Shown piece after piece: positions 1 to 64,000 of a stretch of DNA of 64,000 nucleotides. This DNA is from Streptomyces sp. NRRL S-31 (GTDB taxonomy: Bacteria; Actinomycetota; Actinomycetes; Streptomycetales; Streptomycetaceae). Location: NCBI RefSeq assembly GCF_000718775.1, contig NZ_JOCB01000038.1, forward strand, positions 1 through 64,000. Direction: 5' to 3'. Each line of letters starts with the position of its first letter. Position 1 is the stretch's first letter. The translations under genes and the position numbers were made by a program. The notes under the pieces are model-generated. The model was given only the letters and a program-made list of their open reading frames with translations. It did no database searches and was not told where the DNA came from.

Positions 1-125
1 CCGACGCGCCCCCAGGCCCCCCACCCCGACGTGACCCCGGCCCGACCGCAGTCCGGCCGGCTCGCGGCCTACCCTGAGGGGGTCACCCCGCAACCGGAGT
101 CCGAGAAGCCGGAGAAGCCGCACGT

Positions 126-1454
126 ATGAGTGCCACGAGCGAAACGCCCTATCCCTACGACGCGCCCGCCTCACAGGCGCTCTTCGACCGCGCCTCCGTC
201 GTGACGCCGGGCGGGGTGAACTCGCCGGTGCGCGCCTTCCGTGCCGTCGGCGGTACGCCCCGCTTCATGGTGTCCGGCAAGGGGGCCTACCTCACCGACG
301 CCGACGGGCGCGACTACGTCGACCTGGTCTGCTCCTGGGGGCCCATGATCCTCGGGCACTCGCACCCCGAGGTCATCGCCGCCGTGCAGGAGGCCGTCGC
401 CCGGGGCACGTCCTTCGGCACGCCCGGTGAGGGGGAGGTCGCGCTCGCCGAGGAGATCGTCGCCCGGGTCGAGCCCGTGGAGCAGGTGCGGCTCGTCAGC
501 AGCGGCACCGAGGCGACCATGTCCGCGATCCGGCTGGCCCGCGGGTTCACCCGGCGGTCCAAGGTGATCAAGTTCGCCGGCTGCTACCACGGGCACGTGG
601 ACTCGCTGCTCGCCGCGGCCGGCAGCGGGGTCGCCACCTTCGCGCTGCCCGACACGCCCGGTGTCACCGGCGCCCAGGCCGGCGACACGATCGTGCTGCC
701 GTACAACGACCTGGAGGCCGTGCAGGAGGCGTTCCACCGGCACCCCGGTGAGATCGCGTGCGTGATCACGGAGGCCTCGCCGGGCAACATGGGCGTCGTG
801 CCGCCGGACCCCGGGTTCAACCAGGGGCTGAGGGACGCCTGCCGGGAGAACGGCGCCCTCTTCATCTCCGACGAGGTCATGACCGGCTTCCGCACCAGCC
901 GCGCCGGGTGGTACGGCGTGGAGGGCGTCAAGCCCGACCTCATGACCTTCGGCAAGGTCATGGGCGGCGGGTTCCCGGCCGCGGCGTTCGGCGGCCGTGC
1001 CGACGTGATGGCGCACCTCGCGCCCGCCGGGCCCGTGTACCAGGCCGGCACCCTGTCCGGGAACCCGGTCGCCACCGCCGCCGGGCTCGCCCAGCTGCGG
1101 CTGCTCGACGACGCCGCGTACGACAAGGTCGACGCCGTCTCGGAGCAGATCCGTGCGCTGGTCGGCGAGGCGCTGGCCAAGGAGGGTGTCGCGCACCGGG
1201 TGCAGACCGCCTCCAACATGTTCTCCGTGTTCTTCACGGACCGGAAGGTGCGCACCTACGAGGACGCCAAGCGGCAGGAGTCGTACCGCTACACCGCGTT
1301 CTTCCACTCGCTGCTGGCGAACGGCGTCTACCTGCCGCCGTCGTCCTTCGAGTCCTGGTTCGTGTCCACGGCCCACGACGAGCGGGCCATCCAGAGGATC
1401 GCCGACGCCCTTCCGGCGGCGGCCCGGGCGGCTGCGGAGGCCACGGCGGAATGA
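126..1454 (+). CDS. hemL: Glutamate-1-semialdehyde 2,1-aminomutase
   Basis: This PLP enzyme converts glutamate-1-semialdehyde to 5-aminolevulinate, the C5-route entry to heme and corrinoids in the cytosol. The 442-residue length is normal for the family. Near residue 250 is [12 protein letters not shown] (the aspartate that contacts the PLP ring nitrogen). [16 protein letters not shown] follows, with the likely Schiff-base lysine at 277. The N-terminal [13 protein letters not shown] is typical of HemL. The ATG at 126 has a GGAGAAG ribosome-binding site upstream. Its stop overlaps the next gene as ATGA, so the two are probably translationally coupled. Related class III aminotransferases are the only alternative, and the match to HemL is very close. 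Confidence 0.96.
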
Positions 1455-2155
1455 GCGGCACGGACAAGGACAAGGACATCACCGTCGTCCACCTGATGCG
1501 GCACGGCGAGGTCGAGAACCCGGACGGCATCCTGTACGGGCGGCTGCCCGGCTACCACCTGTCCGAGCTGGGCCGGCGGATGGCCGACCGGGTGGCCGAG
1601 CACCTGGCCTCGCGGGACGTCACCCATGTGTGCGCCTCCCCGCTGGAGCGGGCGCAGGAGACCGCCACCCCCATCGCCAAGGCGCACGGTCTGGACCTGG
1701 CCACCGACGAGCGGCTGATCGAGGCCGAGAACGTGTTCCAGGGCAAGACGTTCGGCGTCGGGGACGGCGCGCTGCGCAACCCGGACAACTGGAAGCACCT
1801 CGTCAACCCGTTCCGGCCGTCCTGGGGCGAGCCGTACGTGGACCAGGTCGTGCGGATGATGGGCGCGCTGAACGCGGCCAAGGACCAGGCGCGCGGGCAC
1901 GAGGCGGTGCTGGTCAGCCATCAGCTGCCGATCTGGATCGTGCGGTCGTACGTCGAGCGGCGGCGGCTGTGGCACGATCCGCGCAAGCGGCAGTGCACGC
2001 TGGCCTCCCTGACGACCTTCACCTACCTCGGTGACAAGATCGTGTCCGTGGGGTACAGCGAGCCCGCCATCGATCTCGTCCCGGCCCACCTGCGGGCCGG
2101 CGCCAAGCCCCAGAAGGGCGGCGGCACGGCCCAGGGCAAGGCGTTCGGCGCCTGA
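1451..2155 (+). CDS. Histidine phosphatase family protein
   Basis: This 234-residue protein belongs to the phosphoglycerate-mutase-like histidine phosphatase superfamily. The phosphohistidine motif LMRHGE lies at residues 15-20 (His18 is the nucleophile), and the second histidine sits in LVSHQLP near residue 157. The substrate cannot be read from sequence; cofactor-independent small-molecule phosphatases and phosphoglycerate mutases share this fold. The start was chosen because ATG at 1451 overlaps the hemL stop by four bases. The C-terminus is a Gly/Lys-rich tail. Linkage to hemL suggests co-expression but not a heme role. Confidence 0.88.
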
Positions 2156-2301
2156 CCGGTCGTCACTGACGGTCCGTTTGGCGTGGCTTAGCGCATTCTT
2201 TCGATATCCGTCACGAAAATCACATAAACAAACGGAACCTCCCCGATCATCATTACCTCTGACTGGGTGTCGACCAGCAGGCGTAACGATCGGGGTTTTC
2301 C

Positions 2302-3588
2302 ATGCGCAGCTCTTCCCGGACCTTCTCCCGGAGGGGAGTACTCGGCCTCGGCGCGGGCGCGGCGGCCGCCGCCTCGCTCGCCGGCTGCGGCGGTTCCACG
2401 TCCTCGGACGGCGCCGGGCGTCCGGACGGTTCCAGCACCCGGCAGGGGAGCAAGGGGGACGGGACGCGTCCGGCGCGGCCCATCGGCGACGGCTCCACGT
2501 CCTTCACCGGCGCGCAGCCGCACCAGCCGGCCAAGCCGGAGCCGCTGGAGCCGGGGCAGACCCCGCCCCAGTTCGTGGTCTTCTCCTGGGACGGCGCCGG
2601 CGAGGTCGGCAACGGCCTCTTCCCGCGCTTCCTGGACCTGGCCAAGGAGCACGGCGCGAGCATGACCTTCTTCCTCTCGGGGCTGTACCTGCTGCCCGAG
2701 TCGAAGAAGCGGCTCTACGACCCCCCGAACAACCCGCGCGGCGCCTCCGACATCGGCTACCTCACCGACGACCACATCAAGGCCACGCTGGAGAACGTGC
2801 GCCGGGCCTGGCTGGAGGGGCATGAGATCGGCACCCACTTCAACGGGCACTTCTGCGCCGGCACGGGCACCGTCGGCAACTGGACCCCGGAGCAGTGGGG
2901 GAGCGAGATCCAGCAGGCCAAGGCGTTCGTGAAGGAGTGGCGGACCAACACCGGCTGGACCGACCTGCCCTCGCTGCCGTTCGACTACGACAAGGAGCTG
3001 GCCGGCGGCCGTACGCCCTGTCTGCTGGGCCAGAACAACCTGCTGCCCAAGGCCCGGGAGCTGGGCTGGCGCTACGACGCCTCCTCGCCGGGCGGCCGCC
3101 AGGTGTGGCCGGACAAGCGCCTGGGCATATGGGACCTGCCCTTGCAGCAGATACCTTTCCCCGGACGTTCCTTCGAGGTCCTGTCCATGGACTACAACAT
3201 GCTCGCCAACCAGTCGGTGAACTCGACCAAGGCGCCCGCGTACAACTACCCGGGATGGCGCAAGCAGTCGGCGCAGGCGTACATCCAGGGATTCCAGCGG
3301 GCGTACGAGACGAACCGGGCGCCGTTCTTCGTCGGCAACCACTTCGAGCAGTGGAACGGCGGCATCTACATGGACTCCGTCGAGGAGGCCTTCACGCACA
3401 TCGCGCGGGAGAAGGAGAAGGGCGCCGACGTCCGGCTGGTCTCCTTCCGGCAGTTCGTGGACTGGATGGACGCGCAGAAGCCCGAGGTGCTCGCCAAGCT
3501 GCGCTCGCTGGGTGTCGGGCAGCAGCCCACCGGGGGCTGGAAGGAGTTCCTGCGCGCGACCGGTTCCGCCTCCTCCGACGCGGCCTGA
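2302..3588 (+). CDS. Tat-exported lipoprotein, polysaccharide deacetylase-like
   Basis: The 428-residue product starts with a twin-arginine signal (SRRGVLGLG), an Ala-rich hydrophobic stretch and a lipobox LAGC, so it should be a surface lipoprotein exported folded. A Ser/Gly/Pro-rich linker follows to about residue 90. The rest resembles a NodB-type deacetylase barrel: FSWDGAGE in the position of the metal-binding TFDDG loop, and HEIGTHFNGH as the metal His-x3-His equivalent. The first motif is atypical, so activity may differ from chitin or peptidoglycan deacetylation. The gene stands alone, with 146 bp of promoter-like DNA upstream. Confidence 0.8.
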   Translation: MRSSSRTFSRRGVLGLGAGAAAAASLAGCGGSTSSDGAGRPDGSSTRQGSKGDGTRPARPIGDGSTSFTGAQPHQPAKPEPLEPGQTPPQFVVFSWDGAGEVGNGLFPRFLDLAKEHGASMTFFLSGLYLLPESKKRLYDPPNNPRGASDIGYLTDDHIKATLENVRRAWLEGHEIGTHFNGHFCAGTGTVGNWTPEQWGSEIQQAKAFVKEWRTNTGWTDLPSLPFDYDKELAGGRTPCLLGQNNLLPKARELGWRYDASSPGGRQVWPDKRLGIWDLPLQQIPFPGRSFEVLSMDYNMLANQSVNSTKAPAYNYPGWRKQSAQAYIQGFQRAYETNRAPFFVGNHFEQWNGGIYMDSVEEAFTHIAREKEKGADVRLVSFRQFVDWMDAQKPEVLAKLRSLGVGQQPTGGWKEFLRATGSASSDAA

Positions 3589-3785
3589 GCGGGTCCCGGG
3601 CGGGGGCCGGGTGGTGTCCGGGTGGGGTCCGAGCGGGCCTTGAGGGGAAGGCCGCAGGGGCCCCTGACGGACCCGGGCGGGGGTCGGTGTCTGAAATGTC
3701 CCGTGTAAATACGCCCTGAAATGCGGTTTTCCGCCCGGCAGGGGGGTGCGCGAGATCCCCGGAACAGGCATGCGAAACTTTTCAC

Positions 3786-4376
3786 ATGAGTACCCGTAGC
3801 CGCGCCGTCCTGCTCACCGCTGTGGCCGCCGCCGCGGCCCTGTCCCTGTCCGCGTGCGGCAAGGGCGGCATCTCCGGCGGCGGTGGCGACACCCACTTCG
3901 TCACCGGCAGCAACGGCATCGACACCGTCCCGGCCGCCAAGCGCGCCGCGGCCCCGGACCTGTCGGGCAGGACCATCGACGGCAAGACCCTCGACGTCGC
4001 CGACTACAAGGGCCAGGTCGTCGTCGTCAACGTCTGGGGCTCCTGGTGCGGGCCGTGCCGCAGCGAGGCGCAGTACTTCGCCAAGGTCTCCAAGCAGTAC
4101 GAGGGCAAGGGTGTCCAGTTCGTCGGCATCAACACCCGGGACTCCAGCACCACCCCCGCGGTCGCCTTCGAGAAGGAGCACGGCGTCGGGTACCCGAGCC
4201 TGTACGACCCCACGGGCAAGCTGATGCTCCGCTTCAAGAAGGGCACCCTCAACCCGCAGCTCGTCCCCTCCACGCTCGTCATCGACCGGCACGGCAAGGT
4301 CGCCGCGCGGGCCCTGGAGGCGCTCGACGACACCGGGCTGCTGGAGATGCTCAAGCCGGTCCTCGCGGAGAAGTGA
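3786..4376 (+). CDS. TlpA/ResA-type thiol-disulfide oxidoreductase lipoprotein
   Basis: A 196-residue extracytoplasmic thioredoxin-fold protein with a signal peptide and lipobox (LSAC, Cys24). The redox motif WCGPC is at residues 87-91, and a cis-proline region VPSTLVID follows near residue 160. It probably reduces apocytochrome c heme-binding cysteines, taking electrons from the CcdA protein encoded one base downstream. No strong ribosome-binding site precedes the ATG; a leaderless or weakly initiated mRNA is possible. It heads the system II cytochrome c maturation operon. Confidence 0.9.
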   Translation: MSTRSRAVLLTAVAAAAALSLSACGKGGISGGGGDTHFVTGSNGIDTVPAAKRAAAPDLSGRTIDGKTLDVADYKGQVVVVNVWGSWCGPCRSEAQYFAKVSKQYEGKGVQFVGINTRDSSTTPAVAFEKEHGVGYPSLYDPTGKLMLRFKKGTLNPQLVPSTLVIDRHGKVAARALEALDDTGLLEMLKPVLAEK

Positions 4377-4377
4377 C

Positions 4378-5151
4378 GTGAGCGCACTGCTGACGCTGGC
4401 CGCGGAGACGGGCCGCAACCAGACGGTCCTGCACGGCGCTCTGCCGGTCGCCCTGCCGATCGCGCTGATCGCGGGGCTCGTCTCCTTCTTCTCGCCCTGT
4501 GTGCTGCCGCTGGTCCCCGGCTACCTCTCCTATGTGACCGGCGTCGCGGGCACCGACCTGGCCGAGGCCAGACGGGGGCGGATGGTCGCCGGGGCCTCCC
4601 TGTTCGTGCTCGGCTTCAGCGCCGTGTTCGTCTCCAGCGGGGCGCTCTTCGGCTACTTCGGCGCCAGCCTGGTCGACTACCAGTCCACCCTCACCCGGGT
4701 GCTCGGCGCGGTCATGATCGTCATGGGCGTGTTCTTCATGGGGCTGCTGCCCTGGTTCACCATGCGCGAGTTCCGCTTCCACAAGCGGCCGACGGGCGGC
4801 CTGCTCGGCGCGCCCCTGCTCGGCGCCCTCTTCGGCGTCGGCTGGACGCCCTGCATGGGCCCGACGCTCTCCTCGGTGAACATCCTCTCCATCAACGAGT
4901 CGAGCGCCGCGCGCGGCTCCCTGTTGATGGTCGTCTACTGCCTCGGCCTCGGCGTGCCCTTCGTCCTCACCGCGATCGGCTTCCGCAAGGCGCTCGGCGC
5001 CTTCGCCTGGGTCAAGCGCCACTATGTGTGGGTGATGCGCATCGGCGGCTCGATGATGATCGTGACCGGTGTGCTGCTGCTGACCGGTGCCTGGAGCGGC
5101 CTGATCCAGCAGATGCAGACCTGGTCCGACGGTTTCAATGTGGGGATCTGA
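4378..5151 (+). CDS. ccdA: Cytochrome c biogenesis protein CcdA (DsbD-like membrane domain)
   Basis: This 257-residue membrane protein has about six transmembrane segments. It should carry reducing equivalents from cytosolic thioredoxin across the membrane to the TlpA-like protein. The two intramembrane cysteines are visible: Cys41 in FFSPCVLPLVPGYLS and Cys159 in GWTPCMGPTLS. A GTG start begins one base after the upstream stop. Only three bases separate it from resB, so the four genes form one operon. Confidence 0.93.
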   Translation: MSALLTLAAETGRNQTVLHGALPVALPIALIAGLVSFFSPCVLPLVPGYLSYVTGVAGTDLAEARRGRMVAGASLFVLGFSAVFVSSGALFGYFGASLVDYQSTLTRVLGAVMIVMGVFFMGLLPWFTMREFRFHKRPTGGLLGAPLLGALFGVGWTPCMGPTLSSVNILSINESSAARGSLLMVVYCLGLGVPFVLTAIGFRKALGAFAWVKRHYVWVMRIGGSMMIVTGVLLLTGAWSGLIQQMQTWSDGFNVGI

Positions 5152-5154
5152 CCG

Positions 5155-6864
5155 ATGAGCAAGACCGACACCGACAACAGCCGGGAGCAGGAGGAGCTGG
5201 GAGCCGCCGGTTCCCGGCTGTCCACCGCCCCGCAGGAGGAGCCGGTGAGCCTGCCGGGCCTCGGTGTCGTCGGCTGGGCGCGCTGGTGCTGGCGGCAGCT
5301 GACCTCCATGCGGGTCGCGCTGCTGCTGCTCCTGCTGCTCTCGCTCGGCGCGATCCCCGGCTCGCTGATCCCGCAGACCGGCGCGGACGCGAGCAAGGTC
5401 GAGGACTTCCGCGCGGCCCACCGGACGCTGGCACCCGTCTACGACAAGCTCGGGCTGTTCCACGTGTACAGCTCGGTGTGGTTCTCCGCGATCTACATCC
5501 TGCTGTTCGTCTCCCTCATCGGCTGCATCGTGCCCCGCACCTGGCAGTTCGTCGGCCAGTTGCGCGGCCGTCCGCCGGCCGCGCCCAAGCGGCTGACCCG
5601 GCTGCCCGCCTACACGACCTGGCGCACGGAGGCCGAGCCGGAGCAGGTCCGCGAGGCCGCGCTCGCGCTGCTGCGCAAGCGCCGCTTCCGGGCGCACGTC
5701 GCCGGTGACGCCGTCGCCGCCGAGAAGGGCTACCTGCGCGAGGTGGGCAACCTGGTCTTCCACGTCGCCCTGATCGTGCTGCTGGTCGCCTTCGCCTCCG
5801 GCCAGCTGTACAAGTCGGACGGCACCAAGCTGATGGTGGAGGGCGACGGCTTCTCCAACGCGCTGCCGATGTACGACGACTTCAAGTCCGGCACCCTGTT
5901 CCGGACGGACGACCTGGTCCCGTTCAGCTTCGACCTCAAGGACTTCAGGGGCACCTACGAGGTCAGCGGCCCGAACCGGGGCACCCCGCGCACCTATGAG
6001 GCGAAGATCCGCTACAGCGAGGGCGCCTACGGCAAGGAGAAGCCGACCACCATCAAGGTCAACGAGCCGCTGAAGATCGGCGACTCCAAGGTCTACCTGG
6101 TCAGCCACGGCTACGCGCCCGTCGTCACGGTCCGGGACGGCAAGGGCGCGGTCGTCTACCACGACGCCGTACCGCTGCTGCCGCTCGACGGCAACGTCAG
6201 CTCCAACGGCGTGGTCAAGGTGATGGACGGCTACCGGGACGCGAAGGGCCGCAAGGACCAGCTCGGCTTCCAGGCGTTCTTCGTGCCGACGTTCGACCCG
6301 AAGAGCGGCACGATGCTCTCGCAGTTCCCGGCGCTGGTGAACCCGCTGCTGGCGGTGAACGCCTACCACGGCGACCTGGGTGTGAACTCGGGCATCCCGC
6401 AGAGCGTGTACCAGCTCGACAAGAAGCACATGAAGGCGTTCAAGGACGCCAAGGGCCAGCTGCTGAAGAAGCTGCTGAAGCCGGGCGACACCATGACGCT
6501 GCCGGACGGCGCCGGATCGATCACCTTCGAGAAGGACGTCAAGGAGTGGGCCGGCTTCGAGATCGTCCAGGAGCCGGGCAGCGGCTGGGCGCTGGCCGGC
6601 GCCCTCGCCGCGATCTTCGGCCTGGCCGCCTCCCTGTTCATCCAGCGCCGCCGCGTGTGGGTGCGCGCGGTGCGCGGTGCCGACGGCGTCACGGTGGTCG
6701 AGATGGCCGGTCTCGGCCGCAGCGAGTCCGCGAAGGTCCCCGAGGAACTGGGCGACCTCGCCGGCCACCTCTACGACCAGGCGCCGGGGGCCCCCGACCC
6801 CGGCGACACACCCGCAGCAACCCCCGACCCTCAAGCCGTACCTGCCGAAGGGGCTGAGAAGTGA
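5155..6864 (+). CDS. resB: Cytochrome c biogenesis protein ResB (Ccs1)
   Basis: The 569-residue protein is one half of the system II heme transport and ligation complex. It has a hydrophilic N-terminal tail and transmembrane segments near residues 50-70, 105-125 and 195-215. A large extracytoplasmic domain follows (about 220-475), then a last membrane helix near 480-500 and a charged cytosolic tail rich in Pro and Ala. Its stop overlaps the GTG of the next gene by four bases, as expected for a pair whose products work as one complex attaching heme to apocytochrome c. Confidence 0.92.
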   Translation: MSKTDTDNSREQEELGAAGSRLSTAPQEEPVSLPGLGVVGWARWCWRQLTSMRVALLLLLLLSLGAIPGSLIPQTGADASKVEDFRAAHRTLAPVYDKLGLFHVYSSVWFSAIYILLFVSLIGCIVPRTWQFVGQLRGRPPAAPKRLTRLPAYTTWRTEAEPEQVREAALALLRKRRFRAHVAGDAVAAEKGYLREVGNLVFHVALIVLLVAFASGQLYKSDGTKLMVEGDGFSNALPMYDDFKSGTLFRTDDLVPFSFDLKDFRGTYEVSGPNRGTPRTYEAKIRYSEGAYGKEKPTTIKVNEPLKIGDSKVYLVSHGYAPVVTVRDGKGAVVYHDAVPLLPLDGNVSSNGVVKVMDGYRDAKGRKDQLGFQAFFVPTFDPKSGTMLSQFPALVNPLLAVNAYHGDLGVNSGIPQSVYQLDKKHMKAFKDAKGQLLKKLLKPGDTMTLPDGAGSITFEKDVKEWAGFEIVQEPGSGWALAGALAAIFGLAASLFIQRRRVWVRAVRGADGVTVVEMAGLGRSESAKVPEELGDLAGHLYDQAPGAPDPGDTPAATPDPQAVPAEGAEK

Positions 6865-7940
6865 CTCTCGCCGCCGCCACCAACGAACATCTCGCGAGCA
6901 TCAGCAACACGCTGATCTACTCGTCGATGGCCGTCTACACCCTGGCCTTCTTCGCCTACATCGCCGAGTGGCTGTTCGGCAGCCGCAGCAAGGTCGCCCG
7001 CACGGCCGCCGCGCTCACGGCCGACACCGGCTCCGCCGCGGCCCCCGCCGTCACGGTGCGGCAGGCCGGCGGCACCGCCGTGCTGGAGCGGCCCAAGGTC
7101 GTCGTCCGCTCGGCGGCCGGCGCGCGGGACGTGCCGGACGGCCCCGGCGCGCACGGCGGCGACGAGCAGGGCGACCTGTACGGGCGGATCGCCGTCTCCC
7201 TCACCGTGCTCGCCTTCCTGGTGGAGCTGGGCGGTGTCATCGCCCGCGCGGCCTCCGTGGAGCGGGCGCCGTGGGGCAACATGTACGAGTTCAACATCAC
7301 CTTCTCCACGGTCGCCGTCGGCGTGTACCTCGTGCTGCTGGCGCTGAGGAAGAACGTGCGCTGGCTCGGGCTGTTCCTCACCACGACCGTGCTGCTGGAC
7401 CTGGGTCTCGCGGTCACCGTGCTGTACACGGCCAGCGACCAGCTGGTGCCGGCGCTGCACTCGTACTGGCTGTACATCCACGTCTCCACCGCGATCTTCT
7501 GCGGCGCGGTGTTCTACGTCGGCGCGGTCACCACGATCCTGTACCTGTTCAAGGACGCCTACGAGAACAAGCTCCAGAGCGGCGGCCGGCCGGGCGGGTT
7601 CGCGACCTCGGTGCTGGAGCGGCTGCCCGCCTCGGCGTCCCTGGACAAGTTCTCCTACCGGGTCAACGCCGCCGTCTTCCCGCTGTGGACGTTCACGATC
7701 ATCGCGGGCGCGATCTGGGCGGGCGACGCCTGGGGCCGGTACTGGAACTGGGACCCGAAGGAGACCTGGTCCTTCATCACCTGGGTCGCCTACGCCGGCT
7801 ACCTGCACGCGCGGGCCACGGCCGGCTGGAAGGGCCGCAAGGCCGCCTACCTGGCGCTGATCGCGTTCGCCTGCTGGCTGTTCAACTACTACGGCGTCAA
7901 CATCTTCGTCACCGGCAAGCACTCCTACGCGGGCGTGTGA
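6861..7940 (+). CDS. ccsB: Cytochrome c biogenesis protein CcsB/ResC
   Basis: A 359-residue polytopic protein of the heme-handling family. The signature tryptophan-rich motif is clear near the C-terminus: WGRYWNWDPKETWSFITW, preceded by conserved membrane histidines (LHSYWLYIHV). With ResB it exports heme and ligates it to c-type cytochromes such as the bc1-complex subunit. An Ala/Gly-rich cytoplasmic linker (about residues 50-105) between the first and second membrane helices is longer than in Bacillus homologues. The GTG start overlaps the resB stop. It is the last gene of the operon. Confidence 0.93.
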   Translation: MTLAAATNEHLASISNTLIYSSMAVYTLAFFAYIAEWLFGSRSKVARTAAALTADTGSAAAPAVTVRQAGGTAVLERPKVVVRSAAGARDVPDGPGAHGGDEQGDLYGRIAVSLTVLAFLVELGGVIARAASVERAPWGNMYEFNITFSTVAVGVYLVLLALRKNVRWLGLFLTTTVLLDLGLAVTVLYTASDQLVPALHSYWLYIHVSTAIFCGAVFYVGAVTTILYLFKDAYENKLQSGGRPGGFATSVLERLPASASLDKFSYRVNAAVFPLWTFTIIAGAIWAGDAWGRYWNWDPKETWSFITWVAYAGYLHARATAGWKGRKAAYLALIAFACWLFNYYGVNIFVTGKHSYAGV

Positions 7941-7986
7941 GCGCCGGCCGGGTGCGCGCGCCCGGCCCCGGGGTCAGGCTGGTGTC

Positions 7987-8391
7987 ATGAGCGGTTCCAT
8001 CGCACAGGGCACCAGCCAGACCCACGGGAACACGCACATCCTGCACTTCACGGTGCGGCTCCCGCGGCGGATGGAGGAGGTCTGGCCCGCGGTGTCCACG
8101 CCCGGCGGGCTGGCGGCCTGGTTCACCGCCGCCGAGGTGCTCGAACCCCGGCTCGGCGGTGCGGTCAGCCTGCGCGGGCTGGGCGGCGGCGAGGTCACCG
8201 CGTGGGACGTGGACCGGGTCGCCGAGTACACGCTGGAGGACGGCGGCCGCATCCGGTTCCACCTGGAGCGGGACGGGGAGGACGGCAGCGCGCTCCGCTT
8301 CACGCACGAGTTCCAGGGCGAGGAGGAGTCGGAGCAGCGCTGGCGGGACAGGTTCGAGCGCCTGATCGAGCACTTGGCACAGCCCCGCTAG
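7987..8391 (+). CDS. SRPBCC (AHSA1-type) small protein
   Basis: A 134-residue protein of the START-like/AHSA1 fold. The tell-tale strings are FTVRLPRRMEEVWPAVSTPGGLAAWF at the N-terminal end and a C-terminal helix RWRDRFERLIEHL. These proteins bind hydrophobic ligands in a helix-grip cavity; no ligand can be inferred here. It follows ccsB by 46 bp and converges with the condensation-domain gene across a hairpin terminator. Confidence 0.75.
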   Translation: MSGSIAQGTSQTHGNTHILHFTVRLPRRMEEVWPAVSTPGGLAAWFTAAEVLEPRLGGAVSLRGLGGGEVTAWDVDRVAEYTLEDGGRIRFHLERDGEDGSALRFTHEFQGEEESEQRWRDRFERLIEHLAQPR

Positions 8392-8397
8392 ACCCGG

Positions 8398-8423
8398 CCG
8401 GGCCCGAATCCGATGGGGCCCGG
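8398..8423. terminator. Hairpin between converging genes
   Basis: Eight-base arms CCGGGCCC (8398-8405) and GGGCCCGG (8416-8423) enclose a 10-base loop between the ends of two convergent genes. It could end transcription from both sides; there is no T-tract on either strand. Confidence 0.5.
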
Positions 8424-8467
8424 ACCCGGCAGGGCTCCGTGTGCCCGGTGGCCGTCCGGCGCCGGGC

Positions 8468-9874
8468 TCAGGAGACGGCGGACAGGCTGCCGTGGGCCAC
8501 CGAGGCGATCCGGTCGCGCAGCCGCTCCGCGTACAGCCGCATGGTCTTCGCGGCCACGTCCGTGTCCGGGTAGCGGCTCGCCAGCCACAGCCCCTCGGGC
8601 AGCCGGTTCACCCACACGCACACCTGGTCCCCGTACGACACCCGCAGCAGTCCGTACGCCTTCAGCTCCGCCCACCGCCCGGCACCAGGCAGGGCGCGCG
8701 TGTCGACGTAGGAGACGATCGAGTACAGGTCCGGCGAGGACGGCCGGAAGTCGGCGCCGAGCAGGTCCAGCACCCGCGGCAGCGGCATCCGGGCCAGCGT
8801 CCGGTTCGCCCGCAGCTCCGCCCGTACCGCGCGCAGCGCCTCCGGGAAGCCGTGCAGGCGGTCCACGGGCACCTCGACGGGGGCGCCGCCCACGTACCAG
8901 CCCACCGACTCGGCCCACCGCGACTTCACCCGGGTGTGGAAGGGCACCACCGTCCGGTACACCGGCCGCCCGCCCAGCTCGTGCACGATGAGCGCGGTCG
9001 CCGCCAGCACCCCGGCCAGGCTGCCGCCGTAGGGCCGGCAGTACGCCTCGAACGCCGCCGCCGCGTCCGCGTCCGCCAGCGGCTCGCACAGCATCCGCTG
9101 CCGGGGCAGCGGGCCGTCCGGCTCCAGGCCCAGGTCGACGGGGAAGTTCGGCAGCGTGCCGTCGCAGCGGCGGATGAAGTCCCGCCAGCGGTCGACGACC
9201 GCGTGCCGGCCGTCGATGCCGTCGGCGTGGGCCCGCTCCAGCCGGCAGAAGTCGACGTAACTGGCGGGCGGCTCACCGGCGGCGGGTGCGGTCTGGGCCG
9301 GGTCCGCCGCGTACAGGTCGTGGATCTCGGCGGGGATGCGCTGCACGGAGTAGGCGTCGACGTTGCTGTGGTCGAAGGCGAGGTACACGCTCGCGCCGTC
9401 GTCCCGGACGACCGCCGCGTAGATGAGGTTCGGCCAGCGCAGCGCGTCCGCGACCGTGTCGAAGCGGTCCTGGAGGTGCCGTACGAGGGTGTCGGCGTCG
9501 GCGAAGTGCCCCGCCTCCTCCCGGCGCAGCGACACGTCGGCCGCGTCCAGCGTGAACCGGCGCAGCTCGTCACCGGCCCACCGGAAGCCGCTGCGCAGCG
9601 TCTCGTGCCGTACGGTCCAGGCGCGCAGGGCCCGCTCCAGCGCGTCCAGGTCGACCGGGCCGGGCAGGTCGAAGGCGGCGCCGAGCCAGGTCGGCACGAA
9701 CAGCCCGTCCTCCCGGACGGACCGGGCGGTCCGGATGTGCGACTCCTGGATGTAGGCGGGTGGCCGGGAATCCTCGGGGAGCGCCGTCGCCGCCGCCACG
9801 GTCGCCGGGCTCAGCGTCCATTCGACGAGCCGCCCCGGCCGGACCTCGCAGCGCTGGATGTCAGTGATTCGCAC
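8468..9874 (-). CDS. Free-standing condensation-domain (PapA/NRPS C-type) protein
   Basis: A 468-residue protein with the CoA-dependent acyltransferase/NRPS condensation fold. The active-site region near residue 165 reads FDHSNVDAYS. It aligns to HHxxxDG with the catalytic second His and the Asp kept, but the first His replaced by Asp. ALRAWTVRHETLRSGF near residue 85 is the usual early condensation motif. No carrier protein or adenylation domain is nearby, so it may transfer an acyl group to a small molecule. I chose GTG at 9874, four bases after GGGAG, rather than the longer frame to 9919. The natural substrate is unknown. Confidence 0.78.
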   Translation of the reverse strand: MRITDIQRCEVRPGRLVEWTLSPATVAAATALPEDSRPPAYIQESHIRTARSVREDGLFVPTWLGAAFDLPGPVDLDALERALRAWTVRHETLRSGFRWAGDELRRFTLDAADVSLRREEAGHFADADTLVRHLQDRFDTVADALRWPNLIYAAVVRDDGASVYLAFDHSNVDAYSVQRIPAEIHDLYAADPAQTAPAAGEPPASYVDFCRLERAHADGIDGRHAVVDRWRDFIRRCDGTLPNFPVDLGLEPDGPLPRQRMLCEPLADADAAAAFEAYCRPYGGSLAGVLAATALIVHELGGRPVYRTVVPFHTRVKSRWAESVGWYVGGAPVEVPVDRLHGFPEALRAVRAELRANRTLARMPLPRVLDLLGADFRPSSPDLYSIVSYVDTRALPGAGRWAELKAYGLLRVSYGDQVCVWVNRLPEGLWLASRYPDTDVAAKTMRLYAERLRDRIASVAHGSLSAVS

Positions 9875-10124
9875 GCCTCTCCCATCGCAGGAGGGGCCCG
9901 GACGCGGGCCCCCTGACAAGGCAATGCCGTGGGACGCGGCCGGGACATGCCCGTCCGGTTCATTTCAACGGAACGGGTGGCAGGCCGAACGCGGAAGTGA
10001 TTGACCGACGGTGACCGGCCGGGAGCCCCCGGACCCCCGCCGGGAACCCCTCAGCGCCGTCCGGGGCCGCCCGGACCGGGGGTGGGCGCGTGGACAAAGC
10101 GGGACGTCGGCGATACTGGGGCGC

Positions 10125-11576
10125 ATGGCTTACGACGATCTTCGCTCCCTGCTCCGGGCGCTGGAGCGAGAGGGAGACCTCAAGCGCATCAAGGCCGAGG
10201 TCGACCCGTACCTGGAGGTCGGGGAGATCGTCGACCGGGTGCAGAAGTCCGGCGGTCCGGCGCTGCTCTTCGAGAACGTGCGCGGCTCCGACATGCCCCT
10301 CGCCATGAACGTGTTCGGCACCGACCGCCGGCTGCTGAAGGCGCTGGGCCTGAAGTCGTACGGCGAGATCTCCGAGAAGATCGGCGGTCTGCTGCGGCCG
10401 GAGCTGCCGCACGGCTTCGTCGGGGTGCGGGAGGCGTTCGGGAAGCTGGGCGCGATGACCCACGTCCCGCCGAGGAAGGTCAAGGAGGCGCCGGCGCAGG
10501 AGGTCGTCCTGCACGGCGACGACGTCGACCTGGACCGGCTCCCGGCCCTCTTCACCTGGCCGCAGGACGGCGGTTCCTTCTTCAACCTGGGCCTGACCCA
10601 CACCAAGGATCCCGAGACCGGCGTCCGCAACCTGGGCCTGTACCGCCTCCAGCGCCACGACCGGCGCACGATCGGCATGCACTGGCAGATCCACAAGGAC
10701 AGCCGGAACCACTACCAGGTGGCGGCGCGCAGGGGCGAGCGCCTGCCGGTCGCCATCGCCTTCGGCTGCCCGCCGGCCGTCACCTACGCCTCCACCGCCC
10801 CGCTGCCCGGTGACATCGACGAGTACCTCTTCGCCGGGTTCCTCGCAGGCAAGCGGATCGAGATGATCGACTGCAAGACGGTCCCGCTCCAGGTGCCGGC
10901 CAACGCCGAGGTCGTCCTGGAGGGCTGGCTGGAGCCCGGCGAGATGCTCCCCGAGGGCCCCTTCGGCGACCACACCGGCTTCTACACCCCGCAGGAGCCC
11001 TTCCCGGCGCTGAGGATCGACTGCGTCACCATGCGCAGGCGCCCGCTGCTCCAGTCGATCGTGGTCGGCCGCCCGCCGACCGAGGACGGTCCGCTCGGCC
11101 GCGCCACGGAACGCTTCTTCCTGCCCCTGCTGAAGATCATCGTCCCGGACATCGTGGACTACCACCTGCCCGAGGCCGGCGGCTTCCACAACTGCGCGAT
11201 CGTCTCGATCGACAAGAAGTACCCGAAGCACGCCCAGAAGGTGATGCACGCGATCTGGGGGGCGCACATGATGTCCCTCACCAAGCTGATCGTGGTCGTG
11301 GACTCCGACTGCGATGTGCACGATCTGCACGAGGTGGCCTGGCGGGCCCTCGGCAACACCGACTACGGCCGTGACCTGACGGTCGTCGAAGGCCCCGTCG
11401 ACCACCTCGACCACGCCTCCTACCAGCAGTTCTGGGGTGGCAAGGCGGGCATCGACGCCACGAGGAAGTGGCCCGAGGAGGGTTACACCCGGGACGGGGG
11501 CTGGCCGGAGATGGTCCTCTCCGACCCCGATACGGCGGCCCTGGTGGACCGCCGCTGGAAGGAGTACGGACTGTGA
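10125..11576 (+). CDS. mqnL: UbiD-family decarboxylase of futalosine menaquinone pathway
   Basis: The 483-residue protein matches UbiD-type prenyl-FMN-dependent decarboxylases: the N-terminal MAYDDLRSLLRALEREGDL, a central GRPPTEDGPLGRATERFF with the conserved Arg/Glu region, and DSDCDVHDL near the C-terminus. Its company (a UbiA prenyltransferase overlapping by four bases, then UbiX) and the mqn genes in this window suggest it removes the 6-carboxylate of the prenylated 1,4-dihydroxy-6-naphthoate. The ATG at 10125 is where family similarity begins; the frame stays open upstream without similarity. Confidence 0.88.
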   Translation: MAYDDLRSLLRALEREGDLKRIKAEVDPYLEVGEIVDRVQKSGGPALLFENVRGSDMPLAMNVFGTDRRLLKALGLKSYGEISEKIGGLLRPELPHGFVGVREAFGKLGAMTHVPPRKVKEAPAQEVVLHGDDVDLDRLPALFTWPQDGGSFFNLGLTHTKDPETGVRNLGLYRLQRHDRRTIGMHWQIHKDSRNHYQVAARRGERLPVAIAFGCPPAVTYASTAPLPGDIDEYLFAGFLAGKRIEMIDCKTVPLQVPANAEVVLEGWLEPGEMLPEGPFGDHTGFYTPQEPFPALRIDCVTMRRRPLLQSIVVGRPPTEDGPLGRATERFFLPLLKIIVPDIVDYHLPEAGGFHNCAIVSIDKKYPKHAQKVMHAIWGAHMMSLTKLIVVVDSDCDVHDLHEVAWRALGNTDYGRDLTVVEGPVDHLDHASYQQFWGGKAGIDATRKWPEEGYTRDGGWPEMVLSDPDTAALVDRRWKEYGL

Positions 11577-12475
11577 GTTCCGCGTCCGCCGCCATCCCCC
11601 AGCCAGGACGCACCAAGGCGTTCCTGCGCCTGGTGATGATCGAGCACTCGGTCTTCGCGCTGCCCTTCGCCTACATCGCCGCGCTGACGGCGATGTACGA
11701 GTGGGACGGGAACATCCACTGGGGCCGGCTGCTGCTGGTCACCGTCTGCATGGTCGGCCTGCGCACGTTCGCGATGGCGGTCAACCGGATCATCGACCGC
11801 GAGATCGACGCCCGCAACCCGCGCACGGCCCACCGCGAGCTGGTGACCGGCGCGATGTCGGTGCGGCACGCCTGGACCGGCGCCCTGGTCGCCCTGGTGG
11901 TCTTCCTCGGCGCGGCGGCCCTGCTGAACCCGCTCTGCCTGGCCCTGGCGCCGGTCGCGGTGATCCCGATGGTGGTCTACCCCTACGGGAAGCGGTTCAC
12001 CAACTTCCCGCAGGCCATCCTGGGGCTCGCCCAGGCCATGGGGCCGATCGGCGGCTGGCTGGCGATCAGCGGCGAGTGGTCCTGGACGGCGGTGATCCTC
12101 GGTCTCGCCGTCGGCATCTGGATCGGCGGCTTCGACCTGATCTACGCCTGCCAGGACGTGGAGACCGACCGGGAGATCGGCGTGATGTCGGTGCCGGCCC
12201 GGTTCGGCATCCCGGCCGCGATCTGGGGCGCGCGCGCCTGTCACACCGTGACCACGGCGCTGTTCGTCTGGTATGCCCTGGCCACCCATGCCGGCGCGTT
12301 CTTCTGGCTGGGCCTGCTGATCGTCGCGGGTGCCTTCGTCTACGAGCACCGCATCGTCCGCCCCCATGACCTGTCCCGGCTGAACCGGGCCTTCTTCAGC
12401 GTCAACGGCTTCATCGGCATTGCCCTGTTCGTGTGTGCCCTGCTGGACCTCCTGGTCCGGGGTCTGACCGTCTGA
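11573..12475 (+). CDS. mqnP: UbiA-family prenyltransferase, menaquinone pathway
   Basis: This 300-residue, roughly eight-helix membrane enzyme should attach the polyprenyl chain to 1,4-dihydroxy-6-naphthoate. Both Asp-rich magnesium-diphosphate sites are visible: NRIIDREIDARNPRT near residues 72-86 (Nx3DxxxD) and YACQDVETDREIG near 193-205. The GTG at 11573 overlaps the mqnL stop (GTGA). It belongs to the mqnL-mqnP-mqnM group; homologues in the UbiA/MenA family differ mainly in acceptor. Confidence 0.9.
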   Translation: MSSASAAIPQPGRTKAFLRLVMIEHSVFALPFAYIAALTAMYEWDGNIHWGRLLLVTVCMVGLRTFAMAVNRIIDREIDARNPRTAHRELVTGAMSVRHAWTGALVALVVFLGAAALLNPLCLALAPVAVIPMVVYPYGKRFTNFPQAILGLAQAMGPIGGWLAISGEWSWTAVILGLAVGIWIGGFDLIYACQDVETDREIGVMSVPARFGIPAAIWGARACHTVTTALFVWYALATHAGAFFWLGLLIVAGAFVYEHRIVRPHDLSRLNRAFFSVNGFIGIALFVCALLDLLVRGLTV

Positions 12476-12559
12476 CCGGTCGGGGTCCGACCGTCCGACG
12501 GCGGGCCCCACGCCCCCTCCGGGCCTGAGTACGGTCCACCCCGCCGGTACGCTCAAGGT

Positions 12560-13243
12560 GTGAACGCAGGAGAAACGCAGCGCGTACCTTGGATCGTGGG
12601 GGTGTCCGGAGCTTCCGGCACGCCGTACGCGGCTGCCGTGCTGCGGGCGCTGCTCGCGGCCGGGGAGGCGGTGGACCTGGTGGTCAGCCGGGCCTCGCGG
12701 CTGACGCTGCTGGACGAGACGGGCATCTCGTTCCGGGACGCCCACTGGCAGGACGACCTGGGCCGGTGGCTGGCCCTGGGCGCCGACGGCAAGCCCGGCA
12801 CCTTCGACGTGGACGTCAGCGGGGTGCGGTACTGGAGCGCGGGCGATCTCGCGGCCGGCCCGTCCTCGGGGTCGTACCCGGCGAAGGGGATGCTGATCGT
12901 GCCCGCCTCCACCGCCTGTGTGGCCGGTGTGGCGCTCGGCCTGTCCAAGGACCTGCTCCAGCGCACGGCGAGCGTCACGCTGAAGGAGCGCCGCACGCTG
13001 GTCGTGGCCGTCCGGGAGACCCCGTTGAACGGGCAGACGCTGCGGCACCTTCTCGCGCTGGACGACGCCGGCGCCTCGGTCGTGCCGGCCTCCCCGGCCT
13101 TCTACGCGGGCGCCACCCACATCCAGGACCTGGTGGACTTCGTCGCCGGCCGGGTGCTGGACGCGGCGGGGGTCGGGCACGGCCTGTACCGGCGCTGGCG
13201 GGGCGAGCTGGGCGGCGGCACGGCGGACCCGCGGGACACGTAG
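12560..13243 (+). CDS. mqnM: UbiX-like flavin prenyltransferase
   Basis: A 227-residue flavoprotein that makes prenylated FMN for the UbiD-type decarboxylase encoded 1 kb upstream. The N-terminal GVSGASGTPYAAAVLRALL is the UbiX FMN-phosphate loop. PAKGMLIVPASTACVAGVALG and ERRTLVVAVRETPLN are family hallmarks. The GTG at 12560 is followed at once by similarity. An 84-bp gap separates it from mqnP, so it may have its own promoter. Confidence 0.9.
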   Translation: MNAGETQRVPWIVGVSGASGTPYAAAVLRALLAAGEAVDLVVSRASRLTLLDETGISFRDAHWQDDLGRWLALGADGKPGTFDVDVSGVRYWSAGDLAAGPSSGSYPAKGMLIVPASTACVAGVALGLSKDLLQRTASVTLKERRTLVVAVRETPLNGQTLRHLLALDDAGASVVPASPAFYAGATHIQDLVDFVAGRVLDAAGVGHGLYRRWRGELGGGTADPRDT

Positions 13244-13336
13244 CAGTACCTCTCATCACCCCAGGGACTCCCGGAACTCCGGGAATTCCGGGGGCTCCAG
13301 GGACTTCAGGAACTTTCACCGGAAGGCTTCGATCGC

Positions 13337-13792
13337 ATGGACGCGGTGGACAGGCAGCTCATCCAGGCACTGAGGGAGAACGGCCGGGCCTCGTACGCGG
13401 AGCTGGGGCGCCTTGTCGGCCTGTCGGGCCCCAGTGTGACGGACCGCATCAACCGGCTGGAGGCGGCCGGTGTCATCACCGGGTACCGCGCGACGGTGGA
13501 CGCGGCCTCCCTCGGCCTCGGTGTCACCGCGCTGATCGGCATCTCGCTGTCCGACGCGGCCGACCACGAGGACGTCGCGCAGCGGCTGCGCGACCTGTCG
13601 GAGATCGAGGACTGCTGGTTCATCGCCGGCGACGACTCGTTCATGCTCAAGGTGCGCTCCAGTGACGTGGACGGTCTGGAGAAGACCATCCGCCGGCTCA
13701 GCGGCACCAAGGGCGTCTCCCGGACCCGTACCACGATCGTGCTCTCCACGAAGTGGGAGAACCGGGTCGGGGAGCTGCCCGAAGAGGTCTAG
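13337..13792 (+). CDS. Lrp/AsnC-family transcriptional regulator
   Basis: A 151-residue regulator with an N-terminal winged helix (DRQLIQALRENGRASYAELGRLVGLSG, split here by function: helices at about 5-15, 21-28 and 33-45) and a C-terminal RAM effector-binding domain. It lies between mqnM and mqnE and may control the menaquinone cluster, although Lrp proteins usually respond to amino acids. Start ATG at 13337 follows a GGAAGG-type site. Confidence 0.88.
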   Translation: MDAVDRQLIQALRENGRASYAELGRLVGLSGPSVTDRINRLEAAGVITGYRATVDAASLGLGVTALIGISLSDAADHEDVAQRLRDLSEIEDCWFIAGDDSFMLKVRSSDVDGLEKTIRRLSGTKGVSRTRTTIVLSTKWENRVGELPEEV

Positions 13793-13830
13793 GGATACCG
13801 TTGGTCGGGCTGTCGTAGAAAGGTGTTGGC

Positions 13831-14994
13831 ATGGATCTCGGGCTCAAGCGCGAGCTGGAGGAGAAGGTCCGCTCCGGTGAGCGGCTGACCCGCGAGGACG
13901 GCATCGCCCTCTACGAGTCGGACGATCTGGCGTGGCTGGGCGGTCTCGCCCACGAGGTGCGGACCCGCAAGAACGGTGACGTGGTCCACTTCAACGTCAA
14001 CCGTCACCTCAACATGACGAACGTGTGCACCGCGTCGTGCGCCTACTGCTCGTTCCAGCGCAAGCCGGGCGAGAAGGACGCGTACACGATGCGCATCGAG
14101 GAGGCCGTCAAGCTCGCCAAGGCGATGGAGTCGGAGAACCTCACCGAGCTGCACATCGTCAACGGCCTGCACCCGAACCTGCCGTGGCGCTACTACCCGC
14201 GCTCGCTCAGGGAGCTGAAGAAGGCCCTGCCGCACGTCTCCCTGAAGGCGTTCACGGCGACGGAGATCCACCACTTCGAGACGATCTCCGGTCTGACCGC
14301 CTCCGAGATCCTGGACGAGCTGATCGACGCTGGCCTGGAGTCGCTGACCGGCGGCGGCGCGGAGATCTTCGACTGGGAGGTCCGCCGGCACATCGTGGAC
14401 CACCGGACCCACTGGGAGGACTGGTCCCGCATCCACCGCCTGGCGCACGAGAAGGGTCTGAAGACCCCGTGCACCATGCTGTACGGCCACATCGAGGAGC
14501 CCCGCCACCGGGTGGACCACGTCCTGCGGCTGCGCGAGCTCCAGGACGAGACGAACGGCTTCCAGGTCTTCATCCCGCTGCGCTACCAGCACGACTTCGT
14601 GGACGTGAAGGACGGCAAGGTCCGCAACACGCTCCAGGCGCGCACGCGGATGGCGACCGGCGCGGAGGCGCTGAAGACCTTCGCCGTCTCCCGTCTGCTC
14701 TTCGACAACGTGCCGCACGTGAAGGTCTTCTGGGTGATGCACGGCGTGCAGACCGCCCAGCTCGCCCTCCAGCACGGCGCGGACGACATGGACGGCTCGG
14801 TCGTCGAGTACAAGATCACGCACGACGCGGACAACTACGGCACGCCGAACAAGCTGACCCGTGAGGACCTGCTGGAACTGATCCGTGACGCGGGCTTCCG
14901 CCCGGTGGAGCGCAACACGCGCTACGAGATCATCCGCGAGTACGAGGGCGCCGACCCGGGCCGCCGCGACCTGCCCCAGCCGATGCGGGTCTGA
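13831..14994 (+). CDS. mqnE: Aminofutalosine synthase
   Basis: A 387-residue radical SAM enzyme that joins adenosine (from SAM) to 3-[(1-carboxyvinyl)oxy]benzoate, releasing CO2 and giving 6-amino-6-deoxyfutalosine. The iron-sulfur triad is VCTASCAYC with Cys66, Cys70 and Cys73. IVNGLHPNLPW and KVFWVMHGVQTAQLALQHGADD are diagnostic of MqnE as opposed to MqnC. The gene follows the Lrp regulator by 38 bp. A strong terminator lies 25 bp beyond its stop. Confidence 0.95.
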   Translation: MDLGLKRELEEKVRSGERLTREDGIALYESDDLAWLGGLAHEVRTRKNGDVVHFNVNRHLNMTNVCTASCAYCSFQRKPGEKDAYTMRIEEAVKLAKAMESENLTELHIVNGLHPNLPWRYYPRSLRELKKALPHVSLKAFTATEIHHFETISGLTASEILDELIDAGLESLTGGGAEIFDWEVRRHIVDHRTHWEDWSRIHRLAHEKGLKTPCTMLYGHIEEPRHRVDHVLRLRELQDETNGFQVFIPLRYQHDFVDVKDGKVRNTLQARTRMATGAEALKTFAVSRLLFDNVPHVKVFWVMHGVQTAQLALQHGADDMDGSVVEYKITHDADNYGTPNKLTREDLLELIRDAGFRPVERNTRYEIIREYEGADPGRRDLPQPMRV

Positions 14995-15018
14995 GTCCGC
15001 GTCCGACGACGGTCCGAG

Positions 15019-15052
15019 ACGGCCCCTCCCCGCTCAGGCGGGGAGGGGCCGT
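15019..15052. terminator. Strong hairpin terminator after mqnE
   Basis: Perfect 15-base arms (15019-15033 and 15038-15052) built on GGCCCCTCCCCGC close a TCAG loop and are followed by TCCGTT. It is placed to end the mqnE transcript before the next promoter. Confidence 0.8.
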
Positions 15053-15107
15053 TCCGTTCCCCGGACCCCCGGGCGGGGCAGGTGCCGGTAATGGATACAC
15101 TGCCCCC

Positions 15108-15632
15108 GTGCCTCTTACCTTCACCCTGGACCCCGCCATCACCCCGGCGCTGCGCGACTCCGTCCTCGATCTGTGGACGGACGTCTCGAACGCGGACGGC
15201 GCCGTCGGCTTCGTGCCCCCGGTGAGCCGTGCCGAGGTGCGCCCGGAACTGGTGCGGCACTTCGTGCAGATGGCCGAGGGCCGCACCCGGCTGCTGGTCG
15301 GGCACGACGAGGACGGGCGGCTGGCCGCGGCCGCCTTCCTCACCCGCAACACCCACCGGCTGATGACCCACTGGGTGTGGCTCTACACGGTGATGGTCCA
15401 CCCGGACCTCCAGGGCCGGGGGTACGGCCGTGAGCTGCTGGCCGCCGCCGCGGACGCGGCCCGCGGGATGGACGGTGTCGAGGCGGTCCGGCTGACCTGC
15501 CGGGGCGGACACGGCCTGGAGCGGTTCTACGCCTCCTGCGGCTACAAGGAGGTCGGCCGCGTCCCGGACGCCATCCGGGTCGCGCCCGGCGACGACCGCG
15601 ACGAGGTCGTCATGCTGCTGCCGCTCGGCTGA
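15108..15632 (+). CDS. GNAT-family N-acetyltransferase
   Basis: The 174-residue protein has the GNAT fold. The acetyl-CoA pyrophosphate-binding loop is VHPDLQGRGYGRELL near residue 100, with the Q/R-x-x-G-x-G/A pattern. The substrate is unknown. The GTG at 15108 is about 10 bases after a TACACT-like -10 element, so the mRNA may be leaderless. Confidence 0.85.
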   Translation: MPLTFTLDPAITPALRDSVLDLWTDVSNADGAVGFVPPVSRAEVRPELVRHFVQMAEGRTRLLVGHDEDGRLAAAAFLTRNTHRLMTHWVWLYTVMVHPDLQGRGYGRELLAAAADAARGMDGVEAVRLTCRGGHGLERFYASCGYKEVGRVPDAIRVAPGDDRDEVVMLLPLG

Positions 15633-15707
15633 CCCCCGTGCACGGCCGCCCGGCGGTCGTGCTTCACTGGACGATGACCCCTTTTGGAATCGGACGAGTG
15701 GATTGAG

Positions 15708-15992
15708 ATGCTCCGCTACACGCTGATGCGCCTCGGTATCTTCGCGGGCTGCCTCGTGGTCGTCTGGGCTGCCGTCTACTCGGGCGCCTTCCCGCGCGGC
15801 TTCGGCGACTCCAACCTCCTCTGGGTGCTGCTGCTCTCCCTGGTCCTGTCGGCGCCGATCAGCTGGGTGGTGCTGCGCAAGGAGCGCGACCGGGCCTCGG
15901 TGCGGATCGTGCAGCGGGTCGACCGGATGAAGGCCAACCTGGATGCCAACCGCAGCCAGGAGGACGTGGTCGACGAGGCGTCGCGCGCCTAG
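15708..15992 (+). CDS. DUF4229-family small membrane protein
   Basis: A 94-residue protein with two transmembrane helices (about 3-25 and 36-55) separated by SGAFPRGFGDSN, then a charged cytoplasmic tail starting at LRKERDRAS. This arrangement matches the actinobacterial DUF4229 family of unknown function. I chose the ATG at 15708 because it starts the first membrane helix; a TTG at 15684 would add eight polar residues. Confidence 0.75.
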   Translation: MLRYTLMRLGIFAGCLVVVWAAVYSGAFPRGFGDSNLLWVLLLSLVLSAPISWVVLRKERDRASVRIVQRVDRMKANLDANRSQEDVVDEASRA

Positions 15993-16042
15993 GGGCGCGG
16001 CGTCCGGCGGGTCGGGCCCCGGGAGCCAATTACCCTTGCCCC

Positions 16043-16699
16043 ATGGGTGCCGTCAAGACCAAACGGATGCCGAGGGCGGTGCGGGAGCAGCAGATGCTCG
16101 ACGCCGCCGTGCGGATCTTCGGGCAGCGCGGGTACATGGCCGCCTCGATGGACGAGATCGCCGAACTCGCGGGCGTCTCCAAGCCGTTGGTCTACCTGTA
16201 CCTGAACTCCAAGGAAGACCTCTTCACCGCCTGCATCCGCCGTGAGGCCGCCGCGCTGACGGCGGCCGTCCGCGCGGGCGTCGGGCAGGGGCTGCCCGCC
16301 GACCGGCGGCTGTGGACGGGCCTGCGGGCGTTCTTCGCGCACACCGCCGAGCACCCGGACGGCTGGTCGGTGCTGCACCTCCAAGCGCGTACGCACGGGG
16401 AGCCCTTCGTCTCCGAGGCCGCCGCGATGCGTGCGGAGATCGTCGCGTTCGTCACCCGGCTGGTCGCGGTGGCGGCCCGGGAGGCGCACCGCGATCCCGG
16501 TCTGCCCGAGCGCGAGGTGGCCGGGCTCGCCGAGGCCCTGGTCGGCGCGGCGGAGTCGCTCGCCACCTGGGCCAACGCCACCCCGGGGGTCACCGCCCGG
16601 CAGGCGGCGGCCACCCTGATGGACTTCGCCTGGTCGGGCCTGGGCAGCCTGATGTCCGGGCGGACGTGGACCCCGCCGGCCGAGGACGAGACCCCCTAG
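16043..16699 (+). CDS. TetR-family transcriptional regulator
   Basis: A 218-residue regulator with an N-terminal TetR helix-turn-helix: ASMDEIAELAGVSKPLVYLY spans about residues 33-52, followed by the usual KEDLF. The C-terminal ligand domain is Ala-rich. It lies 1.6 kb from an inverted-repeat operator upstream of the MaoC-type gene and is a candidate to bind there, but no site in its own upstream region was evident. Confidence 0.88.
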   Translation: MGAVKTKRMPRAVREQQMLDAAVRIFGQRGYMAASMDEIAELAGVSKPLVYLYLNSKEDLFTACIRREAAALTAAVRAGVGQGLPADRRLWTGLRAFFAHTAEHPDGWSVLHLQARTHGEPFVSEAAAMRAEIVAFVTRLVAVAAREAHRDPGLPEREVAGLAEALVGAAESLATWANATPGVTARQAAATLMDFAWSGLGSLMSGRTWTPPAEDETP

Positions 16700-16730
16700 C
16701 GACTCCGGACGTTCGAGCGACTCCCGGCGT

Positions 16731-17300
16731 TCAGCGCTTCCGGTAGTGCGCGCGCAGGTCGTCCATCACCTGGTCGATCTCCGCGCGTGCCTTCTTCAGG
16801 GGGGCGTCGACGCCCTCGACGGGGCGTGCCCCGAGGAGGTAGATCCCGACGTCGTAGCGGCCGATCGCGCCGTGCGCCTCGTACCGGCCGGTGCTCAGCG
16901 AGTAGGACGAGCAGTAGTCCCGCTTCGCCGAGTAGAGCGTGTGCCGCCGGGAGTCGGTGCGGGCGCGTGTGCAGTCGTCCTGCCGCGACTTCTCGGCGGC
17001 CTCGGCGTCGGCGGCGGCGATGACCTCCAGTGCGAACGGCTCGAACTCGCCGCTCTTGCTCTTCGCGGCCACCCAGCACTGGCCCCGGCCGTCCCGGTGC
17101 CAGGTGGAGATGACCTTGGCGGTCGCTCCCTCGGGCAGCCTCACGTCCACGCTGTCGGCGGACACCCGCCCCTCGCACTTGCGGCCCAGTTCCTTCTCCA
17201 GCGCGCTCGGCCCGTCGCTCCCGCCGCACGCGGCAAGCGCTCCCAGCAGTACCGCCGTCAGTACGGCGGTCGGCGTCCCCGTCGGCACACGTCTCGTCAC
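16731..17300 (-). CDS. Secreted lipoprotein of unknown function
   Basis: A 189-residue lipoprotein with a signal peptide ending in the lipobox LAAC (Cys25). It has a pair of Cys residues around RKCEG and GQCW, and a second pair in QDDCTRA and RDYC, suggesting two disulfides in an extracytoplasmic domain. I do not recognise the family. I chose GTG at 17300 because the signal peptide starts there. It converges with the TetR gene. Confidence 0.75.
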   Translation of the reverse strand: MTRRVPTGTPTAVLTAVLLGALAACGGSDGPSALEKELGRKCEGRVSADSVDVRLPEGATAKVISTWHRDGRGQCWVAAKSKSGEFEPFALEVIAAADAEAAEKSRQDDCTRARTDSRRHTLYSAKRDYCSSYSLSTGRYEAHGAIGRYDVGIYLLGARPVEGVDAPLKKARAEIDQVMDDLRAHYRKR

Positions 17301-17329
17301 GCCAGGCAGCGTACGGCTCCTGGGGCGGG

Positions 17330-18250
17330 TCAACTCTGGTTTTGCGCGAGGAAGTTGCGCACGGGCAGCGGTCGTACCTCGCCGGACAGGTGGAGTCCGC
17401 CGTCCGGGCCCCGCAGCGCGAAGCGCCCGTCGCCGTCCGCGCCGTACGCGACCGTGCCCGGCAGCGGCACGGGCGCCCGGAAGCGGGCCCGCACCTCGGC
17501 CGCGTCCGGGGTCCCGTGGGCGGCCAGGCACCGGGCGACGGTCCACATGCCGTGCGCGACGGCCCGGGGGAAGCCGAACAGCCGGGCGGTGAGCGGGTGC
17601 AGGTGGATCGGGTTGCGGTCCCCGGAGGCGGCGCCGTACCGCCGCCCGACGTCCGCGCCGATCGCCCACTCGGCGACGACGGGCATCACCGGGTCGCCGT
17701 CGGCGCCCCCGGTGCCGTCGTCCGGGGTGCGGGGTGAAGCCGCGTGCCGGTCGCCGTCCGGCCGGCCGGGGGCCGTGCCGTGCCGGGCCAGGTATGTGCT
17801 GCGGGAGGACCACACCAGCCCGCCGTCCCGCCGCAGCGCGGTCGCCACCGTCGCCTCGGTGCCCCGCCGGTGCGCGGTCAGCCCCTCGATCCACACGGAC
17901 AGGTCGTACTCCCCGTCGGCCCGCAGCGCGGCGGCCCGCTCGATCGAGAGCGACGTGTGCACCAGGCCCAGTAGCGGCAGCGGGAAGTCCCGGCGGCTCA
18001 TCAGCCGCATGGCGAGCGGGAATCCGAGGACGTGCGGGTAGGTGACCGGGAGGTCCGGCTCCCCGGTCGGGAAGCCGCAGACCCGTTCGTACGCGGCGAG
18101 CCGCGCGAGGTCGATCCGCAGGCCCGGCAGCAGCAGCCGGGTGCGCGGGAACCCGGCGCCCGGGGCCGGTCGTTTGAAGGGGGACCGCAGCGCGCCCCGG
18201 AGCAGCAGCGGCCCCAGCGCGGGCGACGAGTTCAGCTGGCGGTCGGCCAT
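17330..18250 (-). CDS. MaoC-type acyl dehydratase (hot-dog fold)
   Basis: A 306-residue double hot-dog protein. The hydratase motif is in the C-terminal half: YGAASGDRNPIHLHPLTARLFGF (Asp and His catalytic pair) followed by AVAHGMW. It probably hydrates enoyl-thioesters in fatty-acid metabolism. The ATG at 18250 has GGGAG seven bases upstream. A TTACTC/GAGTAA inverted repeat 43 bp upstream is a likely operator. A Pro/Gly/Asp-rich linker separates the two halves near residue 180. Confidence 0.82.
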   Translation of the reverse strand: MADRQLNSSPALGPLLLRGALRSPFKRPAPGAGFPRTRLLLPGLRIDLARLAAYERVCGFPTGEPDLPVTYPHVLGFPLAMRLMSRRDFPLPLLGLVHTSLSIERAAALRADGEYDLSVWIEGLTAHRRGTEATVATALRRDGGLVWSSRSTYLARHGTAPGRPDGDRHAASPRTPDDGTGGADGDPVMPVVAEWAIGADVGRRYGAASGDRNPIHLHPLTARLFGFPRAVAHGMWTVARCLAAHGTPDAAEVRARFRAPVPLPGTVAYGADGDGRFALRGPDGGLHLSGEVRPLPVRNFLAQNQS

Positions 18251-18554
18251 GGGCAACGCTCCCGCGCGACTCGGTGACTCGGTCCGAAGTCCTTACTCTT
18301 GAGTAATGTTACTGGAGGTAAGAGCATGGGGCGCAACGGGTGACGGCGATCGCGCCACCTCCGGTCCGGTATGCCCCGGACGAAGGTGAGCATCCCTCAC
18401 ATAACCCGCGATGCTGCACACCCCCGGCCCCGGATCATTCCCGAACCCGCACAACCCCCGCACAGCGGAGCCGTACCATCTCCTGCCTGACCAGCGGTAA
18501 CCCCTCTCCGCCGGGGCCCGCCGCCGGTGCCCGAACGCCAGAGGAGCCGCACCC
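18251..18554. other. Intergenic region, 304 bp, between divergent fatty-acid genes
   Basis: It holds the TTACTC/GAGTAA repeat, a GGAGG ribosome site with an ATG at 18326 that opens only five codons (stop at 18341), and about 210 bp with no gene before the acyl-CoA ligase start. No long coding frame with recognisable similarity was seen in the remainder. Confidence 0.6.
18293..18306. promoter_or_regulatory. Inverted-repeat operator candidate between divergent units
   Basis: TTACTC-TT-GAGTAA is a six-base inverted repeat, followed at once by a partial second copy (TTACT at 18310-18314 and GTAA at 18318-18321). It sits 43 bp upstream of the MaoC-type gene and 20 bp before a well-spaced GGAGG site on the other strand. 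This is the usual size and position for a TetR-family operator. Confidence 0.55.
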
Positions 18555-20495
18555 GTGTCCACGTCCTACCCGAACACCCCCCTCTCCTCCGGCGTCCCCG
18601 TCTTCGCCACCGACTACGAAGGCCGGCCGGTCCTGGTGGAACCCGAGGTCCGGCGGCTGGACGGCGCGGTGCGCGAGGTGGCGGTGCCACCGTTCGCACC
18701 CCCGGTCACCCGCGGCTCCCTCGCCGACCTGCCGTACCAGAACGCCGAGAAGGACCCCGAAGCGGTGGTCCTCAGCCGCAAGCTGTCCGGCGGGCGCTGG
18801 ACCGACGTCACGGCCGCCCGGTTCGCCGCCGAGGTGCAGGCGGTGGCCAAGGGCCTGATCGCCGAGGGCCTGGTGCCCGGCGACCGGATCGCCGTCATGG
18901 CCCGCACCACCTACGACTGGACCCTGCTCGACTTCGCCGCCTGGGCGGCCGGCCTGGTCACCGTCCCGGTCTACCCGACCTCCTCCGTCTTCCAGACCCG
19001 CTGGATCCTGCACGACAGCGGCGCGGTCGCCCTGGTCACCGAGACCGCCGCCCAGGCCGCCGCCATCGGCCCCGAACTCCCGCACCTGCCCGACGTGCGC
19101 CACGTCTGGGTGATGGAGAAGGAGCACGTGGCCCGGCTCGCCGACGCGGGCGTCGCGATACCGGACGCCGAGGTGGGCGTACGCCGGGGCATGCTCGGCC
19201 CCGACACCCTCGCCACCCTGATCTACACCTCCGGCACCACCGGCCGCCCCAAGGGCTGCGCCCTGTCGCACGGCAACTTCTTCGCCGAGGTCGACAACGC
19301 GATCGAACTCCTCCACCCGGTCTTCAAGGCGCGCGACGAACGGCCGTCGGTCCTGCTCTTCCTGCCCATGTCGCACGTCTTCGGCCGGATGGTGGCCATC
19401 GCCTGCGTCCGCGCCCGGGTCCGCCTCGGCCACGCGCCGAGCCTGGCGGCGGACGACCTGCTGCCGGACCTGGCCGGCTTCCAGCCGACCGCGCTGCTCA
19501 CCATCCCGTACATGCTGGAGAAGGTCTACAACACCGCGCGCGCCAGGTCGGAGGCGGGCGGCCGGTCGTCGGTCTTCGACCGGGCGGCGGCCGTGGCCCA
19601 GCGCTACGGCGAGGCGACGGAGGCCCACCAGACCGGCACCGGCAGCGGCCCGAGCCGCGCCCTGAAGACCCAGCGCGCCCTCTACGACCCGCTGGTCTAC
19701 CGGCGCATCCGCGCCGCCATGGGAGGCCGCGTCCGGTACGTCATCTGCGGCGGCTCCCCGCTCGGCCGCCGCCTCGCCGCGTTCTACGCGGGCGCGGGCA
19801 TCGAGATCTTCGAGGGCTACGGCCTCACGGAGACCACCGGTGCCTCCACGGTCACCCCGCCCCTCAGACCCCGGCTGGGCACGGTCGGCTGGCCGCTGCC
19901 CGGCACCCGGGTGCGGATCGCGGCGGACGGCGAGATCCTCGTCGCCGGGGACCACGTGCTGCGCGGCTACTGGGACCCGGCGGCGGGCGGCGTCGTCCCC
20001 GCCACCCGCGACGGCTGGCTGTCCACCGGCGACCTCGGCGAACTGGACGAAGACGGCTATCTGACCATCACCGGCCGCAAGAAGGAACTGCTGATCACGG
20101 CGGGCGGCAAGTCGGTGGCCCCGGCCCCGCTGGAGAACTGGCTGCGCCAGCACCCGCTGATCTCCCAGGTGATGCTGGTGGGCGACGGCCGTCCGTACGT
20201 CTCCGCGCTCATCACCCTGGACCTCGCCGGCACCACCCACTGGCGCCGGATGATCGGCAAGCACCCGGTGCCGCCGGAGCTGCTGACCGACGACCCCGAG
20301 CTGACGGAGGTCCTCCAGCGGGCGCTGGACGAGGCCAACAAGCTGGTCTCCCGCCCCGAATCCATCCGCAGGTTCGTCGTGCTGCCGGTCGACTTCACGG
20401 AGGCGGCGGGCCACCTCACCCCGTCGATGAAGCTCCGCCGCGAGCACATCCTGCGCGACTTCGCGGAGCAGGTGGAGAGCCTGTACGAGCGGTAG
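18555..20495 (+). CDS. Long-chain fatty-acid-CoA ligase (AMP-binding)
   Basis: The 646-residue enzyme should activate long-chain fatty acids to acyl-CoA through an acyl-adenylate. The P-loop motif IYTSGTTGRPKGCALSHG lies near residue 225. FEGYGLTETTGA is near 420 and the hinge GWLSTGDLGELDEDGYL near 490, followed by TGRKKELLITAGGKSVAP. Start GTG at 18555 has GGAGCC upstream. It resembles FadD15-type ligases of actinobacteria. The gene converges with an ATP-binding protein gene across a GC-rich hairpin. Confidence 0.92.
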   Translation: MSTSYPNTPLSSGVPVFATDYEGRPVLVEPEVRRLDGAVREVAVPPFAPPVTRGSLADLPYQNAEKDPEAVVLSRKLSGGRWTDVTAARFAAEVQAVAKGLIAEGLVPGDRIAVMARTTYDWTLLDFAAWAAGLVTVPVYPTSSVFQTRWILHDSGAVALVTETAAQAAAIGPELPHLPDVRHVWVMEKEHVARLADAGVAIPDAEVGVRRGMLGPDTLATLIYTSGTTGRPKGCALSHGNFFAEVDNAIELLHPVFKARDERPSVLLFLPMSHVFGRMVAIACVRARVRLGHAPSLAADDLLPDLAGFQPTALLTIPYMLEKVYNTARARSEAGGRSSVFDRAAAVAQRYGEATEAHQTGTGSGPSRALKTQRALYDPLVYRRIRAAMGGRVRYVICGGSPLGRRLAAFYAGAGIEIFEGYGLTETTGASTVTPPLRPRLGTVGWPLPGTRVRIAADGEILVAGDHVLRGYWDPAAGGVVPATRDGWLSTGDLGELDEDGYLTITGRKKELLITAGGKSVAPAPLENWLRQHPLISQVMLVGDGRPYVSALITLDLAGTTHWRRMIGKHPVPPELLTDDPELTEVLQRALDEANKLVSRPESIRRFVVLPVDFTEAAGHLTPSMKLRREHILRDFAEQVESLYER

Positions 20496-20497
20496 CG

Positions 20498-20514
20498 GGC
20501 GGCGGTCCGCCGCC
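20498..20514. terminator. Hairpin between converging genes
   Basis: GGCGGCGG and CCGCCGCC form a compact hairpin (effectively seven pairs with a three-base loop) two bases after the ligase stop and 12 bases before the stop of the converging gene. Confidence 0.4.
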
Positions 20515-20525
20515 GGGCCGCGCGC

Positions 20526-21020
20526 TCAGCCCTCCGGCTCGGGCGCCCGCGAACCACCGGCCGGCTGCCGCGAGTCGAGCGGCAGCTCCGCCCAGACCGT
20601 CTTGCCGACGTCCCGCTCGGAGACGCCCCAGAGCTTCGCGAGCGCCCGCACGATCACGAGGCCGCGCCCGCGCTCGTCCTCCGGCCGCCCGTCGGGGAAC
20701 CGTGGCGCGCGGTCGCCGCGGGCGTCGCTGACCTCGATGCGCAGGGTGTCCTCCGCCGGCAGCAGCCGCAGCCGCAACTCGAAGTCCCGTCCCGGGACGC
20801 GACCGTGGGTGACGGCGTTGGCGGCGAGTTCGGCCACGACCAGCTGGGCGCTCTGGCTGAAATCGCCGTCGAGCGGATAACCCCAGGTGGCGAGCGTGGT
20901 TCCGGTGAGCCGCCGGGCCAGACGGGCACCGCGCGGAGTGGCACTCAGCCGTTGGACGAGTGCGGCGGGTGAAGTCGTGGGGGTGGAGATTTCTACGTTC
21001 ACATCACCGAGCGTGGCCAC
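20526..21020 (-). CDS. Anti-sigma-type ATP-binding protein (HATPase_c)
   Basis: A 164-residue single-domain GHKL ATPase of the RsbW/SpoIIAB type. The N-box VVAELAANAVTHG lies near residue 65, and the G-boxes include GRGLVIVRALA near 125. Such proteins in Streptomyces act as serine kinases or anti-sigma partners, and often sit beside XRE/DUF397 pairs, as here (divergent from the XRE gene, 89 bp apart). The start GTG at 21020 follows GAGAG. A shorter start in GTGAACGTAGAA (20999) is possible. Confidence 0.82.
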   Translation of the reverse strand: MATLGDVNVEISTPTTSPAALVQRLSATPRGARLARRLTGTTLATWGYPLDGDFSQSAQLVVAELAANAVTHGRVPGRDFELRLRLLPAEDTLRIEVSDARGDRAPRFPDGRPEDERGRGLVIVRALAKLWGVSERDVGKTVWAELPLDSRQPAGGSRAPEPEG

Positions 21021-21109
21021 TTCTCTCTACTCTGACCAGGGACGACGCGGCGACTGTCCGTAGTCGTACGCGTGCGGAACGTCTGTGTGCGGGTGTCGGA
21101 GGTGGTGTG

Positions 21110-21964
21110 ATGGAGGAGCGGCGGCCGGAGACTCCGGCGGAGCTGAACGGCGCGGCGACGGTCTTCGTCGTGCTGGGCAAGCAGCTGAGGCTGCTGAGGG
21201 AGAAAGCGGGGCTCAACCAGCGGGAGTTCGGCGTCCTGGTCGGGTACGGCCCGGATCAGATCTCGGCGATGGAGAGGGGCGTACGGACACCGCGGCCGGA
21301 GTTCCTGCGCAAGGCGGACGAGATCTTCGGTGCGGACGGGCTGTTCATCGAGGTCATCCCCCAGGTGGAGGAGGCGATGTCGCGGGCGCGGACACGGCAT
21401 CCGGAGTGGTACCGGAGCTATGCGTCGATGGAGGCGGAGGCGGTGGAGCTGCACCACTACTCCAACCACGCCGTACAGGGCCTGTTGCAGACCGAGTCGT
21501 ACGCGCGGGCGGTGTTCGCCAAACGACGTCCGTTCCTCAGCGAGGAGACGATCGAGAAGCGAGTGGCCGATCGTCTCTCGCGACAGCAGGTGTTCGAGCG
21601 CCTGCCGCCCCCTGTCGCCAGCTACGTGCTCGAAGAGGTGGTGCTCGACCGGCCGATCGGCGGGCCGCGCGTGCACGCCGAGCAACTGCGCCGTCTGCTG
21701 GAGGTCGGCAGTATGACGAACGTCGAGATGCAGGTGATGCCGACGCGGACGGAGGAACACCCCAGTCTGGACAGTGCGTTCAACCTGTTGGTGCCCAAGG
21801 GGCAGACGCAGGTGGCGTACATCGAGGCGCAAAGCTTTCCCCGGCTCATCACGGACCGGGAGGAGGTTCGAAAGATCGCCGACCGCTATGGGACCATGCG
21901 CGCCATGGCACTCAGCCCCATTGAGACCCGGTCTCTGATCAAGCAGAAGCTGGAGAAGCGATGA
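21110..21964 (+). CDS. XRE regulator with DUF5753 (Scr1-like)
   Basis: A 284-residue regulator: helix-turn-helix at about residues 24-60 (LREKAGLNQREFGVLVGYG) and a C-terminal DUF5753 domain (QGLLQTESYARAVF near 125, then RLSRQQVFE). This family is paired with DUF397 proteins in Streptomyces (WhiJ/Scr1-like systems, described as regulatory or toxin-antitoxin-like). The ATG at 21110 has GGAGG seven bases upstream, favoured over the longer open frame. Its last codons (KLEKR) overlap the first DUF397 gene as ATGA. Confidence 0.9.
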   Translation: MEERRPETPAELNGAATVFVVLGKQLRLLREKAGLNQREFGVLVGYGPDQISAMERGVRTPRPEFLRKADEIFGADGLFIEVIPQVEEAMSRARTRHPEWYRSYASMEAEAVELHHYSNHAVQGLLQTESYARAVFAKRRPFLSEETIEKRVADRLSRQQVFERLPPPVASYVLEEVVLDRPIGGPRVHAEQLRRLLEVGSMTNVEMQVMPTRTEEHPSLDSAFNLLVPKGQTQVAYIEAQSFPRLITDREEVRKIADRYGTMRAMALSPIETRSLIKQKLEKR

Positions 21965-22215
21965 GCACCGAGGACATGGCTTGGTTCAAGTCCAGTTACA
22001 GCAGCGGTGAGGGAGGCGACTGCGTCGAACTCGCCTACAACTGGCGCAAGTCCAGTTACAGCAGTGGCGAGGGTGGCGAGTGCGTCGAGGTCGCCGCCCA
22101 CCCCGCCGCGATCCACGTCCGGGACTCCAAGCGGCCCGCCGCCGCTCACTTCACCGTGGCGCCCGCCGCCTGGTCAGCCTTTCTTCTGGGCGAGAAGAGG
22201 CTGGAGAAGCGATGA
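21961..22215 (+). CDS. DUF397 protein, tandem copy 1
   Basis: An 84-residue DUF397 protein. Unusually it holds two copies of the N-terminal module: FKSSYSSGEGGDCVELA (about 9-25) and RKSSYSSGEGGECVEVA (about 29-45), followed by the normal HVRDSKRPAAAHFTVAPAAWSAFL end. DUF397 proteins are small partners of XRE/DUF5753 regulators. ATGA overlaps both upstream and downstream genes, so the set is translationally coupled. Confidence 0.85.
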   Translation: MSTEDMAWFKSSYSSGEGGDCVELAYNWRKSSYSSGEGGECVEVAAHPAAIHVRDSKRPAAAHFTVAPAAWSAFLLGEKRLEKR

Positions 22216-22466
22216 GCACCGGGGACCTGGCTTGGTTCAAGTCCAGTCACAGCGGCGGTGAAGGTGGTGACTGCGTCGAACTCGCCTATCACTGGCGTAA
22301 GTCCAGCCACAGTGGCGGCGAGGGTGGCGAGTGCGTCGAGGTCGCTGCCCACCCCGCCGCGATCCACGTCCGGGACTCCAAGCGGCCCGCCGCCGCTCAC
22401 TTCACCGTGGCGCCCGGCGCCTGGTCGGCCTTTCTTCTGGGCGAGAAGAAGCTGGAGAAGCGATGA
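22212..22466 (+). CDS. DUF397 protein, tandem copy 2
   Basis: An 84-residue near-duplicate of copy 1, exactly 251 bp downstream, with the same internal doubling (FKSSHSGGEGGDCVELA and RKSSHSGGEGGECVEVA). Differences are mainly at Tyr/His and Ser/Gly positions within the serine-rich module. It ends GEKKLEKR, which copies the XRE protein's own C-terminus (QKLEKR). The gene starts and ends in ATGA overlaps. Confidence 0.85.
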   Translation: MSTGDLAWFKSSHSGGEGGDCVELAYHWRKSSHSGGEGGECVEVAAHPAAIHVRDSKRPAAAHFTVAPGAWSAFLLGEKKLEKR

Positions 22467-22729
22467 GCACCGAGGACCTGGCTTGGTTCAAGTCCAGTCA
22501 CAGCGATGGTGAAGGCGGCGATTGCGTCGAACTCGCCTACCACTGGCGTAAGTCCAGCTACAGCGACGGCGAGGGCGGCGAGTGCGTCGAGGTCGCCGCC
22601 CACCCCGCCGCGATCCACGTCCGGGACTCCAAGCAGCCCGCCGCCGCTCACTTCACCGTGGCGCCCGCCGCCTGGTCGGCCTTTCTTCTGGGGAGGGACC
22701 CTAGCGGGCCCCGGCGACCGGCCCTTTAG
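22463..22729 (+). CDS. DUF397 protein, tandem copy 3
   Basis: An 88-residue third copy, again 251 bp on, with modules carrying SDGEGG. It matches the other copies up to AWSAFLLG and then diverges to RDPSGPRRPAL, so it probably retains the ancestral 3' end while copies 1 and 2 carry a duplicated junction. The kinase gene follows 46 bp later. Confidence 0.83.
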   Translation: MSTEDLAWFKSSHSDGEGGDCVELAYHWRKSSYSDGEGGECVEVAAHPAAIHVRDSKQPAAAHFTVAPAAWSAFLLGRDPSGPRRPAL

Positions 22730-22775
22730 GCTGCTTCCCTCGGCCAACGCATCACATCGGGGGAGTGCAGGGGCG

Positions 22776-24413
22776 ATGAACCAGGCGTCGGAGGTCTTCC
22801 AGCCGCTCCAGGCCGACGACCCGCCCGTGGTGGCCGGTTACCGGCTGGCGGCCCGGCTCGGCGCGGGCGGCATGGGCCGGGTCTATCTGTCGCACACCCA
22901 GGGCGGCCGTCCCGTCGCGCTCAAGGTCGTACGGCCGGAACTGGCGGACGACCCGGACTTCCGGCGGCGGTTCCGGCGGGAGATCACGGCGGCCCGGCGG
23001 GTCCGGGGCGCGTACACGGCCGAGCTGATCGACGCGGACGCGGACGGCGTGCCGCCGTGGCTGGCGACGCTGTACGTGCCCGGGCCGTCCCTGACGGACG
23101 CGGTGGTCCGGCGCGGGCCGCTGCCGGTGCCCGCCGTGTTGTGGCTGATGGCGGGGGTGGCCGAGGCGTTGCAGGCGATCCACACCGAGGGGATCGTGCA
23201 CCGGGATCTGAAGCCGTCGAACGTGCTGCTGGCCGCCGACGGCCCACGGGTGATCGACTTCGGGATCGCGCTGGCCGCCGACGGGACGTCGTACACGGCG
23301 ACCGGCGGCACCATAGGCACGCCCGCGTTCATGGCCCCGGAGCAGGCGTCCGGGGACGAGGTGACGGCGGCGACCGACGTCTTCGCGCTCGGGCAGACGG
23401 CCGCGTTCGCGGCACTCGGCAGACCGCTGTACGGCGAGGGCTCGGCCTTGAACGTGCTGTACCGGATCGTGCACACCGCACCCGACCTGTCCCTGCTGCC
23501 CGAGCCGCTGCGTCCGCTGCTCGCCCGGTGCCTGGCCGCCGACCCGGCAGAGCGGGCCACCCCGGCGGAGGTCGTGGAGTGGTGCCGGCGGCGGCTGGGC
23601 GCGGACGCCGACGCGGGCGGGGGACCGGCCGTGTGGCGGGAGATCACCGGACCGGAGGCCGTGGTCCCGGCACCGGTGCCCGACCCGACTCCCGTGGTCC
23701 CGCAGCCCCTGATCGGGTACCCCGGGCCCACGGCCGGGTGGCCGCAGCCGACGGCGGAGCAGCGCAGGGCGCGCAGACGGCGCACCGCGCTGGTCTCGGC
23801 GGCCGGTGTGGCGGGCGGCGCGCTGCTGGTGGCGGCCGGGGCCTGGTGGGTCATGGACACGTCCGGCGGGGCCGCCGGCCGGGCCGCGGCCGGTTCCGGG
23901 ACGTCCGCGACAGGGCCGGCAGCCGACCGGTCGTCGGCGTCGGACTCGTCGGACTCCTCCGGCTCCTCGGCCCCGGGGTCCGGTGCCGCCGCGCCGGGAG
24001 CGGAGCGGTCCCCCTCGGCGACGCCGACGCGGCCACGGGCCGACGTGTACGCCCCTCTGACGGTGGACGCGCGGAACCCGCTGAGCATCGAGGACCCGTG
24101 GGGCAAGCCCAGGAACGGCAAGGGCGACATCCGCTTCGGTTGCGAGTCCGTCGGCTGCGAGCTGAAGAGCGACGCGAGCGCGTTCGTCCAGATCATGGGC
24201 GGGCACGGCACGACGCTGGACGAGTGCCGTCTGATGCTCGGGAGCGGCAAGTACCACACGTGGAAACTGGCCGCGGCGGCGGCCGGCAGCGAGATCTGCA
24301 TCAAGCACCCGTCGGGCGACATCGCGCTGTTCGTGATCCAGACCAAGTCGACCGCGCTGCCCGACCTTGCCTTCGTCCAGGGAGACCTGACGGTCTGGCG
24401 GAACGCGGTCTGA
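22776..24413 (+). CDS. Membrane Ser/Thr protein kinase (PknB-like) with novel C-terminal sensor
   Basis: A 545-residue kinase. The catalytic domain has the glycine loop LGAGGMGRVYL (about 28-38), ALKVV with the ATP lysine, HRDLKPSN (His142-Arg-Asp144), DFGIA, and GTPAFMAPEQ. A Pro-rich juxtamembrane stretch leads to one transmembrane helix near 340-360. An extracellular Ser/Gly/Ala linker and about 120 residues of globular domain with four cysteines (GCESVGCEL, DECRL, EICIK) follow. There are no PASTA repeats. I chose ATG at 22776 after GGGGG; the earlier open frame overlaps the DUF397 gene. Confidence 0.9.
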   Translation: MNQASEVFQPLQADDPPVVAGYRLAARLGAGGMGRVYLSHTQGGRPVALKVVRPELADDPDFRRRFRREITAARRVRGAYTAELIDADADGVPPWLATLYVPGPSLTDAVVRRGPLPVPAVLWLMAGVAEALQAIHTEGIVHRDLKPSNVLLAADGPRVIDFGIALAADGTSYTATGGTIGTPAFMAPEQASGDEVTAATDVFALGQTAAFAALGRPLYGEGSALNVLYRIVHTAPDLSLLPEPLRPLLARCLAADPAERATPAEVVEWCRRRLGADADAGGGPAVWREITGPEAVVPAPVPDPTPVVPQPLIGYPGPTAGWPQPTAEQRRARRRRTALVSAAGVAGGALLVAAGAWWVMDTSGGAAGRAAAGSGTSATGPAADRSSASDSSDSSGSSAPGSGAAAPGAERSPSATPTRPRADVYAPLTVDARNPLSIEDPWGKPRNGKGDIRFGCESVGCELKSDASAFVQIMGGHGTTLDECRLMLGSGKYHTWKLAAAAAGSEICIKHPSGDIALFVIQTKSTALPDLAFVQGDLTVWRNAV

Positions 24414-24436
24414 CCCTTCGCGTCACCCGTTCCCCG

Positions 24437-24598
24437 TCACATCGGACGATCCAGGGAGGTGGTGAAGGCCGGCTCCGCCGCCGGGCAGCCGGTGGCGCAG
24501 GCCCAGAGCCGGAACGGCAGCCCCCGGTGCCGTACCTCGCCCAGCACCCGCCCGCTGGTGCCGAGCGGGCGGGCGCACAGGGCGCATTCGATCGCCAT
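24437..24598 (-). CDS. Small four-cysteine protein, possible zinc ribbon
   Basis: A 53-residue frame beginning MAIECALCARPLG and continuing to LWACATGCPAA: two CxxC/CxxxC pairs about 28 residues apart, as in a small zinc-binding knuckle. The start codon has no good ribosome site, and it overlaps no other gene. I do not recognise it; it may be a real small protein or a chance frame. Confidence 0.4.
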   Translation of the reverse strand: MAIECALCARPLGTSGRVLGEVRHRGLPFRLWACATGCPAAEPAFTTSLDRPM

Positions 24599-24669
24599 CT
24601 GCTGGCGGGGCCGGAGCACGGCCACGTCGGGGAGGGGCCGGCACGAAGGGACGGCGGACTCCGCCGGTC

Positions 24670-25524
24670 TCAAACCGCCCTCGCCCGGTCCGGCGGGCCA
24701 CCGGCCGACGGCACACCGTGCCTCGCCCCGCCGACGGGGGGCTCCGCGGCCTGCATCCGGTGCCGGGGCAGCGACCTCCGGGGCGGCCTGGTGAGGGTGA
24801 TCTGGCGCACCACCTGCTGGAAACAGGCCAGGGAGGCGAAACTCGGCAGGGCCGCGGCGGCGGTGTCGATCATATTTCTCGGCGCCTGCGCGACGCACAG
24901 CGTCATGGCGATGGCCGAGAAGATCAGCAGTACCGACCAGGAATGGAAGGCCCGGCGCTGGTGCAACGATGCCCGCAGAATGGAGAGCGACGCCACCAGC
25001 CAGGGACCGAACACCAGAAGGGGCCACCAGGAGACCGCGCCGGTGTGCGCGCGTGATGCCGCGATGAATCGCAGCGGGTCATAGGCGATCAGTCCGCCGA
25101 AGATGCTGACGGCGGAGGCGATGACGGTCACTATTGCCGCGGACGAATAGCTGGCGACACGAATCATGTTCGTATGCCGCCGGGTTCGGACTTTGCGATG
25201 TCCCCGGTGAGCCGCCTGCATCGGGGGAAGCTCCGCGGTGATTTCCACCAGGGCGTCGCGATGACTGTCGCCGTCCGGCGCCGCGGGCGGCTCCTCGTCG
25301 TGCGCGGCCGGGACCCTCGGCTGCTGCTCGACGGCGTCGCGCAGCATGAAGGCCAGCTCTTCCGCGGGGTCCCAGGCCGAGTCCGGCGGGATGAGGGGCG
25401 GGTAGCGGAAGGCGTCGGCGGGCGCCCGGTGGCGCTCCTCGCCGTCCTGCCGGACGCCGGGGTACTCGATGGGGGGATCTGGGTAATATCCCAGGTAATC
25501 GGGATGCATGACCGGTCCGCTCAT
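24670..25524 (-). CDS. DUF2637-family (SpdB-like) membrane protein
   Basis: A 284-residue protein with a Pro/Glu-rich N-terminal region (Tyr/Pro motif YLGYYPDPPIEYPG). Four transmembrane helices follow: SSAAIVTVIASAVSIFGGLI, the WWPLLVFGPWLVASLSIL segment, SVLLIFSAIAMTL and an Ala-rich fourth helix. This topology matches DUF2637, a family found in Streptomyces plasmid transfer regions and on chromosomes. ATG at 25524 overlaps the stop of the upstream small gene by four bases. Function is unknown. Confidence 0.72.
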   Translation of the reverse strand: MSGPVMHPDYLGYYPDPPIEYPGVRQDGEERHRAPADAFRYPPLIPPDSAWDPAEELAFMLRDAVEQQPRVPAAHDEEPPAAPDGDSHRDALVEITAELPPMQAAHRGHRKVRTRRHTNMIRVASYSSAAIVTVIASAVSIFGGLIAYDPLRFIAASRAHTGAVSWWPLLVFGPWLVASLSILRASLHQRRAFHSWSVLLIFSAIAMTLCVAQAPRNMIDTAAAALPSFASLACFQQVVRQITLTRPPRRSLPRHRMQAAEPPVGGARHGVPSAGGPPDRARAV

Positions 25525-25823
25525 TCCGCCGGTGCGCCGCAGAGCCGCGTGTCCGAGCCGGCCCAGCGTTTCGATGCGTGTCGCTCCAGGCAGTTCATCG
25601 CATCCATGAATTCCTGGAGGATCTCCTCGGTCACCTCGAGGGTGACGAGGAGGCCGCCCTTCGCCAGGACCCCCTTGCCGCGACCGGCGCTGTTCTGAGC
25701 GGGCAGGTATGTGTGGGAACCGAGCCGCATCGGTCGCCGTGCAGTCGAATACGGTCGTTCGGAGAGAGATTCGACTGCCCGCCCCCGCGATTGCTTCGTC
25801 ATGCTGCGGATAACTTGCGCCAT
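25521..25823 (-). CDS. Hypothetical small protein coupled to DUF2637 gene
   Basis: A frame of up to 100 residues with a basic N-terminal half and an amphipathic stretch LVTLEVTEEILQEFMDAM. I do not recognise the family. Its stop overlaps the DUF2637 start (ATGA), which supports it as a real gene. The start is uncertain: ATG at 25823, 25802 and 25730 are all without a clear ribosome site. Confidence 0.5.
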   Translation of the reverse strand: MAQVIRSMTKQSRGRAVESLSERPYSTARRPMRLGSHTYLPAQNSAGRGKGVLAKGGLLVTLEVTEEILQEFMDAMNCLERHASKRWAGSDTRLCGAPAE

Positions 25824-25958
25824 TCGATGATGGATGCGCGGCGAACGGGTGAAGGATTAGCCGGACAAACACCTTGTTCAGGTATCGGTAGGGCTTATCT
25901 GTAGCTGTATTAAGAAGAATCATCCGCCCGCCCCCGGACGGCTCCCGGACGGGCGGCC

Positions 25959-26273
25959 CTAGCCCACCCCGGCCAGCCGCAGCAGTCCCGTTGTGGCCGC
26001 CGCGGCCAGGACCACCACGGCGAACGGGGCCCGGCGCCAGGCCAGGGCCGCGCCGACCAGGACCCCGGCGGGGCGGGCCCAGCCCGCGAAGCCGCCGGAC
26101 TCGGTCAGGGCACCCGTGGCCAGCAGGGCGACCAGCAGGACCACCGCGCCCGCCGAGGCCAGCTCCTGGACCCGGGGCGGGACCGTGACCCGGCCGTGCA
26201 GGACCGGGCCGACCAGCCGGAAGGCGTACGTCCCCACGGCCAGGGCGAGGATCACGGCGACGGTCGCGTTCAC
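25959..26273 (-). CDS. azlD: AzlD-family branched-chain amino acid exporter subunit
   Basis: A 104-residue membrane protein with about four helices; the N-terminal VAVILALAVGTYAFRLVGP is typical of AzlD. It forms the small subunit of the two-part exporter with AzlC, whose stop overlaps this GTG by four bases. It probably exports branched-chain amino acids or analogues. Confidence 0.87.
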   Translation of the reverse strand: MNATVAVILALAVGTYAFRLVGPVLHGRVTVPPRVQELASAGAVVLLVALLATGALTESGGFAGWARPAGVLVGAALAWRRAPFAVVVLAAAATTGLLRLAGVG

Positions 26274-26971
26274 GCGGCGGCCCCCGGAGCGGCCGGACGG
26301 CGGTGGAGGAGGAGCCCGGCGAGGGCGAGCAGCACCGGGACCCCGGCCGGCACGGCGGGCGTGACCGCCAGGGCGAGCGCGGCGCCGAGCAGGGCGCACC
26401 GCCGTACCGCCGCGTCCGCGCGCAGGGCGGGCAGGACCAGGGCGACCAGGACGGCCGGGAAGGCGGCGTCCAGGCCGTAGCGGGTGGTGTCGCCGAGCGC
26501 GCTGCCCGCGAGGGCGCCGGCCAGCACGCCGGTGTTCCACACGGCGAACAGGCCGAGCCCGGATATCCAGAACGCGCGCCGCCGCAGGGCCGGCTCGGGC
26601 TGGGCGAGGGCGAAGGCGACCGTCTCGTCGGTGACCAGGTGCGCGCCCAGGAAGCGGGCGGCGCGGCCGGAGCCGATGATCTCGGCCACGGCCAGGCTGA
26701 AGGCCGCCGTCCGTGTGTTGAGCAGCAGCCCGGTGGCCACGGCCGCGGCCGGACCGCCCCCGGCGAGGAGTACGCCGACCGCGCTGAACTGGGCCGATCC
26801 GGCGTACACCACCAGGGACATCAGCACCGGTACCCACACCGGGAGTCCGCCCGCGACGGACACGGCGCCGAAGGAGACGCCGACGATGCCGCCGGCCAGC
26901 CAGACGAGCGAGCTGTCGCGGAGCAGGGAACGGTCCCCGGCCGCGCTGGTTGTTCGCTGTGCCGAACGCAT
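26270..26971 (-). CDS. azlC: AzlC-family branched-chain amino acid exporter subunit
   Basis: A 233-residue polytopic membrane protein. The AzlC signature GIVGVSFGAVSVAGGLP precedes LVVYAGSAQFSAVGVL. LGAHLVTDETVAFAL is also characteristic. The ATG at 26971 lies within the shared control region with the divergent XRE-cupin gene; repeats with GTTCG/CGAAC arms even extend into its first codons. It forms an operon with azlD. Confidence 0.9.
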   Translation of the reverse strand: MRSAQRTTSAAGDRSLLRDSSLVWLAGGIVGVSFGAVSVAGGLPVWVPVLMSLVVYAGSAQFSAVGVLLAGGGPAAAVATGLLLNTRTAAFSLAVAEIIGSGRAARFLGAHLVTDETVAFALAQPEPALRRRAFWISGLGLFAVWNTGVLAGALAGSALGDTTRYGLDAAFPAVLVALVLPALRADAAVRRCALLGAALALAVTPAVPAGVPVLLALAGLLLHRRPAAPGAAA

Positions 26972-26996
26972 GTTCTCTAGAATGAACAGCGACCAC

Positions 26997-27016
26997 TTGT
27001 TCGTCAAGACGAACAA
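26997..27016. promoter_or_regulatory. Perfect palindrome operator, azlCD/regulator intergenic region
   Basis: TTGTTCGTC-AA-GACGAACAA is a perfect nine-base inverted repeat 22 bp before the regulator start. Weaker related repeats lie at 26971-26988 (TGTTC...GAACA) and 26952-26967 (GTTCG...CGAAC). The XRE-cupin protein encoded next to it is the obvious candidate to bind here and repress both directions. Confidence 0.7.
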
Positions 27017-27038
27017 ACGTACCGATGGAGCGAACGAC

Positions 27039-27605
27039 ATGTCCGAGCCCGCCCCCGCCCGGCTGCCCATGGAGTGGATCGCCGCGTCCCTGAAGCGGGA
27101 GCGCGGCCGTGCCGGCCTGTCCCTGTCCGAGCTGGCCAAGCGCGCCGGTGTCGCCAAGTCCACGCTGTCCCAGCTGGAGGCGGCGGGCGGCAACCCGAGC
27201 ATGGAGACGATCTGGGCGCTCGCGGTGGCGCTCGGCGTGCCCTTCAGCGCGCTCGTCGAGCCGCCCGCGCCGGCGGTCCAGGTGATCCGGGCGGGCCGGG
27301 GGCCCGCGGTCCACTCCGAGCGGGCCGACTATCTGGCGTCGCTGCTTTCCGCCTGCCCGCCTGGGGTCCGCCGCGATCTGTACGTCGTCTGGCTGGAGCC
27401 CGGCACCGTGCGGGACTCCGCGCCCCACATCCCGGGCACCGTGGAGCACGTCGTGGTGAGCGAGGGCGCGGTGCGGGCGGGGCCGCACGGGGGGACCGCC
27501 GAGCTGGGGCCGGGGGACTACATGTCGTACCGGGGTGACGTGCCTCACTCGTACGAGGCGCTGGCCGCCGGGACCAGGCTCGTGCTGGTCATGCAGCACG
27601 TCTGA
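27039..27605 (+). CDS. XRE-cupin transcriptional regulator of azlCD
   Basis: A 188-residue protein with an N-terminal helix-turn-helix (SLSELAKRAGVAKSTLSQLE, about 28-47) and a C-terminal cupin (APHIPGTVEHVVV, then LGPGDYMSYRGDVPHSYEA). This architecture commonly controls AzlCD-type amino acid exporters from a divergent position, as here. The ATG at 27039 has GGAG eight bases upstream. Confidence 0.9.
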   Translation: MSEPAPARLPMEWIAASLKRERGRAGLSLSELAKRAGVAKSTLSQLEAAGGNPSMETIWALAVALGVPFSALVEPPAPAVQVIRAGRGPAVHSERADYLASLLSACPPGVRRDLYVVWLEPGTVRDSAPHIPGTVEHVVVSEGAVRAGPHGGTAELGPGDYMSYRGDVPHSYEALAAGTRLVLVMQHV

Positions 27606-27625
27606 CGGCGGGGGCGGGGAAAGGC

Positions 27626-27658
27626 AGGAGCCCCGTCGCCGTGCGGCGCGGGGCTCCT
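27626..27658. terminator. Bidirectional terminator
   Basis: Ten-base arms AGGAGCCCCG and CGGGGCTCCT, extended inward by CGCC/GGCG, form a long hairpin between the XRE-cupin gene and the converging cold-shock gene. Confidence 0.75.
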
Positions 27659-27694
27659 TGGGTACTGCTCTCAGGTTCTGCGATCAGGCAGTGA

Positions 27695-27898
27695 TCAGAC
27701 GGGGGTGACGTTCTCCGCCTGCGGACCCTTCGGGCCCTGGGTCACGTCGAAGGACACCTGCTGGTTCTCCTCGAGGGAGCGGAAGCCGGTGGCGTTGATC
27801 GCGGAGTAGTGAACGAAGACGTCGGGGCCGCCGCCTTCCTGGGCGATGAAGCCAAAGCCCTTTTCGGCGTTGAACCACTTAACGGTTCCGGTAGCCAT
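27695..27898 (-). CDS. Cold-shock domain protein (CspA family)
   Basis: A 67-residue single cold-shock domain. RNP1 is KGFGFIAQ and RNP2 is DVFVHYSAI, with the usual N-terminal [13 protein letters not shown]. It binds single-stranded nucleic acid as an RNA chaperone. The start has an excellent site (AAGGAGG, seven-base spacing). A leader of over 100 bases with a hairpin lies upstream. Confidence 0.97.
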
Positions 27899-27991
27899 AT
27901 AAGCCCTCCTTGGGCTCACAAAGGGTTGCCCTGCTCCAGAACCTGCAAGTGTGAAACGGTGCTGCACAACTGCATATGTCTGAAAACGACG

Positions 27992-28022
27992 AGAGCCCGC
28001 GGTCACATGCTCCGCAGGCTCT
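27992..28022 (-). promoter_or_regulatory. Hairpin in cold-shock gene leader
   Basis: On the minus strand AGAGCCTGCGG and CCGCGGGCTCT pair over 11 positions with one G-U wobble and a nine-base loop. CGTCGTTTTC follows about 95 bases before the cold-shock ATG. It looks like an attenuator or a structured cold-shock leader; no TSS is known. Confidence 0.5.
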
Positions 28023-28107
28023 GTACTGCAAGGGAAACCAAACTGCAACTTGCGGCGAGCCTAGCACGCGGGCAGCCGAAAGCAATAGGGGTCAAGATCA
28101 CTTCACC

Positions 28108-28125
28108 CGGATGTTTGAACATCCG
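28108..28125. promoter_or_regulatory. Palindrome upstream of mqnA
   Basis: CGGATGTT-TG-AACATCCG is a perfect eight-base inverted repeat centred about 71 bp before the mqnA start, in the divergent region shared with the cold-shock gene. It is a candidate operator; the binding protein is not identifiable. Confidence 0.5.
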
Positions 28126-28178
28126 TTAGCCCGTTCGGGGGCGGGGCCGGTCCTGGGACCGTACCGCGAGGGGGCTAG

Positions 28179-29036
<858 letters not shown>

Positions 29037-29181
29037 CCGCTCCCGGCGGTCTGCGACGGTCGGCGGGGTCGGCGGCGGTCGGCGGAGGGCACGGCCCGCG
29101 CGGTGCCCGCCGTACGGTGTCCGCCGTCCGGAACGGGTAGGCACACCGGGGACGGCGGGTCGCGGCCGTCGAGGAGACGGT

Positions 29182-29221
29182 GACGGGGCGACGGGGCAAC
29201 GGGGTGACGGGGCGACGGGGG
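29182..29221 (+). repeat. Five tandem 8-bp units (GACGGGGC type)
   Basis: Units GACGGGGC, GACGGGGC, AACGGGGT, GACGGGGC and GACGGGGG run head to tail just before the prepilin peptidase start and could supply several weak ribosome-site-like G runs. Confidence 0.75.
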
Positions 29222-29238
29222 TGGGGAGCGTGGGCGGG

Positions 29239-30111
29239 GTGACCACGGGGCTGGTGGTGCTCGTCGCGGCGGTGTGGGGCGCGCTGGCGGGCGCCCTGCT
29301 GCCGCGCGCCGCCTACCGCTTCGCCGTCCCGTCCGGCGAGCCCTGGCGCGACCGGTGCCCCGACGGCCACCCGGTCCGCGGGTGGCTGGGCTGGGCGGGG
29401 TGCGCGGCGTGCGCGGGCACGGGCGCGGGGGCGGGCCGGGGCGCACATGGCGCACGGGGCCCCCAGGACGCACAGGACGCGCCGGGCGCACAGGACGCGC
29501 CGGGCTCACCGGACTTGCGTGGCGCGCGGGACCTCGGGGAGTCCCTCCCGGGCGTCCCCCCGGCGCCGTACCGTCCCTCCGCCGTCCTGCTCGCCGCCGC
29601 GACCGCCCTCGTCTGCGCCCTCCTCGCCGCCGCCACCGGCACCCGGCCCGAACTCGCGGTCTGGCTGCCGCTCGCGCCCGTCGGCGTCCTGCTCGCCGCC
29701 GTGGACATCCGGGTGCGGCGGCTGCCCGACCCGCTGACCCTCCCGCTCGCCGCGGGCGCCCTCGCCCTGCTCGGCCTCGCCGCCCTGCTCCCCGAACACG
29801 CCGGCCACTGGCCGACCGCCCTCGGCGCCGCCCTCGCGCTCGGCGCCGGCTACTGGGTGCTGTACCTCGTCAACCCGGGCGGCATGGGCTTCGGGGACGT
29901 GAAACTGGCCGTCGGCGCGGGCGCCGTACTCGGCTGGTACGGCTGGCCCACCGTGCTGCTCGGCACCTTCGCCGCGTTCCTGCTCGGCGCGCTCTACGGC
30001 GGCGCCCTCGTCCTCGCCCGGCGGGCGGACCGCAAGACGGCCGTGCCCTTCGGCCCGTTCCTCCTCGCCGGGACCCTCGCCGGGCTGCTGGCCGGCGCCT
30101 ACGCGGCCTGA
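29239..30111 (+). CDS. Prepilin peptidase (A24 aspartic protease family)
   Basis: A membrane protease of about 290 residues of the TadV/PilD type that would cut class III leader peptides of type IV-like pilins. The two catalytic aspartates are in AAVDIRVRRLPDPLTLPL and GGMGFGDVKLAVG. The N-terminal methylase-type region is reduced, with a Cys-rich CAACAGTG and a Pro/Ala/Asp-rich linker. No pilin or secretion ATPase is adjacent. GTG at 29239 is ten bases after GGGGAG; GTG at 29230 or 29221 is also possible. Confidence 0.8.
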   Translation: MTTGLVVLVAAVWGALAGALLPRAAYRFAVPSGEPWRDRCPDGHPVRGWLGWAGCAACAGTGAGAGRGAHGARGPQDAQDAPGAQDAPGSPDLRGARDLGESLPGVPPAPYRPSAVLLAAATALVCALLAAATGTRPELAVWLPLAPVGVLLAAVDIRVRRLPDPLTLPLAAGALALLGLAALLPEHAGHWPTALGAALALGAGYWVLYLVNPGGMGFGDVKLAVGAGAVLGWYGWPTVLLGTFAAFLLGALYGGALVLARRADRKTAVPFGPFLLAGTLAGLLAGAYAA

Positions 30112-30191
30112 GGTCTTTCGCCCGAAACGGCTGGCGTAGGCTGGTTCGGTCTGCCCCCAGTGCTTGACGAACTTGACGAAAGGGACGCCCG

Positions 30192-31391
30192 GTGACCGAG
30201 AAGGCCGACCTCCAGTCCGTGCTCGACCGAGCCGCGGCGGGCGGACGCATCACTCCCGAAGAGGCGCTCGACCTCTACCGCGACGCGCCCCTGCACGCCC
30301 TGGGCGCCGCCGCCGACGCCGTACGCCGGCGCAAGTACGCGGGCATCGAGCACATCGCCACGTACATCATCGAGCGGAACATCAACTACACGAACGTGTG
30401 CGTCACGGCGTGCAAGTTCTGCGCCTTCTACGCGGCCCCCAAGGACAAGGACAAGGGCTGGACCCGCGACCTCGACGACATCCTGCGCCGCTGCGCGGAG
30501 ACCGTCGAACTGGGCGGCACCCAGATCATGTTCCAGGGCGGCCACCACCCGGACTACGGCGTCGAGTACTACGAGAAGCACTTCAAGGCCATCAAGGACG
30601 CCTTCCCGCAGCTGGTCATCCACTCGCTGGGTGCCTCCGAGGTCGAGCACATGGCCCGGATCAGCGGGGTCTCGGTCGAGGAGGCCATCACCCGCATCCA
30701 CGAGGCGGGTCTGGACTCCTTCGCCGGCGCCGGCGCCGAACTCCTGCCCGAGCGCCCCCGCAAGGCCATCGCGCCCCTGAAGGAGAGCGGCGAGCGCTGG
30801 CTGGAGATCATGGAGACCGCGCACCGGCTGGGCGTGGAGTCCACCTCCACCATGCTCATGGGCACCGGCGAGACCAACGCCGAGCGCATCGAGCACCTGC
30901 GGATGATCCGGGACGTACAGGACCGCACGGGCGGCTTCCGCGCCTTCATCCCGTACACCTACCAGCCCGAGAACAACCACCTGAAGGGCCGTACGCAGGC
31001 CACGATCTTCGAGTACCTCCGGATGATCGCCATCGCCCGCCTCTTCCTCGACAACGTCCGGCACATCCAGGGCTCCTGGCTCACCACCGGCAAGGAGGTC
31101 GGCCAGCTCTCCCTGCACTACGGCGCGGACGACCTGGGCTCGATCATGCTGGAGGAGAACGTGGTCTCCTCGGCCGGCGCCAAGCACCGCTCCAACCGGC
31201 TGGAGATCATCGACCTGATCCGCCGGGCGGACCGGGTCCCGGCGCAGCGCTCCACGACGTACGAGCACCTCGTCGTCCACGAGGACCCGGCCCAGGACCC
31301 CGTCGACGACCGCGTGGTCTCGCACATCTCCTCCACCGCCATCGACGGCGGCACCGCCCACCCCGAACTGAAGCTGCTCGCGTCGAACTAG
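30192..31391 (+). CDS. mqnC: Cyclic dehypoxanthinyl futalosine synthase
   Basis: A 399-residue radical SAM enzyme that cyclises dehypoxanthinyl futalosine. The cluster triad is VCVTACKFC (Cys70, Cys74, Cys77). GGTQIMFQGGHHPDYGVEYY and GTGETNAERIEHL are typical of MqnC. Start GTG at 30192 follows AAAGGGA. It begins a run with the amidohydrolase-like gene (7 bp gap) and menG. Confidence 0.95.
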   Translation: MTEKADLQSVLDRAAAGGRITPEEALDLYRDAPLHALGAAADAVRRRKYAGIEHIATYIIERNINYTNVCVTACKFCAFYAAPKDKDKGWTRDLDDILRRCAETVELGGTQIMFQGGHHPDYGVEYYEKHFKAIKDAFPQLVIHSLGASEVEHMARISGVSVEEAITRIHEAGLDSFAGAGAELLPERPRKAIAPLKESGERWLEIMETAHRLGVESTSTMLMGTGETNAERIEHLRMIRDVQDRTGGFRAFIPYTYQPENNHLKGRTQATIFEYLRMIAIARLFLDNVRHIQGSWLTTGKEVGQLSLHYGADDLGSIMLEENVVSSAGAKHRSNRLEIIDLIRRADRVPAQRSTTYEHLVVHEDPAQDPVDDRVVSHISSTAIDGGTAHPELKLLASN

Positions 31392-31398
31392 GGCCGCC

Positions 31399-32004
31399 GT
31401 GCTGACGATCCACGCGGACTCCCGGGGCCACGCACTCCTCGTCAAGGGCGAGTGGACCGAGGCCGTCGGCCCCCTGGAGGAACTGGCCGCCGCGCACCCG
31501 CACGCCCGCGTGCGCGCCTGGCCCGGCATCCTCACGCCCGGGTTCGTCAACCTCCACGGCACCGAACTGCTGGAGGAGACCTACCACCCGGACCCCCGGG
31601 AGGCCGACGCCCTCGGCACCGAGCCGCTGACCGGCGACGCGCTCACCGCGCTCGCCCTCGACGACGCCCGCTGGGGCGCGAGCGCCCGGCGCGGGGTGCA
31701 GCGCATGCTCGCCCACGGCACGGTCGCGGCGGCCTGCGAGCCCCTGCGCAACCGCGCGGTGCGCGACGCCGTGCGCCGCACCGGGCTGGGCATCGTGGGC
31801 CGCCTGGGCCGGCCCGGCGGCACCCCCTCCCTCGACCCCCTGGCCGCCGGCCCGCCCCCCGAACAGCCGCCGCCGCGTGAACCGGGCTCCGCGGCCCGCT
31901 TCGCGGTCTTCGACGTGACCGACGAGGCCGAACTGCTGGAGCGCGGGACGGCGACGTGCGTGGCGACGGTGGTGGCCGGACGGCTGGTCTTCCGGCGCCG
32001 CTGA
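31399..32004 (+). CDS. Imidazolonepropionase/amidohydrolase-like protein lacking metal ligands
   Basis: A 201-residue protein that resembles the N-terminal beta-sandwich and first strands of an amidohydrolase: [21 protein letters not shown]. In active amidohydrolases the equivalent of VNLHGTE is VNAHTH with two metal-binding histidines; here only one His remains. The protein is about half the usual length. It sits between mqnC and menG, so a scaffold or regulatory role in menaquinone synthesis is possible but unproven. GTG at 31399 starts seven bases after mqnC. Confidence 0.65.
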
Positions 32005-32077
32005 GCGGGCCTCAGGGGTCTGGGCGGCGCGGGGAGCCGGGGGCCCCGCCGGGAGACCGGGCTGCAAGAATGGGCGG

Positions 32078-32773
32078 GTGACCCGCGCCTCCCTGAACAA
32101 GCAGCCGCACGAAGTCGCCTCGATGTTCGACGACGTGGCGGAACGGTACGACCTGACGAACGACGTGCTGTCACTCGGCCAGGACCGGCGCTGGCGCAAG
32201 GAGGTGGCGCGGGCGGTCGACGCGCGCCCCGCGCAGAAGGTCCTGGACCTCGCCGCCGGCACGGCCACCTCCTCGCTGCCCTTCGCGCGGACGGGCGCGT
32301 ACGTCGTCCCCTGCGACTTCTCCCTCGGCATGCTCCAGGTCGGCAAGAAGCGGCACACCTGGATGCCGTTCACGGCGGGCGACGCGACCCGGCTGCCCTT
32401 CAAGGACGACACCTTCGACGCGGTGACCATCTCCTTCGGGCTGCGCAACGTGCAGGACACGGACGCGGCCCTGCGGGAGATGTACCGGGTCACCCGCCCC
32501 GGCGGGCGCGTGGTGATCTGCGAGTTCTCCCACCCGACCTGGACGCCGTTCCGCACCGTCTACACCGAGTACCTGATGCGGGCGCTGCCGCCGGTCGCGC
32601 GCGCGGTGTCCTCCAACCCGGACGCGTACGTCTACCTCGCCGAGTCCATCCGGGCCTGGCCCGACCAGCCCGGACTGGCCGAACGGCTGCGCGGGGCGGG
32701 CTGGTCGAAGGTGGCGTGGCGGAACCTCACCGGCGGCGTGGTCGCGCTGCACCGGGGCTTCAAGGAGAGCTGA
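32078..32773 (+). CDS. menG: Demethylmenaquinone methyltransferase
   Basis: A 231-residue SAM-dependent methyltransferase of the UbiE/MenG family, catalysing the final C-methylation of demethylmenaquinone. [20 protein letters not shown] is the family start motif. [16 protein letters not shown] is motif I, and [18 protein letters not shown] and [11 protein letters not shown] follow. Start GTG at 32078. It is the end of the mqnC transcription group. Confidence 0.93.
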
Positions 32774-32807
32774 GGGGCGCGGTTCCACGGAGAGCCGGGA
32801 GCGCGGC

Positions 32808-33161
32808 TCACGGAGTGCTGAGACCGCCCACCGGGCGCGGGTCCTCGGGCTGCTCCAGCTCCCGCCGCACTCCTCCGCGCGGCGGCCCGGGGACGCGCGG
32901 CTCGCGCACGCCCCCGCCGCCCTCGCCGTCGCCGAAGTCGAACCACACGGACACCACCGACTCCCGCGGCACCTCGGTACCGGGCTGTGGGTACTGGCGT
33001 ACGACGTAGTCGACGACGGCGAGGTGGAAGTCCGGCCGGTCCGGCGCCCGGAGCAGCAGACCCCACGCCTGGGCCGTCGCGCGCGCGTCCACGGCCATCA
33101 GACCGACCAGACGCGGGACACGCACTTCGGGTGTTTTGGGTGTTATACGCACAGATGTCAC
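32808..33161 (-). CDS. PASTA-domain small protein
   Basis: A 117-residue protein with one PASTA-type unit (VRVPRLVGLMAVDARATAQA then YVVRQYPQPGTEVPRESVVS) and a Gly/Pro/Arg-rich tail. No signal peptide or membrane helix is seen, so it is probably cytoplasmic, unlike most PASTA proteins. I chose the GTG at 33161 (reading TSVRITPKTPEV); the frame stays open to 33248 without similarity. Confidence 0.65.
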   Translation of the reverse strand: MTSVRITPKTPEVRVPRLVGLMAVDARATAQAWGLLLRAPDRPDFHLAVVDYVVRQYPQPGTEVPRESVVSVWFDFGDGEGGGGVREPRVPGPPRGGVRRELEQPEDPRPVGGLSTP

Positions 33162-33234
33162 CCCCAGCGGTACAGGAAGGGTAACTCCGGCGCGGCCCAC
33201 CCGGAAGGCGTCGGTGTCTTTCCGTGACAGATGG

Positions 33235-33753
33235 CTACACAGAGTCACCGACGTTGAGCCGGAAGCAGAGCGCGGACCCGCCCAGCGTGGGGTGCGGGTA
33301 GCTCTCCGCCCGCTCCATGCCGAGCCGCCTGGCCACCGCCATCGACCGCGCGTTGCCCTCCCGGACCATCGCCACCACTCCGGGCACCCCGGCCGCCCGC
33401 ACCCGCGCCACGGCCTCCCGCGCCGCCGCGGTGGCGTACCCCCGGCCCCAGTGCGCCCGCCCGAGCCGCCAGCCGATCTCGATCTCGCCCACCGGCCCCC
33501 AGTCCGGCCGCCACGGCTGCGCCCCGGTGAAGCCGACGACCTCCCCGGACCCGTCCAGCAGGGTCCACAGGCAGAAGCCGCGCTCGGCGTCGTGCCGCCG
33601 CTGGCGCGCGGTGAGTTCCTCGTAGTCCGACAGCGCCGCCGGCCGGCCGCCGTGGAACTCCATGACCTCCGGGTCGGCGAAGATCCGGTGCCAGGCGACC
33701 GCGTCCTCGTGCGTGGGAACGCGCAGCCGTACCGCGGGGAGAGGTCTCTTCAC
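33235..33753 (-). CDS. GNAT-family N-acetyltransferase (RimJ-like)
   Basis: A 172-residue acetyltransferase. RLGRAHWGRGYATAAAREA carries the acetyl-CoA-binding loop, and REGNARSMAVARRLGMERA is the family C-terminal motif. This subtype resembles RimJ/RimL ribosomal-protein or amino-acid acetyltransferases. GTG at 33753 is divergent from the flavoprotein gene. Confidence 0.85.
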   Translation of the reverse strand: MKRPLPAVRLRVPTHEDAVAWHRIFADPEVMEFHGGRPAALSDYEELTARQRRHDAERGFCLWTLLDGSGEVVGFTGAQPWRPDWGPVGEIEIGWRLGRAHWGRGYATAAAREAVARVRAAGVPGVVAMVREGNARSMAVARRLGMERAESYPHPTLGGSALCFRLNVGDSV

Positions 33754-33850
33754 AGGGCAGCCCTTCAGCCGGGTGATCAATTCTGCTGAATAGACTGCCC
33801 ATGTCCAGTGCCGGTCGGCACACAGATTTCGACCTTGGGGAGATCCCGTC

Positions 33851-35143
33851 GTGACCGTCGCCAGCGAGCCCCTCTCCGAGAACACCGCCGACGTGATCGT
33901 CGTGGGCGCGGGGCCGGCCGGCTCCACGACCGCGTACCACCTCGCCAAGGCCGGTCTCGACGTCCTGCTCCTGGAGAAGACCGAATTCCCGCGCGAGAAG
34001 GTGTGCGGCGACGGCCTCACCCCGCGCGCGGTCAAGCAGCTCGTCGCCATGGGGATCGACATCTCCGAAGAGGCCGGCTGGCTGCGCAACAAGGGCCTGC
34101 GGATCATCGGCGGCGGCGTCCGCCTCCAGCTCGACTGGCCGGACCTGGCCGCGTACCCGAACTACGGACTGGTGCGCAAGCGCGACGACTTCGACGAGCA
34201 GCTCGCCCGCAACGCCCAGAAGGCCGGCGCCCGCCTGTTCGAGCGCTGCAACGTCTCCGGCCCCGTCGTCGACGACCGCACCGGCCGCATCACCGGCGTC
34301 ACCGCCAAGCTCGGCGAGGAGAAGCGCGAAGTCACCTTCCACGCGCCGCTCGTCGTCGCCGCCGACGGCAACTCCACCCGGCTGTCCCTCGCCATGGGCC
34401 TGCACCGGCGCGAGGACCGCCCCATGGGCGTCGCGGTCCGCACCTACTTCGAGAGCCCCCGCCACGACGACGACTACCTGGAGTCCTGGCTCGAACTGTG
34501 GGACCGCCGCGGCCCCCAGGACCGCCTGCTGCCCGGCTACGGCTGGATCTTCGGCATGGGGGACGGTACGTCGAACGTCGGCCTCGGGGTGCTGAACACC
34601 TCCGCGGCCTTCAAGGAGCTGGACTGGCGCGAGATCCTCAAGGCGTGGTGCGCCTCCATGCCCGAGGACTGGGGCTACACACCGGAGAACATGACCGGCC
34701 CGATCCGCGGCGCCGCGCTCCCGATGGCCTTCAACCGCCAGCCGCACTACACGCGCGGGCTGCTGCTCGTCGGCGACGCCGGCGGCCTGGTGAACCCGTT
34801 CAACGGCGAGGGCATCGCCTACGCCATGGAGTCCGGCCAGCTCGCCGCCGACGTCATCGTGCAGGCCCACGCGCGCGCCACGCCCGCCCAGCGCGAGATC
34901 GCCCTCCAGCGCTACCCGCGCGTCCTCAAGGACACCTACGGCGGCTACTACACGCTCGGCCGCGCCTTCGTGAAGCTCATCGGCAACCCGAAGGTCATGC
35001 AGATCGCCGCCCAGCGCGGTCTGACCCACCCGATGCTGATGAAGTTCACCCTCAAGCTCCTCGCGAACCTCACCGACCCCACGGGCGGCGACGCGATGGA
35101 CCGCATCATCAACGGCCTGAGCAAGGTGGCCCCGAAGGCGTGA
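33851..35143 (+). CDS. Geranylgeranyl reductase family flavoprotein
   Basis: A 430-residue FAD enzyme. The N-terminal dinucleotide fold VIVVGAGPAGSTTAYHLA is at about 14-31, followed by EKTEFPREKVCGDGLTPRAV. LLVGDAGGLVNPFNGEGIAYAM near residue 310 is the family FAD motif. Its place between menaquinone genes and the complex I locus suggests reduction of isoprenoid side chains, for example of menaquinone (MenJ-like), rather than chlorophyll or archaeal lipid work. Start GTG at 33851 with GGGGAGA upstream. Confidence 0.87.
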   Translation: MTVASEPLSENTADVIVVGAGPAGSTTAYHLAKAGLDVLLLEKTEFPREKVCGDGLTPRAVKQLVAMGIDISEEAGWLRNKGLRIIGGGVRLQLDWPDLAAYPNYGLVRKRDDFDEQLARNAQKAGARLFERCNVSGPVVDDRTGRITGVTAKLGEEKREVTFHAPLVVAADGNSTRLSLAMGLHRREDRPMGVAVRTYFESPRHDDDYLESWLELWDRRGPQDRLLPGYGWIFGMGDGTSNVGLGVLNTSAAFKELDWREILKAWCASMPEDWGYTPENMTGPIRGAALPMAFNRQPHYTRGLLLVGDAGGLVNPFNGEGIAYAMESGQLAADVIVQAHARATPAQREIALQRYPRVLKDTYGGYYTLGRAFVKLIGNPKVMQIAAQRGLTHPMLMKFTLKLLANLTDPTGGDAMDRIINGLSKVAPKA

Positions 35144-35291
35144 GCAACCGCCGGGCGGATTCGGCGTTTCAGGGTCCGCTATCGAAGGGTCAGCTCGTCC
35201 CGGCGGCCCCGGAGCGGCCCCGGGGCGGCCTGGGGAGCGCAGTCGAGACAGGCTTAGACGGTCACGCTCGGGCGAACGAGGGCGACCTGCT

Positions 35292-35323
35292 CGTCGTCGA
35301 GCGGACGTAGCCGCTCGACGACG
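35292..35323. terminator. Long perfect hairpin
   Basis: CGTCGTCGAGCGG and CCGCTCGACGACG are perfect 13-base arms around ACGTAG. It may act as a terminator beyond the flavoprotein gene, or mark a recombination-type site at the edge of the insert. Confidence 0.55.
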
Positions 35324-35404
35324 TGCGGCGGTAGGGGCCGCTCGTTGTGTGACGGTCGCGAGGCGGGGCGCGGCGGGGTGGGGAAGAGGTATGCGACGCT
35401 GTGG

Positions 35405-35605
35405 CGTCCGGGCCGCGTGGGGCCGAGCAGGGCATCGAACGGGGCGAGATCCCGGTCGGGTCGTCGCACCCCATCGGAATCCGCGCTCGTGCAGCGCTTC
35501 GGCGTCGCTGGGGACACCGCCCGCGCGGCCGTGGCGCACCTGCGCGACAAGGGGTACGTGCATCCTGTGCCGCAACGGGGATCGTTCGTTGTCAACCGGT
35601 CGGGG
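35405..35605 (+). pseudogene. GntR-family regulator fragment with frameshift
   Basis: One frame reads IERGEIPVGS from 35434. The next frame continues PSESALVQRFGVAGDTARAA and then GYVHPVPQRGSFVVNRSG. Together these make a normal GntR winged helix split by a one-base slip near 35463. No start codon or effector domain is evident, and the end runs against the phosphotransferase gene. It is a remnant of a GntR regulator of the short, DNA-binding-domain-only type. Confidence 0.7.
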
Positions 35606-35627
35606 GAGGGCAGCGACCAGCGCGGCT

Positions 35628-36434
35628 CTACTTGCCTGACTGCCAGTAGTCCAGCCAATCGTGGGCCAGGCGGGACATGTTCTTTTTCCACGTCTGGGGA
35701 TCGGTGCTGGCGATCTCGTTCCACGCGTGGGCGTTCGCCTCGGAGAACACCCGCACCGACGCGTCGGGCGCCGTTGCCCACGAGGGGAAGCGATCGCGCG
35801 CCCACGCGTCCGCCGAAGGCGCGGAGTGTCCGGCTTCCATCAGGCGCAGGATGAGGACAGCAGGGTCGATCCATGCCGCTCCGCGGGTCGGCCATGCCCA
35901 GTCGATGAGGTGCGCACGCGTCGTGATGAGCATGTTGTGCGGCGCGAGGTCCGTGTGAAGCAAGGTGTCGCCGACGAGTCGCTCGACGCCGGCAGGGCCT
36001 GCGTATCCGCTCCATCTGTCCTCGGCGCGCTTGAGCTCGATGTCAGGGCACGGGGTGTTCTGTAGCTCCACCAGCGCACGGGCGACGAGCGGCAGGTCGG
36101 ACGAACCAGGGGTGTAGTCGGCGTGGCGACCGGCGATGCGCTCGTAACCGATCAGGTCCCAGCCGGCGGCTTGGACGTGCCACAGCAGCCGGGGACACGA
36201 CGGCGGTAGGTAGGGGTTGATCGTGGCCTCGCGCTGCTGTGTCCGAGCCTGGGGGTGATCGGTGGGCACGCCCTTGACGAACAAGGTCGCGTCAGCGGTC
36301 TGAACAGTGGCGGCGATGCCGGAATTGGCGCCCGCGTCGGCGGTCTGGGCGCGCACTACCGGGCCGGTGTGCTGCTCGACGGCGGCGCGTGCGGCGAGCG
36401 GTAGGTCATCCCAGTGGATGCGGTCTACTGGCAT
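35628..36434 (-). CDS. Aminoglycoside-phosphotransferase-fold kinase in peptide cassette
   Basis: A 268-residue protein kinase-like phosphotransferase. Lys54 (LFVKGV) fits the ATP lysine. LLHTDLAPHNMLI carries the catalytic Asp162 and Asn167 (His160 precedes), and LIDWAWP gives the metal-binding Asp178. APH-fold enzymes phosphorylate antibiotics or small metabolites, but some act on precursor peptides in peptide natural-product clusters (thioviridamide TvaC is an example). It lies 78 bp downstream of the precursor-like gene, behind a hairpin. It could be a tailoring, resistance or unrelated kinase. Confidence 0.8.
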   Translation of the reverse strand: MPVDRIHWDDLPLAARAAVEQHTGPVVRAQTADAGANSGIAATVQTADATLFVKGVPTDHPQARTQQREATINPYLPPSCPRLLWHVQAAGWDLIGYERIAGRHADYTPGSSDLPLVARALVELQNTPCPDIELKRAEDRWSGYAGPAGVERLVGDTLLHTDLAPHNMLITTRAHLIDWAWPTRGAAWIDPAVLILRLMEAGHSAPSADAWARDRFPSWATAPDASVRVFSEANAHAWNEIASTDPQTWKKNMSRLAHDWLDYWQSGK

Positions 36435-36461
36435 GTCGGGTTCCTGGGGGTGGACGGGCGA

Positions 36462-36493
36462 GCCGCCCCCGACCCTACGCGGGCGGGGGCGGC
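36462..36493 (-). terminator. Hairpin between precursor gene and kinase gene
   Basis: GCCGCCCCCG and CGGGGGCGGC form ten perfect pairs around a 12-base loop, 20 bp after the precursor stop codon in the direction of transcription. A partial terminator here would let the small peptide be made in excess over the kinase. Confidence 0.55.
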
Positions 36494-36512
36494 CCCATGG
36501 TGAGTGCGGTTT

Positions 36513-36740
36513 TTAGTAAGGCTGGTCGTCGTCGGCCTGGCACGAGCAGCCGAGGCTCTCGGAGAACGTGCCGATCTCCTTGGTGATCCGGAACTCGTCG
36601 TCAGCGATCGGCCGGGACGTGATCGCGACCGGGAGCGGTGCGGGGGTGGCGGTCGGCCGGGGGGAGATCGCGACGAGGACGGGGCCCGGGGCGGCGGGCG
36701 GGGCCTGTTCCGTGGTGCGGGGCTCGATGACGGTTGCCAT
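36513..36740 (-). CDS. Putative RiPP precursor peptide, C-terminal Cys-Ser-Cys
   Basis: A 75-residue peptide with no signal peptide. Residues 1-48 form a Pro/Ala/Thr-rich leader with two related segments (PVLVAISPRP and PLPVAITSRP). The C-terminal part starts DDEFRITKEIGTF and ends SESLGCSCQADDDQPY, with the only cysteines at 65 and 67. The ATG at 36740 has an ideal GTGAGG site and comes three bases after the radical SAM stop. The size, two-part composition, Cys/Ser core and gene position are those of a radical-SAM-modified precursor. I know no named family with this sequence. Confidence 0.75.
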   Translation of the reverse strand: MATVIEPRTTEQAPPAAPGPVLVAISPRPTATPAPLPVAITSRPIADDEFRITKEIGTFSESLGCSCQADDDQPY

Positions 36741-36743
36741 GGT

Positions 36744-37889
36744 TCACCTCACTGGTTCGGGGTCGGGATGCTGGCAGTACATATTTCGTGGTGCCTTCGC
36801 CTCCTGGTAGAGCTTGGCCATGGGGCGGCAGGTGGTGCAGCCGCCCGGATTGCCGTCGGCGTCTTTCTGGCCGAACGTGCAGCCGGCGCAGCCCCCGGTG
36901 CGAAGCTGTAGGCCGTCGGCGATGCCGCCGAGGCGTTTGAGTCCCTCGATGCCTTCCTGCATCAGCGGGATGTGTGGGTCGCGGCCGATCTTGCATATGG
37001 ACGCGTGGCCGAACGGGTCGGCGTGAAAGAACGTGTGTCCGGCGTTGCAGCCGGTGAACGGCTTCCGTTTACGGAGGTACTTGGCGGCCTGTTCGGGGAT
37101 CGGGGTCGCGTCGCCCTGGATGGTGGGCGACATGTTGGTGAACACGAACACCTGGCCGTACCGCTCGGCGAGCTGTTCCATGGCGGCGAACTCGTCTGCG
37201 TTGTCCTTGGTGATGACGATGTTCAACTGCAAGCGCAGACCAGCCTCGCGGGCGGCGTCGAGTCCACGGATGAAGCGGCCGAACGCTCCTCGGTTGCGGG
37301 TGAATCCGTCGTAGGTTTCCTCCGCCGCGCCATAGACGCTGAGGGACAGGTGATGGGGCGGGCGTTCGGTGAGGGTCTCCAGGATCTTCGGCTTGTGGAG
37401 CTGTGATCCGTTGGTGGAGATCGTCAGCATGATGCCGAGGTCATAGGCGTACGAGTACGCCTCGGGGAAATCGCGGTCGATCAGTGGCTCGCCGCCCGTG
37501 ATCTGAAGCCACAGCACGCCAGCGTCATGCATGATGTCGAGCAGCCGGACCTTGTCCGCCCAAGGCATCCCCTCGAACCGCTTCAATCCGAGGTAGCAGT
37601 GCGGGCAGTCGTAGTCGCAGCCCTTGTTGATCTCGTAAGACGCGCGGGCCATGCCATACGGGGAGGGGGCGCGCACAAGGACGCTGTCGCGCAGGGAGCG
37701 TCGTGCGGGGAGTTCGAGCCCCCATGCCTGGCGTGCGCCGTCGATGAGCCAGTGCGGCGCCTCGGCGCCCGTGCTCGCGACCTTGCTCAATTCCAGGTAC
37801 CGAGCGAACGGAATCTGCACGCTGTTGTCGTCGCCGGGACGTAAGACGAGGTACTCGTCGAGGAACGGGCTGGCGATCAGTTCGGGCAT
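36744..37889 (-). CDS. Radical SAM protein with C-terminal auxiliary cysteine cluster
   Basis: A 381-residue enzyme. The SAM-binding iron-sulfur triad is Cys91, Cys95, Cys98 (GCDYDCPHCYLG), and the GGEP motif is at 132-135. The C-terminal third has seven cysteines (281, 299, 334, 337, 351, 354, 372), beginning CNAG, as in SPASM or twitch domains that carry extra clusters in peptide maturases. The start ATG at 37889 follows GGAGG. Leu16 is a TTA codon, which in Streptomyces needs the bldA tRNA. The frame continues upstream without a stop into an ATP-binding remnant. The likely substrate is the peptide encoded next. Confidence 0.88.
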   Translation of the reverse strand: MPELIASPFLDEYLVLRPGDDNSVQIPFARYLELSKVASTGAEAPHWLIDGARQAWGLELPARRSLRDSVLVRAPSPYGMARASYEINKGCDYDCPHCYLGLKRFEGMPWADKVRLLDIMHDAGVLWLQITGGEPLIDRDFPEAYSYAYDLGIMLTISTNGSQLHKPKILETLTERPPHHLSLSVYGAAEETYDGFTRNRGAFGRFIRGLDAAREAGLRLQLNIVITKDNADEFAAMEQLAERYGQVFVFTNMSPTIQGDATPIPEQAAKYLRKRKPFTGCNAGHTFFHADPFGHASICKIGRDPHIPLMQEGIEGLKRLGGIADGLQLRTGGCAGCTFGQKDADGNPGGCTTCRPMAKLYQEAKAPRNMYCQHPDPEPVR

Positions 37890-38180
37890 GAGTCCTCCAT
37901 CTGGAAGCGGAAGCGCGGCGGTGTCGACCCCCGCCCGCAGGGGTGGGCGATGATGCGGCGGGTGCCGAAGACGTCGAAAGGGAGGCCTGGTCCTTCGCGA
38001 GCGTGGTGCACAGCACGAGTTGGTCGAGGCGTTGGTGGCGGGTTCGGAGACACCGAGCAGAACGTCGTCGACCTGGTCCGAGGCCGTGATAAACCACGCC
38101 TTGAGCGTGGCCCGCGCGAACGTACGGGCCTGCGGAACGGCGCGGGCATCGCAGGGGAACCAGCGTGTCATCTCGGGCAC
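37890..38180 (-). pseudogene. Truncated ATP-binding (HATPase) protein remnant
   Basis: GTG at 38180 has a strong GGAGG site. It reads MTRWFPCDARAVPQARTF and then DDVLLGVSEPATNAST, which is the N-terminal half of a Streptomyces anti-sigma-type ATPase up to its N-box. After that the similarity stops and low-complexity Arg/Pro sequence runs in frame into the radical SAM start. The nucleotide-binding G-boxes are missing, so it cannot be a working ATPase. It may simply provide upstream translation into the maturase. Confidence 0.6.
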
Positions 38181-38311
38181 GAGGCACCTCCTGTCGCTGC
38201 GCGATGCGGCGCTGTAGCGCAGGCCAATGGGGATGAGCCCCGTTCCTCCCGCGCCCTCGGCCGAGCCTGGTCGGCGTCACGCGCGGTATCGACGTCGACG
38301 TCGTGCGCCAT
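38168..38311 (-). CDS. Possible small leader gene of the peptide cassette
   Basis: A 47-residue frame starting MAHDVDVDTARDADQARPR, with GGGAG seven bases before the ATG. It overlaps the start of the ATP-binding remnant by 13 bases. I recognise no family. The good ribosome site and position at the head of the cassette make it worth recording, but the Arg/Ala-rich composition could be chance. Confidence 0.35.
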   Translation of the reverse strand: MAHDVDVDTARDADQARPRAREERGSSPLACATAPHRAATGGASCPR

Positions 38312-38444
38312 TGCTGAACTCCCGCCGCTTGGTGCTTGGTTCGTCGTACAGGCAACCGCGGCAGCGTGCAGAGCGGTACCGTCAGCAGGGGTGGCGGAAG
38401 GTGTCACTCAGCTACCACTCATGACCGAGGGGTAAGGGTTCGCC

Positions 38445-39797
38445 ATGAAGAATCCGAACGAGGATCTCGAACACTGGCTCACGCGGTCAGGCATGAGTCG
38501 CAAGGAACTCGCGCGTCGCGTGAAATCCGCAGCTCAGACGCGGGGACAGGCGCACATCACGCCGGACGCGACGACCGTACGGCGTTGGCTGGCCGGCGAT
38601 CAGCCGCGCCCGCCCGTGCCCGAGATCCTCGCCGACGTCTTCTCGGCGCACTTCGCATACCGGGTCACAACGTAAGATCTCGGGCTCGGTGAGGGTCAGA
38701 CAGTCGAACGCTTGCTCATTTACAGCTCGTCCTTCGCGGTTACCGTGGAAGCAGTGACCGACTTGGGGAGGGCGGACGTGGACCGTCGCAACTTCTTGGC
38801 CGCAGCGCCGTTCGCCGCTGTGGCGGCCGTCGGGCCATCCCGCGACTGGCTGCTCAACACGCTTGACCAGCAGCCGGAACCGGGGCCGCGGGTGCGTCTT
38901 GAGGACGTGACGGCGGTCCGGAACATGTTCAGTGAGTTCCAGAAGATGGACGTTCTACAAGGCGGCGGCTCAGGCCGACTCATCCTCGCCGAGTACATGA
39001 ACCAGCATGTCTATCCGCTGCTGCGCCGTACTTATACCGAGGAAGTGCGGCGGGCGCTGTGCGAGGCGGCGGCCGAGCAGACGTACTTGCTGGGATGGAT
39101 GGCGTACGACAACGGCGAGCACGGAACGGCGCAGCGATACCTCATCCAGTCGCTACGACTTGCCGAGGAGTCGACGAACGCCGCGCTCGGCGCGCACGTG
39201 CTTGCCGGCATGGCCGATCAAGCGACGTTGCTCGGCCACCCGGAGGAAGGGCGCCGGCTCGCGCAGGCCGGCCGCGCCGGTCTCGGTAACGGGGGCTCGC
39301 CTGCTTGTCTGGCCGACTTGTGGGCACTGGAAGCGCGGGCACTCGCCAAGCTCGGCGACAAGACCGCGGCAGCTCATGCCGTGGCCCAATCGGAGACCGC
39401 GTTCAGTCGAGTACGCCCGGAGAAGGAACCGGAGTGGGCGACGTTCATCGACCCCGCGTATTTGCACGGCGAACACGCGAACACGTTCCGGGACATCGAC
39501 GATCCGGCGAACGCCGCAGAATACGCGCGCCAGTCCATCGACCATGCGCGCAGGCAGCGGCGCGCGCGGCGGGGGGCGATGTCGCAGGCTGCGCTCGCGG
39601 TCTCGCATTTGCAGCGCCGGGACCTGGAGGCCGCGCACTCCGCCGGTTTGCGGACGTTGTCCCTGTCGCGTCAGGTGAAGAGCTCGCGCTGCGTCGAGGC
39701 GGTGCAGGACTTGCAGCGGCGGATGCAGCCCTACGGTACCCATCGACTCGTCGCGGACTTCAACGAGCGCGCTCGCGAGCTTGTCGCTGCGGCGTGA
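38445..39797 (+). pseudogene. XRE/TPR (NsdA-like) regulator interrupted by in-frame TAA
   Basis: Residues 1-76 form a helix-turn-helix domain (SGMSRKELARRVKSAAQT, then VRRWLAGDQPRPPVPEILAD). A TAA at 38673-38675 stops it, and the same frame then continues DLGLGEGQTVERLLIYSS into a 360-residue Ala-rich helical repeat region with TPR-like units (RRNFLAAAP near its start). Family members are a single protein of about 450 residues. A single C-to-T change (CAA to TAA) would explain it. Restart at TTG 38712 could make the second half alone. It diverges from the peptide cassette. Confidence 0.72.
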
Positions 39798-40413
39798 CGA
39801 CAAAGGTGCACCCGCCCGCAGGCGCAAGGCCGACGGGCTGGTCTGGTAGGTGTTCTGGCGTGCCGTCCAGTTCGCGTATGCGTGGCTGGTCGTACCGGCG
39901 GTAGAGCCGATCCCGCAGGACTCCCGAGGTCTCCGTGCCGACCTCGATGCCGATGTCGTCGTCTTCCACAGACTGTGCGTAGGCGACCAGGCCCGGGCGA
40001 TGTCGAACCGATCGATCGCCGTGGCCTGCCGGGTGTGGAAGACGACGCGGTGATCGAGGTAGCTCGCCCATCCGCCGGCGCCGGTCTGGAGACCGAGAAA
40101 GCCTTGGTCATTGCTGGTGATGCTGGTAGTCGAGACCACGCCGCCCACCAGATTCAGGGGCCGCGCTCGATCCACAGAGCGGTGCCGCCCGTTCGACGGC
40201 GGCGCGCGTCCGCTGTGCGATCTGCCGGCGATGTCTCGTTGCAGGCGCGTGGATGCCCACGCGTACACGATGTCGAGCCTGCCGCCCTCGCTCCACTCGA
40301 TCATCCGCTCGAAGTCTTCTCAGTATGCCTGCTAACGCGGCATTACCAAGGCGGTCCCGAGGCGTGCCCCCCGTCGGGGGCGGGGGCGTTTCGCGGGGCG
40401 CCGGGAAAGCGCG
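39798..40413. other. Right edge of accessory insert, degraded sequence
   Basis: About 600 bp without an intact gene. On the minus strand, a stretch at about 40230-40330 reads EDFERMIEWSEGGRLDIVYA and then WASTRLQRDI, which resembles the core of serine recombinases (the part before and after the WALDRLxR motif). Frames break soon after. The remaining sequence shows only short interrupted frames in all three minus phases. Confidence 0.45.
40230..40330 (-). pseudogene. Serine-recombinase-like remnant
   Basis: The peptide DFERMIEWSEGGRLDIVYAW followed by ASTRLQRDIA is close in pattern to the resolvase segment GRFDVVLVWALDRLSRD. A stop codon lies directly before it and the frame is lost after it, so nothing functional remains. 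It could be what is left of the element's integrase; similarity over about 30 residues only. Confidence 0.3.
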
Positions 40414-40444
40414 AGGGCCGCTGCCCCCGAGCGGCAGCGGCCCT
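40414..40444 (-). terminator. Terminator of NlpC/P60 gene
   Basis: Perfect 12-base arms AGGGCCGCTGCC and GGCAGCGGCCCT around CCCGAGC, 28 bp beyond the stop codon of the minus-strand gene. Confidence 0.78.
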
Positions 40445-40471
40445 ACACGCGTGAGAGGTGCGCGGTGGCTC

Positions 40472-41317
40472 TCAGAGCACCCGCACCGCGCCCGTGGGCG
40501 GGTCGTACGACAGCGGACGCTCCACGACGCCGGTGGAGGAGTTCTGCGCGCCGACGAACATACCGCCGCCGACGTACACCGCCACGTGGTACGCGCTGCC
40601 CGCGCTGCCCCAGTACAGGATGTCGCCCGGCTGGAGGTTGTTCAGCGAGACCTGGGTGCCGGCGGTGGACTGGTCCTGGGAGACGCGCGGCAGGCTGATG
40701 TTGACCTGCTTGAAGGCCGTCTGCACCAGGCCGGAGCAGTCGTAGGCGGAGGGGCCGGTGGCGCCGGGGACGTACGCCTTGCCGACCTGTGCCTTCACGA
40801 AGTTCACGATCGAGGCGACCGAACCGGTGGCGGTGGAGCTGCCGGTGGACGTCGAGGTGGAGGGCGCCGTGGAGGTGGTGGAGGCGGACGTGGAGTCCGC
40901 CGTGGTGGACAGCGTGGTCCGCTCGGCGGCGCGCGAGGCGCGGGCGGCGGCCTCCTTGCGGGCCTCCTGCTCGGCCTTCTTCTTGGCCTCGGCCGCCTTC
41001 TTCTTGGCCTCGGCGAGGTCGGCCTCCGCCTGCTTCGCGGCCTTCGCGGCGGCCGCGTCACGCTCTGCTTGCAGCTGGTAGTTCGCGGCGGCCTGCTCGG
41101 TGGCGTCCGCGGACTGGGCCGCCTGGGCGGCCAGGTCGGCCGTCAGGGTGGGCAGTTCGAGGGTCTGCGTCACCGGCTCGGCAGCGTTCGCCGAACCAGC
41201 CGCCCCGGCGACTGCCAGGGTGCCGAGGACGCCACCGGCGACTCCGGCCCGCACGGCGAGGGCCGGCGCGTTCCGGCGGGGCTTCCGGTGGCTGCGTATG
41301 TGAGCGGTGTGGGACAT
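40472..41317 (-). CDS. Secreted NlpC/P60 (C40) peptidoglycan endopeptidase
   Basis: A 281-residue exported protein. The signal peptide ends near AGSANAAEP. An Ala/Lys/Glu coiled coil follows (AEAKKKAAEAKKKAEQEARK, about 105-135), then a Ser/Thr-rich linker. The catalytic domain has YDCSGLVQTAFKQ (nucleophile Cys), LQPGDILYWG and HVAVYVGGGMFVGA (His). It should cut stem peptides in the cell wall. ATG at 41317 begins the signal peptide. It diverges from nuoA over a 738-bp region. Confidence 0.9.
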   Translation of the reverse strand: MSHTAHIRSHRKPRRNAPALAVRAGVAGGVLGTLAVAGAAGSANAAEPVTQTLELPTLTADLAAQAAQSADATEQAAANYQLQAERDAAAAKAAKQAEADLAEAKKKAAEAKKKAEQEARKEAAARASRAAERTTLSTTADSTSASTTSTAPSTSTSTGSSTATGSVASIVNFVKAQVGKAYVPGATGPSAYDCSGLVQTAFKQVNISLPRVSQDQSTAGTQVSLNNLQPGDILYWGSAGSAYHVAVYVGGGMFVGAQNSSTGVVERPLSYDPPTGAVRVL

Positions 41318-41448
41318 GAGAACAACCGGTACCAGGGGCTCCTTCATATCTTCAAGAAACGTGTCCTGCGCCACACTTGTTCAGCCGAGTATCGGAATCC
41401 CGGGCGTGTCGCTCCTTATTGACGCCGTAACGGACATTGCGGACGGTC

Positions 41449-41468
41449 GTGATCAAGCCCTTGATCAC
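41449..41468. promoter_or_regulatory. Perfect palindrome upstream of NlpC/P60 gene
   Basis: GTGATCAAG-CC-CTTGATCAC, nine-base arms with a two-base spacer, 132 bp upstream of the NlpC/P60 start. It has the symmetry of a dimeric regulator site, and its GTGATCA half recurs at 41791. Confidence 0.5.
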
Positions 41469-41936
41469 GGTCTTTGATCATTACGTCCGGATTGCCCCCC
41501 GCTTACCACTGGTTGCGGTCGTTGGCCAAGCCCGGTTCTCATCGGCTTCTCATCGATGTGGCGGAGGTCACGGAACGGTTACCGGAACCCCGGCGTCCCG
41601 CGCGTGCGGAGATCGTGAACGCGCGCACGCGCTCCGAGTGCGTTCACATCCGCTCCGGCCGCCCCCTCGGCATGTGAACGGCTCCCACTACCAGGCCCTT
41701 GCGTCCAGCACGAATTTGCATGCGAGGGAAGTTTCTTGATATTGAGACGACCCTTCCGGCCTGCGATGACGGGCGGGATTGTCACTTCTGGTGATCAACT
41801 GAACGCTTCCTGTGTGAAGATCACCCATCATCCGACTTCATGATCCTTCGTCAGGTGGTGGAGATCACAAAGCTTGTGCAATACCCCGTGTCGCAGATCA
41901 CAGAGCGGCAGGCATAAGATGCGGAGCAGTTGGGCT

Positions 41937-41952
41937 TGTGACCTGCTTCACA
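41937..41952. promoter_or_regulatory. Rex-type redox operator in nuo promoter
   Basis: TGTGACCTGCTTCACA fits the Rex consensus TGTGAAC-N4-TTCACA with one change in the left arm. It lies 17 bp downstream of a TAAGAT -10-like hexamer and 104 bp before nuoA. Rex senses NADH/NAD+ and is known to control nuo in Streptomyces coelicolor, so this operator would link complex I to redox state. Confidence 0.75.
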
Positions 41953-42055
41953 TGTTCTCGATCTTCGCCGGGATGAGCGGGGCTCGTGGGACCGGTGAGG
42001 CGGATGTGAGCCCCTACCGCCAGCAGTCAGCGCCGACTGAGAGGAGCGAGGAGCG

Positions 42056-42415
42056 GTGAACGCTTATGCGCCCATCCTCGTACTGGGAGCCCTCGGGGCA
42101 GGCTTTGCGATCTTCTCCGTGGTCATGGCCACGCTGATCGGTCCGAAGCGGTACAACCGCGCCAAGCTCGAGGCATACGAGTGCGGCATCGAGCCGACCC
42201 CCACGCCGGCCGGCGGCGGGCGCTTCCCCATCAAGTACTACCTGACGGCGATGCTCTTCATCGTCTTCGACATCGAGATCGTCTTCCTCTACCCCTGGGC
42301 CGTCACCTTCGACTCCCTGGGGATCTTCGGGCTCGTGGAGATGCTGCTCTTCGTGCTCACCGTCTTCGTCGCGTACGCGTACGTATGGCGGCGCGGCGGC
42401 CTGGAATGGGACTGA
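42056..42415 (+). CDS. nuoA: NADH-quinone oxidoreductase subunit A
   Basis: A 119-residue membrane subunit with three helices. KLEAYECGIEPTP (conserved Cys loop near the quinone site) and FPIKYYLTAMLFIVFDIEIV are signatures. It opens the 14-gene operon; GTG at 42056 follows GAGGAGCGAGGAGC. Confidence 0.96.
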   Translation: MNAYAPILVLGALGAGFAIFSVVMATLIGPKRYNRAKLEAYECGIEPTPTPAGGGRFPIKYYLTAMLFIVFDIEIVFLYPWAVTFDSLGIFGLVEMLLFVLTVFVAYAYVWRRGGLEWD

Positions 42416-42430
42416 GGGGCCTTTAACGAC

Positions 42431-42985
42431 ATGGGACTCGAAGAAAAGCTGCCGAGCGGTTTCCTGCTCACCACCGTCGAGCAGGCCGCGGGCTGGGTGC
42501 GCAAGGCGTCCGTCTTCCCGGCGACCTTCGGCCTCGCCTGCTGCGCCATCGAGATGATGACCACCGGCGCCGGCCGCTACGACCTCGCCCGCTTCGGCAT
42601 GGAGGTCTTCCGCGGCTCGCCGCGCCAGGCCGACCTGATGATCGTCGCCGGCCGGGTCAGCCAGAAGATGGCGCCCGTCCTGCGGCAGGTCTACGACCAG
42701 ATGCCCAGCCCCAAGTGGGTGATCTCCATGGGTGTCTGCGCCTCCTCGGGCGGCATGTTCAACAACTACGCGATCGTCCAGGGCGTCGACCACATCGTCC
42801 CGGTCGACATCTATCTCCCCGGCTGCCCGCCCCGGCCCGAGATGCTCATGGACGCCATCCTCAAGCTCCACCAGAAGATCCAGTCCTCCAAGCTCGGCGT
42901 GAACGCCGAGGAAGCGGCCCGCGAGGCGGAGGAGGCGGCGCTCAAGGCCCTGCCCACGATCGAGATGAAGGGGCTGCTGCGGTGA
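42431..42985 (+). CDS. nuoB: NADH-quinone oxidoreductase subunit B
   Basis: A 184-residue peripheral subunit that carries cluster N2, the last electron carrier before quinone. [10 protein letters not shown] gives the adjacent cysteines; the other ligands are in [10 protein letters not shown] and LPGCPPRPE. The C-terminal extension is rich in Ala/Glu. Its stop overlaps the nuoC GTG. Confidence 0.97.
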
Positions 42986-43776
42986 CCGACGCGAACGGCA
43001 CCAACGGCGCGAGCGGGGCGAAGGGCTCCGCGAACGGGGCCGACCGCCCCGCGAACGGGGTCAACCCCGAGAAGGACCTCGCCGCCTCCAACCTCCCCGG
43101 CCAGCGCGGCCAGGGCGGCGAGGAGATCCGCGTCCAGCGCGGCATGTTCGGCGCCGCGGGCGGCGGCGACACCTCCGGCTACGGCGGCCTCGTCCGCTCG
43201 GTCCGGCTCCCCGGACCGGCGACCCGCCCCTACGGCGGTTGGTTCGACGAGGTCGCCGACGAACTGGAGGGCGCCCTGGAGGAACAGGGCCTCGTCCCCG
43301 AGAACGTCATCGAGAAGACGGTCGTCGACCGCGACGAACTGACCTTCCACATCGAACGCGCGCACCTGCTCGCCGTCGCCCGCACCCTGCGCGACGACCC
43401 GGCCCTGCGCTTCGAGCTGTGCACCGGCGTCAGCGGCGTCCACTACCCGCACGACAGGGGCCGCGAGCTGCACGCCGTCTACCACCTGCGCTCGATCACC
43501 CACAACCGGCTGATCCGCCTCGAAGTCAGCGCCCCCGACAGCGACCCACGCGTCCCCTCCCTGGTCGCCGTCTACCCGACCAACGACTGGCACGAGCGCG
43601 AGACGTACGACTTCTTCGGCATCGTCTTCGACGGTCACCCGGCCCTGACGCGGATCATGATGCCGGACGACTGGCAGGGCCACCCGCAGCGCAAGGACTA
43701 CCCCCTCGGCGGCATCCCCGTCGAGTACAAGGGCGCCCAGATCCCGGCTCCGGACCAGCGGAGGTCGTACTCGTGA
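42982..43776 (+). CDS. nuoC: NADH-quinone oxidoreductase subunit C
   Basis: A 264-residue peripheral-arm subunit. The first 75 residues are a low-complexity Asn/Gly/Ala-rich tail ([19 protein letters not shown]) that is longer than in most bacteria. The conserved region includes [15 protein letters not shown] and the end signature [20 protein letters not shown]. It is a separate protein, not fused to NuoD. GTG at 42982. Confidence 0.95.
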
Positions 43777-45113
43777 GCAGGCAGTCAGCATCCGCCGCGT
43801 CGGCCGCGTCCGCACGCGAGACCACCGAGGGCACCGTCTACACGGTCACCGGTGGCGACTGGGACGAGGTCGTCCAGTCCGCGGCCCGCGCCGACGACGA
43901 ACGCATCGTCGTCAACATGGGGCCCCAGCACCCGTCCACCCACGGGGTGCTCCGCCTGATCCTGGAGATCGAGGGCGAGACGGTCACCGAGGCCCGCTGC
44001 GGCATCGGCTACCTCCACACCGGCATCGAGAAGAACCTCGAGTACCGCACGTGGACGCAGGGCACCACCTTCGTCACGCGCATGGACTACCTGACGTCCT
44101 TCTTCAACGAGACCGCCTACTGTCTCGCCGTCGAGAAGCTCCTCGGCATCGAGGACCAGATCACCGACCGCGCCGAGATCATCCGGGTGCTCCTGATGGA
44201 GCTGAACCGGATCTCCTCCCACCTGGTGTGCATCGCCACCGGCGGCATGGAGCTGGGCGCCACCACGATCATGATCTACGGATTCCGTGATCGGGAAATG
44301 ATCCTCGACATCTACGAGCTGGTCACGGGCCTGCGCATGAACCACGCGTACATCCGGCCCGGCGGACTCGCCCAGGACCTGCCGCCCGGCGCGGTGGACC
44401 AGATCCGCGAGTTCGTGAAGAAGATGAAGAAGAACCTCCCGGAGTACGACAAGCTCGCCACCGGGAACCCCATCTTCAAGGCCCGTATGCAGGACATCGG
44501 CTACCTCGACCTGGCCGGCTGCATGGCCCTCGGCGCCACCGGCCCCATCCTGCGTTCCACCGGCCTCCCGCACGACCTGCGCAAGACCCAGCCGTACTGC
44601 GGCTACGAGACGTACGACTTCGACGTCCCCACCGCCGACAGCTGCGACGCCTACGGCCGCTTCCTGGTCCGCCTGGAGGAGATGCGCCAGTCGCTCAGGA
44701 TCGTCGAGCAGTGCCTCGACCGGCTCCAGCCCGGCCCGGTCATGGTCGCCGACAAGAAGATCGCCTGGCCCGCCCAGCTGGCCCTGGGACCCGACGGACT
44801 CGGCAACTCCCTCGACCACATCAAGAAGATCATGGGCACCTCCATGGAGGCCCTGATCCACCACTTCAAGCTGGTCACCGAGGGCTTCCGCGTCCCGCCG
44901 GGACAGGCGTACGCGGCCGTCGAGTCACCCAAGGGCGAACTCGGCGTGCACGCCGTCTCCGACGGCGGCACCCGCCCCTACCGGGTCCACTTCCGCGACC
45001 CGTCCTTCACCAACCTTCAGGCCATGGCGGCGATGTGCGAGGGCGGCCAGGTCGCCGACGTCATCGTCGCCGTCGCGTCCATCGACCCCGTGATGGGAGG
45101 CGTCGACCGGTGA
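43773..45113 (+). CDS. nuoD: NADH-quinone oxidoreductase subunit D
   Basis: A 446-residue 49-kDa-type subunit that forms the quinone pocket with Nuo[19 protein letters not shown] is the signature, with the quinone-site His in it, and [15 protein letters not shown] follows. [18 protein letters not shown] is near the C-terminus. GTG at 43773 overlaps nuoC. Confidence 0.97.
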
Positions 45114-45976
45114 CCACCTCGTCTTCGGAGCGGGGCATCAGCCTGGGCATGCCCGAACTGCCCGCACCCGCCTACCCGGACGACGTCCGGGCCCGGCTGG
45201 AGGCGGACGCCCGGGAAGTGATCGCGCGCTACCCGGACTCCCGGTCCGCCCTCCTCCCGCTGCTCCACCTCGTGCAGGCCGAGGAAGGCCATGTCACGCG
45301 CACCGGCATGCGGTTCTGCGCGGACGTGCTCGGCCTGACCACGGCCGAGGTCACCGCGGTCGCCACCTTCTACACCATGTACCGGCGGCGGCCCTCCGGC
45401 GACTACCAGGTCGGCGTGTGCACCAACACGCTCTGCGCGGTGATGGGCGGCGACGCCATCTTCGAGACCCTCCAGGAGCACCTGGGCGTCGGCAACGGCG
45501 AGACCACCGACGACGGCAAGGTCACCCTGGAGCACATCGAGTGCAACGCGGCCTGCGACTACGCGCCGGTCGTGATGGTCAACTGGGAGTTCTTCGACAA
45601 CCAGACCCCGGCGAGCGCCAGGCGCCTGGTCGACGACCTGCGCGCGGGACAGCCCGTCCAGCCCACGCGCGGGGCCCGGCTGTGCACCTTCAAGGAGACC
45701 GCGCGCATCCTGGCCGGCTTCCCCGACGAGCGGCCCGCGGCCGTCGAGGAGGGCGGCAGCGCGGGACCCGCGTCGCTGGTGGGCCTCCGCCTGGCCAAGG
45801 GAGAGACCGCACCCGCGCGCGTGGTCCATCCGCGCGGAGGTCCGCAGGGGGAAGGGCAGGACCGGGTGCACGAGCCGTCGCCGGCCGAACACCTCAGCTC
45901 CCACGACGCGCCGCAGGAGACCTCGGCCTCCGATCCCTCGCACCCCGCGGGGCCCACCGCGAAGGAGGGGGAGTGA
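45110..45976 (+). CDS. nuoE: NADH-quinone oxidoreductase subunit E
   Basis: A 288-residue 24-kDa-type subunit with a 2Fe-2S cluster of thioredoxin-like fold. The ligands are in [14 protein letters not shown] and [14 protein letters not shown]. The C-terminal 100 residues past GFPDERPA are an extra Pro/Gly/Glu-rich tail of unknown use, making it much longer than the common 160-170 residues. GTG at 45110 overlaps nuoD, and the stop overlaps nuoF ATG by one base. Confidence 0.95.
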
Positions 45977-47322
45977 TGACCGTGGCAGCCGAACTCAAGG
46001 ACTCCAGCCCCGAGAAGCTGCTCGCACCCGTGCTGTCGGCCTTCTGGGACGAGGACCGGTCCTGGTCCCTGGAGGTCTACCGGAGGCACGAAGGGTACGA
46101 GGGGCTCCGCAAGGCGCTCGCCATGTCACCGGACGACCTGATCGCGTACGTCAAGGACTCCGGGCTGCGCGGCCGGGGCGGCGCGGGATTCCCGACCGGA
46201 ATGAAGTGGCAGTTCATTCCCCAGGGGGATGGAAAACCGCACTATCTGGTTGTCAACGCCGACGAATCGGAACCGGGCACCTGCAAGGACATCCCGCTCC
46301 TCTTCGCGAATCCGCACAGCCTCATCGAGGGCATCGTGATCGCGTGCTACGCCATCAGGTCGTCGCACGCCTTCATCTATCTGCGGGGTGAGGTCGTCCC
46401 CGTCCTGCGGCGGTTGCACGAGGCCGTGCGCGAGGCCTACGAGGCGGGCTATCTCGGCGAGAACATCCTGGGCAGCGGCCTCGACCTCCAGCTCACCGTG
46501 CACGCCGGCGCGGGCGCGTACATCTGCGGTGAGGAGACCGCACTGCTCGACTCGCTCGAAGGCCGCCGTGGTCAACCGCGGCTCCGTCCCCCCTTCCCCG
46601 CCGTGGAGGGCCTCTACGCCTGCCCCACTGTGGTGAACAACGTCGAGTCGATCGCGTCGGTTCCCGCGATCCTGAAGAACGGCAAGGACTGGTTCAGGTC
46701 GATGGGCAGCGAGAAGTCCCCGGGCTTCACGCTGTACTCGCTCAGCGGCCACGTCACGAGCCCCGGCCAGTACGAGGCGCCGCTCGGCATCACCCTGCGC
46801 CAGCTCCTCGACATGAGCGGCGGCATGCGGGCGGGCCACCGCCTGAAGTTCTGGACCCCGGGCGGCTCCTCGACGCCGATGTTCACCGCCGACCACCTCG
46901 ACGTGCCCCTGGACTACGAGGGCGTCGGCGCCGCCGGCTCCATGCTCGGCACCAAGGCGCTCCAGTGCTTCGACGAGACCACCTGCGTGGTGCGGGCCGT
47001 CACCCGCTGGACCGAGTTCTACGCCCACGAGTCCTGCGGCAAGTGCACCCCCTGTCGCGAAGGCACCTACTGGCTGGTGCAGTTGCTCCGCGACATCGAG
47101 GCCGGCAAGGGCGTCATGTCCGACCTCGACAAGCTCGCCGACATCGCCGACAACATCAACGGCAAGTCCTTCTGCGCCCTGGGCGACGGCGCCGCGTCCC
47201 CGATCTTCTCCTCGCTGAAGTACTTCCGCGAGGAGTACGAGCAGCACATCACGGGCCGGGGCTGCCCCTTCGACCCGGCCAAGTCGACGGCCTGGGCGGA
47301 CCGCCCGGAGGTGAACGCATGA
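45976..47322 (+). CDS. nuoF: NADH-quinone oxidoreductase subunit F
   Basis: A 448-residue 51-kDa-type subunit, site of NADH oxidation. [16 protein letters not shown] binds [26 protein letters not shown] follows, and [12 protein letters not shown] gives three ligands of the N3 cluster. ATG at 45976 directly follows nuoE. Confidence 0.97.
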
Positions 47323-49859
47323 CCGTGACCACGAGCGCCCCCGCGGGAGGGGGAGAGGCGGCGGTCCCGCCGGAGAACCTCGTCACGCTGACGATCGACG
47401 GCGTCGAGATCAGCGTGCCCAAGGGCACCCTGGTGATCCGCGCCGCCGAACAGCTCGGCATCGAGATCCCCCGCTTCTGCGACCACCCCCTCCTCGACCC
47501 GGCCGGCGCCTGCCGCCAGTGCATCGTCGAGGTCGAGGGCCAGCGCAAGCCGATGGCGTCCTGCACGATCACGTGCACGGACGGCATGGTCGTGAAAACC
47601 CACCTCACCTCCCCGGTCGCCGAGAAGGCCCAGCACGGCGTGATGGAGCTGCTGCTCATCAACCACCCGCTGGACTGCCCGGTCTGCGACAAGGGCGGCG
47701 AGTGCCCGTTGCAGAACCAGGCTATGTCGCACGGCAATGCCGAGTCCCGCTTCGAGGGCCGCAAGCGCACGTACGAGAAGCCCGTCGCGATCTCCCCGCA
47801 GGTGCTGCTGGACCGCGAGCGGTGCGTGCTGTGCGCCCGCTGCACCCGGTTCTCCAACCAGGTCGCCGGCGATCCCATGATCGAGCTGATCGAGCGGGGC
47901 GCGCTCCAGCAGGTCGGCACCGGCGAGGGCGACCCGTTCGAGTCGTACTTCTCCGGCAACACCATCCAGATCTGCCCGGTCGGCGCGCTCACCTCGGCCG
48001 CCTACCGCTTCCGCTCCCGCCCCTTCGACCTCGTCTCCTCGCCGTCGGTGTGCGAACACTGCGCCGGCGGCTGCGCCACCCGCACCGACCACCGGCGCGG
48101 CAAGGTCATGCGGCGGCTCGCCGCCGACGACCCCGAGGTCAACGAGGAGTGGATCTGCGACAAGGGCCGCTTCGGGTTCCGGTACGCGCAGCTCAAGGAC
48201 CGCCTCGACACCCCGCTCGTGCGCAACGCCGACGGCGTCCTGGAGCCCGCCTCCTGGCCCGAGGCGCTGGAGGCGGCCGCCCGCGGACTGACCGCCGCCC
48301 GCGCCCGGACCGGGGTCCTCGTCGGCGGCCGGCTCACCGTCGAGGACGCCTACGCGTACGGCAAGTTCGCGCGCGTGGCGCTGGACACCAACGACATCGA
48401 CTTCCGCGCGCGCGTGCACAGCGCCGAGGAGGCCGAGTTCCTGGCGGCCCGGGTGGCCGGCCACGGCCGTGACGTCTGGGGGTCCCCCCGGACGGAGTCT
48501 GGGGGAGGTACGGGCGTGACGTACACCTCCCTGGAGAAGGCGCCCGCCGTCCTGCTGGTCGGCTTCGAGTCGGAGGAGGAGGCCCCCGGCGTCTTCCTGC
48601 GGCTTCGCAAGGCCTGGCGCAAGCACAAGCAGCGGGTGTTCGCCCTGGCCACGCACGCCACCCGGGGCCTGGAGAAGACCGGCGGCACACTGCTGCCGGC
48701 CGCTCCCGGCACCGAGACCGAGTGGCTGGACGCCCTCGCCGGCGGCGTCGGCCTGGAGGAGCCGGGCACGCACGCCGCCGAGGCCCTGCGTGCCGAAGGC
48801 GCCGTCATCATCGTCGGCGAGCGGCTGGCCGGAGTCGCGGGCGGCCTCACCGCCGCCGTGCGCGCCGCCACCGCGACCGGCGCCCAGCTGGTGTGGATCC
48901 CCCGCAGGGCCGGTGAGCGCGGCGCCGTCGAGGCGGGCGCGCTGCCCACGCTGCTGCCCGGAGGCCGCCCGGCGACCGACCCGCGCGCGCGTGCGGAGGT
49001 CGCCGCCGCCTGGGGCGTCGCCGGACTCCCGGCGGGCCACGGCCGCGACACCCGGGGAATCGTCGAGGCCGCCGCGGACGGTGCACTCTCCGCGCTGGTC
49101 GTCGCCGGGGTGGAGGTCGCCGACCTGCCCGACCCGGCACGCGCGCGGGAGGCCCTGGACAGGGTCGGCTTCCTGGTCTCGCTGGAGCTGCGGCCCGGCG
49201 AGGTCACCGACCGCGCCGACGTCGTCCTGCCGGTCGCCGCGGTCGCCGAGAAGGCGGGCACCTTCCTCAACTGGGAAGGGCGCGCGCGCTCCTTCGAGGC
49301 CGCGCTCAAGCCGGACCAGATGACCCGCCGGCTCCCGCCGACCGACACCCGCGTGCTCCAGATGCTCGCCGACGCCATGGACGTCCACCTGGGGCTGCCG
49401 GATCTGCGCACCACGCGCGCGGAGATCGACCGGCTCGGCCCCTGGGACGGCCCCCGCGCCTCCGGGCCCATGGAGTCCGCGGGCGCACTGCCCCGCCCGG
49501 CCGCGGGCGAGGCCGTACTCGCCGGACACCGGCTCCTGCTCGACCAGGGCGTCCTCCAGGAGGGCGACGAGGCGCTCGCCGGGACCCGGCACGCCGCACG
49601 CGCGCGCGTGTCCGCCGCCACGGCCGCCGAGGCGGGCGTCCCGGACGGCGGCACCCTGGCCGTCAGCGGTCCCGCCGGCACGGTCGAACTGCCGCTGGCG
49701 GTGACCGACATGCCCGACCGGGTCGTCTGGCTCCCGCTGAACTCCGCGGGCACCGGCGTCGCCTCCGACACCGGGGCGCGGCCCGGCTCCCTCGTCCGCA
49801 TCGGCCCGGCGGCAGTCGCCGAGGAGGCCCCCAAGGAGCCCAAGGAGGTGGAGGCATGA
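47319..49859 (+). CDS. nuoG: NADH-quinone oxidoreductase subunit G
   Basis: An 846-residue iron-sulfur and molybdopterin-like subunit. The N-terminal 2Fe-2S ligands are in [15 protein letters not shown], with further clusters at [21 protein letters not shown] and [11 protein letters not shown]. The rest is the inactive formate-dehydrogenase-like domain, with an Ala/Gly-rich C-terminal part. Residues 387-399 ([13 protein letters not shown]) are encoded by a short palindromic repeat and look inserted. ATG at 47319 overlaps nuoF. Confidence 0.95.
48477..48515 (+). repeat. Short palindromic repeat inside nuoG
   Basis: TCCCCC (48483-48488) and GGGGGA (48501-48506) form inverted arms around GGACGGAGTCT. 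CGTGACGT occurs on both sides (48468 and 48515). The translation keeps frame. Similar GGTCCCCCC...GGGGGAG units recur in Streptomyces genomes from memory; I cannot search here. Confidence 0.6.
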
Positions 49860-51220
49860 GCGTGTACCTCGCCGCTGAAGACCTCTCGCTGTTCGGCCGC
49901 GACCCCTGGTGGCTGGTCGTCGTCAAGGCGGTGTTCTGCTTCGCCTTCCTGATGGTGACCGTGCTGTTCTCCATCGTCTGGGAGCGCAAGGTCGTCGCCT
50001 GGATGCAGTTGCGCATCGGCCCCAACCGGCACGGCCCCTGGGGCATGCTCCAGTCGCTCGCCGACGGCGTGAAGCTGATGCTCAAGGAAGACCTCGTCGT
50101 CAAGCGCGCGGACAAGGCGGTCTACGTCCTCGCGCCGATCGTCGCGGCCATCCCGGCCTTCATGGCGATCGCGGTGATCCCGTTCGGACCGGCCGGCAAC
50201 GAGATCTCGATCTTCGGCCACCGCACCACCATGCAGCTCACCGACCTGCCGATCGCGATGCTCTACATCCTCGCGGTCGCCTCCGTCGGCATCTACGGCA
50301 TCGTGCTGGCGGGCTGGAGCTCCGGATCCACCTATCCGCTCCTGGGCGGCCTGCGCTCCTGCGCGCAGATGATCTCCTACGAGATCGCCATGGGCGCCGC
50401 GTTCGCCTCCGTGTTCCTCTACTCGGGGTCGATGTCGACGTCCACGATCGTCGAGCAGCAGCACGACCGCTGGTACATCCTGCTGCTGCCGGTCTCCTTC
50501 ATCCTGTACATCGTCACGATGGTCGGCGAGACCAACCGCGCCCCCTTCGACATGCCGGAGTCCGAGGGCGACCTGGTCGGCGGCTTCAACACCGAGTACT
50601 CGTCGATCAAGTTCGCGATGTTCATGCTCGCCGAGTACGTCAACATGGTGACCGTCTCGGCCGTGTCGACCACCCTGTTCCTCGGCGGCTGGCGCGCCCC
50701 CTGGCCGGTCAGCGGCTTCTGGGAAGGCGCCAACCACGGCTGGTGGCCGCTGCTCTGGTTCGTCATCAAGGTGCAGCTGCTGCTGTTCTTCTTCATCTGG
50801 CTGCGCGGCACGCTCCCCCGCGTCCGCTACGACCAGCTGATGAAGCTCGGCTGGAAGGTCCTCATCCCGGTCTCCGTGACCTGGCTGATGCTGGTCGCGA
50901 CCGTCCGCGCCCTGCGCAACGAGAACTACGACTTCGCCGACATCGCCCTCTACGTCGGCGGCGGCGTTCTCGCCCTGCTGCTGATCTCCTTCGTCGCCGA
51001 CCTGTTCCGCGAGAAGGGGAGGGCGGCCGAGCAGCCCGCCGCCCGGCAGCCGGACTTCGACCCGATGGCGGGCGGGTTCCCCGTGCCGCCGCTGCCCGGG
51101 CAGGAGCTGCCGGCGGCGCCGAGGCGCCGCCCCCGCCGCGAGCGGGAGCTGATTGTCAGTGGCGGGCCGGACACTGTCAGTGACGGAACTTCGGATGGAA
51201 AGGAGTCGTCCGATGGCTGA
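49856..51220 (+). CDS. nuoH: NADH-quinone oxidoreductase subunit H
   Basis: A 454-residue membrane subunit of eight or nine helices at the junction with the peripheral arm. [19 protein letters not shown] (quinone entry) and [20 protein letters not shown] (conserved loop) are diagnostic. The cytosolic C-terminus is extended by about 60 residues rich in Pro/Arg. It overlaps nuoI by eight bases. Confidence 0.96.
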
Positions 51221-51863
51221 GGAGCCTCAGGAGTCCGGGCAGATCAAGCCCGGCTTCCAGAACCCCGTGGCCGGCTTCGGCGTGACCTTCAAGGCCATGT
51301 TCAAGAAGCGGCTGACCGAGCAGTACCCGGAGCAGAAGAAGACCACGGCTCCGCGGTTCCACGGACGGCACCAGCTCAACCGCCATCCGGACGGCCTGGA
51401 GAAGTGCGTCGGCTGCGAGCTGTGCGCCTGGGCCTGCCCCGCCGACGCCATCTACGTGGAGGGCGCCGACAACACCGACGAGGAGCGCTACTCGCCGGGC
51501 GAGCGGTACGGCCGCGTCTACCAGATCAACTACGCCCGCTGCATCCTGTGCGGGCTGTGCATCGAGGCGTGCCCCACGCGCGCGCTGACGATGACGAACG
51601 AGTTCGAGCTGGCGGACTCCAGCCGCGCCAACCTCATCTACACCAAGGAGCAGCTGCTCGCCGGCCTCGAAGAGGGCATGGTCGACACACCGCACGCGAT
51701 CTTCCCGGGCACCGACGAGCAGGACTACTACCGCGGGCTGGTGACCCAGGCCGCGCCCGGCACCGTCCGGCAGACCGCCGTCTCCAAGGGCGAGGCCCCG
51801 CAGGAGGCGGCCGCCACCACCGGCGAGGACGAGCCGGCCTCGGAGGAGGTGATCGGCCGATGA
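51213..51863 (+). CDS. nuoI: NADH-quinone oxidoreductase subunit I
   Basis: A 216-residue ferredoxin-type subunit with two 4Fe-4S motifs, [12 protein letters not shown] and [12 protein letters not shown], that pass electrons to NuoB. The Ala/Glu-rich C-terminus is extended. ATG at 51213 has AGGAG seven bases upstream, inside the end of nuoH. Confidence 0.96.
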
Positions 51864-52705
51864 ACGCGCCGGCCCTCGCCGCCTACACCACCTCCACCGG
51901 TGAGGCCTTCCAGTTCTGGGTCCTCGGCACGATCGCGGTGATCGGCGCCCTGTGCACCGTCTTCATGAGGAAGGCCGTGCACAGCGCGCTCTGCCTCGCC
52001 GGCACCATGATCGTCCTGGCGGTGTTCTACCTCGCCAACGGCGCCTACTTCCTCGGGATCGTGCAGATCGTCGTCTACACCGGCGCGATCATGATGCTGT
52101 TCCTGTTCGTGGTGATGCTCGTCGGCGTCACGGCCGCGGACTCCCTGAAGGAGACCATCAGGGGCCAGCGCTGGCTGGCCCTGCTGTGCGGCGTCGGCTT
52201 CGGCGTCCTGCTGTTCGCCGGCATCGCGAACGCCTCCCTGAAGGACTTCGACGGCATCGGCCAGGCCAACGCCAACGGCAACGTCGAGGGTCTGGCGGCC
52301 CTCATCTTCACCAAGTACGTCTTCGCCTTCGAGATCACCGGCGCGCTGCTGATCACGGCCGCCGTCGGCGCCATGGTGCTCACCCACCGCGAGCGCACCG
52401 AGCGCGCCAAGACCCAGCGCGAACTGGCCGAACAGCGCGTCCGCGAGGGCCGCCACGTCCCGCCGCTGCCCGCCCCCGGTGTCTACGCCCGGCACAACGC
52501 CGTGGACATCGCGGGCCTGCTGCCCGACGGCACCCCCGCCGAGCTGACGGTCAGCAAGACGCTGCGCGACCGGGGCCAGATCCGCGACGTGTCCACCGAG
52601 GCGCTCAACGACCTGCGGGCGCTGGAGCAGCGCGCCGAGGAGCGCCTGGAGCGCCGGGCGGTCGAGCCGGAGACGTTCAAGCGGCCCGAGGAGGCGTCGA
52701 AGTGA
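51860..52705 (+). CDS. nuoJ: NADH-quinone oxidoreductase subunit J
   Basis: A 281-residue membrane subunit with five helices in the first 175 residues ([20 protein letters not shown] and [19 protein letters not shown] are typical), followed by a long charged cytosolic tail ([18 protein letters not shown]). ATG at 51860 overlaps nuoI. Confidence 0.94.
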
Positions 52706-53001
52706 ACCCGGTCAACTACCTCTACCTCGCCGCCCTGCTGTTCACGATCGGCGCGACCGGCGTCCTCATCCGGCGCAACGCCATCGTGGTCTTCATGTGC
52801 GTCGAGCTGATGCTGAACGCCTGCAACCTCGCGTTCGTCACCTTCTCCCGGATGCACGGCAACCTCGACGGCCAGATCATCGCCTTCTTCACGATGGTCG
52901 TCGCCGCCGCGGAGGTCGTGGTGGGCCTCGCGATCATCGTGTCGCTGTTCCGTACCCGCCACTCGGCCTCGGTCGACGACGCCAGCCTGATGAAGCTGTA
53001 A
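52702..53001 (+). CDS. nuoK: NADH-quinone oxidoreductase subunit K
   Basis: A 99-residue, three-helix proton-channel subunit (MrpC-like). The membrane glutamates are in [15 protein letters not shown] and [16 protein letters not shown] at 52702 overlaps nuoJ. Confidence 0.96.
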
Positions 53002-53016
53002 GGGGTCGGAAGAATC

Positions 53017-54963
53017 GTGGAGAACCTGATCGCGCCGCTCATCGCGGCGCCCCTGCTCGGAGCGGCCGTCCTCCTGGTCGGCGGCCGGCGCCTGGACCGC
53101 GTCGGCCACTGGGTCGGCACGCTGCTGTCGACCGCCTCCTTCGTGTTCGGCCTGATCCTCTTCGCCGACCTGCTCGGCCGGAACGCCGAACACCGCACCC
53201 TGGTCAAGCACCTGTTCACCTGGATCCCGGTGGCCGGCTTCCAGGCGGACGTCACCTTCCGCCTCGACCAGCTGTCCATGACGTTCGTCCTGCTGATCAC
53301 GGGCGTCGGCTCACTGATCCACCTGTACTCGGTCGGGTACATGGAGCACGACGAGCGCCGCCGCCGCTTCTTCGGCTACCTGAACCTGTTCCTCGCGGCG
53401 ATGCTGCTGCTCGTCCTCGCCGACAACTACCTGCTGCTGTACGTCGGCTGGGAAGGCGTCGGTCTCGCCTCGTACCTGCTGATCGGCTTCTGGCAGCACA
53501 AGCCCAGCGCCGCCACGGCCGCGAAGAAGGCCTTCCTGGTCAACCGCGTCGGCGACATGGGCCTGTCGATCGCGATCATGCTGATGTTCACCACGTTCGG
53601 CAGCTTCGCCTTCGGCCCGGTCCTCACCCACACCGGTGACGCCTCCGAGGGCAGGCTCACCGCGATCGGCCTGATGCTGCTCCTCGCCGCCTGCGGCAAG
53701 TCCGCCCAGGTGCCGCTCCAGTCCTGGCTCGGGGACGCCATGGAGGGCCCGACCCCGGTCTCGGCCCTGATCCACGCCGCGACGATGGTGACCGCGGGCG
53801 TCTACCTGATCGTCCGCTCCGCCGCCGTCTTCAACGCCGCCCCCGACGCCCAGCTGGCCGTCACCGTGGTGGGCGCGGTCACGCTGCTCTTCGGTGCGAT
53901 CGTCGGTTGCGCCAAGGACGACATCAAGAAGGCGCTGGCCGGCTCCACCATGTCGCAGATCGGCTACATGGTCCTGGCCGCCGGTCTCGGCCCCATCGGC
54001 TACGTCTTCGCGATCATGCACCTGGTGACGCACGGCTTCTTCAAGGCCGGGCTGTTCCTCGGCGCGGGTTCCGTGATGCACGGCATGAACGACGAGGTCG
54101 ACATGCGCCGCTACGGCGGCCTGCGCAAGTACATGCCGGTCACGTTCGTCACCTTCGGCCTCGGCTACCTCGCCATCATCGGCTTCCCGGGCCTGTCCGG
54201 CTTCTTCTCCAAGGACAAGATCATCGAGGCGGCGTTCGCCAAGGGCGGCACCGAGGGCTGGATCCTCGGCGGCGCGGCCCTGCTGGGCGCGGCCATCACC
54301 GCGTTCTACATGACGCGCGTGATGCTGATGACGTTCTTCGGCGAGGAGCGCTGGCGGAACCGGCCCACCCGCTCCCCGCAGGGGCCGAGCGCCGAGCCCG
54401 CCGCCGAGACGGACGGCGAGCACACCGAGCCGCACCCGCACGAGTCCCCGAAGGTCATGACCATCCCCATGATCGTGCTGGCCGTCGGCTCCGTCTTCGG
54501 CGGAGGCTTCTTCAGCATCGGCGACCGGTTCCTGCACTGGCTGGAGCCCGTCACGGGCCACAGCGAGGGCGACTCCCCGCTCAGCGCGGCGACCGTCACC
54601 GGGGCGACCATGGTCTGCCTCGTCGTCGGGGTCGCCATCGCCTGGGCCCAGTACGGCCGCAAGTCCGTCCCGGCGGTCGCCCCGCGCGGCTCGCTGCTCA
54701 CCCGCGCGGCCCGCCGCGACCTGCTCCAGGACGACTTCAACCACGTGGTCCTGGTGCGCGGCGGCGAGCATCTGACGCGCTCCCTGGTGTACGTCGACCA
54801 CACCCTGGTCGACGGCGTCGTCAACGGCACCGCGGCCGGGTTCGGCGGCCTCTCCGGACGACTGCGCCGGCTCCAGAACGGCTTCGCCCGCTCCTACGCG
54901 GTCTCGATGTTCGGCGGTGCGGCGCTCCTGGTCGCCGCGACCCTGCTGATGAGGGCGGTCTGA
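53017..54963 (+). CDS. nuoL: NADH-quinone oxidoreductase subunit L
   Basis: A 648-residue antiporter-like proton pump subunit with about 16 helices and the lateral amphipathic helix at its C-terminal side. [35 protein letters not shown] and [21 protein letters not shown] are signatures. A His/Glu-rich loop ([12 protein letters not shown]) lies near residue 470. GTG at 53017. Confidence 0.96.
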
Positions 54964-54968
54964 TACCG

Positions 54969-56540
54969 ATGTCCTTTCCCCTGCTGACAGCGACGGCGGT
55001 GCTCCCGGCCCTCGGGGCCGTCGCCACGGCCGCCGTACCGGCCGCCCGGCGCACCGCCGCCAAGTGGCTGGCGCTGGTCGTCTCGCTCGCCACGCTCGCC
55101 CTGGCGGTCACCGTCCTGGTCCGCTTCGACCCGGACGGCGCCCGCTACCAACTCACCGAGAACCACGCCTGGATCGCGGACTTCGGGGTCAGGTACGAGC
55201 TGGGCGTCGACGGCATCGGGGTGGCGCTGCTCGCGCTGACCGCCCTGCTGATGCCGTTCATCATCCTCGCCGGCTGGCACGACGCCGACCCGCTGGAGAC
55301 CGGCAGCCGCCGCTGGCGGCCCACGCAGGGCTTCTTCGCGCTGATCCTGGCGGTCGAGGCGATGGTGATCATCTCCTTCGAGGCCACCGACGTCTTCCTC
55401 TTCTACATCTTCTTCGAAGCCATGCTCATCCCGATGTACTTCCTCATCGGCGGCTTCGGGGACCGTGCCCACGAGCACGGCGAGGAGACCGCGGCCACCC
55501 AGCGGTCGTACGCCGCGGTGAAGTTCCTCCTCTACAACCTCGCCGGCGGCCTGATCATGCTGGCCGCGGTGATCGGCCTCTACGTGGTCGCCGGGAACTT
55601 CAGCCTCCAGCAGATCGCCGAGGCCCGCGCGAACGGCTCCCTGCACATGGCGACCGGCACCGAACGCTGGCTGTTCCTCGGGTTCTTCTTCGCCTTCGCG
55701 GTGAAGGCGCCGCTGTGGCCGCTGCACACCTGGCTGCCCAACGCCATGCAGGAGTCCACCGCACCGGTCGCCGTCCTCATCACCGCGGTCGTCGACAAGG
55801 TGGGCACGTTCGCGATGCTCCGCTTCTGCCTCCAGCTGTTCCCGGAGGCCAGCAAGTGGGCGACGCCCGTGATCCTCGTCCTGGCGCTCATCAGCATCGT
55901 CTACGGCGCGTTGCTCGCCGTCGGCCAGCGGGACATCAAGCGCCTGGTGGCCTACGCGTCGATCTCGCACTTCGGCTTCATCATCATGGGCGTGTTCGCG
56001 ATGACCAGCCAGGGCCAGTCCGGCGCCACGCTGTACATGGTCAACCACGGCATCTCCACCGCCGCGCTGATGCTGGTCGCCGGCTTCCTCATCTCCCGGC
56101 GCGGCTCGCGGCTCATCGCCGACTACGGCGGTGTGCAGAAGGTCGCCCCGGTGCTCGCCGGCACCTTCCTGATCGGCGGCCTCGCCACCCTCTCCCTGCC
56201 GGGCCTCGCACCGTTCGTGAGCGAGTTCCTGGTGCTGGTCGGCACCTTCACGCGCTATCCGGTGATCGGCGTCATCGCCACCTTCGGCATCGTCCTCGCC
56301 GCGCTCTACACCCTGGTGCTGTACCAGCGGACGATGACGGGCCCGGTGAAGCCCGAGGTGTCGGCGATGCCCGACCTCCGGGTGCGGGAGCTGGTGGTGG
56401 TCGCCCCGCTGATCGTGCTGCTGATCTTCCTGGGCGTCTACCCGAAGCCCGTCACGGACATCGTCAACCCGGCGGTCAGGCAGACCATGTCGGACGTACA
56501 CAAGACGGACCCCAAGCCCGAGGTGGAGGCGGCCAAGTGA
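54969..56540 (+). CDS. nuoM: NADH-quinone oxidoreductase subunit M
   Basis: A 523-residue antiporter-like subunit of about 14 helices. FYIFFEAMLIPMYFLIG, KAPLWPLHTWLPNAMQEST and SHFGFIIMGVFAMT are characteristic. ATG at 54969 is six bases after nuoL; the stop overlaps the nuoN GTG. Confidence 0.96.
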   Translation: MSFPLLTATAVLPALGAVATAAVPAARRTAAKWLALVVSLATLALAVTVLVRFDPDGARYQLTENHAWIADFGVRYELGVDGIGVALLALTALLMPFIILAGWHDADPLETGSRRWRPTQGFFALILAVEAMVIISFEATDVFLFYIFFEAMLIPMYFLIGGFGDRAHEHGEETAATQRSYAAVKFLLYNLAGGLIMLAAVIGLYVVAGNFSLQQIAEARANGSLHMATGTERWLFLGFFFAFAVKAPLWPLHTWLPNAMQESTAPVAVLITAVVDKVGTFAMLRFCLQLFPEASKWATPVILVLALISIVYGALLAVGQRDIKRLVAYASISHFGFIIMGVFAMTSQGQSGATLYMVNHGISTAALMLVAGFLISRRGSRLIADYGGVQKVAPVLAGTFLIGGLATLSLPGLAPFVSEFLVLVGTFTRYPVIGVIATFGIVLAALYTLVLYQRTMTGPVKPEVSAMPDLRVRELVVVAPLIVLLIFLGVYPKPVTDIVNPAVRQTMSDVHKTDPKPEVEAAK

Positions 56541-58186
56541 GCGCAACAGCCGTCCACAGCCTGTGGACAACCGCGGCCGAACCGATCTCGAAGATCGACG
56601 CGCCGAAGATCGAATACGGACAATTGTCGCCGACACTGATCGTGATCGGCGCCGCGCTGGTCGGGGTGCTCATCGAGGCGTTCGTGCCGCGCAGGTCCCG
56701 TTACTACGCGCAGGTGTTCGTGTCCCTCGTGGCCCTGTGCGCCGCGTTCGCCGCGGTCGTCGCCCTCGCGGCCGGCGGGTTCGGCACCACGAAGGCGCAC
56801 ATCGCGGCCATGGGCGCGATCGCGGTCGACGGCCCGGCCCTCTTCCTCCAGGGCACGATCCTGCTGGCCGGCCTCGTCGGCCTGTTCACCTTCGCCGAGC
56901 GCCGCCTGGACCCGGCCGCGCACGGCAACCGGGTCGACTCCTTCGCCGCGCAGGCCGCCGCCGTACCCGGCGGCGACACCGAGAAGGCGGCGGTCAAGGC
57001 CGGTTTCACCACCACCGAGGTCTTCCCGCTCCTGCTCTTCGCGATCGGCGGCATGCTGATCTTCCCGTCGGCCAACGACCTGCTGACGCTGTTCGTGGCC
57101 CTGGAGGTCCTCTCCCTCCCGCTCTACCTGCTGTGCGCGCTGGCCCGCCGCAAGCGGCTCATGTCGCAGGAGGCCGCGGTCAAGTACTTCCTGCTGGGCG
57201 CGTTCGCCTCCGCGTTCACCCTGTTCGGCATCGCGCTGCTGTACGGCTACGCGGGCTCGGTGTCGTACGCGCGCATCGCCCAGGTCGTCGACGGCACCGT
57301 CACCGACGTCGACCCGGCCCTCGCCAACACCATGGGCAACGACGCGCTGCTCCTCGTCGGCGGCGCCCTGCTCGTCATGGGACTGCTGTTCAAGGTAGGC
57401 GCGGTGCCGTTCCACATGTGGACACCCGACGTCTACCAGGGCGCGCCCACCCCCGTGACCGGCTTCATGGCGGCGGCGACCAAGGTGGCGGCGTTCGGCG
57501 CGCTGCTGCGCCTGCTCTACGTCGTCCTGCCCGGGCTGCGCTGGGACTGGCGGCCGGTCATGTGGGCGGTGGCGATCATCACCATGCTGGGCGGTGCGAT
57601 CGTCGCCATCACGCAGACCGACATCAAGCGGCTGCTGGCGTACTCGTCCATCGCGCACGCCGGGTTCATCCTCGCCGGTGTCATCGCCACCTCGAAGGAC
57701 GGCGTGTCCTCCGTCCTCTTCTACCTGCTGGGCTACTCCTTCGTGACGATCGGCGCGTTCGCGGTGGTCACGCTGGTGCGGGACGCGGGCGGCGAGGCGA
57801 CCCACCTGTCGAAGTGGGCCGGGCTCGGCCGTCGCTCGCCCCTGGTGGCCGCGGTCTTCGCGATCTTCCTGCTGGCCTTCGCCGGCATCCCGCTGACCTC
57901 CGGGTTCGCCGGGAAGTTCGCCGTGTTCAAGGCGGCGGCCGACGGCGGCGCCGTCCCGCTGGTCGTGGTCGGTGTGATCTCCTCGGCGATCGCCGCGTTC
58001 TTCTACATCCGCGTGATCGTGCTGATGTTCTTCAGCGAGCCGAAGCCGGAAGGCCCGACCGTCGCCGTGCCGTCCCCGCTGACCATGCTGGCGATCGGCA
58101 TGGGCGTGGCGGTGACGCTCGTCCTCGGTGTGGCACCGCAGTACTTCCTCGACCTGGCGGGCCAGGCGGGAGTCTTCGTGCGCTGA
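56537..58186 (+). CDS. nuoN: NADH-quinone oxidoreductase subunit N
   Basis: A 549-residue antiporter-like subunit with about 14 helices; FKVGAVPFHMWTPDVYQGAP and ALEVLSLPLYLLCAL are typical. A non-membrane insert near residues 125-155 (RLDPAAHGNRVDSFAAQAA) is an addition common in actinobacteria. It closes the operon before a double hairpin. Confidence 0.96.
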   Translation: MSATAVHSLWTTAAEPISKIDAPKIEYGQLSPTLIVIGAALVGVLIEAFVPRRSRYYAQVFVSLVALCAAFAAVVALAAGGFGTTKAHIAAMGAIAVDGPALFLQGTILLAGLVGLFTFAERRLDPAAHGNRVDSFAAQAAAVPGGDTEKAAVKAGFTTTEVFPLLLFAIGGMLIFPSANDLLTLFVALEVLSLPLYLLCALARRKRLMSQEAAVKYFLLGAFASAFTLFGIALLYGYAGSVSYARIAQVVDGTVTDVDPALANTMGNDALLLVGGALLVMGLLFKVGAVPFHMWTPDVYQGAPTPVTGFMAAATKVAAFGALLRLLYVVLPGLRWDWRPVMWAVAIITMLGGAIVAITQTDIKRLLAYSSIAHAGFILAGVIATSKDGVSSVLFYLLGYSFVTIGAFAVVTLVRDAGGEATHLSKWAGLGRRSPLVAAVFAIFLLAFAGIPLTSGFAGKFAVFKAAADGGAVPLVVVGVISSAIAAFFYIRVIVLMFFSEPKPEGPTVAVPSPLTMLAIGMGVAVTLVLGVAPQYFLDLAGQAGVFVR

Positions 58187-58201
58187 CGCCGCTCCCACGA
58201 C

Positions 58202-58244
58202 GCCGCTGCCCGGCACCCTGCCGACGAGGGTGCCGGGCAGCGGC
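58202..58244. terminator. nuo operon terminator
   Basis: Eighteen-base perfect arms (58202-58219 and 58227-58244, built on GCCGCTGCCCGGCACCCT) enclose a seven-base loop, 15 bp past the nuoN stop. Confidence 0.85.
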
Positions 58245-58294
58245 GTACGCCCGGAGCCCGCTGACTAGGGTGCCGGGCAGCGGCGTACGCCCGG
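58227..58294 (+). repeat. 28-bp direct repeat including the terminator arm
   Basis: The segment starting AGGGTGCCGGGCAGCGGC is present at 58227-58254 and again at 58267-58294. The second copy could also pair with the first arm, giving an alternative larger hairpin. Confidence 0.8.
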
Positions 58295-58469
58295 GACCGC
58301 GGCCGGGACGGGCCCCCGCTCGTCACTCCGCGTCACCGGATCGCGGCACCGGACGGAGCCCCGCCGACCGGGTGAACCTGTGGACAACTCCGGGGCTGTC
58401 GGTCCGGCCCCCTATCGTGGAGGCAGCGGTCGAGAGACGACACACGGGGGACCGGCGGGGGACAGGACG

Positions 58470-60464
<1,995 letters not shown>

Positions 60465-60567
60465 CCCCACCGTGCGCGGCCCGGCCGGCCCGGGCGCGGT
60501 GCGGGGCTCACGACCCCCGCGCCGCGCAGGCCCGGCCGCCGGCGGCCGCGCCGGCCGTGGCGGGCGC

Positions 60568-61506
60568 TCAGGACAGGGCCGTCAGGCCCGGGGCGAAGGT
60601 GATCAGCAGGGGCAGCAGCGGGACCAGCGCGGCCACCGTCGTGGTCAGGGCCCGGTGCCGGCGCAGCAGCCGGGGCGGCGGTGCCAGCAGGCGGTCGACG
60701 CGCTCGCCCAGCAGGTGGCGGCTGGAGTCGCAGGACAGGACGCCCCGGTGCTGGTTCAGCTCGATCAGGGCGAGGGCCGTGGTGAGGTGCCCGCAGCGCC
60801 GGGACGCCGTGTCGTCGGCGGCCAGCTCGACCAGGCGGTGCGTCTGGTCGCAGAAGTGGGCGAAGAGCGGTACGCGCGGGAAGCCCGTGGCGAGCGCGGT
60901 GGACAGGTGCAGCAGCCAGTCGTGGTGGGCGCGGGCGTGTCCGCGCTCATGGGTGAGGACGGCGTCCAGCTGGAGGTCGGTGAGCCGGTGCAGCGCCCCC
61001 GTGGTGACGACCAGTTGGGGCGGGTGTCCGGGCATCCACCAGGCGTCCGGGTACTCGTCCTCCAGTACCAGCATCGGCCCGCGTGCCGCCGGCAGTCCGG
61101 CCGGCAGCTCGGGGGCGCGTTCGCGCAGCTGCGCCCGGGCCTGGCCACGGCTGCGGCGGGCCTCGACGAGCTCCCGGGCCAGCATCGCCGTCGTCCAGGC
61201 CGCCCCGCAGGCCAGCAGCACGGTGAGTGCCGCCGCCCACACCGGCGCGGTGGACAGGTCGTAGGCGGCGGTGACGGCGGGCGGCGCGGGGGCGAACACG
61301 TGGTCGCGGACGGTGTGGAACACGGCTGCCGCGCCCAGCACGAGAGCGGTCAGGCAGCACAGCAGGACGGTGGCGACCAGGCACTGCCACACCCACAGCG
61401 CGATCACGGGTTCCCGCTCGGTCCAGACGGCCCGGGTCAGCGCGCGCGGTGCCGGAACGGCGGCGGTCAGGGCGACGACGCTCAGCAGGAGCAGGCAAAC
61501 GGTCAT
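60568..61506 (-). CDS. M56-family (BlaR1-like) membrane metallopeptidase
   Basis: A 312-residue protein with four or five membrane helices and a central zinc-protease motif HERGHARAHHDW (HExxH type). VTTGALHRLTDLQLDAVL precedes it, and ELAADDTASR provides the third ligand. BlaR1 relatives sense beta-lactams or stress and cleave BlaI-type repressors. No penicillin-sensor domain and no BlaI gene are beside it here, at least up to the next gene. Confidence 0.83.
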   Translation of the reverse strand: MTVCLLLLSVVALTAAVPAPRALTRAVWTEREPVIALWVWQCLVATVLLCCLTALVLGAAAVFHTVRDHVFAPAPPAVTAAYDLSTAPVWAAALTVLLACGAAWTTAMLARELVEARRSRGQARAQLRERAPELPAGLPAARGPMLVLEDEYPDAWWMPGHPPQLVVTTGALHRLTDLQLDAVLTHERGHARAHHDWLLHLSTALATGFPRVPLFAHFCDQTHRLVELAADDTASRRCGHLTTALALIELNQHRGVLSCDSSRHLLGERVDRLLAPPPRLLRRHRALTTTVAALVPLLPLLITFAPGLTALS

Positions 61507-61729
61507 GCCGGGGCTCCGGTTCCTGGTCGGAGACGTGTGCGGGTGTCGGTGGTGCCGAACACGCCGCGCACGACCGCGTTCTCGCGGGGTGCGTGGTGCG
61601 TGTCCCCGCCAGTATGACGGGGACGGGCGCCGTGGGTTAAGGAGTCGGCGACGATCCGCGGTCGCCGGCCGGCCGCCGGGCGGGTGGCGGGTCCGCGCCC
61701 CTGGGCGGCCGGCCGGGGATGGCCGTGGA

Positions 61730-62947
61730 TCAGCCCGCGACCACCCGGCCGCTGACCTCGCCCAGGCCCACCCGGTGCCCGTCCGCGCCGGGCGCCCAGG
61801 CCGTCATGGTCACCACGTCCCCGTCCTCCAGGAACGTCCGCTTGCCGTCCGGGAGGTCGAGGGGGTCACGGCCGTTCCAGGTCAGTTCCAGGAGCGAGCC
61901 GCGCTGCCGTTCGGCCGGGCCGCTCACCGTGCCGGAGCCGTACAGGTCGCCGGTGCGCAGCGAGGCGCCGTTCACCGTCATATGGGCGAGTTGCTGGGCG
62001 GCGGTCCAGTACATGGTGGAGAACGGCGGCTCGGAGACCACATGGCCGTTGACGGCGACGGAGATACGCAGGTCGTAGCCGCCGGGTTCGCCGCCCGGAG
62101 CCGAGTCGTCCAGGTAGGGCAGCAGCGGGTGCGTGCGCTTCGGAGGTGCCACGCGCGCGTGTTCCAGTGCTTCGAGCGGGGTGATCCACGCCGACACCGA
62201 GGTCGCGAAGGACTTGCCGAGGAACGGGCCGAGGGGGACGTACTCCCAGGCTTGGATGTCCCGCGCGGACCAGTCGTTCAGCAGGCACAGTCCGAAGACG
62301 TGCTCCCGGAAGTCGCCGAGCGCGACCGGGCTGCCCAGTGCGGACGGCACGCCCACGACGAAGCCGACCTCGGCCTCGATGTCCAGCCGGACGGAAGGGC
62401 CGAAGACGGGTGCGGGGTCGGCCGGCCCCTTGCGCTGCCCGGACGGCCGTACGACGTCCGTGCCGGAGACGACGACGGTGCCGGAGCGGCCGTGGTAGCC
62501 GATGGGCAGGTGCTTCCAGTTGGGGGTGAGGGAGTCCGCGGCGTCCGGGCGGAAGATCCGGCCGACGTTGCGGGCGTGGTTCTCCGAGGCGTAGAAGTCG
62601 ACGTAGTCCGCGACTTCGAAGGGCAGGTGCGGGGTCACCTCGGACAGCGGGTGGAACAGCGGCTCGACGGTCTCGCGGTGCGCCGGGTCCGTGATCCAGG
62701 AGGTGACGGCGTGCCGTACCTCCGACCAGGTGGCCCGGCCGGCGGCCAGCAGCGGGTTGAGGGTGGTCCGGGCGAGCAGCGCCTGGTGGGGCGAGCCGAG
62801 CGCGGCGGCCGTGGCGCCCGCGTCGAGGACGTGGTTCCCGAGCCGGACGCCGATCCTCCGCTCCGTGCTGCCGGAGGGCGAGAACACGCCATAGGGGAGG
62901 TTGTGCGGGCCGAAGGGATCGCCCTCGGGGACGTCGAAGGGGGGCAT
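61730..62947 (-). CDS. Fumarylacetoacetase
   Basis: A 405-residue enzyme of the FAH family, last step of tyrosine and homogentisate breakdown (fumarylacetoacetate to fumarate and acetoacetate). VDFYASENHARNVGRIFRP, IGYHGRSGTVV, and the metal-binding LDIEAEVGFVVG with NDWSARDIQAWEYVPLGPF are diagnostic. ATG at 62947 has GAGG nine bases upstream; an ATG at 62968 would add seven residues. Confidence 0.93.
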   Translation of the reverse strand: MPPFDVPEGDPFGPHNLPYGVFSPSGSTERRIGVRLGNHVLDAGATAAALGSPHQALLARTTLNPLLAAGRATWSEVRHAVTSWITDPAHRETVEPLFHPLSEVTPHLPFEVADYVDFYASENHARNVGRIFRPDAADSLTPNWKHLPIGYHGRSGTVVVSGTDVVRPSGQRKGPADPAPVFGPSVRLDIEAEVGFVVGVPSALGSPVALGDFREHVFGLCLLNDWSARDIQAWEYVPLGPFLGKSFATSVSAWITPLEALEHARVAPPKRTHPLLPYLDDSAPGGEPGGYDLRISVAVNGHVVSEPPFSTMYWTAAQQLAHMTVNGASLRTGDLYGSGTVSGPAERQRGSLLELTWNGRDPLDLPDGKRTFLEDGDVVTMTAWAPGADGHRVGLGEVSGRVVAG

Positions 62948-63207
62948 GGGGTGCTGCCTCACTCTCATCCGGGCCATGCGTGGCGAAGCGTTCCATGTGG
63001 TCGCGCCACACGTTACGGCCGACATGCGTGTCATGGGCAGTGCCTCACGGCGGGCTGGACATGTTGTCCGGACGACGGCGGCGGAGCCCCGCACCGCCGG
63101 TGAACAAGCCACCGGGGCCGCGGCGGGCGGGACTTGGGGGCTCACGGCACGCAAGTGCGTGGAAACAGGGGTGAGTCGACGGGGCGTGGGGTCCGTATTC
63201 TCTGACC

Positions 63208-64000
63208 ATGGCACCCTCCCTGGCATATGCACTGATCGCCACCGACCTGGACGGGTCGCTGCTGCGTGGTGACGACACCGTCTCCGACCGGTCGCTCGCC
63301 GCGCTCGCGCGGGTGGCGCGGGCCGGTGCCCGGCACCTGGTGGTGACGGGCCGACCGGTCCCACGGGTGCGGCCCCTGCTCACGGACCTCGGCTGCACGG
63401 GGCTCGCGGTGTGCGGGCAGGGAGCGCAGCTCTACGACGCCGCGACCGGCCGTCTGCTGTGGTCGGAGCGGCTGGACCGGGAACTGGCGGAGACCGCGCT
63501 CGGCAAGATCGAGGCGGAGGTGGGGCAGGTGTACGCCGCGGTCGACCAGGACGGGGTGGACGGCCTCACGCTCATCGAGCCCGGCTATCTGATGCCCCAT
63601 CCGACGCTGCCCGCGGTGCGGGTGGACCGGCGTGCCGACCTGTGGGGCGCGCCCATCAGCAAGGTGCTGCTGCGGCACGCCGAACTGTCCGACGACGAGT
63701 TGGCGGCGGTGGCGCGCTCGGCGGTGGGCTCGCTGGCGACGGTCACGATGTCGGGTCCGGGCACCGTGGAACTCCAGCCGAGCGGGGTGACGAAGGCGAC
63801 CGGGCTGGCGCTCGCCGCCGAGCGGCTCGGGATCGGCGCCGAACGGGCCGTCGCCTTCGGCGACATGCCCAACGACATCCCGATGTTCGAGTGGGCCGGG
63901 TGGGGTGTCGCCATGGCCGACGCGCATCCGGAGCTCAAGGCGGTGGCCGACGAGATCACCTTGTCGAACGAGGACGACGGCATCGCCGTCGTCCTCGAGA
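63208..64000 (+). CDS. Cof-type HAD-superfamily phosphatase (cut by window end)
   Basis: At least 264 residues. The catalytic DxD is IATDLDGSLL near residue 12, and the third motif GDMPNDIPMFEWAG is near 215, with a C2 cap between. Such enzymes hydrolyse sugar or nucleotide phosphates. The frame is still open at 64000. ATG at 63208 is seven bases after the TATTC -10-like region, so leaderless initiation is possible. Confidence 0.88.
   Translation, partial: MAPSLAYALIATDLDGSLLRGDDTVSDRSLAALARVARAGARHLVVTGRPVPRVRPLLTDLGCTGLAVCGQGAQLYDAATGRLLWSERLDRELAETALGKIEAEVGQVYAAVDQDGVDGLTLIEPGYLMPHPTLPAVRVDRRADLWGAPISKVLLRHAELSDDELAAVARSAVGSLATVTMSGPGTVELQPSGVTKATGLALAAERLGIGAERAVAFGDMPNDIPMFEWAGWGVAMADAHPELKAVADEITLSNEDDGIAVVLE

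Follow-up and report, generated by a model that had tools for sequence, protein, structure and literature searches.

A predicted three-gene RiPP cassette of Streptomyces in which the tailoring gene tracks the aromatic residue of the peptide core

On the minus strand of a contig of Streptomyces sp. NRRL S-31, the genes of a radical SAM protein, a 75-residue peptide, and a kinase lie next to each other, which raises the question of whether they form one RiPP system and on what the kinase acts. The original prediction proposed that the radical SAM protein is a maturase that cross-links the peptide and that the kinase phosphorylates the peptide, a product, or an unrelated metabolite. Herein, "the window" means the whole stretch of 64,000 nucleotides that was analyzed. 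The gene order is maturase, 3 bases, peptide, 78 bases, kinase, with the following features:

36744..37889, minus strand: radical SAM/SPASM-type maturase of 381 residues (ATG at 37889, TGA ending at 36744)
37665..37889, minus strand: N-terminal RRE-like domain of the maturase, residues ~1-75, predicted as strand-strand-strand-helix-helix (AlphaFold2; alignment with SkfB and SuiB)
37596..37619, minus strand: CxxxCxxC radical SAM cluster motif (C91, C95, C98), kept in 152-153 of 153 nonidentical maturases
36774..37049, minus strand: SPASM-like region, by Cys spacing (C281-x12-G-x4-C299, C334-x2-C337, C351-x2-C354, C372)
36745..36750, minus strand: ribosome site GAGGTG of the peptide, within the end of the maturase gene
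36513..36740, minus strand: putative precursor peptide of 75 residues (ATG at 36740; relatives 3' of the maturase in 80/80 loci; dN/dS below 1)
36570..36599, minus strand: leader segment DEFRITKEIG, peptide residues 48-57, predicted maturase contact in the joined model
36516..36548, minus strand: core CSCQADDDQPY, peptide residues 65-75 (motif in 185/187 loci)
36462..36493, minus strand: G+C-rich hairpin between peptide and kinase, without a T run (folding; shuffle test)
35628..36434, minus strand: APH-fold kinase of 268 residues (Pfam APH just above cut-off; K54, E69, H160-x-D162-x4-N167, D178)

The layout as first described is confirmed in nearly all points. The maturase stops three bases before the peptide (TGA at 36744, ATG at 36740), the peptide has a good ribosome site (GAGGTG at 36745-36750) and C65 and C67 as its sole Cys, and the maturase carries C91-x3-C95-x2-C98 and seven further C-terminal Cys at positions 281, 299, 334, 337, 351, 354, and 372. 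The 268-residue ORF 3' of the peptide matches Pfam APH with 24.1 bits (cut-off 23.2). Position 38180, given as the boundary of the cassette, is where the open frame that contains the maturase, a 478-residue ORF from GTG 38180, begins. Upstream of the maturase, this frame looks like what is left of an RsbW-like HATPase (HATPase_c_2 with 19.0 bits at a cut-off of 27.4), and this stretch is outside the maturase. The maturase gene occurs in one copy in the source genome; the second match is remote (24% identity, E 1.4e-5). The idea of a tRNA-linked island was rejected, no tRNA gene having been found within the window.

Scanning species genomes gave 124 maturase relatives, from which the best 80 loci with 52-96% identity were retained. 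All of these 80 loci (best 80 of 124) contain a related short peptide 3' of the maturase; no homolog among them stands without one. The start of the peptide usually overlaps or nearly touches the maturase stop (-4 to about +20 bases), and its length varies from 39 to 76 residues in most loci. The core motif is found by script in a short downstream frame at 77 of the 80 loci (L077 having an altered core end) and is readable with one altered residue at the remaining three (L007, L024, and L039). Conversely, among 200 genomes from the taxonomic family, the window peptide has a match in 14, all 14 adjoining a maturase. The peptide frame is conserved at the codon level: dN/dS of the window peptide is 0.22, 0.28, 0.30, and 0.42 against L004, L005, L006, and L008, respectively, and 0.59 against L003, where few sites differ. 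The final 34 codons differ from L004 by 1, 0, and 8 changes at the first, second, and third codon position, respectively, and from L008 by 4, 1, and 6, so that third positions take up most of the changes. Hence, the window peptide is under purifying selection. An NCBIfam scan of the 75-residue peptide gives no match. The proposed precursor-enzyme pair is borne out by these neighborhoods, and we regard the pairing as nearly certain.

The cassette is not a lone occurrence, being carried by 39 of 199 sampled genomes of the genus (about one in five). The maturase family is found in 59 of 297 genomes at the level of the taxonomic family, in 16 of 394 at the level of the class, and, in a draw across the whole phylum with a threshold of E 1e-30, in 6 of 396. 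Among the hosts named in the locus scan are Streptomyces, Streptacidiphilus, Kitasatospora, Frankia, Amycolatopsis, Glycomyces, Actinomadura, Nocardiopsis, and Catellatospora. In one of the 14 genomes from the reverse search (G631), the maturase is truncated.

For the architecture of the core, 187 loci were gathered (the 80, the window, and 97 and 9 from further sampling). The motif is present in 185 of them (179 by script, 6 by eye); of the other two, L186 ends 55 bases past the match, and L188 has a damaged peptide frame. Ten loci were dropped before the tallies: L102, L103, L104, L106, L082, and L189 with a broken or cut maturase, L186 and L188 without a core, L077 with its altered core end, and L213, whose third gene lies past the contig end. 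Identical maturases were then removed, leaving 153. The following tallies hold partly by construction, as the regular expressions demanded the Cys and limited the choice at part of the core positions, with script-missed loci read by eye: 117 of 153 cores have the CxC form C-x-C-x-A-G-[D/E]-D-[N/Q]-P-[Y/H/F], with Asp or Glu at position 7, four positions on from the second Cys, in 117/117 and Pro in 116/117, and the other 36 carry a single Cys, in the form C-x-[D/N/E]-D-N-P-[Y/F], where D, N, and P are invariant (36/36). The aromatic position is the last residue in 115 of the 117 CxC cores and is followed by one more residue in 34 of the 36 single-Cys cores; two CxC cores have Asn at this position. 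The expected co-occurrence of the maturase with conserved Cys65 and Cys67 is thus upheld as to the linkage (80/80 loci), but a strict Cys65/Cys67 pair is ruled out as a family rule by the 36 single-Cys cores.

Each of the ten Fe-S Cys of the maturase is retained in 151-153 of 153 nonidentical maturases. The seven C-terminal ones among them (likewise 151-153/153) may form a SPASM region that would bind two auxiliary clusters, a label that we assign by consensus spacing, with a Pfam SPASM match absent and residues 331-380 poorly modeled. In the Pfam scan of the maturase, only Radical_SAM is matched, and neither a SPASM nor an RRE family. The best NCBIfam matches (among the best 25 of 45) are heme b synthase with 84.7 bits, the mycofactocin maturase TIGR03962 with 78 bits (cut-off 265), and the StsB sactipeptide family NF045574 with 71.1 bits (cut-off 625), all far below the cut-offs. 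Pfam and NCBIfam therefore provide general domain names and no family-specific one, and public annotation of the family reads merely "radical SAM protein" and "hypothetical protein." The PADLOC model pVip of anti-phage viperin matches the radical SAM core with 55.9 bits; this assignment was rejected, as the RRE-like domain, the SPASM-like Cys, and the peptide argue against it.

Maturase and peptide were modeled as one joined chain with AlphaFold2. The N terminus of the maturase reaches block means of 91-97 for residues 1-70, and residues 331-380 are of low confidence. Structure alignments with SkfB and SuiB begin at maturase residue 2-3. The start of an alignment is an unclean test for an RRE because RRE-bearing CteB aligns just from residue 77-78, while two rows of NifB, which has no peptide substrate, reach back to residues 17-19. 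The leader segment is placed on the maturase with a mean pLDDT of 87 and a strand at residues 51-53; the same peptide joined to the kinase instead stays under 50 and does not dock. The predicted complex thus accommodates the leader, but not the core, whose last two blocks have pLDDT values of 49 and 31 and no confident placement. From these models, RRE-type recognition of the leader by the N-terminal domain of the maturase appears very likely.

Comparison with known systems shows where this predicted architecture stands. The N-terminal domain aligns with SkfB, a RiPP maturase. Compared with the sactipeptide maturases StsB and SkfB, the present system differs by its short C-terminal core of Cys, acidic residues, Pro, and an aromatic residue and by the kinase or GNAT gene. 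The streptide synthase SuiB contains an RRE and a SPASM region, and the streptide core contains a Lys/Trp motif; SuiB shares the structure alignment from maturase residue 2-3, but it is only 19-20% identical, and the Lys/Trp motif is absent from the present core. In mycofactocin, the peptide ends in an aromatic residue, and the RRE is a separate protein. Its maturase MftC resembles the present one as the second-best NCBIfam model, and the peptides share a terminal aromatic residue; however, the score of 78 bits is to be set against a cut-off of 265, and the RRE is apparently fused to the maturase here. Freyrasin shows an exact CX3D spacing. Ranthipeptides (freyrasin with PapB, thermocellin with CteB) are alike in that Asp or Glu follows the second Cys four positions on in all 117 CxC cores, but they contain many Cys, whereas the present cores contain one or two, with a different spacing in the single-Cys form and a linkage that is predicted. 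Freyrasin contains S-C-beta links between Cys and Asp, and PapB is also able to form S-C-gamma links between Cys and Glu (PMC11002830).

The third gene belongs to one of two alternative families, an APH-fold kinase or a GNAT acyltransferase, searched for within 1.5 kb downstream. New in this analysis is the observation that, as read from the gene content of the loci, the tailoring gene tracks the aromatic residue of the core. In the 153-locus set, 95 of 97 Tyr cores are accompanied by the kinase: 91 have the kinase only, four (L012, L205, L206, and L207) have kinase and GNAT together, and two, L026 and L042 of Glycomyces, have GNAT only. The kinase is found at none of the 56 non-Tyr cores (44 His, 10 Phe, and 2 Asn), 55 of which have GNAT and one (L173) neither. 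L173, with its Phe core, belongs to the single-Cys group, in which the kinase accompanies each of the other 35 members. GNAT thus takes the place of the kinase at 57 of 58 kinase-less loci. A wider search, reaching between 1.4 and 10 kb downstream with a median of 10 kb, detects no kinase at the 56 non-Tyr cores or at the two Glycomyces loci. The dropped loci fit the same rule, with Tyr and kinase in L102 and L104 and His and GNAT in L103, L106, L082, and L189.

On a FastTree tree, the core residue changes at least four times. For kinase versus Tyr, all four independent contrasts point the same way (p 0.125 in a sign test; with fewer than six contrasts, such a test cannot reach 0.05). For GNAT, about two contrasts point in the other direction, and no difference is seen in about two. 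In an earlier set of 148 maturases, three of four contrasts point in the same direction, and one shows no difference. The match of Tyr and kinase across loci is weakened because the relatedness of the loci leaves few independent changes; it is a good lead, not proof. Within these few changes, the presence or absence of the kinase by Tyr points to the peptide, not to an unrelated metabolite, as the target.

The kinase is probably catalytically active, since 39-40 of 40 family members share K54, E69, H160, D162, N167, and D178 and the kinase model matches aminoglycoside and choline kinases in a fold search. Strict dedication to the cassette is not supported. Relatives at 1e-15 occur in 76 of 199 genomes, and 15 kinase loci lacking an adjacent maturase match contain no intact maturase; among them, L197 retains the peptide, and L194, as read by eye, has what remains of a maturase gene next to graspetide-like genes. 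APH-like kinases occur in class V lanthipeptide, thioviridamide, and kintamdin clusters, where they are partnered by a HopA1-type lyase and target Ser/Thr. The present cassette resembles these in combining an APH-fold kinase with a RiPP, but its kinase tracks Tyr, and no HopA1-type lyase is found among the nine most frequent neighbor families.

For the neighborhood, families 1-9 and 24 were inspected, and representatives of six (1-5 and 7) were profile-scanned. Regulators are common nearby, namely an NsdA-family TPR protein (L067, 340.8 bits, cut-off 75), an RsbW-like HATPase, and XRE-like regulators (by eye), in addition to a NUDIX protein. Neither a protease nor a transporter is among the nine most frequent families; the survey covers families in more than 8 of 81 loci, and some lineages may have a protease or transporter among rarer neighbors. 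Counting the window, 71 of 77 loci have a shuffle z below -2 for the folding of the 75 bases past the peptide stop, compared with 4 of 80 for random stretches drawn from these loci. The hairpin is likely an RNA stabilizer or attenuator.

This strong hairpin 3' of the ORF, together with the flanking regulators (NsdA-like, HATPase), would also suit a short ORF that is a regulatory leader or a small structural protein instead of a precursor. Such a role is highly improbable, as the ORF is conserved at the amino acid level with a fixed C-terminal motif while length and gap vary, is linked to the maturase in 80/80 loci, and has a leader that docks in the maturase model. A further reading follows mycofactocin and PQQ: the maturase would act on the terminal aromatic residue by oxidative decarboxylation or C-C bond formation, the peptide would be a scaffold for a cofactor-like product, and kinase or GNAT would cap the released molecule. 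The terminal position of the aromatic residue in 115/117 CxC-type cores, the second-best NCBIfam match, and frequent neighbors devoid of protease and transporter agree with it, but 34/36 single-Cys cores extend past the aromatic position, two CxC cores have Asn there, and the conserved Cys and Asp would be left without a role. We consider it unlikely.

Somewhat less improbable, though still rather unlikely, is that kinase and GNAT have no part in the synthesis: as immunity enzymes or unrelated neighbors, they would inactivate the mature peptide or another antibiotic, and the match with Tyr would be a relic of old lineages. Both folds, APH and GNAT, are typical of resistance enzymes, GNAT itself has weak matches to acetyltransferases for streptothricin and of the AAC(6') type (15.6 and 16.6 bits, well under the cut-offs), relatives of the kinase stand without a maturase, and the independent contrasts number just four. 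The lack of a kinase match at all 56 non-Tyr cores in the DNA searched speaks against it, as does the kinase-less Phe core of L173 inside a kinase-bearing group. Immunity directed at the core Tyr would be compatible all the same, which makes this reading only partly distinct from Tyr phosphorylation.

The reading of a three-gene RiPP cassette with RRE-guided maturation, a Cys cross-link to the acidic stretch, and Tyr phosphorylation is, on balance, probable, and the original interpretation of cross-linking and phosphorylation is partly supported. Herein, a leader strand-helix (residues about 48-61) would dock on the RRE-like N-terminal domain, a step well supported by the model. The maturase would then modify the C-terminal core, most likely by oxidative formation of a thioether between Cys and a carbon of the acidic stretch, here between Cys67 and Asp70-72; we give such a thioether about an even chance. 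The APH-fold kinase may phosphorylate core Tyr75, as gene-residue matching suggests, with a likelihood just short of even. Kinase and GNAT probably act at different sites because some lineages carry both. Leader removal and export would be left to general host proteins, and the hairpin may keep precursor mRNA above kinase mRNA. That all this amounts to a new RiPP family with a Cys/Asp cross-link and an APH-fold phosphotyrosine, in which His, Phe, and Asn lineages use the acyltransferase at another site, is proposed tentatively and with more doubt than confidence.

The cassette appears to be a predicted RRE-SPASM-type RiPP system of an unnamed family. It is filed as neither sactipeptide nor ranthipeptide because the class-defining chemistry is a prediction here. 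A literature search for the motif and the cassette, core strings included, found no description; the radical SAM RiPP atlas of Clark and Seyedsayamdost 2022 may hold the pair as an unnamed group. The cassette is thus present in about one-fifth of the sampled genomes of the genus and yet has no specific public name. The natural swap of kinase and acyltransferase, matched to one core residue, offers a direct test of the role of a tailoring enzyme. If the proposed reading is true, a fold of antibiotic resistance would be at work on a ribosomal peptide, and one group of APH-fold kinases would have turned into peptide tyrosine kinases.

Upstream of the radical SAM maturase gene and beside the cassette, the window contains two further features:
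37890-38180, minus strand, RsbW-like HATPase_c_2 remnant that shares its frame with the maturase and scores 19.0 bits, below the Pfam cut-off of 27.4
38445-39797, plus strand, NsdA-family-like HTH/TPR regulator gene

HATPase-type genes (neighbour family 5) are found close to 16 of the 81 loci, which comprise the window and the best 80 of 124 maturase relatives. The regulator is 94% identical across 450 residues to its counterpart adjoining the related locus L003, and its gene is broken in the window by a single in-frame stop (38673-38675).

Kinase relatives also occur without the maturase. One lies in locus L194, downstream of graspetide-like genes:
approximately 3023-6491, reverse orientation, graspetide-like genes and kinase relative

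The genes preceding this kinase relative resemble, as judged by eye, those for the ATP-grasp and PIMT enzymes found in graspetide clusters; a 74-residue peptide with the C-terminal end DDTSDPYAMR precedes it as well, and a 30-residue maturase remnant is located between these elements and the kinase relative. This arrangement possibly represents a contact between a graspetide and the present radical SAM peptide cassette. Locus L197 retains the kinase and a PGCNDDNPYR peptide, and a search for a maturase match near them found none nearby.

The third gene of the cassette also varies. At L173, which encodes the Phe core CGNDNPF, small ORFs of unknown function lie downstream in the kinase's place. 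In L012, L205, L206, and L207, the Tyr core peptide is followed by the GNAT acyltransferase gene and then by the kinase gene, making these loci well suited to telling the two activities apart.
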